Shown in pieces: positions 1 to 64,000 of a stretch of DNA of 64,000 bases; positions within the stretch are counted from its first letter, which is position 1; each line of letters opens with the position of its first letter. Under the pieces are notes generated by a model. That model was not told the origin of the DNA, did no database searches, and worked only from the letters and a program-made list of their open reading frames with translations. The stretch covers positions 806,001-870,000 of the forward strand of contig NZ_VFMY01000001.1 of the NCBI RefSeq assembly GCF_006715305.1, in the 5' to 3' direction. This stretch comes from Arthrobacter sp. SLBN-100 (GTDB taxonomy: Bacteria; Actinomycetota; Actinomycetes; Actinomycetales; Micrococcaceae). Both the position numbers and the translations under genes were made by a program.

Positions 1-1246
<1,246 letters not shown>

Positions 1247-1247
<1 letters not shown>

Positions 1248-2539
1248 TACTTCTTGTCCTCAGTCTTGTTGTCGTTTTTGTGTTCGCCTGTGTGGTCCGC
1301 TTGCGCAGGGTGGGCAGAGTCCACGGGGTCCTTGGACAGGTTGGCGGTCCTGCCGTCCCGGGTGCCCTCCATCAGGTCGATGAAGCGGTCGAACAGGTAC
1401 GCGGCGTCGTGGGGGCCGGCCGCTGCCTCGGGGTGGTACTGCACGGAGAAGGCGGGGATGTCCAGGCAGGCGAGGCCTTCCACGACGTCGTCGTTCAGGC
1501 TGACGTGGCTGACCTCGACGCGCCCGTAACGCGACTCCGGGGCCTGGGTGGCGCCGTCGAGCGGCGCGTCCACGGCGAAGCCATGGTTCTGGGAGGTGAT
1601 CTCCACCTTGCCCGTGCGGCGGTCCATCACCGGCTGGTTGATGCCGCGGTGGCCGTAGCGCAGCTTGTAGGTGCCGAAGCCCAGCGCGCGGCCCAGGATC
1701 TGGTTCCCGAAGCAGATGCCGAAGTAGGGCAGTTTTTCGTCCAGGACGGAGCGGAGCAGCTTGACCTGGGCGTCGGCGGTGGCGGGGTCGCCGGGGCCGT
1801 TGGACATAAAGAAACCATCCGGGTTGACGGCTTTGACGTCGTCGAGGGTGGCGGTGGCGGGGAGTACGTGGACGCGGACGCCGCGCTCGGCGAACCGGAC
1901 GGGCGTCATGGCCTTGATGCCGAGGTCGACGGCGGCGATGCTGAACCGGGGTTCCCCGTCCCAGCCGTGGTCCTTCGGTTCCACCACGTACGCCTCGTCC
2001 ACGCTGACTTCCTCGGCAAGCCTGGCGCCTTCCATCGGGGCGCTGGCCAGTACGGCGTCGAGCAGTTCCTTGTCCGAGGCCCGGGCGGCTTCACCGGAGA
2101 AGATGCCGGCACGCATGGTCTTGTGCTCGCGCAGGTGGCGGGTGATGGCGCGGGTGTCCACACCCTGGATGCCCACGATCCCCTGCGCCACGAGTTCCTC
2201 GTCCAGGGAACGCTCCGAGCGCCAGTTGGACGGACGCCGGGCGGCGTCACGGACGATGTAGCCGGCCACCCAGATCCGGCGGGACTCGGCGTCTTCATTG
2301 TTCACGCCGGTGTTGCCGATGTGCGGTGCGGTCTGCACCACCAGCTGGCGGGCGTAGGAAGGATCCGTGATGGTTTCCTGGTAGCCGGTCATGCCCGTAG
2401 CGAAGACGGCCTCGCCCAGGGCGGTTCCGGTGGCGCCGTAGCTGCTTCCGCGGAAGATGCGGCCGTCTTCGAGCACCAGCGCAGCGGGAGCTGATACAGG
2501 AGCGGAAACTGGGGCGGATACTGCGGTGTTTGTAGTCAC
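1247..2539 (-). CDS. carA: Carbamoyl-phosphate synthase small (glutaminase) subunit
   Basis: Class I glutamine amidotransferase subunit that hydrolyses glutamine and channels ammonia to CarB. The N-terminal CarA domain begins at [16 protein letters not shown] and contains [17 protein letters not shown]. The C-terminal GATase has the nucleophile in [15 protein letters not shown] (actinobacteria often show FGNQ where E. coli has LGHQ), then [10 protein letters not shown] and the His/Glu pair in [12 protein letters not shown]. An ATG at 2563 would add eight residues, but it lacks a Shine-Dalgarno (SD) sequence and overlaps the upstream gene. GTG 2539 has GGAAAG about 7 nt upstream and lies just after the preceding stop, so I prefer it (430 residues). 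The C-terminus carries a polar, Lys/Asp-rich tail after the catalytic domain. Confidence 0.95.
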
Positions 2540-2543
2540 TGTC

Positions 2544-3065
2544 TTACTTTCCACTATTGGCATCAGCCGCGGGGGCCGAAGAAATCAATTCCTGAAGTGC
2601 TGCGAAAAGCACGTTTCTGTCCTCTGCGCGGCGGGTCCGGAAGCCGGTGTCGAGCTCGTGGCTGCCGTGCACCCATGCCAGCACAAGAAGGCCGTCCTTC
2701 TCCACGAACTTGCCCGCCATGCCATTGTCCAGCCGCACCCCGGTGAGGGATGCCGCAGGAATGTACAGCGTCTGCGCTCCGGCCCGGTCATAGAGGACAC
2801 CGTGCGGGTAGACCTCCAGCGTGGCGTTGGTCCGGATCCCCAGCCCGTGCACGGCGATCCGGTCCAGCCAGTCGCCGCCGGTGGTGGACGCGACGTACTG
2901 CCCCTCGGCGCTGCTGACCGGCTCCCCCGGCGCCTCCGGCACCCGCGGCAGCTGTTCGACGTCGGCCTGGCGTCGAAGGCGGTTCCGCCAGCCCAGGCCG
3001 ATGAGGGCAAAGGCTATGGCGATGAGGGCCAGCGTGATGATCAGCGAGAGCAGCTGGCTGTCCAT
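2544..3065 (-). CDS. Small membrane-anchored protein of the pyr operon (PH-like domain)
   Basis: A 173-residue protein with one N-terminal membrane segment (residues about 5-25, [20 protein letters not shown]), a basic stop-transfer stretch (WRNRLRRQ), then a soluble domain. That domain is rich in short beta-strand-like pieces ([49 protein letters not shown]) and resembles bacterial PH-like domains. A protein of this kind sits between pyrC and carA in many actinobacteria (Rv1382 in M. tuberculosis occupies the same place), but I know of no established function. The start overlaps the pyrC stop by one base (TGATG), so it is co-translated with the operon. The position suggests a link to UMP synthesis at the membrane, which is only an inference. 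Confidence 0.88.
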
Positions 3066-4411
3066 CAGGCAGCGCCCACGGACGCCGCGTGCGGGTAAGG
3101 GGTGTTGAGGACGCCGTTCAGCACGGTGGGGTGGCCCTTGAAGAACGTGGCAACCACCTTGCCGGGCAACTCCATGCCCTTGAACGGGGAGTTCCGTCCC
3201 ATGGTGGCCATCTTGGCGGGCTCCACCGTCCAGCGCGCGGCGGGGTCCACCAGGATGATGTTGGCGGGCTCCCCTGCTTCCAGCGGCCGGCCTTGGTCCT
3301 CGAGGCGGCCGATCTTCGCGGCAGCTGTGGAGGTCACCCGGGCAAAGTCAGCCCAGGTCATCAGGCCGGTCTCGATCATGGTGTGCTGCACTACGGACAG
3401 TGCTGTTTCCAGGCCGGTCATGCCCATGGCGGCCTGGGCCCACTCGCATTCCTTGTGCTCGCTGGGGTGCGGTGCATGGTCCGTGCCGACCACGTCGATG
3501 GTTCCGTCAGCGAGGCCGGCGCGCAGGGCCTGGACATCGGCGTCGGTGCGCAGCGGCGGGTTCACCTTGTACACGGGGTCGTAGCTGCGGACCAGGTCAT
3601 CGGTCAGCAGCAGGTGGTGCGGGGTGACCTCGGCCGTGACGTTGATGCCGCGCTGCTTGGCCCAGCGGATGATCTCCACCGACCCTGCCGTCGAAACGTG
3701 GCAGACGTGGAGCCGGGAACCAACGTGCTGGGCGAGCAGCACGTCGCGCGCGATGATGCTTTCCTCAGCGACGGCAGGCCAGCCGGTGAGCCCCAGCACG
3801 GCCGACACTTCGCCCTCGTTCATTTGGGCTCCGGCGGTGAGGCGCGGTTCCTGCGCGTGCTGGGCCACCACGCCGTCGAAGGCCTTGACGTACTCCAGTG
3901 CACGGCGCATGAGGACGGGATCGTGCACGCAGATGCCGTCGTCGGAGAACATCCGGACTCTGGCGCGGGAATCAGCCATGGCGCCGAGTTCGGCGAGCTG
4001 TTCGCCGGCCAGGCCCACGGTGACGGCGCCTACGGGCCGCACGTCCACCCAGCCGGCCGCCTGGCCCAGGCTGTACACCTGCTCCACCACGCCGGCGGTG
4101 TCCGCCACGGGAGTGCTGTTGGCCATGGCGTGGACGGCGGTGTACCCGCCGAGGGCGGCGGCCCGGGTACCGGTCTCAACGGTTTCGGCGTCCTCGCGGC
4201 CGGGCTCGCGGAGGTGTGTGTGGACATCCACCATGCCGGGCAGCGCCACCAGGCCGGCGGCTTCGATAACGGTGGCCCCTGTGGCCCTACCTTCAGCGGT
4301 AAGCCCTGTTCCGGTTTCGGCGATGACGCCGTCGCGGATCAGCAGGTCCGCCGGCTCGCCGCCCAGGAGTGAGGCGCCGCGGATCAGATAGGTTCCGGTG
4401 TTGACTGCCAT
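3065..4411 (-). CDS. pyrC: Dihydroorotase
   Basis: Third step of UMP synthesis: reversible cyclisation of N-carbamoyl-L-aspartate to dihydroorotate. The 448-residue protein is a class I amidohydrolase. It shows the metal-binding DVHTHLREPGREDAETVETG after the N-terminal beta domain, FSDDGICVHDP, HVCHVSTAGSVE, AEVTPHHLLLTDD and the catalytic VGTDHAPHPSEHK. The ATG at 4411 has AAGGAG 8 nt upstream and overlaps the pyrB stop by one base (TGATG). Full length and all expected metal ligands are present, so it should be active. It lies in the order pyrR-pyrB-pyrC-membrane protein-carA-carB, a typical actinobacterial arrangement. Confidence 0.97.
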   Translation of the reverse strand: MAVNTGTYLIRGASLLGGEPADLLIRDGVIAETGTGLTAEGRATGATVIEAAGLVALPGMVDVHTHLREPGREDAETVETGTRAAALGGYTAVHAMANSTPVADTAGVVEQVYSLGQAAGWVDVRPVGAVTVGLAGEQLAELGAMADSRARVRMFSDDGICVHDPVLMRRALEYVKAFDGVVAQHAQEPRLTAGAQMNEGEVSAVLGLTGWPAVAEESIIARDVLLAQHVGSRLHVCHVSTAGSVEIIRWAKQRGINVTAEVTPHHLLLTDDLVRSYDPVYKVNPPLRTDADVQALRAGLADGTIDVVGTDHAPHPSEHKECEWAQAAMGMTGLETALSVVQHTMIETGLMTWADFARVTSTAAAKIGRLEDQGRPLEAGEPANIILVDPAARWTVEPAKMATMGRNSPFKGMELPGKVVATFFKGHPTVLNGVLNTPYPHAASVGAA

Positions 4412-5433
4412 CAGTTGCTCTCCTTGGTGGAATGGGTGCCGGCATAGGCCAGGGCGGGGGCGGCTGGTTCGCGGGTGTCCCCGGAGAGCAGCAGGTAAAG
4501 GGCGGCCATCCGCACGGACACGCCGTTGCGGACCTGGGCCAGGACGGTGGAGCGGGGGGAATCGGCGGCGGCAGCGGAAATTTCCAGGCCCCGGTTCATG
4601 GGCCCGGGGTGCATGATGATGGTGTCCTTCATGCCCAGGGTGTCCAGCGCGCGCAGCCTGTTGTCATCGAAGCCCCAGCGCCGCGAGTATTCCCGGGTGC
4701 TGGGAAAGAAGGAGGCGTTCATGCGTTCGCCCTGCACGCGGAGCATCATTACGGCGTCAACGCCCTGCTGGAGGGTTTCGTCCATGTCGTAGCTCACCGT
4801 GCAGGGCCACTTTTCGACGCCGATGGGCAGCAGGGTGGGCGGCGCCACCAGGGTGACCTCGGCACCGAGGGTGCGCAGGAGCCAGACGTTGGAGCGTGCC
4901 ACCCGGGAGTGCAGGACGTCCCCGGCGATGGCCACCCGCATTCCCTTAAGGTCTGCGCCTTCGGATCCGGTGCCGGCCAGGCGGGTCCAGTGGCGGCGCA
5001 TGGTGAACGCATCAAGCAGCGCCTGGGTGGGGTGTTCATGGGTGCCGTCACCGGCGTTGATGACCGCGGCATCGATCCAATCCGTCGCGGCCAGCCGGTG
5101 CGGTGCCCCGGAGGCCCAGTGGCGGATGACAACAGCGTCCGCGCCCATCGCGGACAGCGTCTGGGCAGTGTCCTTGAGGGACTCCCCCTTGGAGACCGAA
5201 GAGCCCTTCGCGGCGAAGTTGATGACATCCGCGGACAACCGCTTGGCGGCGGCTTCGAAGGAGATGCGGGTGCGGGTGGAGTCCTCGAAGAAGAGGTTCA
5301 CCACAGTGCGGCCGCGCAGGGCGGGCAGTTTCTTGACCTCACGGTCGCCCACGGCAGCCATTTCCTCGGCGGTGTCGAGGATGCGGATGGCGTTGGCCAG
5401 GCTGAGGTCTTCGGTGGAAAGGAGATGCTTCAC
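4411..5433 (-). CDS. pyrB: Aspartate carbamoyltransferase catalytic subunit
   Basis: Condenses carbamoyl phosphate with aspartate to N-carbamoylaspartate, the committed step of pyrimidine synthesis. The protein has 340 residues. The carbamoyl-phosphate loop is [15 protein letters not shown], followed by [44 protein letters not shown], and the aspartate-binding segment near [12 protein letters not shown]. No regulatory PyrI subunit is present, as usual in actinobacteria. It overlaps pyrR by four bases (ATGA) and pyrC by one base, so it is translated as part of the same message and should share the PyrR control upstream. Confidence 0.97.
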
Positions 5434-6017
5434 GAGCGGCCCTCGATGACTACTTCGTTGACGGGGGTGCCGCCGGGGGCGGTGTCCGTTTCCTCGAGCC
5501 GGACACGGACTTTCTCGGTTGAGGAGGTCGGCAGGTTTTTGCCCACATGGTCTGCCCGGATGGGGAGCTCGCGGTGGCCCCGGTCAATGAGCACGGCGAG
5601 GCGTACGATGCGGGGCCGGCCCAGGTCAACGAGGGCGTCCAAGGCGGCGCGGATGGTGCGGCCCGAGTACAGGACGTCGTCGATGAGGACCACCACTTTG
5701 TTGTCGATGCCCGTACGGGGCAGCTTGGTGGGGTACGGCGGGCGCGTGCCCTGGTGGGACAGGTCGTCACGGAACATGGTGACGTCGAGCTGGCCGACGA
5801 TGGCCCCGGCGTCCACGGTGGGATCGGCTGCGGCGATCTTCCCGGCGAGCCGGGCGGCCAGCGGATAACCGCGGCGTGGAATGCCGAGCAGGACGAGGTC
5901 CTGGGAACCTTTGTTGGCCTCGAGGATCTCATGGGCGATACGAGTGAGGGCCCGGTCAATGTCCGCCTGGCTGAGGACCACCCTGGCTGGAACCGGTGCG
6001 CTGGTGACAGAAGTCAA
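5430..6017 (-). CDS. pyrR: PyrR, bifunctional pyr-operon RNA regulator / uracil phosphoribosyltransferase
   Basis: UMP/PRPP-sensing RNA-binding repressor of the pyr operon that usually has weak uracil phosphoribosyltransferase activity. It shows [16 protein letters not shown] and the PRPP-binding motif [21 protein letters not shown] place the start at TTG 6017, which has a strong GGGGAGA SD 7 nt away and gives [10 protein letters not shown] (195 residues). A GTG at 6044 is possible, but it falls inside the RNA hairpin and has no SD. The gene leads the operon and overlaps pyrB by four bases. The hairpin at 6029-6063 immediately upstream matches the PyrR recognition loop, so the gene is probably autoregulated at translation. 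Confidence 0.94.
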
Positions 6018-6028
6018 CGCTCGTCTCC

Positions 6029-6063
6029 CCTTTCCCCGCCTCACAGGACGGAATTAAAAAAGG
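6029..6063 (-). promoter_or_regulatory. PyrR-binding RNA hairpin in the pyr leader
   Basis: Read on the minus strand, bases 6051-6036 form a stem of CCGTC with GGCGG around the hexaloop CTGTGA. This fits the CNGNGA loop known for PyrR binding sites (in RNA terms CUGUGA). A lower stem CCTTT (6063-6059) with AAAGG (6033-6029) closes the structure and reaches into the run of G that serves as the pyrR SD (6030-6024). In Mycobacterium, PyrR acts by blocking translation at such a site. Loop sequence and position are seen directly; the mechanism here is inferred. Confidence 0.8.
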
Positions 6064-6161
6064 ATCATGTGCGTTTCAAAATTACCATACGGGCATGGCG
6101 GCACCCGTGCGGGAAGGACGCGGTGATGGTCACACTTCCCGCCGCTCGAGGGGCAGGATCC

Positions 6162-6190
6162 TTGGAGGTGCGGCGGGAGCCACCTAGGCT
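6162..6190 (+). promoter_or_regulatory. Candidate promoter of the PrsW-like gene (leaderless start)
   Basis: TTGGAG at 6162-6167 and TAGGCT at 6185-6190 are separated by exactly 17 bases and end 7 bases before the ATG at 6198. No SD precedes that ATG. This geometry fits a leaderless transcript, which is common in actinobacteria. Both boxes match the consensus only moderately. Confidence 0.45.
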
Positions 6191-6197
6191 TTCGGAT

Positions 6198-7478
6198 ATG
6201 TCGATGCATCCCCGCTACCCTGCGTCCGGACCGCCCGAAGATCCCTTCCCGGGCGGGGGCACACCGCTCCCCCGTGACGCCAACCCGAGCTGGATGGGCC
6301 AGGTGCAGCCGGGCAACTACCGCTCCGCCCCTGGGCACCAGGGCCATCCCGTGAATACCTTCGTGCCGCGGGAGGTTCAAGGCACTGTGGTCCGGGCCGG
6401 CCGGGCCCGGAGCGGGAGCCTTGTTGCGTTGACCATCGGCGGCAGTGCCCTGGCCTTCCTTAGCCTGTTCCTGGTGGTGCCGTTCCTGTTGTCGAACACG
6501 GGTGCGGCGGGGTTCCTGGTAGGTTTCCTGGCTTCGCTCATTCCCCTCTCGGTGGTCCTCCTGGCGGTCCATGTCATCGACAAATGGGAACCCGAGCCGA
6601 AGCGCCTGCTGTACTTCGCCTTCACCTGGGGCGCAGCCGTATCCATCGCAGTCACCCTGCTGATCCAGCCGTTTTTTGTCCTGGGCTTCCAGTTGTCCGA
6701 TGAAGCGGACCTGCAGACCTTCATGGCCACAGTCCAGGCCCCGATCGTGGAGGAGTTCGCCAAATCCCTGGGGCTGCTGCTCCTGCTGTTGCTGGCCAGG
6801 CGGCATTTCGACGGGCCTGTTGACGGGGTGGTTTTCGCCTTTACTGTTGCCGGCGGCTTCGCCTTCACCGAGAACATCCTGTACTTCGGCAGGGCCATCG
6901 CCGAATCGGCAAACCCGGCCAGTGATTTCGCCCAGGTGTTTTTCCTCCGGGGCGTCATGTCCCCCTTCGCCCACGCGATCTTCACCGGCACCACCGGGCT
7001 CATCATGGGCTTCGCGGCGCGGCGGTGGCACGCGGGCGCTTCGGTAGCCGCTTTCTTTGTGGGGCTGCTTCCGGCCATGTTCCTCCACAACCGCTGGAAC
7101 AGCATGGGCCAGGGCTTCCTGGTGGACTACATCCTGGTCCAGGTTCCCATCTTCTTCCTTGCTGTGGGCGGCATCATCCTCCTGCGCGTCGCAGAGAAAC
7201 GGCTCACCCGCCAGCGCCTGCTTGAATACTCCGCCGCCGGCTGGTTCACGCCTGCCGAAGTGGAGCTCCTCGCCACGTTCGGCGGCCGCCGCACTGCACT
7301 TAACTGGGCGGGCAGCTATGGCAGGAAGCGGCAGATGAAGGAATTCCTGAGGGCCGCGACGCACCTTGCCAACACGCGGCAGCGCATCCTCAGCGGCCGC
7401 GACGTGCAACTGCACCAGGCTGAGGAGCGGCAGCAGCTGCAGCACATCCTGGCCCTGAGGGCCGCCGTCGCGCGTTGA
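6198..7478 (+). CDS. PrsW-family intramembrane metalloprotease
   Basis: A 426-residue integral membrane protein. Residues 1-72 are a Pro/Gly-rich cytosolic leader, followed by about eight hydrophobic segments between 75 and 330. The signature residues of the PrsW/CPBP-type protease superfamily are visible in membrane segments: EE at 185-186 (APIVEEFAKSLG), FAFTENILYFGRA at 221-233, SPFAHAIFTG around His259, and FLHNRW with His297. In Bacillus, PrsW performs site-1 cleavage of an anti-sigma factor; the substrate here is unknown. After the last helix comes a charged cytosolic C-terminal domain of about 95 residues. The gene is divergent from pyrR and convergent with the TIM-like gene, 25 bp away. 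The frame is open further upstream, but ATG 6198 fits the promoter. Confidence 0.85.
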   Translation: MSMHPRYPASGPPEDPFPGGGTPLPRDANPSWMGQVQPGNYRSAPGHQGHPVNTFVPREVQGTVVRAGRARSGSLVALTIGGSALAFLSLFLVVPFLLSNTGAAGFLVGFLASLIPLSVVLLAVHVIDKWEPEPKRLLYFAFTWGAAVSIAVTLLIQPFFVLGFQLSDEADLQTFMATVQAPIVEEFAKSLGLLLLLLLARRHFDGPVDGVVFAFTVAGGFAFTENILYFGRAIAESANPASDFAQVFFLRGVMSPFAHAIFTGTTGLIMGFAARRWHAGASVAAFFVGLLPAMFLHNRWNSMGQGFLVDYILVQVPIFFLAVGGIILLRVAEKRLTRQRLLEYSAAGWFTPAEVELLATFGGRRTALNWAGSYGRKRQMKEFLRAATHLANTRQRILSGRDVQLHQAEERQQLQHILALRAAVAR

Positions 7479-7503
7479 ACTCCCGGCCCCGCCCCGGACA
7501 CGG

Positions 7504-8310
7504 CTAACGACGGCCCGCGCTCTCCGTTGACAGCAAAAGTGCCTCATCCAGCACTTTCCCGAAGTTGGCGGCATCGTGGGCAAACCTGCCCAGGAAGAGC
7601 CCCGAGACGCCGTCCAGCGTGGGCAGGAGCCCTGGTTTTGCCGAGCCGCCATAAATAATCGGCAGGCTCCGCAGGGCTGCACCCGCCTCCGCTTCATGGG
7701 CGCCGAGAAGGGCGCGGAGTGAATGGATTACAGCCGAAACGTATTCGGCGCCGGCGGGTTCTGCTGCCCCAATGGCCCATACGGGCTCGTAGGCGATGAG
7801 GAGCCGGGATGCCAACTTCCAGTCCCCGCCTACGGCGTCGTTGATTTGCTGGTGGACGAACTCGGCCGCCGCCGCTGGTCCCGCTTCTGCCATGTCCCCG
7901 CGGGTTTCCTCACCAACGCACAGCAGGGCCGTGATCCCTGCTGCGTCGGCTGCCTGGACCTTGCGCGCGATCACTTCGCTGTCTTCGCCGAAATGCCGCC
8001 GCCGTTCGGCGTGCCCGATCTCCACCAGGGCAACTCCCAGTTCCGCCAGGAGGGAAGGCGATACCTCCCCTGTCCAGGGACCGTCAGCCCAACCACAGTT
8101 TTGGGCGCCGAGGCGCACCGGCGATCCTGCGAGTATTGTGCCGGCAGCGGGAAGCACTGGGAAAGCGGGAATCACAAACGGGACCACCCGTCCGGCCGCA
8201 AGGGCCGGACGGGTGTCCACTTCGTGCCGGGCCTGCGCGAGCCATTCCATGGATTCCCGGTAACCCAGGTACATCTTGGTGCTGACCCCGATGTACAAGG
8301 TGTTGGTCAT
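7504..8310 (-). CDS. Triosephosphate-isomerase-like enzyme, probable L-erythrulose-1-phosphate isomerase (LerI/EryH type)
   Basis: A TIM-fold isomerase of 268 residues, started at ATG 8310 with AAAGGA 7 nt upstream. The three catalytic residues of triosephosphate isomerase are in place: Lys12 (GVSTKMYLGY), His100 (IGHAERRRHFGED) and Glu175 (AYEPVWAIG). The phosphate-binding IIYGGSAKPG and LGRFAHD follow. The loop sequences differ from glycolytic TpiA (which has NWKMN and GHSERR). They are of the type found beside dihydroxyacetone-kinase-like and RpiB-like genes, where the enzyme converts L-erythrulose 1-phosphate to D-erythrulose 4-phosphate. It is the last gene of the cluster, 42 bp after the transporter. 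A role as a second glycolytic TpiA is the alternative. Confidence 0.85.
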   Translation of the reverse strand: MTNTLYIGVSTKMYLGYRESMEWLAQARHEVDTRPALAAGRVVPFVIPAFPVLPAAGTILAGSPVRLGAQNCGWADGPWTGEVSPSLLAELGVALVEIGHAERRRHFGEDSEVIARKVQAADAAGITALLCVGEETRGDMAEAGPAAAAEFVHQQINDAVGGDWKLASRLLIAYEPVWAIGAAEPAGAEYVSAVIHSLRALLGAHEAEAGAALRSLPIIYGGSAKPGLLPTLDGVSGLFLGRFAHDAANFGKVLDEALLLSTESAGRR

Positions 8311-8352
8311 GGCCGGTTCCTTTCCGGAGGCGCGTTCAGGCACGGCTGGGAC

Positions 8353-9705
8353 TCATTTGGTATCGAGCAGATCGTCCGCCTTGTTGCGGAACCGCTTGGT
8401 GGCGTACATCATGGCGGCGGCCAGGAACGGAAGCACACCCAGGGCAAAGACGCCCGCGGAGCCGGTGGAGTCGGCCGCGATCCCGTTGACGCTGGTGCGC
8501 AGGATTGGCGCAACAAAGCCGCCGAGGTTTCCGAGGGAGTTGATCAGGCCGATGCCGGCGGCTGCGGCCGTGCCCGTGAGGAACGCTGTGGGGTAGGACC
8601 ACGCGATGGGCCCGATGGAGAGGAAACTGCAAACGGCCAACGTGATGAAGATGATGCCAAGCGCCGGGAGGTGGTTTGTGCCGGCCCACGCGGAGCCGAA
8701 GATGCATAGGCCGGTGGAGATAAACAGCCCGTTCCCCCAGATCCGGCGGCGGACCAGGGTGTTTGCGGCCTTGCCGATGAGGTAGCAGGCGAAGATGCCA
8801 AAGAACCACGGGATGGCTGCCATCAGGCCGACGGCGAGACCCACCTTTTGGCCTGTCAGCTGGGCCACCTGCTGCGGCAGGTAGAAGGTGACTCCGTAAA
8901 CGGCGATCTGCAGGCAGAAGTAGATGATGGTGAAGTACCAGACCTTGCCGTTCTTCATGGCTGCAAGCACGCCGCGCGGCCCTGTTTCTTCCTTGACGGT
9001 GTCTTCCAGATCCATGACATCCAGCAGTGCTTTCTTTTCAGCGGCGTCCAGGAACTTGGCGTCCTGGGGGCTGTTGATCAGGAAGAAGTACGCCGCGACG
9101 CCCGCCAGGACTGCGAGCATGCCTTCGACGAAGAACATGACCTGCCAGCCCTGGACTCCGGGCACCTGGTCACCGATGTTGATCAGCCAGCCGGACAGCG
9201 GTGCGCCCATCATCTGCGAGAACGGCTGGGCCAGGTAGAAGATGGCGAACATCTTCACCCGGACTTTGTTGGGGAACCAGGCGGCCAGGAACATGATGAC
9301 GCCCGGGAACAGGCCGGCTTCGGTCACACCCAGCAGGAAACGCAGGATGATGAAGGACGCCTCGCCCTGGACGAACGCGAAGCAGGCGGACACGATGCCC
9401 CAGGTGATGGCGATCCGGGCCAGCCACACCTTCGCCCCGAACTTCGTCAGGAGCAGGTTGCTGGGGATTTCGAACAGGGCGTAGCCGATGAAGAAGATCC
9501 CGGCGCCCAAGGCATAGGCACCGGCGGTGATGCCCTTGTCCACGCCCAGGGCGGCTTCGGCGAAGCCGACGTTGGTGCGGTCCAGGAAGGCGACCACATA
9601 CAGGATCACCAGCATGGGCATAAGGCGGAAGGACGCCTTGGAAATCGCCGATTTCAGGACCGGCGAGTCCAGGAGCTCCTTGGTGGATGTTGCGGATAGG
9701 GACAT
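8353..9705 (-). CDS. MFS transporter, anion:cation symporter type (probable sugar-acid importer)
   Basis: A 450-residue protein with about twelve hydrophobic segments. The first half carries VVAFLDRTNVGFAEAAL and FFIGYALFEIPSNLLLTKFG, then LLGVTEAGLFPGVIMFLAAW, typical of the ACS branch of the major facilitator superfamily (glucarate, galactonate, tartrate and phthalate permeases). The substrate is therefore more likely an organic or sugar acid than a neutral polyol, which is an inference from the family. The start is ATG 9705 with GAGGAG 5 nt upstream. It lies between the small membrane protein gene and the TIM-like gene and should be induced with them. Confidence 0.9.
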   Translation of the reverse strand: MSLSATSTKELLDSPVLKSAISKASFRLMPMLVILYVVAFLDRTNVGFAEAALGVDKGITAGAYALGAGIFFIGYALFEIPSNLLLTKFGAKVWLARIAITWGIVSACFAFVQGEASFIILRFLLGVTEAGLFPGVIMFLAAWFPNKVRVKMFAIFYLAQPFSQMMGAPLSGWLINIGDQVPGVQGWQVMFFVEGMLAVLAGVAAYFFLINSPQDAKFLDAAEKKALLDVMDLEDTVKEETGPRGVLAAMKNGKVWYFTIIYFCLQIAVYGVTFYLPQQVAQLTGQKVGLAVGLMAAIPWFFGIFACYLIGKAANTLVRRRIWGNGLFISTGLCIFGSAWAGTNHLPALGIIFITLAVCSFLSIGPIAWSYPTAFLTGTAAAAGIGLINSLGNLGGFVAPILRTSVNGIAADSTGSAGVFALGVLPFLAAAMMYATKRFRNKADDLLDTK

Positions 9706-9746
9706 CAAAACTCCTCTTTGAGTACTTTGAAGACGTGCTTGGGGTT

Positions 9747-9917
9747 CTAGCCGGAGACCACGATCATCACGACCCCCGCGATGCAGGCAAGGATGCCCGC
9801 GGCGAGGTAGATGGTGCGCGCCCGGGTCCAGGAACCAAGCCCGGTGGTTCGGGGTGTTGCTGCTGATGAAGGCCGTACCGGTGAAAGCCGTGCCAGTCGT
9901 TTGCTGTTATGTGCCAA
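9747..9917 (-). CDS. Small single-span membrane protein in the catabolic cluster (56 residues)
   Basis: A short gene that a length filter would miss. TTG 9917-9915 is preceded by GGAAGG at 6 nt and lies 12 nt after the SDR stop. The frame runs 56 codons to TAG at 9749-9747. The product begins MAHNSKRLARLSPVRP, has a basic, Ser/Thr-rich N-terminal half, and ends in one hydrophobic segment (YLAAGILACIAGVVMIVVSG) that stops exactly at the C-terminus. A tail-anchored small protein directly before an MFS gene suggests a small transporter subunit or accessory factor. That role is inferred; I recognise no family. Confidence 0.7.
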   Translation of the reverse strand: MAHNSKRLARLSPVRPSSAATPRTTGLGSWTRARTIYLAAGILACIAGVVMIVVSG

Positions 9918-9929
9918 GGCCGACCTTCC

Positions 9930-10697
9930 TTAATGCATGTAGAGCCCGCCGTCCACATTCAGCGTCTGGCCGGAGATGTATCCGGCGTCCTCGCTGATGA
10001 GGAAGGCGATGGCTGCGGCGATGTCACGCGTGGACCCGACCCGGTTGACCACCAGGTCCTTCGTCAGTTCGTCCTTGCGTTCCTGGCTCAGGGTGCCGCC
10101 CATGATGTCCGTGTCGATCGGGCCGGGGGAAATGGCGTTGACGGTGATGTCGTACTCCCCCAGTTCGCGGGCGGTGGAGCGGGTCAGTCCGATCACGCCG
10201 GCCTTTGCCACAGAGTAAGGCGTCTTGGAGTAGGTGCCGCCGCCACGCTGGGCAGAAACCGAGGAGATGTTGACGATCCGGCCGATCCGGTTCTTCACCA
10301 TGGACTCGGCCACCCGGCGCGTGGCGTAATGGACGCCATTGAGGTTGATGTTGAGAACCCGGTCCCATTCGGCCCCGTCCAGCTCCAGGTAAGGAACGGG
10401 GGAACTGACACCGGCAACGTTGGCAAGGGCCACGATCTGGGGCAGCTCCGCCTCGATCGAGTCAACGGCGAAGCGGACCGATGCTTCGTCTGCCACGTTG
10501 GCACCCACACCGTGGGCCTGGACGCCGTATTGGGACGACAATTCCTTGGCCGCGGCCTTGCACAGGGCGTCATCGAGGTCAATGATGCCGATGTTCCAGC
10601 CTTGGGCGGCAAGGTAGTTCGCGGTGGCCCGGCCGATGCCGCGCTCGGAGACTGCTCCGGTGATGATGGCCGTGCGTTGTGCGGGAAAACTGCTCAT
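9930..10697 (-). CDS. Short-chain dehydrogenase/reductase (SDR), probable sugar or sugar-acid oxidoreductase
   Basis: A classical SDR of 255 residues. The cofactor motif is TGAVSERGIG (residues 13-22); ANVAGVSSP stands for the usual NNAG, with catalytic Ser around 145-146 (NISSVSA), Tyr161 and Lys165 (YSVAKAG), and the C-terminal SGQTLNVDGG. IIDLDD after the second strand suggests NAD rather than NADP. ATG 10697 with AGGAG 5 nt upstream is better than an upstream in-frame start. It resembles polyol and sugar-acid dehydrogenases, and D-threitol dehydrogenase of the erythrulose pathway is also an SDR. The substrate cannot be read from sequence. The small membrane protein and transporter genes follow it. 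Confidence 0.88.
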   Translation of the reverse strand: MSSFPAQRTAIITGAVSERGIGRATANYLAAQGWNIGIIDLDDALCKAAAKELSSQYGVQAHGVGANVADEASVRFAVDSIEAELPQIVALANVAGVSSPVPYLELDGAEWDRVLNINLNGVHYATRRVAESMVKNRIGRIVNISSVSAQRGGGTYSKTPYSVAKAGVIGLTRSTARELGEYDITVNAISPGPIDTDIMGGTLSQERKDELTKDLVVNRVGSTRDIAAAIAFLISEDAGYISGQTLNVDGGLYMH

Positions 10698-10725
10698 GGT
10701 TGCTCCTGGGGAAAGACGGAATGTG

Positions 10726-11718
10726 TTAGCTGATGGGCGCGGGGCCGAGGTCTTCAAGCAGCTTCTGCATGGCGACGTAGGCCTTGTTGCGGTACGCGAT
10801 CAGCTCGGGTGTGCGCTCCGCCGGGACGTTGAGGAAACCCGCTCCGGTCTTGGTGCCAAGTTTTCCGGCTTCCACCAGGTCGCTGAGGATCTTCGGGGTG
10901 GCAAACCGCACGGGGAAGTCGGTCTGCAGGGACTTGTAGCAGAAGTTGTACACGTCCAGCCCGGCCATGTCCGCAATCGCGAACGGGCCGAAGAAGGGCA
11001 GCCGGAAGCCGAAGGTAGTGCGGACCAGGGTGTCCACATCGTCCGCCGTGGCAATGCCCTGCTCCACGAGCTGCGCAGCTTCGTGGAACAGCGCGTACTG
11101 CAGGCGGTTGAGCACGAAGCCGGTGACGTCCTTGACTACCGCAGTCTGCTTGCCGGACGCGTGGACCAGCTCACGGACCGCGCCGACCGTACTCGCCGAA
11201 GTGCCGGCGTGCGGAATGATTTCCACGCCCGGGATGAACGGCGACGGGTTGGAGAAGTGCACGCCGAGGAACCGCTCCGGGTTGGTGACTGGCCCGGACA
11301 GTTCGGCGATGGAGATGGTGGAGGTGTTGGAGCCGATGATGGCGTCCGGGCTGGCGGCGGCGCTGATGCGGGCCAGGGTCTGGTGCTTGATGGCGATGAC
11401 TTCGGGGACGGCTTCTTCGATGAAATCCGCGTCCGCCACGGCCTCCTCGATGTCCTTGGCAGCCCAGAGGTTCTGCTTCAGGATTTCGGTGGAACCCTCC
11501 GGGAACAGGCCGTCGGCCACGAACTGGTCCGATTCTGCGAGGAGGCGTTCATAGTTGCTTTGGGCCACCTCGGCCGACACGTCCGCGAGTGCCACGCGTG
11601 CCCCGCCGAGGGCCAGGACCTGGGCGATCCCGCCGCCCATGTAGCCGGACCCGACGACGGCGATCTTCCGGCCGCCGTTTGTGTCCGCTGTGGTGGGTGT
11701 GTGTGCTGTTTCGCTCAT
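10726..11718 (-). CDS. 3-hydroxyacyl-CoA-dehydrogenase-family oxidoreductase, probable sugar-acid 3-dehydrogenase
   Basis: A 330-residue NAD-dependent dehydrogenase. It has an N-terminal Rossmann domain (VVGSGYMGGGIAQ, residues 22-34), the SNTSTISIAEL segment, the catalytic-type His in GVHFSNPSPFIPGVEII, and the helical C-terminal dimer domain (VTGFVLNRLQYALFHEAAQL). Stand-alone members of this family without a hydratase include L-gulonate 3-dehydrogenase and carnitine dehydrogenase, which oxidise the 3-hydroxyl of free hydroxy acids. In this cluster a role on a sugar acid is more likely than on an acyl-CoA; that is inferred. The ATG lies 2 nt after the upstream stop. Substitution of the usual HFFNP by HFSNP is notable. 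Confidence 0.85.
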   Translation of the reverse strand: MSETAHTPTTADTNGGRKIAVVGSGYMGGGIAQVLALGGARVALADVSAEVAQSNYERLLAESDQFVADGLFPEGSTEILKQNLWAAKDIEEAVADADFIEEAVPEVIAIKHQTLARISAAASPDAIIGSNTSTISIAELSGPVTNPERFLGVHFSNPSPFIPGVEIIPHAGTSASTVGAVRELVHASGKQTAVVKDVTGFVLNRLQYALFHEAAQLVEQGIATADDVDTLVRTTFGFRLPFFGPFAIADMAGLDVYNFCYKSLQTDFPVRFATPKILSDLVEAGKLGTKTGAGFLNVPAERTPELIAYRNKAYVAMQKLLEDLGPAPIS

Positions 11719-11720
11719 GT

Positions 11721-12203
11721 TCAGACTGCCTTTGTGTAATCGGGTTCGTAGGAGCAGATGGCGTCCACCTTGGCGGCGGAGGCTGAGGTCTCGTCGAAAC
11801 GGTAGTCGAGCCATTCGCCTACCAGTTTCTTGGCCAGTTCAAGGCCGATGACGCGCTGGCCCATGGTGAGGACCTGGGCGTTGTTGCTCAGGACGGACCG
11901 TTCGACGGAGTATCCGTCGTGGGCGGTCACAGCACGGATGCCCGGGACCTTGTTGGCGGCGATCGCTACGCCCAGCCCGGTGCCGCAGATCAGCAGGGCA
12001 CGGTCCGCCTCGCCCTCGGCCACTTTCCGGGCGGCGTCGACGGCGACATGCGGGTACGCTGTCGTGTCGTTCGCACTGACGCCCACGTCCACTACGGACG
12101 CTACACGGGCGTCTGCCTGCAGCAGCGCCTTCAGCGCCTCCTTGTATTCGACGCCGGCTTCATCGTTGCCGATGACAATGCGCCACAGTTGGTTCGTGGT
12201 CAT
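11721..12203 (-). CDS. RpiB/LacAB-family isomerase, probable D-erythrulose-4-phosphate isomerase (DerI type)
   Basis: A 160-residue protein of the RpiB family. The catalytic Cys73 lies in [20 protein letters not shown], followed by [20 protein letters not shown] and TMGQRVIG. The segment [15 protein letters not shown], in place of the HND segment of classical ribose-5-phosphate isomerase B, is typical as I recall of the erythrulose-4-phosphate isomerases (EryI, DerI). These form D-erythrose 4-phosphate, which enters the pentose phosphate pathway. The gene overlaps the kinase gene by four bases (ATGA), consistent with coupled translation. A role as ordinary RpiB is the alternative. Confidence 0.85.
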
Positions 12204-13957
12204 GCTGGGACTCCGTTTCCGGCCGCTGCGGCCAGGTCTGAATCGACGGTCAGTTGTGAATCGATGTAGTGCGAGATCCGGGCGGCGATCAGTCCGAAGG
12301 AAACAGCACCGGGATCCGGGTGGCCGAGGCTCTTTTCCGCCAGCGGACGTGCCCTGCCCTTCAGCGGCCGCAGCCCGGCCGTCCGCGCTGCCGCGGACTC
12401 AGCTGCCGCAGCGGCTGCCGCCAATGCCTTATCGACGGGAGCGCCGCCGTCGAGCTCTGCCAGGAATGCGTCCCGGAACGGAAGGAGGGCGTCCACCATG
12501 GTCTTGTCCCCGGCGTCGGCCTTGCCCAGGTCGGTGATTGCTCCGGCGAAGGCGTTGACTGCGGCGGCGGCGTCGGAGGCGCCGTAGATTTCCTTGTTGC
12601 CAAGCGCGTGGCCGGCTGCGATAACCGCAGAGCCCCACAGCGCGCCCGATGTACCGCCTGCGCGTTCGCTCCAGGCCTCCCCCGCAGCAGCCAGGATGCG
12701 GGCGACCGATGAACCGGACGCAGCTTCGGCTGCCGCGGCTGCGGCCTCCACGCCGCGCCGCATGCCGATTCCGTGGTCGCCGTCGCCTGCGATCGCATCC
12801 AGCTTGCCGAGTTCCTTTTCATGCTCGACGACGACGTCCCGCACCTGGGCGAGGACCGCCGCTGCCTGCCGGCCAAGTTCTGCCGCAGCAGGGGCGGGCT
12901 GTTCCACCTCGGCCGTTCCGGCGTCGTCCATCTCCGCCTTGGCGCGGGGTGCGCGGGCTGACATGCTCCCCTTGCGGAAGGCCGGGGTGTCGGCCGGGGC
13001 TGCCCAATAGCGCTCCAGTTCGTCGTCCAGCCACAGCAGGGTGAGGGAGAGGCCGGACATGTCCAGGCTGGTGACCAGCTCGCCGCACTCCGGTTCAACT
13101 ACAGTCAGGCCGGCGGCGGTGAGGAGCTGTTCGATCTTGCCGAACAGCAGGAACAACTCGTCGTACTTGACTGTCCCCAGGCCGTTGACGATTGCCACCA
13201 CGCGGCCGCCGGCATCTTCCGGTTTGTCGTTGAGCAGCTTCGAGACCAGGAGTTCGGCGAGCTCCGAGGCCGTGGGCATGGGGTGCTCAGAGATTCCGGG
13301 CTCGCCGTGGATCCCCAGGCCCAGCGACATCTGGCCGGACGGGACATGGAACAGCGGATCACTCGCGCCGGGAAGCGTGCAGCCGTCAAACGCCACGCCA
13401 AGTGAGCGCGTGCGGTGGTTGGCCTTGATGGCCAGCCGCTCGACGTCGTCAAGGTTCAGGCCGGCTTCGGCCGCAGCGCCCGCGACCTTGAAGACCGTCA
13501 GGTCCCCGGCGATGCCGCGGCGCTTCTCAAGCTGGTCGATGGGTGCGCTGGCAATGTCATCGGTCACGGTGACCGTCCGCGTCTCGATGCCCTCCGCGTT
13601 GAGCCGGAGCTGGGCCTGGCCAAAATGCAGGACATCGCCGGCGTAGTTGCCGTAGCTGAGCAGCACCCCGCCACCGGCGCTGGCTGCCTTGGCCACGCGG
13701 TACACCTGTCCGGCCGCGGGCGAGGCGAACATGTTGCCGCAGGCGGACCCGGCGGCGAGGCCGGGGCCAACGAGGCCTGCGAACGCGGGATAGTGTCCGG
13801 AGCCGCCCCCGACCACCAGGGCAACCTGGCCGGCCGGCATCTCAGTGGAGCGGACCACGCCGCCGTCGACCCGGACCACGTACCCGCGGTTGGCCGCCAC
13901 GAAGCCGTCCAGTGCCTCATCCGCGAAGTCAGCGGGGTTGTCAAAAATCTGAGTCAT
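12200..13957 (-). CDS. DhaK-DhaL fused kinase, probable L-erythrulose kinase (LerK type) or dihydroxyacetone kinase
   Basis: A 585-residue ATP-dependent kinase. The DhaK domain (about 1-330) has [14 protein letters not shown] at 49-62, [10 protein letters not shown], and His217 in LGIHGEP, which binds the keto group of the substrate as a hemiaminal. A linker rich in Ala, Glu and Pro (335-360) leads to the DhaL domain, with the Mg-ATP motif [16 protein letters not shown] (388-403) and [11 protein letters not shown]. Fused ATP-type DAK enzymes phosphorylate dihydroxyacetone, L-erythrulose or D-erythrulose. The neighbouring TIM-like and RpiB-like isomerases favour L-erythrulose. ATG 13957 has AGGA close upstream. 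Confidence 0.88.
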
Positions 13958-14015
13958 GGTTCCTCGTTGAATCCTTGTTGGTAATTTCGTATCCGGGCTC
14001 GATCACCGGTTTCAA

Positions 14016-15020
14016 TCACACACTGGTGAGCTCAACGGCGGTGGGCTGCTGCCGCCCCTGGGCCACCTGGCTCTTGCCGAGCGCGTAGCCGTCCGTCTTG
14101 GGGAGCACATGGCGGCGCAGGTATTCCTGGTTGCTGGCTGTCACGCTGAGGCCGTCACCGCCGTAGTGCTCCGTGCAGAGGATGCCCTGGAAGCCAACGG
14201 ACAGGGCAAGTTTGAACGCCTCACGGTAGTTGATGAGGCCGCTTTCCATCGGGGCCGGCATGGTGACATACATGTCGCGGGCCACGTCCTCGTCCCGGAT
14301 GTAGTTCTTCATGTGCCAGTAGTTGGAGTAGGGCAGGGTCTTCGCCACCATCTCACGCCAGTCCTCGATGGGCCGGTGGAGCCGGATCAGGTTACCGAGA
14401 TCGGGATTAAGTCCAACGTTTGCCAGCCCGATGTCCTGCACGAGCCGCACAGACGAATCCGCGGAGCCAAGGTAGGTGTCCTCGTACATCTCGAGCGACA
14501 GGAGGACGCCCACCTCGGCGGCGTGCCGGCCCAGCTCGCGCAGGCGGGAGACTGCATGATCCCACGCTTCCTTGTCCCCGGCCGGATCCTTGTAGCCTTC
14601 AACCGTCCAGAACCAGAGCTGCTTTTGCTGCTCGGCCGTGATGGCCTGGTGGAGCCCGAATGACACAACCTCACAGCCCAGTTCCGCAGCGGCGTCGATG
14701 GTGCGGTGGCTGTAGGCAAGGTTGGCTTCCCAGTTGCCTTCCTCGATGACGCTGCGGCGGATTGCGGAGATGACCGGCAGGCCGATGCCCACCTCTTCGG
14801 CTGTCTGCTTGAACTCGGCAAGTCGTTCCCTGCCCAGGTCGCCAGGGCGGACCCAGCTGTCAGTGAGGTCTGCGTTCGCGAAGCCTGCCTCCTTGACCTC
14901 CGTCAGGACTTCTGCCCAGAGGGAAGCATCGGCCTCATTGACATGTACTCCTGATGCGTCCATGGAGGGGAACTGCAGCAACGCTGCCGTGATGGGCCAG
15001 TTACCTGCTGTATAGCTCAA
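14016..15020 (-). CDS. Xylose-isomerase-like TIM barrel protein, candidate sugar-acid decarboxylase or epimerase
   Basis: A 334-residue AP-endonuclease-2/xylose-isomerase-like TIM barrel. The expected divalent-metal ligands are Glu177 (LLSLEMYEDTY), Asp207 (LNPDLGNLIRL), His236 (NYWHMKNYIRDED) and Glu284 (ILCTEHYGGDG). The family includes sugar-phosphate epimerases and, as I recall, 3-oxo-isoapionate decarboxylase (OiaC), which releases L-erythrulose for LerK-LerI-DerI. Those three partners are encoded next to it, so a decarboxylase is the attractive reading, but it is an inference. The start is TTG 15020, since no ATG with an SD fits. This is the first enzyme gene behind the operator at 15048-15057. 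Confidence 0.8.
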   Translation of the reverse strand: MSYTAGNWPITAALLQFPSMDASGVHVNEADASLWAEVLTEVKEAGFANADLTDSWVRPGDLGRERLAEFKQTAEEVGIGLPVISAIRRSVIEEGNWEANLAYSHRTIDAAAELGCEVVSFGLHQAITAEQQKQLWFWTVEGYKDPAGDKEAWDHAVSRLRELGRHAAEVGVLLSLEMYEDTYLGSADSSVRLVQDIGLANVGLNPDLGNLIRLHRPIEDWREMVAKTLPYSNYWHMKNYIRDEDVARDMYVTMPAPMESGLINYREAFKLALSVGFQGILCTEHYGGDGLSVTASNQEYLRRHVLPKTDGYALGKSQVAQGRQQPTAVELTSV

Positions 15021-15047
15021 GTGCTTGCTCGTTTCCTAGATCGTCTT

Positions 15048-15057
15048 TCCTATAGGA
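15048..15057. promoter_or_regulatory. Candidate GntR operator 1, perfect palindrome TCCTATAGGA
   Basis: A perfect 10-bp palindrome lies 27 bp before the start of the TIM barrel gene. It sits downstream of a consensus TTGACA, where the -10 region should be. Its core CCTATAGGA recurs upstream of the GntR gene itself. A repressor bound here would occlude RNA polymerase. Confidence 0.7.
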
Positions 15058-15076
15058 TTTACTATCCAGCAAATGT

Positions 15077-15082
15077 TGTCAA
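15077..15082 (-). promoter_or_regulatory. -35 box of the catabolic operon promoter
   Basis: A perfect TTGACA on the minus strand, 57 bp before the TIM barrel gene. No good -10 box lies at 17 bp; the best candidates overlap the operator palindrome. The promoter probably depends on, or is masked by, the regulator. Confidence 0.5.
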
Positions 15083-15117
15083 GATCACGCCTGATGCAGG
15101 AGGGTTCTTAGTGTGGT

Positions 15118-15846
15118 TTAGCTTTCCGGAGCGGCAGCGATCGCCCTGGAGCGGACGTGTTGAATGTGTGCCGCCATGGCCGCTTCTGCTTTCCCGGGAT
15201 GACCGGCGGAAATAGCATCCAGAACAGCTTCATGCTCGGCTATGGCGCACTCGGCGTCCGTGATGCCCACTCCCCCGAAAAGCCGGAACCGCTGGATTTG
15301 GCCGCCCAGAGCCGAATACGCGGCCTCCATGAACTGGTTTCCGGTCTGCTGCGCAATGAGCTGGTGGAACCGCTCGTCTGCCTCCAGATAGTCCTTGAAC
15401 TCCGCGAAGGCCGGTCCCCGCGGAGCGGACTTCAGGTCCTCAACGGCCTTCTTCAACTCCGCCAGGCCCCCCTGGTCCATGCGTTCGCAGGCAAGCCGGG
15501 CATTGACCGGCTCGATGGCCAGCCGTGCCTCCATCAGTTCGGCAAAATCTTCCCGGGTGAAGACCGGGGCCACCCGGTAGCCTTTCAGCGCCACCCGGCG
15601 GACCATTCCGGTGTGCTCCAGCCGCGCAAGCGCTTCGCGGACGGGCGTGGGCGAAACGTCGAGATCCCGTGCAGTGCCGTCGATGCTCACCGCGGACCCC
15701 GGCGCCAGCCGGCCGTCCATGAGGGAGGCCAAGAGCTCGGTGTAAACGTGGTCGGCCAGCACCTGGCGGTTCACTGCGCGGCCGGAACGGCGGGAACCGG
15801 CCTGCTCCAGTGGCGTGGCGTCGGTGCTGTCGAAGGCTTTCTGCAT
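15118..15846 (-). CDS. GntR-family transcriptional regulator (FadR/FCD subfamily)
   Basis: A 242-residue regulator. The winged helix-turn-helix spans about residues 30-95 (ADHVYTELLASLMDGRLAPG, VSPTPVREALARLEHTGMV). A helical FCD effector domain follows, with the metal/ligand residues expected of the family (MEARLAIEPVNARLA, EADERFHQLIAQQTGN, EHEAVLDAISAGH). FCD regulators usually sense organic or sugar acids, which fits the acid-type transporter in the cluster. The gene has its own operator 7 bp before its ATG, suggesting autoregulation. It is oriented with the catabolic operon, 97 bp upstream of the TIM barrel gene. Confidence 0.92.
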   Translation of the reverse strand: MQKAFDSTDATPLEQAGSRRSGRAVNRQVLADHVYTELLASLMDGRLAPGSAVSIDGTARDLDVSPTPVREALARLEHTGMVRRVALKGYRVAPVFTREDFAELMEARLAIEPVNARLACERMDQGGLAELKKAVEDLKSAPRGPAFAEFKDYLEADERFHQLIAQQTGNQFMEAAYSALGGQIQRFRLFGGVGITDAECAIAEHEAVLDAISAGHPGKAEAAMAAHIQHVRSRAIAAAPES

Positions 15847-15853
15847 AGTTGAA

Positions 15854-15863
15854 TCCTATAGGG
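15854..15863. promoter_or_regulatory. Candidate GntR operator 2 (TCCTATAGGG)
   Basis: The sequence matches nine of the ten bases of the palindrome at 15048-15057 and lies 7 bp before the GntR start codon, over the expected ribosome-binding region. Two such sites, one per transcription unit of the cluster, are best explained as binding sites for this regulator. Confidence 0.65.
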
Positions 15864-15913
15864 TTGCCCCGGATCCGCACCCGGCAGGTGATGTGGCAAA
15901 AGGTGATGACACA

Positions 15914-15951
15914 AAGGAGCCCCGGCCTGGTTGACCCGGCCGGGGCTCCTT
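15914..15951 (-). terminator. Terminator after nusB
   Basis: A perfect 14-bp stem (AAGGAGCCCCGGCC with GGCCGGGGCTCCTT) closes a 10-base loop. On the minus strand it is followed by TTTGTGT. It lies 17 bp beyond the nusB stop and ends the efp-nusB transcript before the catabolic cluster. Confidence 0.85.
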
Positions 15952-15968
15952 GATGTCGCGTCCTGGGA

Positions 15969-16379
15969 CTATGCCAGCAGGGAAGGCTTCAGCTGCTGCA
16001 ACCGGCCGAGCAGGCCGTTGATGAACTGCGGCGACTCGTCGGTGGAGAGGGTCTTGGCCAGCGCCACCGCTTCGCTCACCGCCACACCGTCCGGGACGTC
16101 GTCGTTGTAAAGGAGCTCCCAGGTGCCGATCCGCAGAATGATGCGGTCAACCGACGGCATCCGCTCAAGGGTCCAGCCCTGCGAGTACGTTTCGAGGAAT
16201 TCGTCGATAGCGGCCTGCTGGGACAGGACGCCTTCCACGATTTCCAGGGTGTACGGGTTGATGATTTGGTCCGTCTTCTCCCGGCGCGCCCGGAGCACGT
16301 CGAAAGCCGAAACCGAGCGCTGCTCGGCTTCGAAAAGAACATCCAGGGCCCTGTTACGGGCTTTACCGCGGGCGCTCAC
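15969..16379 (-). CDS. nusB: Transcription antitermination factor NusB
   Basis: An all-helical RNA-binding protein of 136 residues that, with NusE (S10), binds boxA and supports antitermination of rRNA operons. Visible family features are SARGKARNRALDVLFEAEQR at the N-terminus, TYSQGWTLERMPSVDRIILR, ELLYNDDVPDGVAVSEAVAL and the C-terminal SPQFINGLLGRL. The start is GTG 16379, which overlaps the efp stop by one base (TAGTG), so the two genes are translationally coupled. A strong terminator follows. In related genomes the pyr operon comes soon after; here the catabolic cluster intervenes. Confidence 0.96.
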   Translation of the reverse strand: MSARGKARNRALDVLFEAEQRSVSAFDVLRARREKTDQIINPYTLEIVEGVLSQQAAIDEFLETYSQGWTLERMPSVDRIILRIGTWELLYNDDVPDGVAVSEAVALAKTLSTDESPQFINGLLGRLQQLKPSLLA

Positions 16380-16942
16380 TACTCGCTGACCCGGCCGAGG
16401 TAGCTGCCGTCGCGGGTGTCCACCTTGACCTTGGTGTTGTTCTCGATGAACAGCGGAACCTGGATCTCGTAGCCGGTTTCCAGGGTTGCGGGCTTGGTGC
16501 CGGCGGAGGAGCGGTCACCCTGCAGGCCCGGCTCCGTGTAGGTGATTTCGAGGACGACGCTCGGCGGCAGTTCGATGTAGAGCGGGTTGCCTTCGTGGAT
16601 GGCGATGTTGACCATCTGGTTCTCGAGCATGAAGTTGGTGGCGTCGCCAACGGTCGCACCGGAGACCGTGATCTGGTCGTAGTCGGAGGTGTCCATGAAC
16701 ACGAAGTCCGCGCCGTCCTGGTACAGGTACTGGTAGTCGCGGCGGTCCACGGTGGCGGTTTCGATCTTGAGCCCGGCGTTGAACGTCTTGTCCACGACCT
16801 TCCCGGACATCACGTTGCGCATCTTGGTGCGCACGAAGGCGCCACCCTTGCCGGGCTTGACGTGCTGGAATTCGATAATGTTCCAGAGCTGGCCCTCAAG
16901 CTTCAGGACCGTTCCGTTCTTGATGTCGTTAGTGGTTGCCAC
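16379..16942 (-). CDS. efp: Elongation factor P
   Basis: Binds between the ribosomal P and E sites and relieves stalling at polyproline stretches. The 187-residue protein has the three-barrel layout. Domain I carries the tip loop [14 protein letters not shown], whose lysine is the modified position in many bacteria, then [20 protein letters not shown] in domain II and [14 protein letters not shown] at the C-terminus. The start is GTG 16942 with AGAGGA about 6 nt upstream. It precedes nusB and is preceded by a promoter with a leader of about 115 nt. No EF-P modification enzyme gene is nearby. Confidence 0.97.
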
Positions 16943-17063
16943 TGGTATCCTCTGGTTTCTCTGTCTGGTCGCGTTCTCAGACGCTGTATGCCGGGCAGGC
17001 AGGCCAGGCGGCGTGCCAGCGCGTATTTGTCAAAAATCCGGGGTTCGAAAAAATTCAAATACC

Positions 17064-17091
17064 ATTCTACCGGTAAATCGGGGGTGCCCAA
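17064..17091 (-). promoter_or_regulatory. Candidate promoter for efp-nusB
   Basis: On the minus strand TTGGGC (17091-17086) and TAGAAT (17069-17064) are 16 bp apart. TAGAAT matches five of six bases of the -10 consensus. It lies in the 172-bp gap before efp, in a locally AT-rich stretch, leaving a leader of roughly 115 nt. Confidence 0.45.
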
Positions 17092-17114
17092 GGTAGGGTG
17101 CCCGCCGAACGGCG

Positions 17115-17632
17115 TCAGCAGGCCAGGTCCAGCACGTCCCGGGCGCGCTGGAGCGCCACCGTGGAGGAGTAAATCAAAGCGGCATCCGCCGACTCGGCCA
17201 CCCGCAGATCCAGGGCGCGGGCGAAGGATTCAACGGCTGCCGACGTCTGGCCGGCCGTGTATTGGGTCTTGCCCAGGAACTGCAGGACCAGCGCCTCACG
17301 CGGTGTCCCCTGCACTTCGGCGAGCAGCTGCCGGAACAACTCCACGGCCCGGTCCAGGCGGTTGGACACACGCAGCACTTCGGCTTCGAATGCCCGAAGC
17401 CTGAAGGATTCGGGATCCTTGAAGCGGGCTTCGGCCAGCAGTTCGGCAGCTTCAGCGCCGTGCCCTTCCACCAGCAGGACAAAGATGTGGTCAGCCGGAT
17501 CAGTGGAGACCGCCAGAGCCTCCCGGCAGGCGTCCTCGTTGACGATTTCCGGCAGCAGGGATTCGGGGTTGATGCGGATCCCCGGGAACCCGGCTTCCGG
17601 CCAGTCTGTGGTGCCTGCCATGTCGCCCTGCA

Positions 17633-17633
<1 letters not shown>
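17115..17633 (-). CDS. TPR-like helical protein of unknown function
   Basis: A 172-residue protein coupled to aroB by a one-base stop/start overlap. The middle and C-terminal parts are helical with tetratricopeptide-like spacing (LLVEGHGAEAAELLAEARF, ESFRLRAFEAEVLRVSNRLD, RAVELFRQLLAE, LQFLGKTQYTAGQTSAAVES). There is no signal peptide and no catalytic motif, so a cytosolic protein-interaction role is likely, which is an inference. An internal ATG at 17621 has a better SD (CAGGG) and may be the true start. In some actinobacteria this position holds aroQ or pepQ, which are absent here. Confidence 0.75.
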
Positions 17634-19287
<1,654 letters not shown>

Positions 19288-20487
19288 TTACTGGCCGATC
19301 GAGTCCAGGGACGCCGGAATGTTGTCCAGGTAACCCTTGATGTTGCGTGCGGTTTCCGCCACGGAGTCGCCGCCGAACTTTTCGCTGACGGCTTCGGCCA
19401 GGACCAGTGCCACCATGGCTTCAGCCACAACGCCGGCCGCCGGTACGGCACAAACGTCGGAGCGCTGGTGGTGTGCCTTGGCCGCTTCGCCGGTGCTGAT
19501 GTCGATGGTCTTCAGGGCCCGGGGCACCGTGGCGATCGGCTTCATGGCCGCGCGGACGCGGAGCACATCACCGATGCTCATGCCGCCCTCAATGCCGCCG
19601 GCCCGGTTGCTGGTGCGGATGATCCGGCCGTCGGAGTCCTTGACGATCTCGTCGTGGGCGGCGGAACCGCGGCGCGCGGCGGTGAGGAATCCGTCACCGA
19701 CTTCCACGCCCTTGATCGCCTGGATCCCCATCAGGGCTGCGGCGAGCCTGCCATCAAGCCGACGGTCCCAGTGGACATAGCTGCCCAGTCCCGGCGGGAG
19801 TCCGTAGGCGAGGACTTCAACAACGCCGCCCAGGGTTTCGCCTTCCTTGTGGGCGGCGTCCACCTCGGCCACCATGGCGTCGGAGGTTTCCCGGTCGAAG
19901 CAGCGCAGCGGGTCGGCGTCCAGGGCCAGCACATCGGCGGGCACCGGCAGCGGGCGGCCCTCCGGAACCGTGACAGTGGCGATGGACACGGTGTGGCTGA
20001 CGAGTTCGATCCCGAGGTGCTTCAGGAACCGGGCAGCAACAGTGCCCAGGGCCACGCGCGTGGCGGTTTCGCGGGCGCTGGCGCGTTCGAGGACGGGGCG
20101 GGCCTCATCGAAGCCGTATTTCTGCATCCCGGTGAAGTCGGCATGGCCGGGGCGGGGGCGCGTCAGGGGCGCGTTGCGCGCCTGGTCGGCGAGCACTTCA
20201 GGGTCAACGGGATCGGAAGCCATGATCTGCTCCCACTTGGGCCATTCGGTGTTGCCCACCTGGATGGCCACGGGACCGCCCTGGGTGATGCCGTGCCGCA
20301 CGCCGCCCAGGATGGTCACGACGTCCTGTTCGAACTTCATGCGCGCCCCGCGTCCGTAGCCCAGGCGCCGGCGGGCCAGTGAATCGGCGATATCCCCGCT
20401 GGTGATTTCCACACCGGCGGGGACGCCTTCAATAATTCCCATCAGAGCCGGACCATGGGATTCACCGGCAGTCAACCAACGCAACAT
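19288..20487 (-). CDS. aroC: Chorismate synthase
   Basis: Converts EPSP to chorismate using reduced FMN. I start it at ATG 20487 ([20 protein letters not shown]; 399 residues), because the GGA-containing region upstream serves this ATG better than the two in-frame starts further up. Signature stretches are [45 protein letters not shown] and [14 protein letters not shown]. The C-terminal segment [20 protein letters not shown] holds the conserved arginine and aspartate near the flavin. It lies 26 bp after aroE and abuts aroK. The other shikimate enzymes, AroG/F, AroD and AroA, are not in the window. Confidence 0.97.
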
Positions 20488-20513
20488 ATTTTCCATCCTG
20501 CCACGTATGGCGG

Positions 20514-21374
20514 TCACAACGCCCGTCGGGGAAGGCCGACTGCGTCACACATCACATCTATGACGGATGCGTTAACTTCCTCTTCGAGCCGGCTGAACAG
20601 GCGCACCTGTTCCACGGCCTGGTACAGCAACATTTCAAGCCCGGGCACTACGGCGCCGCCGCCCGCGTGCCAGACGGACCCGATCAGGCTGGGCCAGGGA
20701 TCGTACGCCACATCCAGTAAAACACCGGGCGTGGAGGTCTTCAGGGCGGCGATTTCGGCGGCCAGCCCGTCCGCGGCGCGCGGCGGCAGGGTGGAAATGA
20801 CGACGTCGGCAGCAGCAGTGGGTGCCACGGCCTCCGTCATGGGCTGCACGTCCAGGGCGAAGCCGAGGCTGTCCGCAGCGTTACGGACATCGGCGGCCCG
20901 TGATGGATCGCGCATGAAGAGGCGGGCCGAAGCGGCGCCCAGTTCCTTCAGGGCCGCCACGGCGGCCGCCGCCGTTCCGCCCCCGCCGAGGACAACCGGC
21001 GCTGACGGTGTGCGGGCGCCTGCGTGCCGGACCGCGTTCACGATTCCGGCTACGTCTGTATTGGAGCCGATCGTCCGGAACCCGCTTCCGTGCTGCTCAA
21101 AGGACACAGTGTTAACAACGCCCAGGGTCCGGGCCACGCCGCGGACCTCATCCACTTCGCCCACCATGGCCGCCTTCAAGGGCATGGTGACGGACAGGCC
21201 GCGCCAGCCCGGCTGGTCCCGGACCTGGCGCATCAACGAGGGCAACAGTTCCTCGGTGACGTCGATGGCCGTGTAGCTGATGCCGATGCCCAGCCTGCTG
21301 TACGCCGCGTGGTGCAGCGCCGGCGATTTGGAGTGGCTGATCGGGTGGCCCAGGACGGCTGCCCGGAGGCTCAT
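20514..21374 (-). CDS. aroE: Shikimate dehydrogenase
   Basis: NADPH-dependent reduction of 3-dehydroshikimate to shikimate. The 286-residue protein has the substrate-binding [19 protein letters not shown], the catalytic lysine in VTMPLKAAM, the GSNTDVAG aspartate, the cofactor loop [16 protein letters not shown], and [13 protein letters not shown] near the C-terminus. ATG 21374 overlaps the mltG stop by four bases (ATGA). The dinucleotide loop is GGGGTAA rather than GAGGAA, a common actinobacterial variant. Unusually for this enzyme it is co-transcribed with mltG and ruvX, an arrangement shared with related actinobacteria. Confidence 0.95.
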
Positions 21375-23074
21375 GTGCAGCGGCCGACGTTTGCCGTGCA
21401 CCAGGCGTTGTACTGCTCAACGTAACCGTTGTGCTCCGCCAGGGTGCGGGAGAACTTCGTCTCCTTGGTGTCCAGGTTGATTGTCACCCAGTACAGGAAA
21501 TCGTTGGCTTTCGGCTTGGCGGCAGCATCGATGGCTGTCTTGCCCGGGGAACCGATGGGGCCGGGGGGCAGGCCCGGATTCGCATAGGTGTTGTACGGGT
21601 TCGACGCGTCCTGGCGCTGTTCGTCCGTGAAGTTGAAGCTCCTGGTGCCCAGGCCGTAGGTCACGGCCGAGTCCACCTGCAGGAACCCGCCGGTCTGGTC
21701 ATTGGGCTTGAGCCGGTTGTAGATGGCACCGGCCACGTCGCCGTAATCTGCCTGGCCGCCCTCTGCCTGGACGATGCTGGCGACGGTAACGGCTTCATAC
21801 TGCTTGGCCGGATCGGTGATGCCCTGCGAGACAAGCTCGTCGACGGTGGTTTTCACCAGCGACTGAAGGATGTCCTTCGCGGAGGTGCCGAGCGGGTAGC
21901 GGTGCTCCCCGGGCGCCAGGAAGCCTTCCAGGTTCTTGGCGTTGGCGGGCAAGCCGAAAAGGGCCGGCTGGTCGCTCAGGGCCTTCAGATCCTGGATGGA
22001 GACTCCGGATCCTTCCGAGATGGCCTGCAGGGATTCGCCAATGCGCAGCCCGGCACTGAGGGCAAAGTAGATAACCTTCGTTTTGTCCTTGCCCAGCAGC
22101 ACGTTCACGGCGTCGCTGTTCTTCATCTCCGTCTTGAAGGTGTAATCGCCCGGGGCCAGAGTCCCCCCGGATGCGGTGAACGCCTGCAGGAAGGTATCAG
22201 CGTTTGCGACCACGCGTTGGCTTTCCAGGGTGCTGGCCACGGCACGCGTGCCTTCGCCGTTCTCGACGGTCACAACGACCTCACCCGTTCCCGGGCCCGG
22301 GAAATCGCTGGGCTTGTCATTGCCCAGCAGCGGCTTCAGGAACTGCGCGCCGACGGCGACTGCGGTGACAAAAACGGCAAGACTCAGGAACAGCGCCAGC
22401 AGCCGGCGGCGGCGGCGGACCTTTTTGGACGGCTTGGCCACTACTGTTGCGGCCGCAGCGCCGGGCAGGAACCCGTGGTGCCCGTCGTCGTGGTGGCCGT
22501 CGTCATAGTGCGCATCCTCGTAGTGCCCCTGGCCATAGTGCCCGTCATGATGAACGGACTCGTCATGGTGCACGCCGTCGTGGTAGGTGTGCCCCTCTGC
22601 ATAGTGGACGTCGCCGTCGTAGTGCATGTCCCCTGCGTGCCGGTGCCCGGCCAGGGCTGGCTCATAAACGCCGCGGGCGTCCTCGTGCGGGATCGCCTCA
22701 GGAATCCGGGTAGCGGGCGCATCCGACGGGTGGGCGGTGCCGTGCTGCACGTAGGCCTCAGCGGGCCGGGCAGGGGAATTCGCCTCGGGCTGCCGCTCAT
22801 CCTGGTGGACAGCCTGGATGGACGGCGGTGCTTCCGGAGCGGCCGGAACGGGCTGCGCTTCGGGGACTTGAGGAGCAGGAGTCGCTGCCGCGGCCGGTGG
22901 TCCGGCAGGCACGGGCGGCACGTCGTGTCCTGTTTCGTACGCCTGCTCGGGCACGGCGCCCTGGAGTCCGGTGTTTGAGGTCTTCTCACGCGCCCGGATT
23001 TCCTTGCGGGTCAGCGGCCTCGCTTCCCCGGCGTCCAAGGGGCCGGAAGCGTCGTCAATGTTGGCAGGGCTCAC
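21371..23074 (-). CDS. mltG: Endolytic murein transglycosylase MltG with a histidine-rich cytosolic region
   Basis: Cleaves nascent glycan strands at the outer face of the membrane and helps set glycan length. The 567-residue protein has a long cytosolic N-terminus (1-220), one membrane helix (about 224-243) and an extracellular YceG domain. The catalytic Glu438 is in VASIVQAEGG, followed by GAIYNRLK, QVDSAVTYGLG, and NPYNTYANPGLPPGPIGSPG. Residues 144-200 contain 17 histidines with many Asp, Gly and Tyr (for example HHDGHYGQGHYEDAHYDD). The family does not need this region, and it may bind metal. The GTG start overlaps ruvX by four bases. Confidence 0.94.
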   Translation of the reverse strand: MSPANIDDASGPLDAGEARPLTRKEIRAREKTSNTGLQGAVPEQAYETGHDVPPVPAGPPAAAATPAPQVPEAQPVPAAPEAPPSIQAVHQDERQPEANSPARPAEAYVQHGTAHPSDAPATRIPEAIPHEDARGVYEPALAGHRHAGDMHYDGDVHYAEGHTYHDGVHHDESVHHDGHYGQGHYEDAHYDDGHHDDGHHGFLPGAAAATVVAKPSKKVRRRRRLLALFLSLAVFVTAVAVGAQFLKPLLGNDKPSDFPGPGTGEVVVTVENGEGTRAVASTLESQRVVANADTFLQAFTASGGTLAPGDYTFKTEMKNSDAVNVLLGKDKTKVIYFALSAGLRIGESLQAISEGSGVSIQDLKALSDQPALFGLPANAKNLEGFLAPGEHRYPLGTSAKDILQSLVKTTVDELVSQGITDPAKQYEAVTVASIVQAEGGQADYGDVAGAIYNRLKPNDQTGGFLQVDSAVTYGLGTRSFNFTDEQRQDASNPYNTYANPGLPPGPIGSPGKTAIDAAAKPKANDFLYWVTINLDTKETKFSRTLAEHNGYVEQYNAWCTANVGRCT

Positions 23075-23670
23075 TGTTGCCTTCCATTATCTGAAGATCG
23101 GTCCGTGACCTCCGGGGCGACGCGGACAGACTCATCCGCCTCGTTGACCCCCGGATCCACGGAAGGGGAGGGCGTGGTTACGCGCCGGCCGACATCCGTT
23201 CCCCTGGCTTTTTGCATGTCGAGGGCGTGCTGGAGGATGCCTGCCGCCGCGACCTGATCAACTACTTTACGGTGGTTCCTGCTGCTCATGCCAGCTTCAT
23301 GGAGGTTCCGGTGCGCCGTTACGCTGCTCAGGCGCTCATCCACCAGGTTCACCGGGACGGCCACAGCCCGCGCTGCCAGCTCTGCTGCCAACAACCCGGC
23401 GTACTCCGTGGCCATCCTCGCAGAGGCGTGCTCTTCACCCTTCATGGTTCGGGGCAGGCCAACGATGACCTGCACTGCACCAAGTTCCTGCACCAGGTTG
23501 GCGATGACCCGGATATCCGAGTTTTTCTTCGGGTTCCGGTCCAGCGTCTTGTACGGCGTGGCCAGGATCGAGTCACGGTCGCAGACGGCCACCCCTACCC
23601 GGACGGTGCCGACGTCGATCCCCAGTTTGACGCCCTGGGGGCTGCCGCCGGCAACTGTTGGATTGGTCAT
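23071..23670 (-). CDS. ruvX: YqgF/RuvX-family putative pre-16S rRNA nuclease / Holliday-junction resolvase-like
   Basis: RNase H-fold nuclease implicated in 16S rRNA 5' maturation. The 199-residue protein (ATG 23670) shows LGIDVGTVRVGVAVCDRD with the first catalytic Asp, VIVGLPRTMKGEEHASA, NLVDERLSSVTAHRNL with the catalytic Glu, and the final Asp in VVDQVAAAGILQHALD. After the fold, about 40 polar residues form a tail (TPSPSVDPGVNEADES) that is likely disordered. It stands between alaS and mltG, a widespread gene order (alaS-ruvX-mltG-aroE). Confidence 0.93.
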   Translation of the reverse strand: MTNPTVAGGSPQGVKLGIDVGTVRVGVAVCDRDSILATPYKTLDRNPKKNSDIRVIANLVQELGAVQVIVGLPRTMKGEEHASARMATEYAGLLAAELAARAVAVPVNLVDERLSSVTAHRNLHEAGMSSRNHRKVVDQVAAAGILQHALDMQKARGTDVGRRVTTPSPSVDPGVNEADESVRVAPEVTDRSSDNGRQQ

Positions 23671-23677
23671 GGGTGCC

Positions 23678-26356
23678 TTATCGCCGCGCGATGGCGTCCA
23701 CAACGGCGGCCAGGGCAGGGGCTACCTTTGCTGCGTCGGTTCCGCCACCCTGCGCGACGTCGTCCTTGCCGCCGCCACCGCCGCCGAGGATGCCTGCGGC
23801 GAGCCGGACCAGGGCACCTGCCTTGACCCCGGCGTCCCGCGCGGCCTCGTTCGTGGCTACCAGGATCATCGGGCGGCCGTTGGCAACACCGGCCACAGCG
23901 ACGGTGGCCGCAGCCGAGCCCAGGCGGTTCCGGAGGTCAAGCGCGAGGCCGCGGAGGTCGTCGGCGCCGCTGACCTGACCGGCGTCGTGCGCGATGACAC
24001 TGACGCCCGCAGCATCCTCGGCGCTGTTGACCAGCTGGGCCGCCGAAGCTGCCAGCTGTTCCTTGCGGAGGCGATCCAGCTCCTTCTCCGTGGCCTTGAG
24101 CTTGGCCAGGGTGGCAGCGATCCTGTCGGCCAGCTGGCCGGACGGAACCTTGAGCATCTCCGTCAGTTCCGTCACGAGGGCACGCTCGGCCGCAAGGTGG
24201 CGGAAAGCGTCCATGCCAACGAAAGCCTCCACGCGGCGGTTTCCGGAGCCAACGGACTGTTCGCCTAGGAGCGAAAGGCTGCCGATCAGTGAAGTTTTGG
24301 CTACGTGCGTACCGCCGCAAAGCTCACGGGACCACGCGCCGTCGATCTCCACGACACGCACTTCGCTGCCGTAGTTCTCGCCGAAGAGGGCCATGGCACC
24401 CAGGGCCTTCGCCTCGGCAAGTCCCATCACCTTCGTTTCCACGGAGTAGTTGTTGCGGATGGCGAGGTTGGAGACTTCTTCGATTTCGGAACGGGTGGCT
24501 GTGCTCAGCCCTTCGCCCCAGGCAAAGTCGAAGCGCAGGTAGCCGGCCTTGTTGAAGGACCCGCGCTGGGTGGCTTCCGGCCCGAGGATCTGGTGCAGCG
24601 CCGCGTGCACGATGTGGGTGCCGGTGTGCGCCTGTTCTGCGGCATGGCGGCGTTCCCGGTCGACGGCGGCCCGGACCAGTGAGTCGGCGCCGATCTCGCC
24701 TTCCCGGACAATCGCCTTGTGCACGCTCAGGCCCTTCAGCGGGCGCTGGACATCGAGGACCTCGACGACGAAACCGTTACCCGTGATGAGCCCGGTATCG
24801 GCCGCTTGGCCACCGGCTTCGGCGTAGAACGGGGTTTCGGCGAGTACCAGCTCGATCTCGTCACCCGTGGAGGCCTGCTGTACCGGCCGCCCTCCGGTGA
24901 GGATGCCGCGGACGCGCGATTCGCCGTCGAGCTCCGTGTACCCGGTGAAGACCGTCTCGCCCTGGCCGAGCAGCTCCTGGAACGCAGTGACGTCGGCGTG
25001 GCCGCCCTTCTTGCCCTTGGCGTCGGCCTGGGCGCGCTGGCGCTGCTCCTGCATGAGGCTGCGGAAGGCAGGCTCATCCACCTTGAGCCCGGCTTCCTCA
25101 GCCATTTCCAGCGTGAGGTCGATCGGGAACCCGTAGGTGTCGTGCAGGGTGAAAGCATCGGCGCCGGACAATGGCTTGTTGGCGGCCTTGGATTCCCTGA
25201 CGGCGTCCTCAAGGCGTGCGGTGCCGGAGGCGATGGTGCGCAGGAACGCCTTCTCTTCGGCGTAGGCAATCCGGCTGATCCGGGCGAAGTCGGTCTCCAC
25301 CACGGGGTAGACGCCCTTCATGGCATCCCGGGAGGCGGGCAGCAGGTCAGGCAGGCAGGCCTGCTCCACGCCGAGGAGGCGCATGGAACGCACGGCACGG
25401 CGGATGAGCCGGCGCAGGACGTAGCCGCGGCCCTCGTTGGAGGGCGTGACGCCGTCGGAAATCAGCATCAGGGCAGAGCGGATGTGGTCGGCCACCACGC
25501 GCATGCGCACGTCGTCGGTGTGGTGGGGATCATCGGCAGTCTCGGCGGACGTGTATTCCTTGCCGGAGAGCGCGGCCGCCTTGTCAATGACGGGACGGAC
25601 CTGGTCCGTCTCGTACATGTTCTCGACGCCCTGCAGGATCATGGCCAGGCGCTCCATGCCCAGGCCGGTATCGATGTTGCGCTTGGGCAGCTCGCCCACC
25701 ACATCGAAGTCTTCCTTCGAACGGACATTCTCGATCTGGTACTGCATAAACACCAGGTTCCAGATTTCGATGTACCGGGTCTCGTCCGCCAGCGGGCCGC
25801 CCTCGATGCCATAGGCGGGGCCGCGGTCGTAGTAGATCTCGGAGCAGGGACCGGCAGGCCCGGGCTGGCCGGTGTGCCAGTAGTTGTCCGACTTGCCCAT
25901 TTTCTGGATGCGCCCGGCCGGAACGCCGGTGTTCTTCAGCCAGAGTTCCTTGGCTTCGTCGTCCTCTTCATAGACCGTCACCCACAGCCGCTCAGGCGCA
26001 AGGCCGTACCCGCCGTCGTCCACGCTCTTGGTCAGCAGTTCCCAGGCGAACTTGATGGCGTCTTCCTTGAAGTAGTCGCCAAAGGAGAAGTTTCCGCACA
26101 TCTGGAAGAACGTGCCGTGCCGTGCGGTCTTGCCCACTTCCTCGATGTCACCGGTGCGGATGCACTTCTGCACGCTGGTGGCGCGGGAGTAGGGCGGTTC
26201 TTCACGTGCGGTGAGGTAAGGAATGAACGGAACCATGCCGGCAACCGTGAACAGCAGCGAGGGGTCGCTGGAGACCAGCGATGCGGAGGGAACCGCTGTG
26301 TGGCCCTTGCTGACAAAAAAGTCCACCCAGCGCTTTGTGATCTCCTGCGACTTCAT
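23678..26356 (-). CDS. alaS: Alanyl-tRNA synthetase
   Basis: Charges tRNA-Ala and edits misacylated Ser/Gly. At 892 residues it has the normal length. ATG 26356 opens MKSQEITKRWVDFFVSKGH. The class II catalytic core includes SSDPSLLFTVAGMVPF, CIRTGDIEEVGKTARH and FFQMCGNFSFGDYFK. The editing domain carries the zinc ligands HTGTHIVH and CGGTHV. The C-terminal region ends in a Gly-rich DHHA1/C-Ala part (LAAGILGGGGGGKDDVAQGG). It heads the alaS-ruvX-mltG-aroECKB run; about 130 bp upstream separates it from a small membrane-protein gene. Confidence 0.98.
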   Translation of the reverse strand: MKSQEITKRWVDFFVSKGHTAVPSASLVSSDPSLLFTVAGMVPFIPYLTAREEPPYSRATSVQKCIRTGDIEEVGKTARHGTFFQMCGNFSFGDYFKEDAIKFAWELLTKSVDDGGYGLAPERLWVTVYEEDDEAKELWLKNTGVPAGRIQKMGKSDNYWHTGQPGPAGPCSEIYYDRGPAYGIEGGPLADETRYIEIWNLVFMQYQIENVRSKEDFDVVGELPKRNIDTGLGMERLAMILQGVENMYETDQVRPVIDKAAALSGKEYTSAETADDPHHTDDVRMRVVADHIRSALMLISDGVTPSNEGRGYVLRRLIRRAVRSMRLLGVEQACLPDLLPASRDAMKGVYPVVETDFARISRIAYAEEKAFLRTIASGTARLEDAVRESKAANKPLSGADAFTLHDTYGFPIDLTLEMAEEAGLKVDEPAFRSLMQEQRQRAQADAKGKKGGHADVTAFQELLGQGETVFTGYTELDGESRVRGILTGGRPVQQASTGDEIELVLAETPFYAEAGGQAADTGLITGNGFVVEVLDVQRPLKGLSVHKAIVREGEIGADSLVRAAVDRERRHAAEQAHTGTHIVHAALHQILGPEATQRGSFNKAGYLRFDFAWGEGLSTATRSEIEEVSNLAIRNNYSVETKVMGLAEAKALGAMALFGENYGSEVRVVEIDGAWSRELCGGTHVAKTSLIGSLSLLGEQSVGSGNRRVEAFVGMDAFRHLAAERALVTELTEMLKVPSGQLADRIAATLAKLKATEKELDRLRKEQLAASAAQLVNSAEDAAGVSVIAHDAGQVSGADDLRGLALDLRNRLGSAAATVAVAGVANGRPMILVATNEAARDAGVKAGALVRLAAGILGGGGGGKDDVAQGGGTDAAKVAPALAAVVDAIARR

Positions 26357-26464
26357 GAGCTGTTTACTTACCCTTCTTGGTCCACGCGGATGCGCGGAAG
26401 TTCGTTCGCTTGGCAGTCCCGTGGGCACGGTTGCTGCCGGTTGGTTCTCATATACTGCGGCCGT

Positions 26465-26496
26465 GCCGCTGCCCGGTCGGTTGCCGGGTCAGCGGC
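26465..26496 (-). terminator. Hairpin at the end of the DUF6167-like gene, possible terminator or attenuator before alaS
   Basis: A 12-bp GC-rich hairpin (GCCGCTG with CAGCGGC, then CCCGG with CCGGG, one bulge) includes the stop codon of the upstream gene. On the minus strand no T-run follows, so it is a weak or partial terminator. A TATATG box follows about 15 bases on and could start alaS transcription. Confidence 0.4.
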
Positions 26497-26731
26497 GGAC
26501 CAGTTCTCCGGACTCCAGCCCGAGGGCGGCGCGGAGATCTGTTTCGCGTTCGCGCATTCCGTCCCGGATGGCGTCCGTGAAGTCGTAGACCCCGTCGGCC
26601 AGCCGGCCTACAGCCCGGTTGAGGCCCTGGGGGCCGAGCGTGGACTGCATGCTGGCCTGCACTTCGGTAGCTTTGCGGAAGGCGATGACTCCGATCGCCA
26701 CGCCGATTCCCATCCAGACAAGTCGTTTCAT
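26489..26731 (-). CDS. Small DUF6167-like membrane-associated protein
   Basis: An 80-residue protein with a short hydrophobic N-terminus (MKRLVWMGIGVAIGVIAFRK) followed by a charged amphipathic part (LNRAVGRLADGVYDFTDAIRDGMRERETDLRA). The small protein next to the DUF948 gene and before alaS is conserved in position in Micrococcaceae and many actinobacteria. No function is established that I know of. Gene order suggests it works with the DUF948 protein 17 bp upstream, with both likely at the inner face of the membrane. Confidence 0.8.
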   Translation of the reverse strand: MKRLVWMGIGVAIGVIAFRKATEVQASMQSTLGPQGLNRAVGRLADGVYDFTDAIRDGMRERETDLRAALGLESGELVRR

Positions 26732-26748
26732 TTTAGGTTCTCCGGAGT

Positions 26749-27123
26749 TCAGCGGCTGCGGCGGCCGGCAGCGGGTTTCTTGCGGTCGGCCAGCGCGGTG
26801 CGGACGCCGTAGCTGAAGGCTGCAACTTTGATGAGCGGCGAGCCGACGGTGGCGGCAACCAGCGAGGACAGTGCCGACAGGTTCGCCGACGCGTCGGAGA
26901 CGTTGGAGGAGATGCCGTCCACCTTTTTCAGCTGCTGGTTGGTTGTGGACACGGTGGCCGTGACCTCGTCCATCAGCGGCGTGGCGCCGTCACTCAGGGA
27001 CCTGATGGACGTGCGAACCTCGTCCAGGACCTTGCCCAGCTTCAGGATGGGCACGGCAAGCAGCAGCACCAGGAGCGCAAACACTCCGGCAGCGATCAGG
27101 CCGGCAATATCGCCACCAGACAT
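26749..27123 (-). CDS. DUF948 membrane protein
   Basis: A 124-residue protein with an N-terminal membrane helix (GLIAAGVFALLVLLLAVPIL, about 8-28) and a long amphipathic helical region with heptad character (EVRTSIRSLSDGATPLMDEV, TATVSTTNQQLKKVDGISSN). This is the DUF948 pattern, resembling methyl-accepting coiled coils, and it ends in a basic tail (KKPAAGRRSR). The function is unknown. The gene precedes the DUF6167-like gene and alaS, and follows the rpsD terminator, so it likely starts a new transcript in the 147-bp gap (27124-27269). Confidence 0.85.
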   Translation of the reverse strand: MSGGDIAGLIAAGVFALLVLLLAVPILKLGKVLDEVRTSIRSLSDGATPLMDEVTATVSTTNQQLKKVDGISSNVSDASANLSALSSLVAATVGSPLIKVAAFSYGVRTALADRKKPAAGRRSR

Positions 27124-27217
27124 AGACGTTCATCTCCTCGAAATTCTGTGGTTCGTTCCACCCGGCGGATGCATTGTGAAGCGCATTGCCGCAGATGTCC
27201 CCCAAGTACCTTACATA

Positions 27218-27253
27218 CAAAGAAGCCCGCGGCGCTTGCCACGGGCTTCTTTG
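27218..27253 (-). terminator. Terminator after rpsD
   Basis: A 12-bp perfect stem (CAAAGAAGCCCG with CGGGCTTCTTTG) lies 16 bp past the rpsD stop. The stem itself ends in a T-rich stretch on the minus strand (CTTTG then TATGT). Confidence 0.85.
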
Positions 27254-27269
27254 GATACGCTGCTGGAAT

Positions 27270-27896
27270 TTAGCGTGCGTAGAATTCGACGACCAGCTGC
27301 TCTTCACAGGTCACCGGGACCTCGGAGCGCTTGGGACGGCGGACCAGGCGTGCCTGGAGGGCTTCCAGCTTGACATCCAGGTATGCCGGAACGGCGGGCA
27401 GGACATCGCGGTGGGCGCCGGCTGCTGCAACCTGGAGCGGAACCATGGTTTCGCTGCGGCTGTGGACGTGGACCAGCTGGCCCTCCCCGACGCGGAACGA
27501 CGGGCGGTCAACGCGGATGCCGTCAACCAGGATGTGGCGGTGCACAACCAGCTGGCGGGCCTGGGCGATGGTGCGGGCGAAGCCGGCACGCAGGACCAGG
27601 GCGTCAAGACGCATTTCGAGCAGTTCGATGAGGTTTTCACCGGTCAGGCCCTTGGTGCGGCGGGCCTCTTCGAAGGCACGGGTCATCTGTGCTTCGCGGA
27701 TGCCGTACTGTGCGCGCAGGCGCTGCTTTTCGCGCAGACGTACGGCGTAGTCGGAGTCCTGCTTCTTGCGGGCACGGCCATGCTCACCGGGGCCGTACGG
27801 GCGGCGCTCCATGTACTTGGCGGCCTTGGGGGTCAGAGCGATGCCGAGGGACCGCGAGAGGCGGGCCTGACGGCGAGCACGAGTGTTGTTAGCCAC
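27270..27896 (-). CDS. rpsD: 30S ribosomal protein S4
   Basis: Primary 16S rRNA-binding protein and, in other bacteria, a translational autoregulator. The 208-residue protein starts at GTG 27896 (MANNTRARRQARLSRSLGI). It contains the YMERRPYGPGEHGRARKKQ basic region and the S4 RNA-binding domain (MRLDALVLRAGFARTIAQAR, HRHILVDGIRVDRPSFRV). It is a stand-alone gene, not in the alpha operon. The zinc-binding cysteines found in some S4 proteins are absent (C-minus form). The 170 bp upstream (27897-28066) presumably contain the promoter and leader, where I see only a TAGGAT -10-like box at 28052-28057. Confidence 0.97.
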   Translation of the reverse strand: MANNTRARRQARLSRSLGIALTPKAAKYMERRPYGPGEHGRARKKQDSDYAVRLREKQRLRAQYGIREAQMTRAFEEARRTKGLTGENLIELLEMRLDALVLRAGFARTIAQARQLVVHRHILVDGIRVDRPSFRVGEGQLVHVHSRSETMVPLQVAAAGAHRDVLPAVPAYLDVKLEALQARLVRRPKRSEVPVTCEEQLVVEFYAR

Positions 27897-28066
27897 TTGT
27901 GTCCTTCCAATATCTGCGGTGTGTCAGTGTTACTGGCCTCCACGATGGAGAGCATCGGCCAACCGCTGCCTTTTGCTACTGGGCGCAGGGCATAACCTTC
28001 TCAACGTAAATTGGGGAGATTGTGGGTCCGCGCCTTGCCAGACAAACATCCATCCTACCATGGTGG

Positions 28067-29488
28067 TCACTTGCCCCGGACAATCTTGCGCAGCCGCTCC
28101 AGCCGCACAGCGATGTCCCGTTCCGCGCCGTTGGCGGTGGGCTGGTAGTAGTCCCTCCCCACCAGGTCGTCCGGCGGGTACTGCTGGGCGGCCACCCCGT
28201 GCGGAGCGTCGTGGGCGTACTTGTATCCAAGGCCGTGGCCCAGCTGTTTGGAGCCCGGGTAATGCGCGTCCCTGAGGTGCGCGGGGATGCCGTTGCCCAG
28301 GCCTGCCCGGACATCGGCGGTGGCTTTGTTAATGCCCATGTACGCGGCGTTGGATTTCGGCGCCGTGGCCAGGTGCACCACGGCCTCGGCCAGGATGATG
28401 CGCCCCTCGGGCATCCCGATCAGCTGCACCGCCTGCGCTGCCGCCACTGCGGTTTGCAGGGCGGTGGGATCGGCCATCCCCACGTCCTCGGCGGCTGAGA
28501 TCATGATCCTGCGCGCGACGAAGCGGGGGTCCTCGCCCGCTTCAAGCATCCGGGCCAGGTAGTGGAGGGCCGCGTCCACATCGGACCCGCGGATGGACTT
28601 GATGAAGGCACTGATGACGTCGTAGTGCTGGTCACCGGCGCGGTCGTAGCGTACAGCGGCGACGTCCAGGGCGCGTTCGGTGTGCTTCAGGTCGACAGCG
28701 ACGGGGCCGTCTGCGGCATCGTCCGCATCTCCGAACGCCACGCCGGCCGCCGCTTCCAAAGCGGTCAGGGCACGGCGCGCATCACCGCCCGAAAGCCTGA
28801 CCAGGTGGTCGAGTGCTTCCTCGCTGAGGTGCACCTTCCCGTTCAGGCCGCGGGGATCGCCCACGGCGCGCTCCAGCAGAGCTTCAATATCCGCATCTGT
28901 CAGCGGCCGGAGCGTCAGCAGGAGCGAACGGGACAGCAGCGGTGAGACCACGGAGAACGACGGGTTCTCCGTGGTGGCCGCAACCAGAACCACCCAGCGG
29001 TTTTCCACGCCCGGAAGCAGGGCATCCTGCTGGGCCTTGTTGAAGCGGTGGATTTCGTCCAGGAACAGGACAGTGGTCGTTTTGTAGAGGTCCCGGGCGG
29101 TGAGCGCCTCGTCCATGACGCGCCTCACGTCCTTCACGCCGGCGGTAATCGCGGAGAGTTCCACGAACTTCCTCCCCGGCCCGCGGGCAATCACGTGCGC
29201 GAGGGTCGTCTTGCCGGTACCCGGCGGGCCCCAAAGGATGAGCGAGGTGGGCCCGGCGGGGCCGGACGTGTCCGCTCCGGCCCCGGCAGCCAGTTGGCGC
29301 AGGGGCGAACCCTGGCCGAGGAGATGCTGCTGGCCCACTACCTCGTCAAGGGTGCGCGGACGCATCCGGACGGCGAGCGGGCCGCGGGGGGAGGCGTTGC
29401 CCCCTCCCCCGGCAGTGCGGCCGGCGGCCGGCGCAACGTCGTCGCCGTCGTCGTCATTACCGGGCCCATGCCCGAAGAGATCATCCAC
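28067..29488 (-). CDS. rarA: Replication-associated recombination protein A (RarA/MgsA AAA+ ATPase)
   Basis: A clamp-loader-like AAA+ ATPase that acts at stalled replication forks. The 473-residue protein has an acidic, Gly-rich N-terminus (1-35), [16 protein letters not shown], Walker A GPPGTGKT at 87-94, Walker [11 protein letters not shown] with Asp144, sensor 1 [11 protein letters not shown] and the arginine-finger region [12 protein letters not shown]. The C-terminal tetramerisation domain includes [20 protein letters not shown] and [18 protein letters not shown]. The start is GTG 29488 without a strong SD. The gene is divergent from the acVLRF1 gene. Confidence 0.93.
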
Positions 29489-29559
29489 ATAGATAGGCTA
29501 CTTCCAGTCGTTCGGCTTTCCCGCCGAAGCCGCCGCCGCCGCTCAACGAAGGATGCCGC

Positions 29560-30231
29560 ATGCCCGCACGTACCGCCGCCGGAGCACAGCGCACGCCCTC
29601 CGTCCGTACGGCTTATGTTCCGGGCGCCCGCCTTCCTGGGTGGGCGGAGAGGTTCGGCGCGGCGCACGGCGGGTTCCAAGTGAGGGATGACGACGACGGC
29701 CTGCACCTCGTGGCGTCCGACGGCGCCGAAGCGCTCCTTCAGGCCCCCTGGCCGGTGGACGGCCGGCCGGGCCGCGGCGCGGACGGACTGGAGCGGCTGG
29801 CCTCGCTCGCGTCCCAGCCGCGCAGACTGGGCCTTCTTTTGGTGCGGCGGGGAGGGTATGGCGTGGCCGTGGTGGCTGAGGGAACAACTATGGCTTCGAA
29901 GGTGGGTTCCACTTATGTGCAGTCCCGGACGGCCGCCGGCGGCCAGTCGCAGCAGCGGTTCGCGCGGCGCCGGTCCAACCAGGCGGACGCGCTGGTGGAA
30001 ACTGTTGCAGAACAGGCGCTGCGGGTGTTCTCCGGCGGGTCATTTGAATACGTGGTTCCCGGCGGGGACAGGGCATTAGCTGGCTTTGTGCTCGACCACC
30101 CGGCCCTTGCCCGCTACGCTGGGCTCCCCCGACTGGCCTACCTTGACGTCCCGGATCCCAAGGCCGCAGTGCTGCGGAAAGCCGCCGCGGATGCGTGCGC
30201 TGTGAGGATCCAGGTCACCGACGCTTCTTGA
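29560..30231 (+). CDS. acVLRF1-family peptidyl-tRNA hydrolase / release factor (actinobacterial Vms1-like)
   Basis: A 223-residue protein with the eRF1 domain-2-like fold of the Vms1/ANKZF1 family. Eukaryotic Vms1 releases peptides from tRNA on split 60S subunits in ribosome quality control, and actinobacteria carry a shortened homologue (acVLRF1). The catalytic loop GGQSQQRFARRRSNQ lies at 127-141, after the strand GVAVVAEGTTMASKVGSTYV. The C-terminal part (YVVPGGDRALAGFVLDHPAL, RLAYLDVPDPKAAVLRKAA) fits the family. The gene stands alone, divergent from rarA with 71 bp between. Assignment rests on the GxxQQRF motif and context. Confidence 0.82.
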   Translation: MPARTAAGAQRTPSVRTAYVPGARLPGWAERFGAAHGGFQVRDDDDGLHLVASDGAEALLQAPWPVDGRPGRGADGLERLASLASQPRRLGLLLVRRGGYGVAVVAEGTTMASKVGSTYVQSRTAAGGQSQQRFARRRSNQADALVETVAEQALRVFSGGSFEYVVPGGDRALAGFVLDHPALARYAGLPRLAYLDVPDPKAAVLRKAAADACAVRIQVTDAS

Positions 30232-30394
30232 GTCAGCAGCCCGTCATTGTTATCCACAACCACGCCTTGATGCCGGGGCGCCGTGCCCTCGTTACTGCCT
30301 AGGTGTATCAACCTGAGAGGTTGGTAACGCGGCTGGCGGGTCGCTGATGGGAGCATACTTCAGACGCCGGGAAGTTCCGCCTCCACGCGGGAGG

Positions 30395-31369
30395 TCAAGA
30401 GCGGAGGAACTGGAGCACCCTGTCGTTGACCACCTCGGCGGCTTCCATGGCGATCATGTGACCGATACCAGGAATAAGTTGTGCTTGCACAACTGGAATG
30501 CAACGCTGTGCCTGGCTGATGGCGCGGTGAGGGTCGAAGGTGGACTCCCGGCCGCCCACGAGCAACAGGACCGGGGTGCGGATGGTGCGGAGTTCCTCGT
30601 CGGTGAACGGCTTGGGGAAGACGCTGACGCGCGGGTCAGCGGCTTTGAAGTACCGGCCGCCGAGGATGAACTGCCGCGCAAAGTTATCGTCAAACTGGTA
30701 GCCGGGGGACATCATCCGCAAGGCAAGGCTCCCGGGAGGACCCATCGGTAGGTACGGTCCGATCTTGAGGAAGACGAGCACCGCCGGGGCGTACGGAGCA
30801 AGAGAACCGAATGGAGCCAGGAGCACCGTTTTTTCCACCCGCTGCGGCTCGTCGATGGTGAACGCGAGTGCTATCCACCCACCGAAGGACCAGCCGGCCA
30901 AGCGCGTGCGCTCGAGTCCGAGCCCGTCGAGGACGGAAGAGAGCCATTGCACGCAGTCTCCGCGGTCGCTAAGCAGTCTCGTCTGCTTGGATTTCCCCGC
31001 TTCAGTCATGATGTCGATGGCAAAGACACGGTAGCTGCTGCTCAGCGGGCCGGTGTTCAGCAACCACCCGGTTGAGCTGGTCCCGGTGGCGTGCAGCAGG
31101 ACCAGGGGCGGCGCGTCGCGGTCACCGCTGGCAACTACCTGGGTGTTCCCGAACGGTGTTGGGATGGTGATTTCCTCGTACGGAACCGGCCACTGTGCCA
31201 ACACCTTCTGGTAGGCCTGCAGGTAAAGGCGCTCAGAATCAGGGCTGCGGAATCCGGAGAGCTCACCCTGCCTTCGGCTGACCAGCCGCCGCGTCAGGAG
31301 TGCGATTGCCACACTTGCCATGGCCGCCACTGCCCCGGCACGCCTCGCCGGCGTTGACCACTGCTTCAC
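30395..31369 (-). CDS. Membrane-anchored alpha/beta hydrolase
   Basis: A 324-residue protein. A hydrophobic N-terminal segment (about 12-26) is followed by RRLVSRR, suggesting an N-in membrane anchor. The hydrolase fold shows the oxyanion LLHATGTSSTGW, nucleophile Ser161 in AGWSFGGWIA, an acid in GGRESTFDPHRA, and His in IPGIGHMIAMEAAE. GTG 31369 overlaps the upstream stop by four bases (GTGA), which decides the start. It most resembles esterases/lipases of unknown substrate. It is the last gene of a four-gene minus-strand set with three membrane proteins. The 163 bp beyond it (30232-30394) hold a TTATCCACA site and no gene. Confidence 0.85.
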   Translation of the reverse strand: MKQWSTPARRAGAVAAMASVAIALLTRRLVSRRQGELSGFRSPDSERLYLQAYQKVLAQWPVPYEEITIPTPFGNTQVVASGDRDAPPLVLLHATGTSSTGWLLNTGPLSSSYRVFAIDIMTEAGKSKQTRLLSDRGDCVQWLSSVLDGLGLERTRLAGWSFGGWIALAFTIDEPQRVEKTVLLAPFGSLAPYAPAVLVFLKIGPYLPMGPPGSLALRMMSPGYQFDDNFARQFILGGRYFKAADPRVSVFPKPFTDEELRTIRTPVLLLVGGRESTFDPHRAISQAQRCIPVVQAQLIPGIGHMIAMEAAEVVNDRVLQFLRS

Positions 31370-32088
31370 GGCGTCCCCGTTCGGGCGGAGCTGAGGATCG
31401 AAGCAAGCACAAGGCCGGAGACCGGGAGACCCAGAAACCAGCCAAACCCTGCCCCCAGGAGCTGGACCGGTTCGGAGCCGGCGGCGAAACCCACCGCGAG
31501 GAGCCGCATTGAAACCCCGCTCAGCCGCAACGCCCAACGTCCAAGTCGCGCTCGCCCGTTGCCGACAACCGCGGGTGAGACAAAGAACAGGGCAAGGGTA
31601 AGGAAGACGCCCCATCCGGAGACGTTCAGGCTCCAACCTGCGGACGTCCTGTCAAGCTCACCGAAACCGATCAGCGAGACCTCGCCCAAATGACTCTGCT
31701 CTTCTGCCAACCGCACCACTGTCAGTTGCCGGAGGTAGGCAGACATGCTGACCGTTGCCCACATGCCGGCGGACACCAGCCCCAGCCGGGTCCAAAGCCG
31801 CCGTGCGGGCGGTATTGCTTCATGCAGACAGGCCAGGGTTACGACAAAGGAGAGCGGGATCAGAACGCCAATGAGTAGGTTGACAAGGTCAAGTTCTACT
31901 CCGACCACCGCGTCGAGGAATCGGCCCGCATCGAGAAACCATATGAGGACGGCGAACGCCCGTGCAGGCCAAGGGCCCATGGCCGAGTACGCTGGGTACG
32001 CAGTTCTCCTGCACGATGCCGCCGAGCCGTCCGGCCTGACCGCCGTTAAACCATTTCTCTGCTGACGCAGTAAGTCATCGAGCCTCAT
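31366..32088 (-). CDS. Polytopic membrane protein of unknown function (240 residues)
   Basis: Started at ATG 32088 with GGAGG 9 nt upstream. The first 35 residues are polar. About six hydrophobic segments follow, including AVLIWFLDAGRFLDAVVGV, LLIGVLIPLSFVVTLACLH, LGLVSAGMWATVSMSAYL, GWGVFLTLALFFVSPAVV and FGWFLGLPVSGLVLASIL. I recognise no family and no catalytic motif. It is coupled to the hydrolase by a four-base overlap. The 230 bp upstream (32089-32318) separate it from the next membrane protein gene; the frame stays open there, but the predicted peptide is Arg/Cys-rich and unlike a protein, so I see nothing coding in it. Confidence 0.7.
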   Translation of the reverse strand: MRLDDLLRQQRNGLTAVRPDGSAASCRRTAYPAYSAMGPWPARAFAVLIWFLDAGRFLDAVVGVELDLVNLLIGVLIPLSFVVTLACLHEAIPPARRLWTRLGLVSAGMWATVSMSAYLRQLTVVRLAEEQSHLGEVSLIGFGELDRTSAGWSLNVSGWGVFLTLALFFVSPAVVGNGRARLGRWALRLSGVSMRLLAVGFAAGSEPVQLLGAGFGWFLGLPVSGLVLASILSSARTGTP

Positions 32089-32318
32089 GCGCTCAGCCCT
32101 CCCGTGGCCAGCTTGCATTTCACGGCGGGAAGCGTGCTGGCCGCCACTGCCGTGTAGCTCCAGCACACAGCATTCGCGGGATGAACGGCAGAGGCAAAGG
32201 TCCCGCGGGAGCTCTCGGCAACGTCTGCGGGCGCCTCGGTCCACGGGTGTGGCTGCCCAATCAGGCGAGCTGTAGACCACTAAAGCGCAGTTGCTCCTTC
32301 TCGCGTTTGAGGAGGCAA

Positions 32319-32981
32319 TCAGGTCCTTCCTGAGGACCGGTGGAACCACAGCGCCGCGCTAATCGCGTACGCGGGCATCAACAACCCGGCGGGCAGGCCG
32401 AATAGGAACTGGTTGGTGATGTAGGAGACCAATACGAGGACGGCAGCAGGACCGTTGGCGATAGCAAACCAACGGGGCCACCTACCCTTCCGGCCCGTAA
32501 AGGCAGCAGCCGTCAACATAGCCGCGACCCCCATTGATGTATACGCCGCCGCGTCAACCATCTGCAGGAAACTGCCCGGCTGGAAGATCAGGAGCTCGAC
32601 CTCCCCCTGGGTGCCATTCATTACTCGCGGCTGCACAACGAACAGCCAGGTAAAGTAAACCAACTCCGCTAGCGCGGCGTAGACGGTCGCGAAGAGCATC
32701 GCACCGTGTGTCCAGACCCGTACCTCTGCCGGAGTGGAATAGTGGATGCTCACGGTCAGCAGTAAGAAGGCGGGCGCGATGAGAGTTGAGGCCCCTATAG
32801 GGATCCAAACGTCCCAAGGGGAAACCATGATCGGGTCTGCGAGAAAGCCGACGTCGAAAGTGATGTAAGTGATCGCAGTAGCGATCGCCGCCCAGAATCC
32901 GAGCATAAGCGCCGCCCTGGACGACTGATGGCCGCTGGTGGCCGAGTCCACGCTGGACTCTGGGTGGCTGGATATGGTCAT
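32319..32981 (-). CDS. Polytopic membrane protein of unknown function (220 residues)
   Basis: ATG 32981 is 17 bp after the stop of the preceding membrane-protein gene. After a polar Ser-rich N-terminus (1-22) there are about six or seven hydrophobic segments, among them ALMLGFWAAIATAITYITF, IGASTLIAPAFLLLTVSI, MLFATVYAALAELVYFTW and NGPAAVLVLVSYITNQFLFG. Weak similarity in length and layout to the next gene suggests related small membrane proteins; no family is recognised. Codon use looks less GC-biased than in the flanking housekeeping genes, which hints at acquisition. Confidence 0.7.
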   Translation of the reverse strand: MTISSHPESSVDSATSGHQSSRAALMLGFWAAIATAITYITFDVGFLADPIMVSPWDVWIPIGASTLIAPAFLLLTVSIHYSTPAEVRVWTHGAMLFATVYAALAELVYFTWLFVVQPRVMNGTQGEVELLIFQPGSFLQMVDAAAYTSMGVAAMLTAAAFTGRKGRWPRWFAIANGPAAVLVLVSYITNQFLFGLPAGLLMPAYAISAALWFHRSSGRT

Positions 32982-32998
32982 GTCATCCAACTCATCCC

Positions 32999-33394
32999 TC
33001 AGCCCATGACCTGCTGGCCGACCCACCGCTCCAACGGCGGCACGAGCAGCAGCACCGCCACGAGACCGACCATCATCACGTGCACGAAAGCATTCCATGC
33101 GGTCGTCCCGATTGTCTCGCCGGCGCCTACAGCGGCAAACCAGTACGGCACGAGGGCAAGAAGCCCCAGCGCCGCGGAGACGAGTGCAGCGTATTCCCAC
33201 CAACTCCATCGGGCGAACAATCCCCAGGTCGCGACGCAGAAACCAAGGATGGTTACCAGGGAAAGAACCATAGTGGTGTTCCACAAGGCCCCGGTGGTGT
33301 CCTGGCCGCGAGTAGCAAAAGCGGGAGTAAGCCAGAGCCAGCTGCTTCCGGCCATCAGCAGCGCGATACCGCCGAGGGTGCGAAGAGTGAACAT
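32999..33394 (-). CDS. Small four-span membrane protein of unknown function (131 residues)
   Basis: ATG 33394 has GGAAGG 7 nt upstream. Four hydrophobic segments are visible: LGGIALLMAGSSWLWLTPAF, TMVLSLVTILGFCVATWGLF, YAALVSAALGLLALVPYWFA and NAFVHVMMVGLVAVLLLVPP. It is likely the first gene of the set with two further membrane proteins and the hydrolase. I recognise no family. The 233 bp upstream (33395-33627) show no convincing promoter boxes and no gene. Confidence 0.7.
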   Translation of the reverse strand: MFTLRTLGGIALLMAGSSWLWLTPAFATRGQDTTGALWNTTMVLSLVTILGFCVATWGLFARWSWWEYAALVSAALGLLALVPYWFAAVGAGETIGTTAWNAFVHVMMVGLVAVLLLVPPLERWVGQQVMG

Positions 33395-33627
33395 AGTCAA
33401 GCCTTCCGTGCCAAACGCGTGGTTAATGGCCTCAGCCTTGCAGGCTCCCGCGAGCTGGCCTAGGGTCAAATGACCCGCAACCTCAGGACAAACAGGCCAC
33501 TCCGGGCCCGGTCTTTGACTCTTATTCGCTGCGTTGCTTCCGAAAACTAGGGGTTTTGCACTTTGTCAGGGACGTGGCCGTTGCCCCAGCCTGCATCCTG
33601 ACCCTGCCGGTGGCACTCAGGAGGGTG

Positions 33628-34410
33628 TCAGCAGCCCGTCAGCGCCCGTCGGGGCCGCTGCTGGCGGTAGAGATAACGGCCGGACTCCGTGAATCCTGCC
33701 CCGCTGTACAGCTGCTGGGCGGCATGATTGGCCGCCGTGACCAGCAACCAAAAGCTTTCAAGGCCGCGGGTGGCGCCTTCGGAGAGCAGCGCCTCGAGCA
33801 CTATTGAAGCGTAACCGCGCCGGCGGTGTGATGCAGCCGCGGCCATGCAGTAGATCCCGCCGGTCCCCTCTACCATGGCGAGGCGTCCGACGGCGGCGGG
33901 GACGCCGTCGTCGTCCCTCACCAGGGCGTACAAGGAGGGGCAGCCTGCCAGGATTCTGCGGGCAGTGGCGAGGGCCTCCCCGCCACCCCGGCCGTCGACG
34001 CTCCACCAGAGCCTCAGCCATTCTGCCGAGGGCTCTGCTGCAAGCTCGACGCCGGAGTCCACACATGTGTTCCCGGCCGCTTCGGCTCCACGCCCCATGA
34101 TCACAGTCTCCGACTGGCGGGTGAAGCCCTGTTCGTCGAGGAAGTCGTTGAGGCCGGAGTTGGCAGCCGTATCCGTGACCTGGAAGATCAGGGGCAACCG
34201 CCGCTGCCGGTACCACTGCATCGCCTCGCGCAGCGCGTCCACGGGCACCTCAGCAGTGCTCCGCGGCCACACCGAGTTGGCACGCTGGGTGACACCGGCG
34301 GCAGCGCGGAGGACCCACTCCCCCGTGTCGTGGCGCTCCAGGGAAGGCCACGCAGCATCCATCAGCGGCTCATAGCCGCAGGCTTGCTGACCCAAATGGA
34401 CGGGGGCCAC
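33628..34410 (-). CDS. GNAT-family N-acetyltransferase
   Basis: A 260-residue acetyltransferase. The C-terminal GNAT fold shows YALVRDDDGVPAAVGRLAMV, GIYCMAAAASHRRRGYASIV with the acetyl-CoA pyrophosphate loop (RRRGYAS), and SFWLLVTAANHAAQQLYSGA, then GFTESGRYLYR. The N-terminal 120 residues look like a degenerate second GNAT-like half (PLMDAAWPSLE, LRAAAGVTQRANSVW), typical of tandem GNAT proteins. The substrate is unknown. GTG 34410 has AGGAGG 4 nt upstream. It is monocistronic, separated from aspS by a terminator. Confidence 0.87.
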   Translation of the reverse strand: MAPVHLGQQACGYEPLMDAAWPSLERHDTGEWVLRAAAGVTQRANSVWPRSTAEVPVDALREAMQWYRQRRLPLIFQVTDTAANSGLNDFLDEQGFTRQSETVIMGRGAEAAGNTCVDSGVELAAEPSAEWLRLWWSVDGRGGGEALATARRILAGCPSLYALVRDDDGVPAAVGRLAMVEGTGGIYCMAAAASHRRRGYASIVLEALLSEGATRGLESFWLLVTAANHAAQQLYSGAGFTESGRYLYRQQRPRRALTGC

Positions 34411-34430
34411 AGGTCCTCCTCTGTAGTTAA

Positions 34431-34466
34431 GCCTGAAGGCCCTCCCTTGCAGGAGAGCCTTCAGGC
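34431..34466 (-). terminator. Terminator after aspS
   Basis: A 10-bp stem (GCCTGAAGGC with GCCTTCAGGC) continues inward with CTCC/GGAG after one mismatch. It lies 16 bp beyond the aspS stop, in the gap before the GNAT gene. Confidence 0.8.
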
Positions 34467-34482
34467 CAAACGGATTGCTGCT

Positions 34483-36261
34483 TTACTTGCCTTCTGCCGG
34501 CTTGGCTTCCGGCTTGAAGTCCACGCCGGCTTCCTTGCGCTGCTGCGGCGTGATGGGGGCCGGGGCCGCCGTCAGGGGATCGTAACCGTTGCCGGTCTTG
34601 GGGAAGGCGATAACGTCGCGGATGGATTCGACACCAGCCAGCAGTGCCACCACGCGGTCCCAGCCGAACGCGATCCCGCCGTGCGGAGGGGCGCCGTACT
34701 TGAAGCCTTCCAGCAGGAAGCCAAACTTCGTCTGGGCATCTTCCCGGTCGAGGCCCATCAGTTCGAAGACCCGTTCCTGGACATCGCGCTCGTGGATACG
34801 GATGGAACCGCCGCCAATTTCATTGCCGTTGCAGACGATGTCGTAGGCGTAGGACAGGGCAGACTCCGGGTCCTGGTCGAACGTGTCCAGGAACTCGGGC
34901 TTGGGCGAGGTGAATGCGTGGTGCACGGCCGTCCACTTGCCGGCGCCCACGGCCACGTCACCTGACGCAACCGCTGTGGCGGCCGGTTCGAACATCGGCG
35001 CGTCCACTACCCAGCAGAAGGCCCAGGCACTGGGGTCGATCAGGCCGGTGCGGTGGCCGATTTCGACGCGGGCAGCACCCAGCAGGGCCCGGGCTGCGGA
35101 CTTCTCGCCTGCCGCGAAGAAGATGCAGTCGCCCGGCTTCGCGCCGACGGCATCCGCCAGTCCAGCACGCTCCGTGTCCGTGAGGTTCTTGGCGACAGGG
35201 CCCGCCAGTTCGCCGTCTTCCTTGAACAGGACATACGCCAGGCCCTTGTGGCCGCGCTGCTTGGCGAACTCCTGCCAGCCGTCCAAGGTGCGGCGCGGCT
35301 GGGAGGCGCCGCCGGGCATCACCACGGCGCCGACGTACGGAGCCTTGAATACACCGAAGTTGGTGTCCTTGAAGAACCCGGTGAGCTCGGTCAGCTCCAC
35401 GCCGAAGCGGAGGTCGGGCTTGTCCGAGCCGTACCGTGCCATAGCGTCCGCGTAGGTGATCCGCTGGATGGGGGTAGGAATCTCGACGTCGATCAACTTC
35501 CACAGTGCCTTGACGATGTTCTCGCCGAGGGCAATGATGTCGTCCTGGTCCACGAAACTGGCTTCGATGTCGAGCTGGGTGAATTCCGGTTGGCGGTCCG
35601 CGCGGAAGTCCTCATCGCGGTAGCAGCGTGCGATCTGGTAGTACTTCTCAAAGCCGCCCACCTGCAGGAGCTGCTTGAAAAGCTGCGGGGACTGCGGCAG
35701 GGCGTACCAGGAACCCGGCGCCAGGCGGGCGGGGACCACGAAGTCCCGGGCACCTTCCGGCGTCGAACGCGTCAGCGTAGGGGTTTCAACCTCCACGAAG
35801 CCATCCTGGTGCAGCAGCTCACGGGCCACGCGGTTTGCCTCCGAGCGCAACCGGAGGTTACGGGCGGGGCCGGGCCTGCGCAGGTCCAGGTAGCGGTGCT
35901 TCAGGCGTGCTTCCTCGCCCACTTCAACGTGCTCATCGATCTGGAACGGAAGCGGCTCAGAGGTGTTGAGGATGACCACCTTGTCCGCCATGACTTCGAT
36001 CTCGCCGGTGGCCAGCGCAGGGTTCTCATTGCCCTCCGGCCGCTTGGAGACGGTGCCGGTGATCTGCAGGACATACTCGTTGCGCAGGCCGTGGAACACT
36101 TCTTCCTCGCGGACCACCACCTGTGCCACGCCGGAAGCATCGCGCAGATCCACGAAAGCCACACCACCGTGATCACGACGGCGGCCCACCCAGCCAGCGA
36201 GGGTTACGGTTTGTCCAATGTGCTCGGAACGAAGGGATCCGAGGTCATGTGTGCGCAGCAC
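34483..36261 (-). CDS. aspS: Aspartyl-tRNA synthetase (bacterial type)
   Basis: Charges tRNA-Asp; bacterial-type enzymes of lineages without AsnRS often also charge tRNA-Asn. The start GTG 36261 ([20 protein letters not shown]) has AAAGG 6 nt upstream and gives 592 residues, the usual size; an ATG at 36297 lacks an SD. Motifs are the OB-fold [18 protein letters not shown], motif 2 [20 protein letters not shown], the GAD insert domain, and motif 3 [15 protein letters not shown]. The C-terminal tail is Lys/Glu/Pro-rich ([17 protein letters not shown]). The gene is divergent from an APC permease. Confidence 0.97.
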
Positions 36262-36370
36262 AGCACGCCTTTCTGCGGGGTAACAGCGGGAAGTCATACA
36301 GGAAGTTAAATAGGATCGATCGGGGAACGATCCCGTTCGAGTTTACCCGCTACCCAAGGACAGTCACCGC

Positions 36371-37609
36371 ATGAGCGCACACCAGGAGCTGCAACGCAAG
36401 CTTGGCACCTTCGACGCCACCACAATCGGCCTCGGTTCCATGCTCGGCGCAGGTGTCTTCGTTGTGTTCGCGCCTGCCGCCGCGCTGGCTGGAAATCTGC
36501 TGGTGGTTTCGGTGGTCCTCGCGGGGGCGGTGGCGTACTGCAACGCGGTGGCCTCCGCGGCTCTCGCTGCAAAATATCCCACCAGCGGCGGAACCTACGT
36601 TTATGGCCGCGAGCAGCTGGGTGAGTGGCCGGGATTCCTCGCGGGTTGGGGATTCATCACGGGAAAAACTGCCTCCTGCGCGGCGATGGCGCTGACATTT
36701 GGAAGCTATGTGGCCGGGAGTTACGCGGTCCCGGTGGCCGTTGCTGCTGTTGTGGCGTTGACCGTGGTGAACCTGCTGGGAATCACCCGCACGGCCCTGT
36801 TGACCCGGATCCTGCTGTGTATGGTGCTGGCCACCCTGGTGTTCGTTGCTGTGGCCGCGATAGTTGGGCCGCACCCTTCCGCGGCAGACACAAATGACCG
36901 GGACGGGCTTGGGGGCGTCCTGCCTGCCGCTGGCCTGCTGTTTTTCGCCTTCGCCGGCTACGCCCGGATCGCCACCCTTGGCGAGGAAGTGAAAAATCCT
37001 TCCCGTTCCATCCCGCGGGCCATCCTTGGCGCGCTGGCTTCGGCCTTTGCCATTTACCTGGCGCTGGCCTTGCTGCTCCTCAACCACCTTCCGGGTGGAC
37101 AGCTTGCGGCCACGCAAACTCCTCTGCTGGAAGCCGTGCTGCAGTCGCAGTTGGCGGCCGGTGGCCCGGCAGTGCAGGCAGGCGCGGCGGCGGCGTGCCT
37201 GGGTGCGCTCCTCGCCCTCATCACCGGCGTGGGCCGCACCACCCTCGCAATGGCGCGGGAGCGCGACCTTCCCCGCCCGCTGGCCAGGATCGGCGGCAAG
37301 CACACGGTGCCGTACGTTGCGGAGCTGGCTGTGGCCGCCGTCATTATCCTGCTCCTGCTCACCACGAACGTCATGACGGTAGTGGGCTTTTCCAGCTTCG
37401 GCGTGCTCGTCTACTATGCGGTGGCGAACGCCTCCGCCTACACCTTGAAGGTGCACCCGGGGTACGCGCCCAAGTGGCTGAACGCCGTAGGCTTCCTGGG
37501 CTGCCTGCTGCTGGCCTTCACTCTTCCGGTTGCCTCCGTAGTGACCATGACGGCGGTCCTGGCCGCAGGGGTGGCGGGGCGCTGGCTGGTGCTGCGGTTC
37601 CGCCAATAA
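36371..37609 (+). CDS. APC-superfamily amino acid permease
   Basis: A 412-residue transporter with about twelve hydrophobic segments. The family signature in helix 1 is [20 protein letters not shown], followed by [20 protein letters not shown], the helix 6 segment [20 protein letters not shown], and [20 protein letters not shown]. This is the pattern of basic amino acid/polyamine antiporter-like APC proteins; the substrate is not readable. The TAA at 37607 is followed by about 110 bp before the DUF222/HNH gene. It is divergent from aspS across 109 bp that must hold both promoters. Confidence 0.9.
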
Positions 37610-37719
37610 CACCGACGGGCGCCGCCCGAGGGACAGACCCTGCTGCTTGGTTCAGGCTTTTACGGACGACAGCGGTTGGGCGACTTGTCGCTGCAGTACT
37701 GCCTGTCTGGGGCGCTGGG

Positions 37720-39063
37720 GTGGGTTATCCACATACAGCTGCCAAGCAGGCCCGGATCGCCGTGGCCTGCGACTTGGCAACACGTCAGGAGCAGGCCGCC
37801 GCGGGTGTGCCCGCCGATGAACCCGGCGCCGGGGTGGGAGCCGAAATCGCCCTGGCCCGGCGCGAGTCCCCGGCACGCGGCGCCAGGCTCCTGGGTCTGG
37901 CCAAAGCCCTGGTGGTCGAAATGCCCCACACCCTCGCAGCGCTTCAGAGCGGGCAGCTGAACGAGTGGTGCGCCACCCTGATCGTGAAGGAAACCGCCTG
38001 CCTGTCCGCCCAGGACCGGGCCGCCGTGGACGAGGAAATCGCCGCGGACACCGGCACCCTCGCCGGCGCCGGGGACCGCACCATCACCGCCGCCGTCCGG
38101 GCCGCCGCATACCGGCGCGACCCCCAATCCTTCGCACGGCGGGCTTCCCAGGCCATGGCGGAGCGTACCGTCAGCCTCCGCCCGGCACCGGACACCATGG
38201 CCTACCTGACCGCACTGGTCCCGGTCGCGCAGGGCGTCGCCGCCTACGCAGCCCTCACCCGCCACGCCGACACCCTGAAATCATCCGGCGACGAACGGTC
38301 CAAGGGCGCCATCATGGCCGACGAACTGATCGAACGCATCACCGGCACCCCCGGCGGCTACACCGGCATCGACCTCCAGCTCGTCATGACCGACCGCACC
38401 CTCTTCCAAGGCGACAGCGAACCCGCCCGCCTCACCGGCTACGGCATCGTCCCCGGCCAATGGGCCAGGAAAGCAGTCACAGGAGAACTGCTGGCTGGTG
38501 AAGGATCCGGAGCCGCAGCCACCGGAACACCTGGACCAAAAGATCCGGACACAGGAGCACACGGTTCTGGAGTTGCGGGCAATGCGGACACCACCAGGTT
38601 CAACGTCTGGGTCCGCCGGCTCTACACCGCACCAACCAATGGCGAACTCCTCGCGATGGACTCCAAGGCGAGGCTCTTCCCGCCCGGGCTCCGACGCTTC
38701 ATCCAGGTACGGGACCACACCTGCCGCACCCCCTACTGCGACGCGCCCATCCGCCACCACGACCACATCATCCCCTGGCACAACAACGGCCCAACCACCA
38801 GCACCAACGGCCAAGGCCTCTGCGAAGCCTGCAACCACACCAAAGAAAACCCCGGCTGGACAACCCGGACACTTACCCGTCCAGGCCAGCGGCACTCCGT
38901 GGAAACCCGGACACCCACCGGCCACACCTACCGCTCAACCGCGCCACCTTTGCCGGGGTGGTCCGTGACTTCAAGCCCGCCAGTCCGAACGCCAGTGGCC
39001 GGCCTGGCAGCGTCTGCAGAGGCTAGGCCGCGCCGCCGTCGCCGTGAGCACCCGCGGCTCTAA
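37720..39063 (+). CDS. DUF222/HNH endonuclease-domain protein, N-terminally short
   Basis: A 13E12-repeat-type protein. The DUF222 region runs from about residue 8 ([60 protein letters not shown]). The C-terminal HNH domain shows [20 protein letters not shown] and [14 protein letters not shown] with both metal-cysteine pairs and the catalytic histidine. Relatives usually have a longer N-terminus; here the only start after the permease stop is GTG 37720, so the gene looks 5'-truncated or rearranged. A TTATCCACA sequence lies within the first codons. Its stop overlaps the hisS stop tail to tail. Activity is unknown; these genes are often multicopy. Confidence 0.75.
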
Positions 39064-40430
39064 ACCGCGGATGCCACCGGAGCTGTCGAGGACACCTGTA
39101 CGGTCAGATCCTCTACCGGCGGGGTCCAGGTCTCCGGGAATGCCACCACCTGGTCGCCGGTGCGGAGGTCCTTGACCTGGTGAGTGCCGTCGTCGTCCGT
39201 GAACCAGACGAAGGGGATGCCGCGGCGGTCGGCGAATTTGATCTGTTTGCCGAACTTGTCCGCCTTGGCTGCCACTTCCGTGGGGATTCCGCGGCTGCGC
39301 AGCTGGGCGGCCACGTCCTGGGCGGCACTCCAACTCTCGTCGTGAGTCAGGGCAACAAGCACAGCGGTTGGGACCGAGCGGGAGGCTTTGGCCAATTCCT
39401 GGCTGAGGATGCGGGAGACCAGCCGGGTGACGCCGATCGAAAGACCCACACCCGGGAACTTCCGGTTGCCCTTCGAGGCCAGCGCGTCGTAGCGGCCACC
39501 GGAACAGATGGAGCCGAGCTGCTCGTGACCCACCAGGACCGTCTCCACCACGGTGCCGGTGTAGTAGTCCAGGCCGCGGGCGATGCTGAGGTCGGCCAAA
39601 ACCTTGCCGGGAGCACGTTGAACAGCGGCGTCGATGACCTGTTCCAGCTCGCTCAGGCCTTCCTCGAGCAGCTCATTGCTGACTCCCAAGGCGCGCACCT
39701 GTTCCACGAAGGAGGTGTCCTCAGTTCGGATTCCCGCCAGCTCCAGGGCCTTCTGCGCCTGCTGGTCCGTTGCACCCAGTTCCGCCATTAGCAACTCGGC
39801 AACCTTCACGGGACCGATTTTTTCGAGTTTGTCGATGCTGCGCAGCACGCCGGCCGTATCCTCCAGCCCAATGCCCCGGTAGAAGCCCTCGGCGAGTTTG
39901 CGGTTGTTGACCCGCAGGCGGAAGTCCGGGATGGGAAGGGCGTTCAGGGCCTCTGCGATGACCAGCGCGATTTCGACGTCGTAGCGGAAGGGCAGTTCAC
40001 CGTCCCCCACCACGTCGATATCCGCCTGCGTGAATTCACGGGCGCGGCCTTCCTGCGGACGCTCGCCGCGCCAGACCTTCTGGATCTGGTAGCGGCGGAA
40101 CGGGAAGGCGAGGTAGCCGGCGTTCTCCACCACGTAACGGGCGAACGGAACGGTCAGGTCAAAGTGGAGTGCAAGCGCGTGCGGATCCGCTTTGCCGCCC
40201 TTGACAGGATTCTCGCTCTCGTCCTCCTGGAGCCGGCTGAGACCGTACACTTCCTTGTCAATTTCACCCTTGCGCAGCAGTTGCCCCACCGTTTCGACCG
40301 CCCGCGTCTCAATGGAAGCGAAACCGTGCAGCTCAAATACCCGGCGCAGCGTATCCAACACATGCAGCTCCACCAACCGTTCCTCGGGAAGCCACTCGGG
40401 GAATCCGGACAGGGAGGCGGTGCGTGCCAT
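39060..40430 (-). CDS. hisS: Histidyl-tRNA synthetase
   Basis: Class II synthetase for histidine, 456 residues from ATG 40430 ([20 protein letters not shown]). Visible are motif 2 [20 protein letters not shown], the HisA-type [18 protein letters not shown], and [20 protein letters not shown]. The C-terminal anticodon-binding domain follows ([20 protein letters not shown]). The sequence is of the actinobacterial type, with a longer insert than in E. coli. The stop codon overlaps the stop of the convergent HNH gene by two bases (39061-39062). Upstream, 227 bp (40431-40657) separate it from the divergent cyclophilin gene and contain an inverted repeat. Confidence 0.96.
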
Positions 40431-40516
40431 GGTGGATTTTCTCCTCTTGATAAGAGTGCCTGGGACTTGCCCGCGGCCCGAAACGGGCCTGGAACGGCGG
40501 CAGTCCAGCCAGTCAT

Positions 40517-40547
40517 GCATAAACTATGTGCGGCAGTCAGTTTATGC
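40517..40547. repeat. Inverted repeat between hisS and the cyclophilin gene
   Basis: GCATAAACT at 40517-40525 is repeated inverted as AGTTTATGC at 40539-40547, with 13 bases between. The arms are AT-rich within a GC-rich intergenic region of divergent genes. It could be an operator or overlapping -10 regions, since TATGCAT and CATAAACT are both -10-like. Confidence 0.55.
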
Positions 40548-40657
40548 GTCATCCGCCAGCATCTCTAATGCAGGGGAACCGCAGGGCTCGGCGGTCAGAC
40601 ACCTGCTCCCGGGGCCCCGCGCCACGCAATGCAGCAGCCCGACAATAAGGAGGACCC

Positions 40658-41464
40658 TTGGCGGCCAGTCCACGAAGCGCCCGCGAAGCAAAGCGGCGCA
40701 TCCAGCAGATGGAAGCCAAGCGCGAGCTGCGCCGGGACCAGGAGAAGCGGCGCAAGCGCGACAACCTGATCGCCGCCGGCGCCGGAACTGCCGCCGTGGT
40801 GCTCGCCGTCGTCCTCCAATTGACGGCCTTCGCGGGCAACCCCAACGAGGAGGAGTTTGCTGCCGCCGAGGCCGGGCTGTCCAGTCCTTCCGCGTCCGAA
40901 AGCCCGTCCGCGCAGGCGACCAACGGCCCCAACATCCCTGCTGCCGAAACGGCCGCCGGCAAGACCTTCAGCGGCGAGCTGGTACTGAACGGCAGCCCGC
41001 TGGCCGTGGAACTGGACGGCACAAAAGCGCCACAGGCCGCCGCTGTTTTTAAGTCGCTCAGCGACGAAGGCTATTTCAATGCCAAGGCCTGCCACCGTCT
41101 CACCACGGGTGAGACGTTCGGGCTGCTGCAATGCGGCGCCTCCGGTCCCGAAGGGCAGGGCGATCCCGGCTACACATGGGGCCCCCTGGAGAACACACCC
41201 GCCGATAATACTTATCCGGCCGGAACCATCGCCGTGGCCCGAACCGGCAACAACGCCTTTGGGAACGGAAAGCAGTTCTTCGTCGTCTACAAGGACACTG
41301 TCATTACGGCAGACAGCGCCGGTGGCTACACCGTGGTGGGGAGGGTGACTTCCGGCCTTGATGTGGTATCGAATATAGCTGCAGCCGGGATTACACCGGG
41401 CAGCAGCGACACAGACGGCACACCTGTGGAACCAGTCACGATAGACTCGTTTTCTCTGAAGTAG
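40658..41464 (+). CDS. Membrane-anchored cyclophilin-type peptidyl-prolyl cis-trans isomerase
   Basis: A 268-residue protein started at TTG 40658, which has a strong AAGGAGG 4 nt upstream. A highly charged N-terminus (AKRRIQQMEAKRELRRDQEK) precedes one membrane helix (LIAAGAGTAAVVLAVVLQLT, about 37-57), a Ser/Ala-rich spacer (to about 100) and an extracellular cyclophilin domain. That domain keeps the catalytic HR pair (KACHRLTTGE) and FGLLQCG for the usual F-Q-G-G motif. GKQFFVVYKDT and VVGRVTSGLDVVSNI follow. It likely assists folding of exported proteins. It is divergent from hisS and followed 67 bp later by the DUF349 gene. Confidence 0.9.
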   Translation: MAASPRSAREAKRRIQQMEAKRELRRDQEKRRKRDNLIAAGAGTAAVVLAVVLQLTAFAGNPNEEEFAAAEAGLSSPSASESPSAQATNGPNIPAAETAAGKTFSGELVLNGSPLAVELDGTKAPQAAAVFKSLSDEGYFNAKACHRLTTGETFGLLQCGASGPEGQGDPGYTWGPLENTPADNTYPAGTIAVARTGNNAFGNGKQFFVVYKDTVITADSAGGYTVVGRVTSGLDVVSNIAAAGITPGSSDTDGTPVEPVTIDSFSLK

Positions 41465-41531
41465 GAAGCCCGGCCTCATAGGCTGCGGTGCAGGACCTGA
41501 GTATTTTCCTCCAAGCGAAAGACTTTTAGCG

Positions 41532-43118
41532 GTGACAGACAGTCAGAAATCCGACGAAACAGCAACAGACCTGACCGAGACGGCGGCGCCCGCCCCCGAG
41601 GAAGCAGCTGAAGCAACCAGCACCCCGGCAGCGGAAGCTCCCGTGGAAACCTCCCAAACAGCCGGCACCTCGGCAGCAGAAGCCCCCGAGGAAACATCCG
41701 AAGAGGCCAGCACCCCGGCAGCAGAAGCCCCCGAGGAAAGTGCCCCGGAAAACAAGGCTCCGGCACCGGCACCCCGCCCGGCGCCCTCCCCGGCCGCCTT
41801 TGCTTCCCGGCCGAAACCAGCCGCCGCACCCGCCGCAGCACCCGTCCCCGCAGCGCCCGCAACGTCGCTGGCAGAAGCGTCCAAATGGGGCCGCGTTGAG
41901 GGCGACGGACACGTCTTTTTGAACATCGACGGCGCTGAGCATCCCGTGGGCCAGTACCCGGGAGTCAGCAACGACGAGGCCCTGGCCTACTTCGCGCGGA
42001 AATATGACGACGTGGTGGCCCAGATTGTGCTGCTCGAACAGCGCGTCAGTTCCAAGGCCCCCAGCACCGACATGCAAAAGACTGTCACCCACCTGCGCGA
42101 GCAGCTCGCCGAGCGCAACATGGTGGGGGACCTCCGCTCAGCAGAGGCGCGCCTCGATAAGTTGTCCACGCAGATCGCTGAACTCGAGCAGGCGGAGAAG
42201 GCTGAGCACGACGCCGTCCGCGCCTCCGAGCTCGCTGCGCGCGAGGCCATTGTGGCCGAGGCCGAACAGATTTCCGGACAGGATCCCGCCCAGACGCAGT
42301 GGAAGACTTCCAGCGCCCGGATGAACGAACTGTTCGAGACCTGGAAGGCGGCCCAGAAGAGCGGAGTCCGCCTGGGCCGGAGCAACGAGGACGCCCTGTG
42401 GAAGCGGTTCCGTGCCGCCCGCACTGTTTTCGACCGCCACCGCCGCGCCTACTTCTCACAGTTGGACAGCAACAACTCTGCTGCCAAGTCCACCAAGGAA
42501 AAGCTGATCGCCGACGCCGAAGCGCTGTCAACCTCCACCGACTGGGGCTTCGCAGCTGGAGAATACCGGCGCCTGATGGACCAGTGGAAGGCCTCACCGC
42601 GGGCCAGCCGCAAGGACGACGACGCCCTCTGGGCCCGGTTCCGTGCCGCCCAGGATGCCTTCTTCACGGCGCGCCAGGCGGCAAATGATGAGATTGACCA
42701 TGAATACGCCGCGAACCTCACGGTCAAAGAAGCCCTCCTGACCGAAGCCAACGCCATTCTCCCGGTGAAGGACCTGGCAGCTGCCAAGAAGGCCCTGCAG
42801 TCCATCCGGGACCGCTGGGAAGAGGCGGGCAAGGTGCCGAGGGCGGACATGGGACGCGTCGAGGCCGGGCTGCGCAAGGTGGAAGATGCGGTCCGCCACG
42901 CCGAGGAAGAGCAGTGGCAGCGGTCCAACCCTGAGCGGAAGGCACGCACCAACAGCGCCCTTTCGCAGCTGGAGTCCGCCATCGCCGGGCTTCAGGAAGA
43001 CCTTGCCAAGGCTGAGAAGTCCGGCGACCAGCGCCGGATCAAGGCTGCCCAGGAAGCCCTGGAAGCACGGCAGGCCTGGCTGGACCAGATCCAGCGGTCG
43101 GCCAGCGAACTGGCCTAG
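41532..43118 (+). CDS. DUF349-repeat protein
   Basis: A 528-residue protein. The first 110 residues are an Ala/Glu/Pro low-complexity region with near-repeats (STPAAEAPEE, GTSAAEAPEE) that is probably disordered. From residue 110 a conserved region begins (SKWGRVEGDGHVFLNIDGAE). Several DUF349 helical repeats of about 70 residues follow, each with a W-K or W-F core (WKAAQKSGVRLGRSNEDALW, WKASPRASRKDDDALWARFR, RWEEAGKVPRADMGRVEAGL). The fold is a long coiled-coil-rich bundle; the molecular function is not established. Start GTG 41532. It lies close to relA and hisS, as in related genomes. Confidence 0.85.
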   Translation: MTDSQKSDETATDLTETAAPAPEEAAEATSTPAAEAPVETSQTAGTSAAEAPEETSEEASTPAAEAPEESAPENKAPAPAPRPAPSPAAFASRPKPAAAPAAAPVPAAPATSLAEASKWGRVEGDGHVFLNIDGAEHPVGQYPGVSNDEALAYFARKYDDVVAQIVLLEQRVSSKAPSTDMQKTVTHLREQLAERNMVGDLRSAEARLDKLSTQIAELEQAEKAEHDAVRASELAAREAIVAEAEQISGQDPAQTQWKTSSARMNELFETWKAAQKSGVRLGRSNEDALWKRFRAARTVFDRHRRAYFSQLDSNNSAAKSTKEKLIADAEALSTSTDWGFAAGEYRRLMDQWKASPRASRKDDDALWARFRAAQDAFFTARQAANDEIDHEYAANLTVKEALLTEANAILPVKDLAAAKKALQSIRDRWEEAGKVPRADMGRVEAGLRKVEDAVRHAEEEQWQRSNPERKARTNSALSQLESAIAGLQEDLAKAEKSGDQRRIKAAQEALEARQAWLDQIQRSASELA

Positions 43119-43129
43119 GCCTTTTACCG

Positions 43130-43185
43130 ACAGGCACAGGCCCGGTTCCGGTTATCCACATAACCGGAACCGGGCCTGTGCCTGT
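43130..43185. repeat. 56-bp perfect hairpin with 26-bp arms
   Basis: Arm 43130-43155 (begins ACAGGCACAGGCCCGG, ends GGTTAT) is exactly inverted at 43160-43185, leaving only CCAC in the loop. The apex contains TTATCCACA (43152-43160). No T-run follows on either strand. It follows the DUF349 stop by 11 bp and precedes a gene on the same strand. It may terminate transcription as a structure, but a perfect palindrome of this size is unusual. Confidence 0.75.
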
Positions 43186-43211
43186 TAACGGTGGCGGGGC
43201 AGGATTGGTGG

Positions 43212-43949
43212 ATGGCGACACCAACGGCTCCTCCCGCCGCCACCCACGGCGTGGATTCCTCCTCCGGCGCAGAATCAGTACCGCGTTTCCCTGAGCTTTA
43301 TGCCCCGGGCATGCCCTTTGCCTTCCCGGAGCTTCAGTCGCTGGCCGCCGATGGCCTGCTGACACGGTTCCATCAGCACGGCTATGCGCTGCCCGGAACC
43401 CATGCCACCCCGCAACTCCGGGCACGGGCGGCAGCAGGGGCAGTTCCTGCAGCGGTCCGCCAACGGGTAGTGGCCGGGCGCATGACGGCGGCGTGGATCT
43501 ATGGCTGTGCGGGCGAGCCGGACCGGCTGGCGCTGCTGGTGGATGCCAAGCGCCGTGTCTCCAGTCTCCGGAACACCAGGGGCTGTACTTTGCACGAGGT
43601 AAAGCTCGGGCCCTTCGACGTCGTCAGCCTGGGCGGCTTGATGGTCTCCAGTCCCCTGCGCACTGCGCTCGACGTCGCCCTTCATGTAGACGCAGAAAAG
43701 GCCATCCCCACCCTGGAAAGTTTGCTGGCCCGCCCGCAGAACGATGTACGCCTGCGGTTGCTGGTTCTCGCCATCGAAGCGAGTCCCCGGGTACCCCACA
43801 AGAGGGCAGCACTGGGAAAGCTTGCGCAGTTAGCTCCGGCGCTTATTCCCCGTGGTGCGGTAAACGTCAAAAACGCCGTCGATCCGGCGGACAGCACTCA
43901 GGACGTGGTGCAGGTACTTGGGGTCGCCCATCTCGAAGGCGAACTTTGA
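43212..43949 (+). CDS. AbiEi-antitoxin-like / DUF559-neighbour-type protein of uncertain function
   Basis: A 245-residue protein from ATG 43212 (AGGA 7 nt upstream). The central part [40 protein letters not shown] and [20 protein letters not shown] follows the layout of AbiEi-type antitoxin C-terminal regions (LxG-R-T-A-W, promoter-like P-R-T-x-x-D). No partner toxin gene lies beside it, and an N-terminal winged helix is not obvious. The last 40 codons run antisense into relA (120-bp convergent overlap), so the original stop may have been lost. I call the family with low confidence. Confidence 0.5.
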
Positions 43950-46232
43950 GATGGCAACCCGGTCACTGGAGGTATGGACGCTGGCAGCCAGGATGTTTAC
44001 GTGGTTCTCGGACAGCACACGCGTAACGTCAGACAGCAGCGACTTCCGGTCCAGCGCTTCAACCTGGATTTCCACGAGGAACACACTGGACTGCGTAGGC
44101 GCCCAGTCCACATCAACGATCCGGTCCGGCTGGTCCTTCAAGTCGGAGATGTTGGTGCAGTCCGTCCGGTGCACGGATACGCCCGAGCCCCTGGTCACAA
44201 ACCCGAGAATGGGATCAGGCGGAACAGGAGTGCAGCAGCGCGCCAGCTTCACCCAGACGTCGCCGACGCCACGGACCACAACGCCGGAATCGGAGAAGCG
44301 TGCCTTCGTGACCTGGGTGGGAATGCTGACTTCGGTGATGTCGTCATCGGCGCTCTCGTTGCCGCCGAGGCTCTCGACGAGCTTCTCCATGACCGCCTGG
44401 GCGGAGGTGTGCCCATCACCCACGCCGGCATAAAGGCCGGAGATGTCGACGTACTTAAATTCCTCAGCAACTGCGGCCAGCGCCTCATGCGTCATCAGGC
44501 GCTGCAGGGGAAGGTTCTGCTTCCGCATGGCACGGGTGAGGAGTTCCTTGCCGCGGTCGATCGCCTCTTCACGGCGTTCCTTGCTGAACCACTGGCGGAT
44601 CTTGTTGCGTGCCCGGGCGCTCTTGACAAAGTGCTGCCAGTCCTGGCTGGGCCCTGCTCCTTCGGCCTTGGAGGTGAAGATCTCCACCCAGTCGCCGTGG
44701 TTCAACTCGCTGTTGAGCGGAACCAGCTTTCCGTTGACCCGGGCGCCGATAGTCCGGTGTCCCACTTCGGTGTGGACGGCGTAGGCGAAGTCCACCGGAG
44801 TGGAACCGGCAGGCAGGGCCATGACCTCACCCTTTGGGGTGAAGACAAACACTTCGCGCGCATTGATCTCGAACCGCAGGGAATCGAGGAACTCACCCGG
44901 ATCCGACGTTTCCTGCTGCCAGTCCACCAGGGAGCGCAACCAGCCCATGTCGCCGTCGCGCGGGCTGCCAGGGCCCACTGCGGTGCGGTTGGGCTGGTCC
45001 TTGTACTTCCAGTGCGCGGCCACACCGTACTCGGCGCGGCGGTGCATTTCGTGGGTGCGGATCTGGATTTCCACCGGCTTGCCGCCGGGACCGATCACGG
45101 TGGTGTGCAGCGACTGGTACATGTTGAACTTGGGCATCGCGATGTAGTCCTTGAACCTGCCGGGCAGCGGATTCCAGCGCGAGTGCATGGTGCCGAGGGC
45201 GGCGTAACAGTCCCGCACGGAGTCCACCAGGACACGGACCCCCATCAGGTCGTTGATGTCGTCGAAGTCCTTGTCGCGGACCACCATCTTCTGGTAGATG
45301 GAGTAGTAGTGCTTGGGACGGCCGGTGATGGTTGCCTTGATTTTGGCGGTGCGGAGATCTTCGGTGATCTGGTCGCGGATGACGCTCAGGCTCTTCTCCC
45401 GCTCGGGGGTCCGGTCCCCCACCATGCGGACGATCTCTTCGTACACCTTGGGGTACAGCGCCGCGAAGGACAGATCTTCCAGTTCCCACTTGATGGTGTT
45501 CATGCCCAGCCGGTGCGCCAGCGGGGCAAAGATTTCCAGGGTTTCACGCGCTTTGCGGGCGGAGGATTCGGCGGAGACGAAACGCCAGGTGCGGGCGTTG
45601 TGGAGCCGGTCGGCGAGTTTGATCATCAGCACCCGGATGTCCTTGGCCATGGCCACGACCATCTTGCGGACTGTCTCGGACTGCGCGGCCTCGCCGAAGC
45701 TGACCTTGTCCAGCTTGGTGACCCCGTCCACGAGCATCGCCACTTCGGGCCCGAAGTCGCGCTTCAGGTCGGCGAGTGTGTACGGGGTGTCCTCCACCGT
45801 GTCATGCAGGAGTGCGGCTGCCAGGGTGGTCCCGCTGAGTCCCAACTCGGCGAGGATGGTGGCCACCGCCACCGGGTGGGTGATATACGGATCACCGCTC
45901 TTGCGTTTCTGCCCGCGGTGGCTTTGCTCTGCCACGTCGAACGCGCGCTGGATGAGGTCGAAATCCTCTTTGGGATTGTTGGCCCGGACCGTCCTCAGCA
46001 AAGGCTCAAGGATAGGTGAATAGTTTGCGGTACCGCGGCCTGTCAAGCGGGCAAGCCGGGATCTGGTGCGTTCCCGTCGGCCTGGAAAAGTGGGGCGGGA
46101 ACCGGAGTCCACGGGTACCAATGAACCTGCGCGCGCAGAAGCGGCCGCGCCGGTCTGCACACCGGCCGGACCCTGATCTCCTTGTGCCGTCGGCAGCGAC
46201 GCAGAACGTTCTTCCAATGAAGCACCCCTCAT
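43830..46232 (-). CDS. relA: Bifunctional (p)ppGpp synthetase/hydrolase (RelA/SpoT homologue, Rel)
   Basis: Makes and degrades (p)ppGpp in the stringent response. The 800-residue protein has a disordered N-terminus (1-70). The HD hydrolase domain includes [15 protein letters not shown] and LLHDTVEDT with His143-Asp144, and later [10 protein letters not shown]. The synthetase domain has [20 protein letters not shown] and [20 protein letters not shown]. The TGS domain ([20 protein letters not shown]), a helical/CC region with [12 protein letters not shown] and a C-terminal ACT domain ([20 protein letters not shown]) follow. Both catalytic halves look intact. It follows the secDF terminator; apt, often found between them, is absent. 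Confidence 0.97.
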
Positions 46233-46296
46233 GACCGTTTAATTACCCCAGTCTATTCCTCAGCGCACTGACTTTTATAACCGGCGCTTAAAACCA

Positions 46297-46342
46297 GTAG
46301 GGGCCGGGCAGCGTCAGGATTCTGACGCTGCCCGGCCCCTAC
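46297..46342 (-). terminator. Terminator after secF
   Basis: A 21-bp perfect stem (GTAGGGGCCGGGCAGCGTCAG and its inverse) closes a GATT loop. On the minus strand it is followed by CTGGTTTTAAG. It lies 8 bp past the secF stop and separates secDF from relA. Confidence 0.92.
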
Positions 46343-46350
46343 ACAACGCG

Positions 46351-47367
46351 CTAAGCCTGTGCCGGCTCCACCGGAGCAGTGGACCGGACCGCAGCGGCAC
46401 GCCGCTGCTCCACCCGCTTGGCCTGCTTGACGAGGTCCGGCTCATTCTGGCGCAGCCAGGCATACATGGGAGCGGCTACGAAAATCGTGGCCGCAGTACC
46501 GATCAGGATGCCGACGAACAGCGCGAGCGAGAGGTCGCGCAGTGTTCCCGCCCCCAAGAGGCCGGCGCCGATGAACAGAATGGCGCCCACCGGGAGGATG
46601 GCAACCATCATGGTGTTGATCGAGCGCACCAGGGTCTGGTTCACGGCAAGGTTGACTTCCTCCGCGAAGGTGCGTCGCGTTGACGCGTCGAGGTCAGCCG
46701 TGTTCTCACGGATCTTGTCGAACACCACCACCGTGTCATAGAGGGAGTAGCTCAGGACGGTCAGGAACCCGATGATGGCCGACGGGGTGACTTCGAAGTC
46801 GCTGAGGGCGTACACCCCGGCTGTCACGAACATGGTCACCGCCATGCCGGCGATGGCGGAGAGTGACATCTTCCAGGTGCGGAAGTACAGAGCCATCAGC
46901 ACCGCGGCAAGGAGCACAAAAACCACCAGGCCGATCAGTGCCTGCTTGGTGACATCAGCGCCCCACGTGGGTCCGACAAACGTCGAGGTCACTTCGTTGT
47001 CCGTGACTCCGTACGCTGTTGTCAGGCCCTCCTTGATGCGAAGAGTCTCATCGTCCGTGAGTTTGTCGGTCTGGATCCGCATGGTTGTCCCGGCCACGTT
47101 GGCGACCCGGGGGACGCTTCCGGTCACCACGTCCGTCACGGCCTTCTCGCCCAGAGCGGCGTCCGTGGTCTGGACGTTCGAGACCGTGAACTCGGACCCG
47201 CCGCGGAACTCGATGCCGAGGTTGAAGCCGCCCTTTGCAACCGGGATGAGAATCGACAGGGCAACGGCCACCGCTGCAATGATGAACCAGATCTTCTTGG
47301 CTCCTACAAAGTTGTAGGAGCGCTTGCCGGTGTAGAGCTCGTTACCGAAAGTCGCGAAGCTTGGCAT
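46351..47367 (-). CDS. secF: Protein translocase subunit SecF
   Basis: RND-like membrane partner of SecD that pulls exported proteins through SecYEG using proton motive force. The 338-residue protein has the first helix at IWFIIAAVAVALSILIPVA, the SecF motif GIEFRGGSEF, a periplasmic P1 loop, then five helices including VVFVLLAAVLMALYFRTW, ALSDFEVTPSAIIGFLTVLSYSLYDTVVVFDKIREN-type sequence (position about 195-230) and SLALFVGILIGTAATIFVAA. ATG 47367 overlaps the secD stop by one base (TAATG). The Ala/Arg-rich C-terminus is cytosolic. Confidence 0.97.
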   Translation of the reverse strand: MPSFATFGNELYTGKRSYNFVGAKKIWFIIAAVAVALSILIPVAKGGFNLGIEFRGGSEFTVSNVQTTDAALGEKAVTDVVTGSVPRVANVAGTTMRIQTDKLTDDETLRIKEGLTTAYGVTDNEVTSTFVGPTWGADVTKQALIGLVVFVLLAAVLMALYFRTWKMSLSAIAGMAVTMFVTAGVYALSDFEVTPSAIIGFLTVLSYSLYDTVVVFDKIRENTADLDASTRRTFAEEVNLAVNQTLVRSINTMMVAILPVGAILFIGAGLLGAGTLRDLSLALFVGILIGTAATIFVAAPMYAWLRQNEPDLVKQAKRVEQRRAAAVRSTAPVEPAQA

Positions 47368-49127
47368 TACTTGTTCTCCTTCGCTGCAGACTTCGATGAA
47401 CCTGCCAGCTGCTCCTGCTTCTGCGCCAGTCGGCGTTCGGCAATGGTCATCCGGCGTTCCGCCTCGGCTGCGGCGCCTGCATTCTTGGTACGGACAGCGA
47501 TGGCCGGCCGTTCCTCAGGCGTCCGGAGGCGGCCGGCACCGCGGTACAGCGGAACGGCGCCGAGCCGCTTGGGGTCGAGGCCGGAGAACCGGTGTCCTTC
47601 ACCGAAGAAGCGGGTGCGGGCCAATAGTTGCAGCGTGGGGTGGGTGAACATAAATACCACGATGAGGTCGGCGATGGCGGTCAGGCCCAGGGTGAAGGCG
47701 AAGCCGCGCACGTTGCCGACGGCCACGAAGTACAGGACCAGGGCCGCCAGCAGGTTGACTGCCTTGGAGGCCAGGACGGTCCGCTTGGCACGCTTCCAGC
47801 CGTTCTCGACGGCGGACACCAGCCCGCGTCCCTCACGGAGCTCATCGCGGATGCGTTCGAAGTAGACGATAAACGAGTCTGCCGTCTGGCCGATGGCCAC
47901 GATGATGCCGGCCACGCCGGCCAGGGACAGCCGGTAGTTTTCCGTCCAGCCCAGGATGGCGATGGCCAGGTAGGTCAGGATGCCGGCCACCACCAGCGAG
48001 GCGATGGTTACAAAACCGAGGGCCCGGTACTGGAACAGCGAGTAGACCACCACCAGCAGCAGGCCGATCAGGCCCGCGAGCAGGCCCATGCGCAGCTGCT
48101 CACCGCCGAGGGTGGCGGAAATCTGCTGTTCGCTCTGAATTTCGAAGCTGATGGGCAGGGCGCCGAACCGGAGCTGGTCAGACAACGCCTTCGCGGTCTG
48201 CTCCGTAAAGCCGCCGGTGATCTGCGGGCGGCCATCGGTGATAACGGCCAGCGAACGCGGAGCGGAGATGACCTGGTCATCGAGAACGATGGCGAACTGT
48301 GCCTTGGGGTCATTGCCCGATTCCCCGCCGCCAGCCACATAGAACTGGTTCAGGCGCTCGGTGACCTCTTTGAATTTGGCCGTGCCTTCGTCGTCGAACT
48401 GGATGTTGACTGCCCACTCGTTCGTGACGGCACCCTGTGCACCCTGCTGGAGCTGGAAGGAGGAGGTGACGATGTTGCTTCCCTTGACCTCCACGGGACC
48501 CAGGATGTACTTGATCGCGGGGTTGGTCCCGGATGCAGGTTCACAGGTGACCAGCGGCTTGGCCGGGTCCGAGCGTTCCTGCTCGTCCTGGGACGGGTTG
48601 TCGCAGTCAAGGGCTTCGAACTGGCGGTAGATTTCCGGCGTGATCCAGTTGGTGTCGCTGCTGTTGGCGGGTTCCGCCGTCGGCTTGGGCAACTGGTCTT
48701 CCGGTGCCCGCCCCTCCTCAGGGACGGCAGCGCCTGCCCCGTTGAGCAGGACCGGGCGGAAGTTCATGTCGGCGGAGGCTTGGATCAGGTCGCGCGTCTG
48801 GCTTGAGGGGGTGCCCGGAAGGCTGACCACCACATTGCGCCCCGACTGGGTGCTGATCTCGGCTTCGGCAACACCGGAACCGTCCACGCGCTGGCGGATG
48901 ATCGCCACAGCCTGGTTGAGCTGTTCTTCATTGATGTCCGAACCGCCCTCAACCTTGGGCGCCAGGATCATCTGGGTGCCGCCTTCGAGGTCCAGGGCCA
49001 GCTTCGGCGCCCAGCTTGCCTTCCCGGCCATGGTGCCGCCGGCCAGGACAGCGGTCAGCGCGACGATGATTACGCCGAGCCAGACCAGGACCCTGAGGCC
49101 TGGTTTCTTAAGGCCAGTTCGTGCCAT
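47367..49127 (-). CDS. secD: Protein translocase subunit SecD
   Basis: A 586-residue partner of SecF with six membrane helices and a large extracytoplasmic P1 domain. It shows the N-terminal helix VLVWLGVIIVALTAVLAGG and the SecD motif LALDLEGGTQMILAPKVEG, then IIRQRVDGSGVAEAEISTQS. The helical core includes VVYSLFQYRALGFVTIASLV and GIIVAIGQTADSFIVYFERI. P1 carries a long Asp/Glu/Pro-rich insertion (about 130-200), typical of actinobacteria. The C-terminal cytosolic tail is Arg/Glu/Ala-rich. It follows yajC by 102 bp. Confidence 0.97.
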   Translation of the reverse strand: MARTGLKKPGLRVLVWLGVIIVALTAVLAGGTMAGKASWAPKLALDLEGGTQMILAPKVEGGSDINEEQLNQAVAIIRQRVDGSGVAEAEISTQSGRNVVVSLPGTPSSQTRDLIQASADMNFRPVLLNGAGAAVPEEGRAPEDQLPKPTAEPANSSDTNWITPEIYRQFEALDCDNPSQDEQERSDPAKPLVTCEPASGTNPAIKYILGPVEVKGSNIVTSSFQLQQGAQGAVTNEWAVNIQFDDEGTAKFKEVTERLNQFYVAGGGESGNDPKAQFAIVLDDQVISAPRSLAVITDGRPQITGGFTEQTAKALSDQLRFGALPISFEIQSEQQISATLGGEQLRMGLLAGLIGLLLVVVYSLFQYRALGFVTIASLVVAGILTYLAIAILGWTENYRLSLAGVAGIIVAIGQTADSFIVYFERIRDELREGRGLVSAVENGWKRAKRTVLASKAVNLLAALVLYFVAVGNVRGFAFTLGLTAIADLIVVFMFTHPTLQLLARTRFFGEGHRFSGLDPKRLGAVPLYRGAGRLRTPEERPAIAVRTKNAGAAAEAERRMTIAERRLAQKQEQLAGSSKSAAKENK

Positions 49128-49229
49128 TGTTGATCTTTCTCTTATTCACGGAGGAACCGCCGGGGCCTGGTGATGCCGGCACCGGCGGCGTTCCACAGCC
49201 GTCGAGGTGTTGAACAGCGCTAAAGGGGA

Positions 49230-49664
49230 CTAGTTGTCCTTCTTGCCCTCATCATTGAGGCGCTTCAGGGTCTCGTCCGGCGTCTCGGCCTGCTGGGCCG
49301 GAGTTCCAGTTTCCTGTGCTGCGTGTTCCTGTGCCGCGTGTTCTTGTCCGGTGAGTGACGAAGCATCGTCAGGCACTGCGGGGGAAGTAACTTCCGGCGC
49401 AGCGGCCGGCTCCATGACCTTGGTGACAGCCTGCCGGTGCACAGTGGCCAGGTTGCCGGGGGAAAGTTCCAGGGTGACTTTGTTTTCCGCCTCGTCGATG
49501 TCCACGATCCGCCCGAAGAGGCCGAAACTGGTCATGACATCGACGCCCGGGCCGAACTTCGACTGGAGTTCCGCCTGCTGCTGCTGCGTCTTCTTGTTGC
49601 GGCGGAACATCATGAAGATGAACACGCCGAGCATGACGAACAGGAGAATTGACATTGGATCCAA
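49230..49664 (-). CDS. yajC: Sec accessory membrane protein YajC
   Basis: A 144-residue protein with one N-terminal helix (SILLFVMLGVFIFMMF), a basic stretch (RRNKKTQQQQ) and the conserved soluble region LQSKFGPGVDVMTSFGLFGRI-type (about 33-53), VTLELSPGNLATVHRQAVTKV. The tail is disordered, with two tandem copies of QEHAA. The start may be TTG 49664 (MDPMSIL) or ATG 49655; both have only a short GGA upstream. It associates with SecDF in other bacteria. The 200 bp upstream (49665-49864) before ruvB hold no gene and no clear promoter boxes. Confidence 0.92.
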   Translation of the reverse strand: MDPMSILLFVMLGVFIFMMFRRNKKTQQQQAELQSKFGPGVDVMTSFGLFGRIVDIDEAENKVTLELSPGNLATVHRQAVTKVMEPAAAPEVTSPAVPDDASSLTGQEHAAQEHAAQETGTPAQQAETPDETLKRLNDEGKKDN

Positions 49665-49864
49665 GGGGAATTCCGTCCTTTAAATTGCCTAGCTGATTTT
49701 CCAGCAACATCGGCTTCGCTCCGGCCGGGGCAGAACTATCAGGCAGGCAGAGGCCTGACGGGTTCCTTCCCCAGCGACGCGGGCGGCGTGTGCCGCCCAC
49801 GAAACAAAGACCCGAACGTGCCGAGCGTCATACCAGTCTAAAGGGAAAAGCTGAAGGGAGCCTG

Positions 49865-50953
49865 CTATTGGCTTTCCGGGGCCCAGTCTTCGGTGCCGTC
49901 GGCGCCGTCTCCCGCGGTATCGAAAAGGTCCAGCGGCTCCTGCCCGAACACTCCGGACGGGACGGCGTAGCCGAGGTGGGTCCAGGCCGGAGCCATGGCG
50001 ATCCTGCCCCGCGGCGTGCGTCCCAGCAGCCCCTCGCGCACCAGGAAGGGTTCGGCCACCGTCTCCACCGTCTCCGTTTCCTCACCGACTGCGATGGCCA
50101 GGGTGGACAGGCCCACGGGGCCGCCGCCGAACTTGGTGATCAGCGCTTCGAGGACTGACCGGTCCAGCCGGTCGAGGCCCTTCTTATCCACTTCATACAT
50201 GTCCAGGGCTGCGGACGCTGCCCGCGCATCAATCTGTTCGATGCCATGCACCAAAGCCCAGTCACGGACGCGCCGCAGCAGCCTGTTGGCGATACGGGGA
50301 GTGCCCCGGGAACGGCCGGCGATCTCGCTGAATCCGGCGGAGTTGACCTTCAGGTCCAGCAGCCCGGCGGAGCGCCGCAGGACAAGCTCAAGCTCGGCCA
50401 CTGAATAGAACTCCAGGTGCCCGGTAAAGCCAAACCGGTCGCGCAGCGGTCCCGGCAACAGGCCGGCACGGGTGGTGGCGCCGACGAGAGTGAAAGGAGG
50501 GAGTTCGAGCGGGATGGCCGTCGCCCCGGCGCCCTTGCCCACCACGATGTCCACCCGGAAGTCCTCCATGGCCATGTAGAGCATTTCTTCAGCCGGCCGG
50601 GACATCCGGTGGATTTCGTCCAGGAACAGGACCTCGCCCTCGGACAGGGAGGAAAGGATGGCAGCGAGGTCGCCGGCGTGCTGGATGGCGGGGCCGCTGC
50701 TGATCCGCAGCGGCGCGTTCATCTCGGAGGCCACAATCATGGCCAGTGTTGTCTTGCCGAGCCCGGGCGGGCCCGAGAACAGTACGTGGTCGGCGCTCCG
50801 GCCGCGCATGCGGGACGCCTGCAGCACCAGCGACAGTTGCTTCCGCACCCGGTGCTGGCCAACAAAGTCGTCGAGGTTCTTGGGCCGGAGGGCGGCTTCG
50901 ATGGCCCGCTCTTCCGGCTCCTCCCCCGCGGCCACCAGCGACTGTTCAACCAC
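49865..50953 (-). CDS. ruvB: Holliday junction branch-migration helicase RuvB
   Basis: AAA+ motor that drives branch migration with RuvA. The 362-residue protein has [20 protein letters not shown], Walker [13 protein letters not shown], Walker [11 protein letters not shown], the RuvA-binding beta-hairpin region ([20 protein letters not shown]), sensor 1 [12 protein letters not shown], the arginine finger in PLRDRFG, and the C-terminal winged helix ([17 protein letters not shown]). The start GTG 50953 overlaps ruvA by eight bases. The C-terminus is extended by an acidic tail ([13 protein letters not shown]). Confidence 0.97.
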
Positions 50954-51590
50954 GGCTGCCTACGCGGTTGCCGGCCCGTGCCCCGTCCTGGCCCAGCCAG
51001 CGGAGGGTGGTGCGCAGGATCTCAGGCACGTTCCCGCGGAAAGATACCTCGGGATCGTCGGCCAAGGCCTTGTCGATGCTCGAGGAGGCGTCTTTTGCGG
51101 ACCAGCCGAGGCTTGCCAGCGCGGCCACCACCTGGGGCTTCCAGGCGGCTTCCGCGGCGGTAGGTGTATTCGCTGAACCGGCAGTGCCGTGCGGCACCAG
51201 TTTTCCGGCGAGCTCCAGGACGATCCGGCCGGCCACCTTGGGACCGATGCCGGGCACTTTTGTGAAGGTTTTGCTGTCGCCGGTGTGTGCCGCCACCCGG
51301 ATGGCCTCCGGATCATGCACGGCAAGAACCGCAAGTGCCAGCCTGGGGCCAACCCCGCTGACACTGAGCAGGATGTCGAAAACTTCCCGTTCGTCGTCGG
51401 ACGCGAAGCCAAATAGCGTTAGGGAATCCTCACGCACGATCAGGGACGTGAAGAGCTGGCCCTCCTCTCCGGCACGGAGCCTGCTGAGGGTCTGGGGCGT
51501 GGCGTTAACACTCATCCCCGCACCGTTGAGGTCGATTACGGCCGTGGACAGGCCTACGTGCGCGACGGTTCCGCGAAGGAAACTGATCAA
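50946..51590 (-). CDS. ruvA: Holliday junction-binding protein RuvA
   Basis: A tetrameric junction-binding protein, 214 residues from TTG 51590. I choose this TTG because AGGAG lies 7 nt upstream and it gives the expected start [13 protein letters not shown]. An N-terminal OB domain ([37 protein letters not shown]) is followed by two helix-hairpin-helix motifs ([37 protein letters not shown]). The acidic pin and the C-terminal RuvB-binding three-helix domain ([20 protein letters not shown]) complete the protein. Confidence 0.96.
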
Positions 51591-51689
51591 GGCCGGGCTC
51601 CTGGTGTACTGCCGGGCTGCCACCTGGAAAGAGGGCAGGACCGGCTATCCGAACATATCTACGAATACCCTAGCAAGCAGCCAGGACAA

Positions 51690-52268
51690 TCAACGGGCAC
51701 GCCGCACCTTCGCTTCGGCTTCGGCCCATGCCCGTTGCGCCGGCGTCAGCGACGAACTGCCGGGCCCGGTGGTGGCAACAGCCGCCCCGCTGCCTGCCCG
51801 CCAGGCATGGGTAATAGCCAGCGCCAGGGCGTCCGCCGCGTCGGCCGGGCGCGGCGGTGCATCCAGCCGGAGGATCTTGGTGACGAGCTTGGTCACCGCG
51901 TCCTTGTTGGAGGAGCCGCTGCCCGTTACCGCTGCTTTGACTTCCGACGGCGTGTGCAGGGCCACGGGGATTCCGCGGCGCGCTGCGGCGGCAATCACCA
52001 CGCCGGACGCCTGGGCAACCCCCATCACGGTGCTGACGTTGAGCTGGGAAAAGACGCGTTCGACGGCGAGGACCTGGGGTTCGTAGCGGTCCAGCCATTC
52101 GTCGATGGCCAGGGCGATCACCAGGAGCCGCTGGTCCAGGGTTTCCCCTGGCGAGGTTCCCACGACCCCTACGGCCACCATGGTGGCGCGCCTGTTCCGC
52201 TCCACGTCCACTACGCCGATGCCGCAACGGGTCAGTCCGGGGTCAACCCCCAGTACGCGCAGCGTCAC
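51690..52268 (-). CDS. ruvC: Holliday junction resolvase RuvC
   Basis: RNase H-fold endonuclease that cuts junctions bound by RuvAB. The 192-residue protein from GTG 52268 shows the acidic residues in [34 protein letters not shown] and [16 protein letters not shown], with [15 protein letters not shown] between. The C-terminal 40 residues are an Ala/Arg-rich extension. It precedes ruvA by 99 bp and follows yebC by 68 bp. Confidence 0.97.
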
Positions 52269-52336
52269 GGGCGTCCGGTTCCCGCAGCAAGCCGGAGAAC
52301 AGCAGGAGTCGAGGGTTCAGCAGGCACCGCCGGATG

Positions 52337-53092
52337 TCACTCGGATTCCAGGGCAGCCTGGACTTCGTCACTGAGGTCGGCGTTGCTGTAGACGTTCTGG
52401 ACGTCGTCGAGGTCTTCCAAGGCGTCAACCAGCTTCATGAACTTCTTGGCGGCTTCCAGGTCCAGGGGCACTTCCATGGACGGGACGAACTCGGCCTCGT
52501 CCGTGTCGTACTCGATCCCTGCATCCTTGAGTGCATCGCGGACAGCCTGCAGGTCCTTCGGATCCGAGTGGATTTCGAATGAATCGCCGTTGTCCTTGAC
52601 TTCCTCGGCACCGGCGTCGAGGACAGCCATCAGGACGTCATCCTCCGTGAGCTCCTTCTTGGGCAGGGATACCACGCCCTTGCGGCTGAAGAGGTAGCTG
52701 ACCGAACCGGGATCGGCGATGGTGCCGCCGTTGCGGGAGATGGCCAGGCGGACTTCCGAGGCTGCGCGGTTCTTGTTGTCCGTCAGGCACTCGATGAGCA
52801 GCGCCGAACCCTGCGGGCCGCGGCATTCGTACATGATCTCGGTGTAGTCCACCACTTCGCCGGTCAGGCCGGCGCCACGCTTGATGGCGCGGTCAATGTT
52901 GTCAGCCGGAACGGAAGTTTTCTTCGCCTTGGTGACAGCGAGTTCCAGGCCCGGGTTGCCGGAGAGGTCCGGGCCCCCCATACGGGCAGCGACTTCGATG
53001 TTCTTGATCAGTTTGGCGAACGATTTTGCACGGCGGCTATCGAGGATGGCCTTCTTGTGCTTAGTCGTCGCCCATTTGGAGTGGCCTGACAT
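52337..53092 (-). CDS. yebC: YebC/PmpR-family protein (TACO1-like)
   Basis: A 251-residue DNA/ribosome-associated protein. The family start [20 protein letters not shown] is complete, followed by [55 protein letters not shown] and [20 protein letters not shown]. Members were first called transcriptional regulators; recent work on relatives points to relief of ribosome stalling, so the regulatory name should be used with care. The gene lies 3 bp after pdxT and before ruvC, the typical actinobacterial order. Confidence 0.96.
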
Positions 53093-53095
53093 GCT

Positions 53096-53806
53096 TTACG
53101 CTTCTCCTCTGATCATGCGGATAAAAAGTTCGTGTACGCGTTTCTCCCCAGTCACTTCCGGGTGGAAGGAGGTGGCCAGCAGGTGGCCGGAACGCACTGC
53201 AACAATTCTAGCCGTCCCCGGCAGCGGAACTGCGTGGGACGCGTGCTCCGGATCCGCCGGTTCCACCTGGGCCAGGATCTCAACATCCGGTCCTACGCGC
53301 TCCACCCAGGGTCCGCGGATGAAGACGGCGTGGACGGGGGGAACCCCGGATTCCGTGGCGCTGAAGTCCAGTCCCTTGAAGTCCAGGTCCGTCTCGAATG
53401 ACTCGCGCTGCCGGCCGAACGCGTTGCGGCGCACGGTGATGTCCAGCCCGCCGAACGTCTGCTGCGGAGCTCCGGAAAGGTCCGTGGCTGGATCGGCGAT
53501 GTCAGAGGCCAGCAGGATCATGCCGGCGCAGGAACCGTAAACCGGCAGCCCTTCAGCGATGCGCTCCTTCAGCGGCCCGGCCAGGTCGAAAGCGCGCGCG
53601 AGCTTATCGATGGCGGTGGATTCACCGCCGGGAATGACGAGGCCATCCAGGCCGTCCAACTCCTTCGGGCGGCGGATTCCCACCGCCTCCGCGCCGGTTG
53701 CTTCGACGGCCCGGAGGTGTTCACGGAAGTCACCCTGGAGCGCCAGCACGCCGATCCTCAGACCGGAACCTGCGCGCGCCGAAGCAGCTGAAAGCGAATT
53801 TGTCAT
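53096..53806 (-). CDS. pdxT: Pyridoxal 5'-phosphate synthase glutaminase subunit PdxT
   Basis: Class I glutaminase that feeds ammonia to PdxS for PLP synthesis. The 236-residue protein from ATG 53806 has [35 protein letters not shown], the nucleophile in [15 protein letters not shown], the [13 protein letters not shown] segment and the catalytic His/Glu in [19 protein letters not shown] much longer open frame continues upstream antisense to murT, but it is not protein-like. Its partner pdxS is 8 kb away (60992-61918), so the two are separately transcribed here. It is divergent from murT across 90 bp. Confidence 0.95.
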
Positions 53807-53884
53807 CCATCCAGCATACGGCGCCGTCGCTTTCCGGCCGGCCGCAAGGCCGTCCCCGGCGGCAGCTGTATACCGTTGCTGGGA

Positions 53885-53890
53885 TATATT
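53885..53890 (+). promoter_or_regulatory. -10 box of murT-gatD (leaderless candidate)
   Basis: TATATT ends 6 bp before the murT ATG at 53897, and no SD precedes that ATG. Transcription would start at or next to the A of the start codon. No good -35 box is visible at 17 bp. Confidence 0.5.
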
Positions 53891-53896
53891 CGAACC

Positions 53897-55189
53897 ATGT
53901 TCTCCTTCAGCGTTCCGCTCGGCAAGCTGGTCCGCCGGGCCTCCCGGCTCCGGGGCGGCGGGTCTGCCTTTCCAGGGCTGGTGGTCGAAAAAATTGATCC
54001 CGGCTTCATGCGGCGGACCCTCACCACCCTCCCCCACGGCGTCGCCGTCGTCAGCGGCACCAACGGCAAGACAACCACCACGAAAATGGTGGTGGAGCTG
54101 CTGGAGAGCCAGGGGCTGAAGGTCTTCACCAACCGCACCGGCAGCAACTTCACCCGCGGCGTGGCAGCGGCCCTGCTCGGCGAAGTGGACTGGCGCGGCC
54201 GGCTCGACGCCGACGTTGCGGTCCTGGAACTGGACGAGGCCCACGCCGTTCATTTCGTCAACAGTGTGCCCCCGCGCTACTGCCTCCTCCTGAACGTCCT
54301 CCGCGACCAGTTGGACCGTTTCGGCGAGATCGACAAAACAGCCCAGCTGCTCCAGCACATCGCAGCGAAAACCACGGAAACGGTGGTGCTGAACCGCGAG
54401 GATCCACGCGTCGCCCGGATCGCCGCAACGCTGACGGGCCAGGAGGTCAAGTACTTCGGCCTGGACGATTCGCTGCTGGGAACTTTCCCCAACGACGACG
54501 ACATGCGCGCCGCTCCCGGAAGTCCTGCCCCCGGGGGACTTCCGGAGAAGCCCGCTGCCGACGTCGTACTCCGCAAGGTCGGCGCGGACAGCGCTGTATT
54601 CGAGTACGACGGCGGCACTGTCACCACCGGCATGAAGCTGCGCGGCGTGTACAACATCTTTAATGCGGCGGCGGCGCTGACGCTTGCGCGCAGCATTTGT
54701 GGCGGGGGCGCGGCCGCCGCGAACCATGCCACCCTGCTGGAGGCACTCTCCCAGGTTCAACCGGCATTTGGCCGCGGCGAGAGCCTCACCGTGGACGGGC
54801 AGCCGTTGGACCTCGTCCTGGTGAAGAACCCGAGCGGCTTCCGGCTGGGGCTGAAGTCCTTTCCCGCCGGCGGCTACGCCACCATGATCGCCATCAACGA
54901 CAACTACGCCGACGGCCGCGACATGTCCTGGCTGTGGGACGTGGAATTCGACTCGCTGCGCGAGGGCGGAGTGGACCAGGTCACCGGATCGCGTGCCTAC
55001 GACATGGCGTTGCGCCTGCAGTACGACGACGTCCCGATCGCGGCCGTGGAGACCGACATCGCGCCGGCCCTGGCCGCCTTCATCAGGGAGGCCCACGGCA
55101 AACCCAAGCGCATTTTTTGCACCTACACCGCCATGCTGGCGATCCGCCGCGAGCTGTCCAAAATCACCACCGTGGAGGTTGTCTCTTGA
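53897..55189 (+). CDS. murT: MurT, lipid II isoglutaminyl synthase ligase subunit (no cysteine zinc ribbon)
   Basis: With GatD it amidates the D-Glu of the peptidoglycan stem peptide on lipid II. The 430-residue Mur-ligase-like protein ([14 protein letters not shown]) has the ATP loop [13 protein letters not shown] (51-63), [31 protein letters not shown] and [16 protein letters not shown]. The DUF1727 C-terminal part carries the catalytic region [19 protein letters not shown] (334-352). The known Gram-positive MurT proteins I recall have a Cys4 zinc ribbon in the middle domain. Here the equivalent stretch (about 186-240) has no cysteine, and the whole protein has only Cys129, Cys268 and Cys408. 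gatD overlaps its stop. Confidence 0.92.
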
Positions 55190-55947
55190 GCCAGTCAGGC
55201 GCGAATCCCGCTAGGGAAAGCTCCGAGAGCAAGGGCACCATCCGCGTGGTGCAGCTGTATCCGCGGGACATGAACATTTACGGCGACTGGGGCAACGCCC
55301 TGGTTCTGCAGCAGCGGCTCCGCTGGCACGGGTACACCCCGGAACTGCTCGAATACAACGTGGGAGATCCATTCCCCGATGACGTGGACATCATTCTGGG
55401 CGGCGGCGGCCAGGACAGCGGACAGCTGGTCATCCAGGACGACCTGCAGTCGCGGGCGGCAATCCTGAAGGACCTCGCCGAGGACGGCGCCCCGATGCTG
55501 GTCATCTGCGGGCTCTACCAGCTTTTCGGACACTTCTTCAAGACGCGCACCGGGGCGGTCATCCCCGGCATCGGCGTCCTGGACGTGGAAACCCACGGAA
55601 CCGACGAACGCCTCATCGGCAACGTCAAGGTGGCCACGCCCGAGTTCGGCGAAGTCCTCGGCTACGAGAACCACAGCGGCCAGACCAGGCTCGGCAGCGG
55701 AGTGCGGCCCCTCGGCACCGTTCCCAAGGGCACCGGAAACAACAGCAGCGACGGCCAGGAAGGCGCCCGGTACCGCAACATCGTGGCGAGCTACCTGCAC
55801 GGATCGCTGTTGCCGAAGAACCCGGCGATCGCGGATTTCCTGATCCGGACGGCTGCGGAGCGGAAGTTCGGGACGTTCGAGCCGGGCCACCCGGATGACC
55901 ATTTCGCGGAGCTGGCCAGGGAACACGCAGCACGCCGGCCGCGCTGA
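55186..55947 (+). CDS. gatD: GatD, lipid II isoglutaminyl synthase glutaminase subunit
   Basis: Supplies ammonia from glutamine to MurT. The start is TTG 55186, four bases overlapping the murT stop (TTGA) with GGAGG 7 nt upstream, giving 253 residues. The class I GATase-like core shows [31 protein letters not shown], the nucleophile Cys108 in [13 protein letters not shown], and His205 in [11 protein letters not shown]. The triad Glu is absent, as is normal for CobB/CobQ-like glutaminases. It is convergent with the flavoprotein gene, only 18 bp away. Confidence 0.95.
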
Positions 55948-55965
55948 GGGCAGTGCGTCACCCGT

Positions 55966-57336
55966 TCAGCGCCAGTTGAAATACTCGCGGTGGATGTTGG
56001 CCCGGCGGACGCCTGCGGCACGGAAGCCCTTCCTGAATTGGCGCAGCATGGTGTCCGGACCGCCCATGAAAACGGAGAGCTCCCGCGGATCGGCCTTCAC
56101 AGCGTCCAGTACCCGTTGCGGAGTCAATCGGCCACCGGTGCTGGTGTCGACCAGATGGACGGTCAGCCGCGGGTGGTCTTTCGCGATCAATCCGATCTCC
56201 TCGGCAAAGGGCGAACGGCCGGCTGAGGTGACAAAAAAGTCGACAGTTTCCGTGAGCTCCCCGTCGAGGGACCGAAGCCAGCTCAGGAATGGCGTGATGC
56301 CCACACCACCGGCGATCCACACCTGGCGGGACGTTCCCGCCCGGCGGTCAAACCTGCCGTAGGGCCCGCTGACCACTGCGGGCATGCCAGGCTGGACGAC
56401 GTCCGGAAGCTTGGTCGTATGGTCTCCCAGCGCCTTCACGGTGATCCGGATGCCTTGGCCGCCCCGCGCTCCCGAAATCGAGAACGGATGCCGCTGCCAG
56501 CCATCCTTTGTTTCGAGGTAGATCATCGCGAACTGTCCCGGCCTGAAGTCCAGGGGCTTCCCCAACGGCTTCAGGTGTACATCGACCAGGCCGGGCTCCA
56601 CGGTCCTGATGTGGTCCACCTGGTAGTCGTGATACGGCAGGAAATGGCGTGCCAGCAGTTCCCGGTAGCCATAGAACGCCAGCCCGGTACCGCCGATGGC
56701 CACATAGCTCCAGCGGAGCACCGGGGTAGCTTCGAAGGCCGTGGCGTCCAGCAGCCCGTGCAGGAAGCCGGCAGCCACAAACAGGCCCGTCAGCCGGTGA
56801 AAGCCGCGCCACCGTTCATAACCCCCGAGGATCCGCGCGACCAGCCGCACCGCCCTTGTGTCCCGCGTTCGCAGTACGACGTCGTGAAGCGCCGCGGGCA
56901 GCATCGTTCGCCAACGCGGCAGGATGGCCCAGACAATGAGCGCGGACAGGCCCACGGCTGCCGGAACCGCCAGTGCCTTACCCAGGCTGGTGGCGTGCGG
57001 ATTGGCTGCCAGCTCCACGTGGGGCACCAAAAGGACCGTCCCCGCGATGGCGACCCGGCGGTGCCAGATTGCTGCGTAATCGATGCCGCCAAAAAGCGCC
57101 TCGACGTGCGGGAGAGTACTGATCAGCACCAGCGCGATGGACATGAGCAGGATGGATTCGCCGCCGAACAGCTGGCCGAGGTGGCCCGCCATCGGCTCGC
57201 CCGGCGGGCGTACCAGCAACCAGAGCACCCCGTACCCGACAGCGAGGAAGCCGATGGCCAACGGACCCATCAGCCGGACGGGCACCCCGAAGATTGCCGC
57301 GCGCCTGTGCGGGTTGGCCGGCTGGATGCCGGACAC
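55966..57336 (-). CDS. Membrane ferredoxin-reductase-like flavoprotein (ferric-reductase-type)
   Basis: A 456-residue protein. The N-terminal half holds about six membrane helices, including LMGPLAIGFLAVGYGVLWLL and SILLMSIALVLISTLPHVEA. It has histidines spaced for heme (IWHRRVAIAGTVLLVPHVEL, GFHRLTGLFVAAGFLHGLLD). The C-terminal half is an FAD/NAD(P) oxidoreductase: FRPGQFAMIYL, RHPFSISGARGGQG for FAD, SGPYGRFDRRAG, and WIAGGVGITPFLSWLRSL for the nicotinamide nucleotide. It resembles NOX/FRE-type transmembrane reductases that move electrons across the membrane; the acceptor is unknown. GTG 57336 is 3 bp after the CapA-like gene, so the two are an operon. Confidence 0.88.
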   Translation of the reverse strand: MSGIQPANPHRRAAIFGVPVRLMGPLAIGFLAVGYGVLWLLVRPPGEPMAGHLGQLFGGESILLMSIALVLISTLPHVEALFGGIDYAAIWHRRVAIAGTVLLVPHVELAANPHATSLGKALAVPAAVGLSALIVWAILPRWRTMLPAALHDVVLRTRDTRAVRLVARILGGYERWRGFHRLTGLFVAAGFLHGLLDATAFEATPVLRWSYVAIGGTGLAFYGYRELLARHFLPYHDYQVDHIRTVEPGLVDVHLKPLGKPLDFRPGQFAMIYLETKDGWQRHPFSISGARGGQGIRITVKALGDHTTKLPDVVQPGMPAVVSGPYGRFDRRAGTSRQVWIAGGVGITPFLSWLRSLDGELTETVDFFVTSAGRSPFAEEIGLIAKDHPRLTVHLVDTSTGGRLTPQRVLDAVKADPRELSVFMGGPDTMLRQFRKGFRAAGVRRANIHREYFNWR

Positions 57337-57339
57337 GTT

Positions 57340-58623
57340 TCAGGGCTCCTTGCTGATCAGGAGTTCGTGGGCGCCGGCTGCTGCCGCTCCACGGGATTCC
57401 ACCACCGTGGCGGTCCGCAGCCTCGTGGCGGCGTCCGCTTCCGGGCCCGCGCACGGCCCCTGCGGGGCATCGGCGGCTAGCGAACACCAGCGGTAGGGAT
57501 CGCGGACAATCACCGATGGTGCCCAGCCAAGGTCGGTGGCAGACCATTTTCCGGCGGCGTCCTGGCCAAACTGCACCCTGACCAGCAGGCCCTCATTGTT
57601 GACCACGTACCAGGGTGACAGTTCGGTGATGCCGTTGCCGAGGCCGTACACAATCCAGGTACCTTTGTAGTTTTCGATGGGCAGCACCGAATGGGTGTGG
57701 TGCCCGTAGACCAGGTTGAACTGCCCGCTGTCCACCAGGGCATGCGCAACCTCCTGCTGCTGTGCGTTCGGTTCACTGGCGTACTCCTCACCTGCATGCA
57801 TCGCACCCAGGACGATGTCCGCGCCGAGCTCCCGGGCCTTCACCGCCTTGGCGATCATGGCCGGGGCGTCCAGCATGTCCACCTGCCACGGGTGGTCGGG
57901 GACCAGTCCGTTGAGCCCGTACGCAGCCTCAATGATTGCCACTTTCGCGGCGGGCGTCTCCAGGATGAGGATCCCCCGGGACTCATTTTCGGTCCGGTAG
58001 GAACCTGTGTGTTTGAGGCCGGCGTCATCCAGCGCATCAAGGGTGCGCAGCAGTCCGTCCGTGCCGCGGTCGATGGTGTGGTTGCTGCCCGTGGTGCATG
58101 CCTGGTAACCCACATTCTTGGCGCCGGGGATGATCTGGGGCGGAACGTTGAATGACGGATACGCTGAGAAGGGACCCTCGGGACCGGCCACCGGCGTTTC
58201 CTGGTGGCAGACGGCAAGGTCGCTGTTGTTGATGTACCGGCGCTGTCCTTCCAGCAGTGGCACAAAATCGAAGCCGGGCTTGCCCGCTGCAGCCGCATCC
58301 AGCTGCGCCTGCTGCCAGAGCTGGGTGTGGACCAGCATGTCGCCGGTGACCAGAACCGACGTGCACCGCAACACCGGGCAGGCCGGGCCCTTGCCGGGGG
58401 TGGGAGTGGGCGTCGGCGTGGGGCTGGTAGCAGGAGCGGTGGTGAGGGCTGACGCGCCTGAACCCGGAACCTGCGAGCTGGAAACCGCAGGCCGTGGGGT
58501 CTGCCCGTTCTGCTCGGCCACCAAGCCGCAACCGGCCAGCCCGGCAACCGCGAACAACGCGCAGATGCTGGCGCCTGCACGCGCAGCAGCGGCACCGCCC
58601 CAACTTATCCCCATAGCGGTCAT
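57340..58623 (-). CDS. CapA-family lipoprotein (metallophosphatase-like, poly-gamma-glutamate capsule protein family)
   Basis: A 427-residue exported protein from ATG 58623. The signal peptide ends in the lipobox AGLAGC (lipidated Cys around 32). A Ser/Thr/Pro linker with TPTPTPTPG follows. The CapA domain has LVTGDMLVHTQLW, TTGSNHTIDRGTDGLLRTLD, LGAMHAGEEYASEPN and NLVYGHHTHSVLPIENYKGT, the calcineurin-like metal pattern. It is probably anchored to the outer face of the membrane. No capB/capC ligase genes are nearby, so a cell-wall or surface phosphatase role is as likely as capsule synthesis. It precedes the flavoprotein gene by 3 bp. Confidence 0.87.
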   Translation of the reverse strand: MTAMGISWGGAAAARAGASICALFAVAGLAGCGLVAEQNGQTPRPAVSSSQVPGSGASALTTAPATSPTPTPTPTPGKGPACPVLRCTSVLVTGDMLVHTQLWQQAQLDAAAAGKPGFDFVPLLEGQRRYINNSDLAVCHQETPVAGPEGPFSAYPSFNVPPQIIPGAKNVGYQACTTGSNHTIDRGTDGLLRTLDALDDAGLKHTGSYRTENESRGILILETPAAKVAIIEAAYGLNGLVPDHPWQVDMLDAPAMIAKAVKARELGADIVLGAMHAGEEYASEPNAQQQEVAHALVDSGQFNLVYGHHTHSVLPIENYKGTWIVYGLGNGITELSPWYVVNNEGLLVRVQFGQDAAGKWSATDLGWAPSVIVRDPYRWCSLAADAPQGPCAGPEADAATRLRTATVVESRGAAAAGAHELLISKEP

Positions 58624-58663
58624 TGTAGGTACTGTCCCCGTCCGCCGCGAACATTTGGGGTCG

Positions 58664-58691
58664 TTGAGAAGGCGTGGCCCGTGTGGAAGAT
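58664..58691 (+). promoter_or_regulatory. Candidate leaderless promoter of the M3 peptidase gene
   Basis: TTGAGA (58664-58669) and GAAGAT (58686-58691) are 16 bp apart and end 7 bp before the ATG at 58699. No SD precedes the ATG. The -10 match is weak (three of six). Confidence 0.35.
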
Positions 58692-58698
58692 TTGCGTC

Positions 58699-60711
58699 AT
58701 GACAAACCCCCTGCTTCGTCCCAGCCCGCTTCCGTTCCGCCTGCCTCCCTTCGCGGAAATCCAGCTTTCGCACTACGCCGAGGCCGCCGAGGCTGGATTC
58801 GCGGAGCACCTGGCCGAAATCCAGGCCATTGTGGAGAACCCGGACCCCGCCACCTTCGACAACACGGCTGTGGCTATGGAGCGGTCCGGCCAATTGCTGC
58901 AGAGGACCTCTGCCGCCTTCTTTACCCTGGTGTCCGCCGATGCAACGGATGACGTCCGGGATCTTGAAACGGAACTGTCCCCGCGCTTTTCCGCCCATCA
59001 GGATGAGGTTTTCCTGAACCGGGTTCTTTACGAACGCTTCGCTGCCATCGACACATCCGGCCTCGATCCGGAGTCGGAACGCCTGGTGGAAGAGTACTTG
59101 AAGGAATTCCGGCAGTCCGGTATCCAGCTGGACAAGGGCGGCCAGGAGCGGCTCAGGGAGATCAACGCGGAACTCTCGCGGTTGGGCACCGAGTTCGGCC
59201 AGCGGGTCAAGGAAGGGATGAAGTCGGCAGCCCTCCTGCTTGATGACCCGGCGGACCTGGCCGGAATGCCTGCGGAGGACGTGGCCCGCGCCGAAGAAGC
59301 GGCCCGCGCCGCCGGGCACGACGGGAAGTTCCTCCTGACGCTGATCCAGCCCACCAACCAACCCGCCCTCGCCGTCCTCGAGAACCGGGACATCCGCCGT
59401 CGTCTCTTTGAGGCCGCGGTGGCCCGCGGCAGCAGCGGCGGCAACCTCGACGTCCTGGAGATCGCCAGGTCCATGGCGGCCCTGCGCGCCGAAAAGGCAG
59501 CCCTGCTGGGCTTTGCCAATTACGCCGAACTGGTGGTTGACCGCCAAACCGCACCCGATTTCGAGTCGGTCCAGGCGATGCTGAACCGCATGGCACCCGC
59601 CGCTGTCCGCAACGCCGACCGCGAGGCCGCAGCCCTTGTGGAGGCAGCAGGCCACCCCTTGGAGGCCTGGGACTGGGCCTATTACTCCGGGAAGGTCCGG
59701 CGGGAAAAATACGAAGTTGACGAGCAGGCACTCCGCCCGTTCTTCGAGCTGGACCGGGTCCTCACTGATGGTGTCTTCTTCGCCGCAACTTCCCTTTACG
59801 GCATCACCTTCCACGAGCGGACGGACCTGGCCGGCTACCACCCGGATGTGCGCGCCTGGGAGGTCCGGAACGAGGATGGCAGTGCTTTGGGCCTGTTTCT
59901 GGGCGACTACTACACGCGCGAATCCAAGCGCGGAGGTGCCTGGATGAATTCGCTGGTGGAACAATCGGAGCTGCTGGGAACCGCGCCCGTAGTCATCAAC
60001 AACCTGAACATCTCCAAGCCGCCGGCGGGCGAACCCACGCTGCTGACCCTCGATGAACTGCGGACCACGTTCCATGAGTTCGGCCATGCCCTGCACGGGT
60101 TGTTCTCCAATGTGACTTATCCGAGGTTTTCCGGCACCGCTGTCCCCCGCGACTTTGTGGAGTACCCATCCCAGGTTAACGAGATGTGGATCATGTGGCC
60201 GGAGGTGCTTGCCAACTACGCGAAGCACTACAAAACCGGGGAGCCGCTCCCCCGTGACATCGTGGACAAACTCAACGAATCGCAGCTGTGGGGTGAGGGC
60301 TTCGCCACCACCGAGTACTTGGCAGCGGCCCTGCTGGACCTGGCCTGGCATGTTCTGGGACCCGGGGAGGTGCCTGAGGATGCCGCGGCTTTCGAGGATA
60401 AAGCCCTCGCGGCCGCCGGGATCGCCCACGCCCTGATTCCGCCGCGCTACCGCACAGGGTACTTCCAGCACGTTTTCGCCGGGGCAGGCTACGCGGCAGG
60501 CTACTACTCCTACATCTGGAGTGAGGTTCTGGACGCCGAAACGGTGGACTGGTTCACCGGGAACGGCGGCATGACCCGGGCCAACGGCGAACGGTTCCGC
60601 CAGGAGCTCCTGTCCCGCGGAAACAGCCGCGACCCCCTGGAGTCCTTCCGCACCCTCCGAGGCCGTGAAGCCAAACTAGAGCCCCTCCTAAAACGCCGCG
60701 GCCTGGAATAA
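58699..60711 (+). CDS. M3-family metallopeptidase (oligopeptidase A / dipeptidyl carboxypeptidase type)
   Basis: A cytosolic zinc oligopeptidase of 670 residues from ATG 58699 (MTNPLLRPSPLPFRLPPFAE). The N-terminal helical half includes ERSGQLLQRTSAAFFTLVSA and LRAEKAALLGFANYAELVVD. The catalytic site is TTFHEFGHALHGLFSNVTYP (HExxH-like HEFGH, with the third ligand in the FVEYPSQVNEMW segment). TGYFQHVFAGAGYAAGYYSY near the C-terminus shapes the S1' site. It likely degrades peptides of 5-20 residues. It is monocistronic and divergent from the CapA-like gene. Confidence 0.95.
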   Translation: MTNPLLRPSPLPFRLPPFAEIQLSHYAEAAEAGFAEHLAEIQAIVENPDPATFDNTAVAMERSGQLLQRTSAAFFTLVSADATDDVRDLETELSPRFSAHQDEVFLNRVLYERFAAIDTSGLDPESERLVEEYLKEFRQSGIQLDKGGQERLREINAELSRLGTEFGQRVKEGMKSAALLLDDPADLAGMPAEDVARAEEAARAAGHDGKFLLTLIQPTNQPALAVLENRDIRRRLFEAAVARGSSGGNLDVLEIARSMAALRAEKAALLGFANYAELVVDRQTAPDFESVQAMLNRMAPAAVRNADREAAALVEAAGHPLEAWDWAYYSGKVRREKYEVDEQALRPFFELDRVLTDGVFFAATSLYGITFHERTDLAGYHPDVRAWEVRNEDGSALGLFLGDYYTRESKRGGAWMNSLVEQSELLGTAPVVINNLNISKPPAGEPTLLTLDELRTTFHEFGHALHGLFSNVTYPRFSGTAVPRDFVEYPSQVNEMWIMWPEVLANYAKHYKTGEPLPRDIVDKLNESQLWGEGFATTEYLAAALLDLAWHVLGPGEVPEDAAAFEDKALAAAGIAHALIPPRYRTGYFQHVFAGAGYAAGYYSYIWSEVLDAETVDWFTGNGGMTRANGERFRQELLSRGNSRDPLESFRTLRGREAKLEPLLKRRGLE

Positions 60712-60717
60712 CCCCGA

Positions 60718-60775
60718 TCGATTGCTCCGAAGTGGCCCTTTTGGAAGCGCAAAAGGGCAGTTACGGAGCAATCGA
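60718..60775. repeat. Structured intergenic inverted repeat
   Basis: Outer arms TCGATTGCTCCG (60718-60729) and CGGAGCAATCGA (60764-60775) pair over 12 bp. Inner arms GCCCTTTT (60735-60742) and AAAAGGGC (60751-60758) pair over 8 bp, with a 5/5 internal loop and an 8-base apex. It starts 7 bp after the M3 peptidase stop and is followed by GGGTTTCGACAAGCTCAACC, which looks like a dispersed actinobacterial intergenic repeat. It is likely a REP-like element that may also terminate transcription. Confidence 0.7.
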
Positions 60776-60801
60776 CGGGGTTTCGACAAGCTCAACCAAC
60801 A

Positions 60802-60845
60802 ACGACGCCGGCCCGCCACCAAGAGAGGTGACGGGCCGGCGTCGT
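60802..60845. terminator. Strong hairpin between the M3 gene and pdxS
   Basis: A 14-bp perfect stem (ACGACGCCGGCCCG and its inverse) with an inner CACC/GGTG pair around AAGAGA. It lies in the 280-bp gap 60712-60991, which holds no gene but three stacked hairpins. It could serve the plus-strand M3 transcript or be a back-up for pdxS. Confidence 0.6.
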
Positions 60846-60901
60846 ATGTCAGGATCAAAGGCGACAGGCGGGGGGTGATCCGGCAGCGCGCGTAAAAGGG
60901 C

Positions 60902-60946
60902 CCCCGCGCCCCGGCCAGCTACAAAAGCTGCCAGGAGAGCGCGGGG
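60902..60946 (-). terminator. Terminator after pdxS
   Basis: On the minus strand CCCCGCGC pairs with GCGCGGGG, with an inner stem AGCTG..CAGCT. It is followed by GGGCCCTTTTACG, giving a short T-run. It lies 45 bp beyond the pdxS stop. Confidence 0.75.
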
Positions 60947-60991
60947 AATAGCGCGCAGAGGATCAGCGTCGCCAGGCACAAACCAGAGAAA

Positions 60992-61918
60992 TTACCAACC
61001 GCGCTCGGCCAAGCGGTGCGGCTGGGGGATCTCGTCGACGTTGATGCCCACCATGGCTTCGCCCAGGCCGCGGGAAGCCTTCGCGATTACGTCGGGGTCG
61101 TCAAAGAAGGTGGTGGCCTTCACGACGGCGGCGGCGCGCTGGGCGGGGTTGCCGGACTTGAAGATGCCGGAGCCGACGAAGACACCGTCAGCGCCGAGCT
61201 GCATCATCATGGCGGCATCGGCCGGGGTGGCGATGCCACCGGCGGTGAACAGCACCACCGGAAGCTTGCCGGCGGCGGCAACTTCCTTCACCAGTTCGTA
61301 CGGTGCCTGCAGTTCCTTCGCGGCAACGTACAGCTCGTCCTCAGGCAGTGCGGCGAGCTTGGCGATCTCGGAACGGATCTGGCGCATGTGGCCGGTGGCG
61401 TTCGAGACGTCACCGGTACCGGCCTCGCCCTTGGAGCGGATCATCGCAGCGCCCTCATTGATGCGGCGCAGCGCCTCACCGAGGTTGGTGGCACCGCAGA
61501 CGAAGGGAACCTTGAAGTTCCACTTGTCGATGTGGTTGACGTAGTCGGCCGGGGTCAGGACCTCGGACTCGTCAATGTAGTCCACGCCAAGTGACTGCAG
61601 GATCTGGGCCTCGACGAAGTGGCCGATGCGCGCCTTGGCCATAACAGGAATAGACACCGCGTCGATGATCTGGTCGATCATGTCCGGATCGGACATCCGG
61701 GACACGCCGCCCTGGGCGCGGATATCTGCCGGAACGCGTTCCAGCGCCATCACAGCGACAGCACCGGCGTCTTCGGCGATGCGGGCCTGTTCGACGTTGA
61801 CGACGTCCATGATGACGCCGCCCTTGAGCATCTCAGCCATGCCCCGCTTCACGCGGCTGCTGCCCGTGACGCTGTTCGCGGACGAACCGGCCTCGTTGCT
61901 TACATCAGGTGTAGACAC
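60992..61918 (-). CDS. pdxS: Pyridoxal 5'-phosphate synthase subunit PdxS
   Basis: Builds PLP from ribose 5-phosphate, glyceraldehyde 3-phosphate and ammonia (from PdxT). The 308-residue TIM barrel from GTG 61918 (AGGGG 5 nt upstream) shows [19 protein letters not shown], the first Schiff-base lysine in [15 protein letters not shown], the second in [14 protein letters not shown], and [20 protein letters not shown] near the phosphate site. The N-terminal 20 residues are Ser-rich. It is transcribed alone, with a terminator downstream; pdxT is at 53096. The 146-bp upstream gap (61919-62064) has no gene. Confidence 0.98.
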
Positions 61919-62064
61919 AAAAACCCCTATGGGTAGATAGATGACCTTCGCCGGGCGTGCAGGGCGGCACGTCAGATGCCGTGTTTACACACACCGGGTT
62001 GCCGGATCCATTGACCGGGCAGTCCTAATACTAGTCTCACCGCGGCCGACCGGCTGAATTCGTG

Positions 62065-62688
62065 TTAATCAGCCGGCGTGGGCTCCGCAAACGCCTGGCG
62101 GCGTACGGAGATTACGCGCTGGACCACCGTGATGAAACTGGCGAGGGCGAGCAGCGCGAGCGTTACCAGCAACACCACGCCCGGGAGCCCAAGGCCGGTA
62201 AATCCGGTGACCACCAGAACCGAAACCAGGCGTTCCGCGCGTTCGGCGATGCCCACGTTGGCGGTGAAGCCCAGTGACTCAGCTTTGGCCCTGGCATAGG
62301 AAACCACCATGCCCAGGACGAGACAAACGGTGGCCGCCATCGCGATGGGGACGTTGGCCCCGCCCGTGAAGAACCACACGGCGAGTCCCGCGAACAGGGC
62401 GCCGTCGGCGATCCGGTCCAGGGTGGAGTCGAGGAAGTTGCCCCACCGGCCGCCCACCGCCTGCATCCTGGCCATGATGCCATCGAGCACGTCGGAGAAG
62501 ATGAACGCGGTAATGAACAGTGTTCCCCACCAGAGCTGCCCCAGCGGATAGAAGACGAGGGCCCCCACCACCACCCCGGCCGTGCCGATGATCGTGACGG
62601 CGTCGGGTGAAACGCCCATCCGGAGAAGCCAACGGGCGAGCGGGGTGAACAGCGCTGTGAAGAACCCGCGCGCGTGCTTATTCAGCAT
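62065..62688 (-). CDS. pgsA: CDP-alcohol phosphatidyltransferase, probable phosphatidylinositol phosphate synthase
   Basis: A 207-residue membrane enzyme from ATG 62688 (MLNKHARGFFTALFTPLARW). The active-site motif spans SDVLDGIMARMQAVGGRWG and NFLDSTLDRIADG (DxxDGxxAR...GxxxDxxxD), with six hydrophobic segments. In mycobacteria the gene in the same place (thrS-HIT-pgsA) is the PI-phosphate synthase, which joins CDP-diacylglycerol and inositol 1-phosphate. It overlaps the HIT gene by 11 bp. The acyltransferase and PimA genes that follow it in mycobacteria are absent; the next gene is pdxS. Confidence 0.9.
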   Translation of the reverse strand: MLNKHARGFFTALFTPLARWLLRMGVSPDAVTIIGTAGVVVGALVFYPLGQLWWGTLFITAFIFSDVLDGIMARMQAVGGRWGNFLDSTLDRIADGALFAGLAVWFFTGGANVPIAMAATVCLVLGMVVSYARAKAESLGFTANVGIAERAERLVSVLVVTGFTGLGLPGVVLLVTLALLALASFITVVQRVISVRRQAFAEPTPAD

Positions 62689-63265
62689 CCGTCTCCCCGG
62701 GCCAGGCGTCGGCGACCTGCTGGCGGACCTCATTAAGGGTCTGGGTAATCGCCTTGGTCTGGGCGATGATGGGGAAGAAGTTCCCGTCGCCGCCCCACCG
62801 GGGAACGATGTGCTGGTGCAGGTGCGCGGCGATGCCGGCTCCGCCCACCACGCCCTGGTTCATCCCCAGGTTGAAACCGCCCGGATTGGACACTTTCCGC
62901 AGGACCCGCATGGCGGTCTGGGTGAGCTCGGCGAACTCCGCCGTCTCCTCCAAGGTCAGGTCTGTGTAGTCGGGGATGTGGCGGTACGGGCAAACCAAAA
63001 GATGCCCCGGGTTGTACGGAAACAGGTTCAGCACCACATAGCAGGTCCTTCCCCGGTGGACGATGAGTGCTTCCTCATCGGTACGTCCGGGGCCAACGCA
63101 GAACGGGCAATCGTTTTCGTTCTTGAACTGGTGCTGGCCGCCCTTGATATAGGCCATGCGGTGCGGAGTCCACAGGCGCTGGAAAGCGTCCGGGACACCG
63201 GCGAGGTCAAAGTCGTCGGTAACGCCGGCATCCCCTGGATATCCTGCGCCTGTGTTCTCCTGCAC
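62678..63265 (-). CDS. HIT-family hydrolase/phosphorylase
   Basis: A 195-residue histidine-triad protein from GTG 63265. The nucleotide-binding fold carries CPFCVGPGRTDEEALIVHRG, with a CxxC pair that may bind zinc, then VLNLFPYNPGHLLVCPYRHI and the triad HLHQHIVPRWGGDGNF. The homologue between thrS and pgsA in M. tuberculosis (Rv2613c) is an Ap4A phosphorylase, so a role in removing diadenosine polyphosphates made by synthetases such as ThrRS is plausible; this is inferred. It overlaps pgsA by 11 bp and starts 17 bp after thrS. Confidence 0.93.
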   Translation of the reverse strand: MQENTGAGYPGDAGVTDDFDLAGVPDAFQRLWTPHRMAYIKGGQHQFKNENDCPFCVGPGRTDEEALIVHRGRTCYVVLNLFPYNPGHLLVCPYRHIPDYTDLTLEETAEFAELTQTAMRVLRKVSNPGGFNLGMNQGVVGGAGIAAHLHQHIVPRWGGDGNFFPIIAQTKAITQTLNEVRQQVADAWPGETDAE

Positions 63266-63282
63266 GGCCTGTTCCGTTTCCG

Positions 63283-64000
63283 CTAGCTGGTCCGGTTCCG
63301 GACGGCCTCAGTGATCCGCTTGATTGCCTCGGCCACGGGCACGCCGTTGTCCTGGCTTCCGTCCCGGAAGCGGAACGAGACAGCACCAGCCTCGGCATCA
63401 TCACCGCCGGCGATCAGGACAAACGGGATCTTGTCTTTGCTGGCAGTGCGGATCTTCTTGGGGAACCGGTCCGAGGACGTATCCACCTCGGCACGGATAC
63501 CTGCCGCCTTAAGCTGATCGACGACGTCGAACATGTACTCGTTGAACGTCTCCGCCACAGGGATGCCCACCACCTGGACAGGTGCGAGCCACGCCGGGAA
63601 GGCTCCGGCATAGTGCTCGGTGAGCACACCCATGAACCGCTCCACCGACCCGAAGAGCGCACGGTGGATCATCACCGGACGCTGCCTCGTGCCATCGGCG
63701 GCCTGGAATTCCAGTTCGAAGCGTTCAGGCAGGTTGAAATCCAGCTGGATGGTGGACATCTGCCAGGTGCGGCCCAGCGCGTCCTTCGCCTGGACGGAGA
63801 TCTTGGGACCGTAGAAGGCAGCTCCCCCGGGATCGGGCACGAGTTCCAGCCCGGATTCCTGCGCCACTTCCGCGAGGGTCCTGGTGGCTTCATCCCAGGC
63901 GGCGTCGTCACCGACGTACTTTTCCGGGTCCTTGGTGGACAGTTCCAGGTAGAAGTCGTTGAGCCCGTAGTCCTTGAGCAGGTCCAGGACGAAGTTCAGG
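63283..64000 (-). CDS. thrS: Threonyl-tRNA synthetase, C-terminal part (cut by window edge)
   Basis: The 3' end of thrS, 238 codons, entering from beyond base 64000 in the frame [20 protein letters not shown]. It contains the end of the catalytic core ([37 protein letters not shown], motif 3 [17 protein letters not shown]). The anticodon-binding domain follows ([40 protein letters not shown]). It is the first gene of the thrS-HIT-pgsA run. The editing and TGS domains lie outside the window. Confidence 0.97.

Follow-up and report, generated by a model that had tools for sequence, protein, structure and literature searches.

We propose that an operon in the soil bacterium Arthrobacter sp. SLBN-100 encodes a GntR-controlled catabolic unit in which a sugar acid is oxidized at C3 and a xylose isomerase-like barrel protein decarboxylates the resulting 3-keto acid to L-erythrulose, which a kinase and two isomerases would then process further; we put the probability of this reading at roughly 0.55. 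According to this scheme, an anionic sugar acid would enter the cell via the MFS carrier, the 3HCDH-like enzyme would oxidize it with NAD, and the barrel, presumably metal-dependent, would remove CO2. The DhaK-DhaL kinase is predicted to convert L-erythrulose to L-erythrulose 1-phosphate, from which the TIM-like enzyme would form D-erythrulose 4-phosphate; isomerization of the latter by the RpiB-like enzyme would then give D-erythrose 4-phosphate. In the window (the whole 64,000-nucleotide stretch of DNA that was analyzed), the reading frames of all eight named genes are intact and co-linear in one run on the minus strand (Table 1), and the unit further includes two CCTATAGG sites and a conserved peptide of 56 residues, presumably membrane-bound. 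We regard the operon as a variant of an already known kind of pathway.

Table 1. Features of the operon and their positions in the window
Feature	Position	Strand	Evidence or remarks
GntR/FCD regulator	15118-15846	-	PF07729 102 bits, PF00392 44.6 bits
PF01261 barrel of 334 aa with TTG start, presumed to decarboxylate a 3-keto sugar acid	14016-15020	-	
DhaK-DhaL fusion kinase, presumed L-erythrulose kinase (LerK type)	12200-13957	-	PRK14479 751.6 bits; trees
RpiB-like isomerase, presumed D-erythrulose-4-phosphate isomerase (DerI type)	11721-12203	-	TIGR02133 204 bits, cut-off 168; trees
3HCDH-like dehydrogenase, presumed sugar acid 3-dehydrogenase	10726-11718	-	PF02737 163 bits, PF00725 82 bits
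SDR dehydrogenase, accessory	9930-10697	-	PF13561 212 bits
56-aa one-segment membrane peptide (presumed), upstream of MFS gene	9747-9917	-	Open frame; tblastn
MFS transporter, anion:cation symporter type, presumed acid importer	8353 to about 9705-9708	-	PF07690 141 bits; TIGR00893
TIM-like isomerase, presumed L-erythrulose-1-phosphate isomerase (LerI type)	7504-8310	-	PF00121 163 bits; Asn to Ser; trees
Operator TCCTATAGGA, upstream of barrel gene	15048-15057		Core CCTATAGG at 15049-15056
Second CCTATAGG	15855-15862		8 nt upstream of GntR start codon

From the barrel gene to the TIM-like gene, which has an alternative GTG start at 8343, the intergenic gaps are 58, -4, 2, 28, 12, 41 and 42 nt, counting the 56-aa ORF in the SDR/MFS interval. 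The barrel, kinase, RpiB-like and 3HCDH-like genes are kept at identities of at least 50% in 78 of the 80 nearest loci and the complete eight-gene set in 61 of them, so the gene set is not a product of chance. The 56-aa ORF, detected by tblastn in 51 of the 80 relatives, gave no NCBIfam match in a profile search; as read from its sequence, it presumably forms one membrane segment. A promoter scan returned no sigma-70-like site, and terminator-like sites were not in excess.

Operator and regulator vary together: in 69 of the 80 relatives, the 170 nt that precede the barrel gene contain CCTATAGG, while the 11 relatives without the exact motif have no such GntR-type regulator nearby. Most of the 80 nearest loci, and many of the diverse loci considered below, have a similar GntR gene close to the barrel gene, and WCCTATAGGW occurs at two places in the whole genome. 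The second CCTATAGG, upstream of the GntR gene, suggests that GntR regulates its own expression, and the GntR/FCD protein is presumably the sensor of the pathway.

Assignment of the kinase and the two isomerases to the type that leads from L-erythrulose to D-erythrose 4-phosphate is well supported at the level of family placement, though less firmly for the RpiB-like isomerase. In trees of 65 kinases, 61 RpiB-like and 48 TIM-like proteins, initially built without the window's proteins, the enzymes of ApnO clusters were placed among those of barrel clusters, and in later trees that included the window's three proteins these fell into the barrel-cluster part. A clade of seven ApnO-cluster and seven barrel-cluster kinases (support 0.999) is nested within the barrel-cluster kinase tree. 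Path lengths to ApnO-cluster members are 1.35-1.62 for the window's kinase, 1.21-1.46 for the RpiB-like and 2.14-2.67 for the TIM-like protein; the corresponding distances to DhaK, RpiB and TPI of the same genome are 3.52, 4.5 and 3.5. Identities to the copies at the genome's own ApnO locus are 60% for the kinase, 71% for the RpiB-like and 46% for the TIM-like protein, as against 38-40% to the split DhaK/DhaL, 32% to the gene taken as canonical RpiB and 35% to the separate TPI gene of the same genome. The RpiB-like protein scored 156.7 bits against NF051858, a rhizobial DerI model with a cut-off of 240; in its tree, in which deep nodes are weak, it lies among the ApnO-cluster copies and apart from canonical RpiB. 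Its sequence also shows the 11-residue stretch originally noted for it.

The TIM-like protein has the full catalytic triad that had been claimed for it, with Lys kept at the N-terminus (GVSTKMYLG) and His and Glu kept in GHAERR and AYEPVW, and Ser takes the place of the Asn of true TPI. This Ser is present in 36 of 37 barrel-locus TIM-like proteins, in all six from ApnO loci and in all four from rhizobia, while the sole canonical TPI compared has Asn; LerI/EryH carries the same exchange. Together, the trees, the own-genome paralogues and the Asn to Ser exchange support the original prediction of LerK- and LerI-type enzymes and, less firmly, of a DerI-type one. We rejected a dihydroxyacetone kinase as the main reading of the kinase on the basis of its score of 349 bits against the glycerone kinase equivalog TIGR02361 (cut-off 575), of the identities and of the trees, in which it did not cluster with dihydroxyacetone kinases; such clustering had been named beforehand as one half of an outcome that would speak against the proposal.

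The barrel is a member of the 5TNV family of PF01261. It matches PDB entry 5TNV, a xylose isomerase-like barrel from Mycobacterium smegmatis, over its full length with 305 bits, and a structural alignment gives 45% identity over 282 residues. The title of this entry gives no function, and we found no paper naming 5TNV in the CC-licensed literature. Of the genomes sampled from the order, a quarter have a member of the family (99 of 396; the sample was drawn twice, and both draws were taken as the same set), and it is also present on rhizobial plasmids. The suggestion that the barrel is OiaC was not supported. We take the ApnO-linked barrel to be OiaC, and in this genome that is a different, shorter protein encoded at a separate locus; the single PF16896 (PGDH_C, ApnO) match of the genome (G000) lies on the same contig, 2.29 Mb from the operon. 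The barrel shares 29% identity over 106 aa with the 264-aa ApnO-linked barrel of locus L149, the genome's own ApnO-linked barrel comes only second in a ranking against the barrel profile, and in 58 diverse barrel loci no neighbouring gene was labelled as ApnO or as an ApnO-linked barrel. On these observations we reject OiaC as the identity of the barrel; in this case, a name given solely on the basis of neighbouring genes would mislead.

Those 58 loci comprise 18 regions from a class sample and 40 regions picked from 39 of the 99 genomes. In 50 of them, the barrel gene has a dehydrogenase gene nearby that belongs to one of four families, namely 3HCDH-like in 37, PdxA in 8, HIBADH-like in 5 (counted only where no 3HCDH gene is near, and thus exclusive by definition) and isopropylmalate-type in 1. 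The 3HCDH and PdxA genes never occurred together near the barrel in these loci, and PdxA or isopropylmalate-type genes were present in none of the 37 loci with 3HCDH but in nine of the other 21 (p = 2.8e-5, with no correction for kinship). Eight loci have none of the four (L114, L120, L122, L183, L196, L205, L209 and L210); among them are L122, a fragment of 4 kb, and L183 and L209, which belong to the same genome. Linkage is also seen at the level of genomes, 79 of 83 with the 3HCDH-like gene having the barrel gene as well (counts uncorrected for kinship). Both dehydrogenases of the operon had originally been considered for the oxidation; the 3HCDH-like enzyme stands as a common partner, but the SDR, present by our own rule in 17 of the 58 loci and missing from many relatives, is an optional accessory enzyme. 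Carriers near the diverse loci (MFS in 12, TTT in 8, GntP in 6) include types suited to acids, in agreement with the predicted acid import; the window's MFS protein reached 265 bits against TIGR00893, below the cut-off of 395. In L179, the dehydrogenase gene is followed by one of lactonase type (PF08450). Many other bacteria have the same core, in which the first enzymes are interchangeable.

The function of the barrel admits another reading, to which we assign a clearly smaller share: it may be a ketose or keto-acid epimerase/isomerase that determines which stereoisomer of erythrulose is formed or converts a 2-keto into a 3-keto acid, for which the 2-oxo-tetronate isomerase OtnI is a model, with CO2 being lost spontaneously or on the dehydrogenase. 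Its four NCBIfam matches, all weak, are indeed to L-ribulose-5-phosphate and D-psicose 3-epimerases and IolE, although it remains far below the epimerase cut-offs (24 versus 200 bits for L-ribulose-5-phosphate 3-epimerase, 21 versus 300 for D-psicose 3-epimerase). Among the folds listed after 5TNV in a structure search are UlaE and ketose 3-epimerases, and one of these structures (5h1w) was determined with L-erythrulose; this search, with a model of mean pLDDT 70, did not separate decarboxylase from epimerase. Moreover, enzymes of the PdxA and isopropylmalate dehydrogenase families usually decarboxylate unaided. However, we know of no 3HCDH-type enzyme, the commonest partner (37 of 58), that decarboxylates, and therefore a decarboxylation step is still needed. 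In addition, the barrel profile matches that of the ApnO-linked barrel (8 sequences) at 4e-11, with the E/D/H/E, YE, K and EH positions in register, compared with 0.07 for EryC and 2e-5 for another barrel, the latter two templates being single sequences.

Other alternatives concern the acid. It is improbable, in our estimate, that the operon is another route for apionate or its isomer in which the 3HCDH-like enzyme oxidizes isoapionate to 3-oxo-isoapionate and the barrel decarboxylates this product, convergent with OiaC. The downstream enzymes do share clades with those of ApnO clusters, the two barrels are distantly alike by profile, and an ABC/Gfo/ThuA set of genome G281, 83-93% alike, stands beside an ApnO cluster (L144, L242), while in L064 such a set lies 2 nt from the barrel gene; yet the lack of ApnO labels around the 58 barrel loci argues against this route, as do the separate positions of the two loci, about 2.3 Mb apart in G000 and on different contigs in G281. 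Still less probable is a C4 tetronate (threonate or erythronate), which C3 oxidation and decarboxylation would turn into dihydroxyacetone, to be phosphorylated by the kinase to dihydroxyacetone phosphate. The kinase belongs to the Dak1/Dak2 family, DUF1537 kinase and threonate-type HIBADH-like genes occur in the stretches of L106, L112, L184, L186, L204, L208 and L212, and rhizobial clusters need no isomerase; against this, the kinase stays under the glycerone kinase cut-off and groups with ApnO-linked kinases, and the RpiB-like and non-TPI TIM-like enzymes would have no task. A C6 acid, decarboxylated to a pentulose that the kinase phosphorylates, with the RpiB-like protein as a true ribose-5-phosphate isomerase, appears very unlikely: although this protein exceeds the cut-off of the TIGR02133 'ribose-5-phosphate isomerase' model and 3HCDH relatives with structures include lambda-crystallin, which we take to be a C6 acid 3-dehydrogenase, the gene taken as canonical RpiB is another one with far lower identity than the ApnO-locus copy, and the LerI-type enzyme would have no place.

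Compared with known systems, the operon resembles that for D-apionate degradation via ApnO and OiaC, reportedly described by Carter et al. in 2018, in having a DhaK-DhaL kinase, TIM-like and RpiB-like enzymes of related clades and a PF01261 barrel beside a dehydrogenase; the genome's own ApnO locus also has an MFS carrier and a GntR regulator. Unlike that system, it lacks ApnO, has a 3HCDH-like dehydrogenase and an SDR, and uses another barrel family, both loci being present in this genome. With the tetritol pathways, namely LerK/LerI/DerI of Mycobacterium and the rhizobial eryH/eryI of pRL12, the operon shares the final TIM-like and RpiB-like enzymes that yield D-erythrose 4-phosphate. These pathways, however, start from a polyol, and the pRL12 cluster has neither a 5TNV-family barrel nor such acid dehydrogenases. 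PMC6302742 cites the 2018 study and mentions a 3-oxo-isoapionate RLP step. In the Weimberg and Dahms oxidative pentose pathways (PMC6336799), pentonates are dehydrated to 2-keto-3-deoxypentonate. The operon would likewise start from pentonates, but its proposed step is a 3-keto acid decarboxylation, and profile searches gave no match of its proteins to a Weimberg/Dahms dehydratase. In the CC-licensed literature, we found no description of the window's gene set among the matches listed, no paper joining apionate with erythrulose or erythrulose with Arthrobacter, decarboxylase and kinase, and none on 3-keto pentonate under six spellings.

For C3 oxidation followed by barrel-catalyzed decarboxylation, the acid is most likely C5, with linear L-pentonates as first candidates. 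More tentatively, we suggest that pentoses and pentonates may be broken down by a third oxidative route. In it, a stereochemistry-matched 3-dehydrogenase (3HCDH, PdxA, HIBADH or isopropylmalate type) would act together with a shared decarboxylase of the 5TNV family, specific for 3-keto pentonates, and with erythrulose kinase and isomerases feeding D-erythrose 4-phosphate. Clusters with a LerI-type enzyme would serve L-pentonates (e.g. L-xylonate, L-lyxonate or L-arabinonate), D-pentonates would fall to clusters that lack this enzyme, and a range of acids from plants would in this way funnel into one core. GH51 genes in the stretches of L108, L119, L182 and L195 are a lead towards L-arabinose, kept as a lead only because an L-sugar should need the LerI-type isomerase, which is absent from three of these four clusters. 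Another lead for the substrate is ascorbate, whose oxidation products, in a passage of PMC6225978, include 2-oxo-L-threo-pentonate and threonate.

If true, the proposal would give a reaction to a solved barrel family without assigned function that about one in four sampled genomes of the order contain and that reaches rhizobial plasmids, and would account for the pairing of one core with dehydrogenases from four families. It would also add a route from sugar acids to D-erythrose 4-phosphate in soil and plant bacteria.

The operon comprises, in this order, genes for a GntR regulator of the FCD type, a 334-residue PF01261 barrel protein, a DhaK-DhaL fusion kinase, an RpiB-like protein, a 3HCDH-type dehydrogenase, an SDR, a 56-residue peptide, an MFS carrier and a TIM-like protein. 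The intergenic gaps from the barrel gene to the operon end are short (58, -4, 2, 28, 12, 41 and 42 nt), so that the genes 3' of the regulator look like a single transcript. The small peptide, for which no NCBIfam match was obtained, is perhaps a small subunit of the MFS carrier. The operon is flanked by core genes, with nusB (NCBIfam match) on one side and a PrsW gene (Pfam match) on the other; from reading of the sequence, we take the genes beside nusB to be efp and aroB and one on the PrsW side to be pyrR.

Positions of the operon and of other features discussed in the text
Feature	Sequence	Position	Remark
Operon	window	15846-7504	- strand
56-aa peptide	window	9747-9917	one membrane segment; directly 5' of MFS gene; in 51/80 relatives
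ApnO	own genome, C1	3111494-3111958	PF16896 search
Third cluster (L170)	own genome, C1	3411106-3419356	erythrulose-kinase-like
Barrel, 3HCDH-like and TIM-like genes of operon type	Arthrobacter sp. StoSoilB13, NZ_AP024648.1	733845-741164	together on plasmid
Asp/Glu racemase family gene (PF01177)	barrel locus L106	8934-9704	between regulator and barrel gene

From a named genome collection, the best 80 of 509 barrel relatives were kept, nearly all of them from Arthrobacter and close genera. Barrel, kinase, RpiB-like and 3HCDH-like proteins are encoded at 50% identity or more in 78 of these 80 nearest loci, and all eight genes in 61; the two exceptions, L044 and L053, lack RpiB-like and 3HCDH-like genes within the stretch covered. 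The best match, Arthrobacter sp. OV608 (L001), shows identical gene order at the corresponding genomic place. As nusB is present in 7 of the 80 loci, the genomic place of the operon is not fixed. Across wider samples, the barrel was found at E <= 1e-20 in 19 of 394 genomes evenly sampled from the class, in 99 of 396 genomes sampled in the order and in 29 of 37 listed genomes of the same genus, own genome counted. In addition, 94 plasmid records matched the barrel, 75 of them from Sinorhizobium. The StoSoilB13 genes lie on a 1.35-Mb plasmid; the operon is therefore not always chromosomal.

The kinase and the two isomerases at the end of the proposed route were compared with their homologues in the same genome, which encodes three DhaK-DhaL fusions and one split DhaK/DhaL pair. 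The window kinase is 60% identical to the fusion of the ApnO locus, 55% to the third fusion, and 38% and 40% to the split pair. Corresponding values are 71% (ApnO-locus copy), 56% (third-locus copy) and 32% (the gene taken as canonical RpiB) for the RpiB-like protein, and 46% (ApnO-locus copy) and 35% (TPI, whose gene presumably stands 3' of gap and pgk) for the TIM-like protein. In trees of 65 kinases, 61 RpiB-like and 48 TIM-like proteins, ApnO-cluster members fall among barrel-cluster members, and the kinase and RpiB-like protein of the third locus sit within the same trees. Path lengths from the window proteins to ApnO-cluster members are 1.35-1.62 (kinase), 1.21-1.46 (RpiB-like) and 2.14-2.67 (TIM-like), those to DhaK, RpiB and TPI of the own genome 3.52, 4.5 and 3.5; the support value at the common ancestor node of window and ApnO members is weak or absent. 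Moreover, the catalytic Asn of TPI that precedes the Lys is present in the one canonical TPI compared and is replaced by Ser in the window TIM-like protein, as in TIM-like proteins from barrel loci (36/37), from ApnO loci (6/6) and from rhizobia (4/4).

According to the apiose and tetritol papers, ApnO, OiaC, LerK, LerI and DerI reportedly act as named. In agreement with these roles, a rhizobial plasmid record bears an OiaX label next to genes for a four-carbon acid sugar kinase and TIM-like, RpiB-like and PGDH_C proteins; the RpiB-like protein encoded there scores above the cut-off of the DerI model. Placement of the end module, with kinase and TIM-like protein of the LerK and LerI types and a putative DerI, is well supported by the identities, trees and Ser residue; the module would lead from L-erythrulose to D-erythrose 4-phosphate. 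The third cluster encodes a GntR regulator, two half transketolases, an MFS-like protein, a 275-residue PF01261 protein, an SDR (44% like the window SDR), a DhaK-DhaL fusion and an RpiB-like protein, several of these named by reading, and contains no TIM-like gene; we presume that it is perhaps of an apulose-type pathway.

The barrel locus is distinct from the ApnO locus, which encodes an MFS carrier, kinase, RpiB-like, TIM-like and short PF01261 proteins together with ApnO. Such a short barrel (264 residues in L149) is present in 8 of 10 labelled ApnO loci, and we take it to be OiaC. On that assignment, the window barrel itself was rejected as OiaC, being a separate protein at another locus with 29% identity over just 106 residues. 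Profile-profile alignment of the two families gave 4e-11 and paired the motifs LEMYED/LETYEQ, NPDLGN/LDPGN, HMKN/HVKD and EHY/EHW; when the barrel profile was aligned with two templates of one sequence each, the values were 2e-5 for a barrel of L064, one of the nearest loci, and 0.07 for EryC. Among the 27 PF01261 places of the own genome, the best match of the barrel profile after itself was the protein at 3703469 (41.6 bits), followed by the ApnO-linked barrel (29.0 bits); the ApnO-linked profile ranked the window barrel first after itself (19.9 bits). The two barrels are therefore distant cousins rather than orthologues, and their similarity gives weak support to a common type of reaction. 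Both sequence and fold group the window barrel with 5TNV, a xylose isomerase-like barrel of Mycobacterium smegmatis.

Barrel loci swap their dehydrogenase. Genes were labelled by tblastn in 58 diverse Actinomycetes loci (18 + 40 regions), counting 3HCDH-like genes within 7 kb of the barrel, and HIBADH-like genes within 2 kb and without a nearby 3HCDH gene. By these rules, 37 loci have a 3HCDH-like, eight a PdxA, one an isopropylmalate-type and five a HIBADH-like dehydrogenase, with at least one in 50/58. Loci with 3HCDH never have PdxA or the isopropylmalate type (0/37), whereas 9/21 of those without 3HCDH do (Fisher p 2.8e-5, not corrected for kinship). TTT carriers accompany 8/9 loci of the PdxA/isopropylmalate types and 0/49 others, and PdxA and TTT are likewise combined in three annotated clusters from rhizobia. 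Counted over whole genomes, the barrel was found in 79 of 83 genomes with a 3HCDH-like protein versus 20 of the 313 remaining genomes. In PdxA, isopropylmalate dehydrogenase and 3HCDH enzymes alike, the hydroxyl that is oxidised stands beta to the carbonyl of a carboxyl or thioester group. From this shared chemistry, the common product would be a beta-keto acid, fit for a decarboxylase: the dehydrogenase would oxidise C3 and the barrel would decarboxylate. The SDR is accessory, because it is present in 17/58 loci by the rule used; an SDR may stand in for 3HCDH, as locus L205 has an SDR-like match without a 3HCDH gene. Two loci of barrel relatives (L114 and L120; 50% and 45%) lack all four dehydrogenases; from reading of the sequences, their neighbours presumably encode a nucleoside-like ABC importer and class III aminotransferase-like and adenosine-deaminase-like proteins.

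In 69 of the 80 relatives, the site CCTATAGG is found no more than 170 nt 5' of the barrel gene. The 11 loci without an exact copy are L031, L027 (one mismatch) and a group of nine (L060, L062-L068 and L070) that retains barrel, kinase, RpiB-like and 3HCDH-like genes and lacks SDR, MFS, TIM-like and GntR genes. In all 11, the surroundings of the barrel gene lack the regulator (a 31% match in L068 is 9 kb off); among the 69 with the site, it is unlabelled in four, namely L041 and three loci where the DNA begins only a short way from the barrel (L015, L021, L038). Genome-wide, WCCTATAGGW has two occurrences, one of them in this operon. CCTATAGG emerges from this comparison as a putative operator. 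In L060 and L064, the four retained genes begin 2 nt 3' of a set that we take to encode a LacI-like regulator, an ABC importer, two Gfo/Idh-like proteins, a second PF01261 protein and ThuA; in L064, PF01261 and ThuA were confirmed by Pfam, and the first Gfo/Idh protein resembles the levoglucosan dehydrogenase model below its cut-off (357 vs 650). A gene set 83-93% alike adjoins the ApnO cluster in another genome (G281; L144, L242).

Carriers near the barrel in the 58 loci are of the MFS (12), TTT (8), GntP (6) and ABC permease (11) types. An SMP-30 lactonase-type gene lies 3' of the dehydrogenase in L179, and glycosidases are encoded close to ABC-type clusters and to some others, with GH51 in L108, L119, L182 and L195, GH3 in L175, L178 and L195 (Pfam) and L193 (clustering), and GH39 in L118 (Pfam) and in L198 and L207 (clustering). 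In 16 genomes picked for a barrel locus without a TIM-like gene, one TIM-like query gave a single match, presumably TPI, in 13, a LerI-like one in two (G037 and G419) and two TPI-level matches in G211. As a route through D-erythrulose would need no LerI, clusters with LerI would serve L-configured acids and those without it D-configured ones. The window operon has a LerI-type gene, and an acid yielding L-erythrulose fits. The substrate would be a C5 acid: when a 3-keto pentonate is decarboxylated, its C4 ends up as C3 of the erythrulose formed, and L-pentonates would therefore qualify. Threonate-type genes lie near several barrel relatives, and ascorbate degradation gives threonate and 2-oxo-L-threo-pentonate (PMC6225978). 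Together, these points make L-threo-pentonates candidates worth testing.
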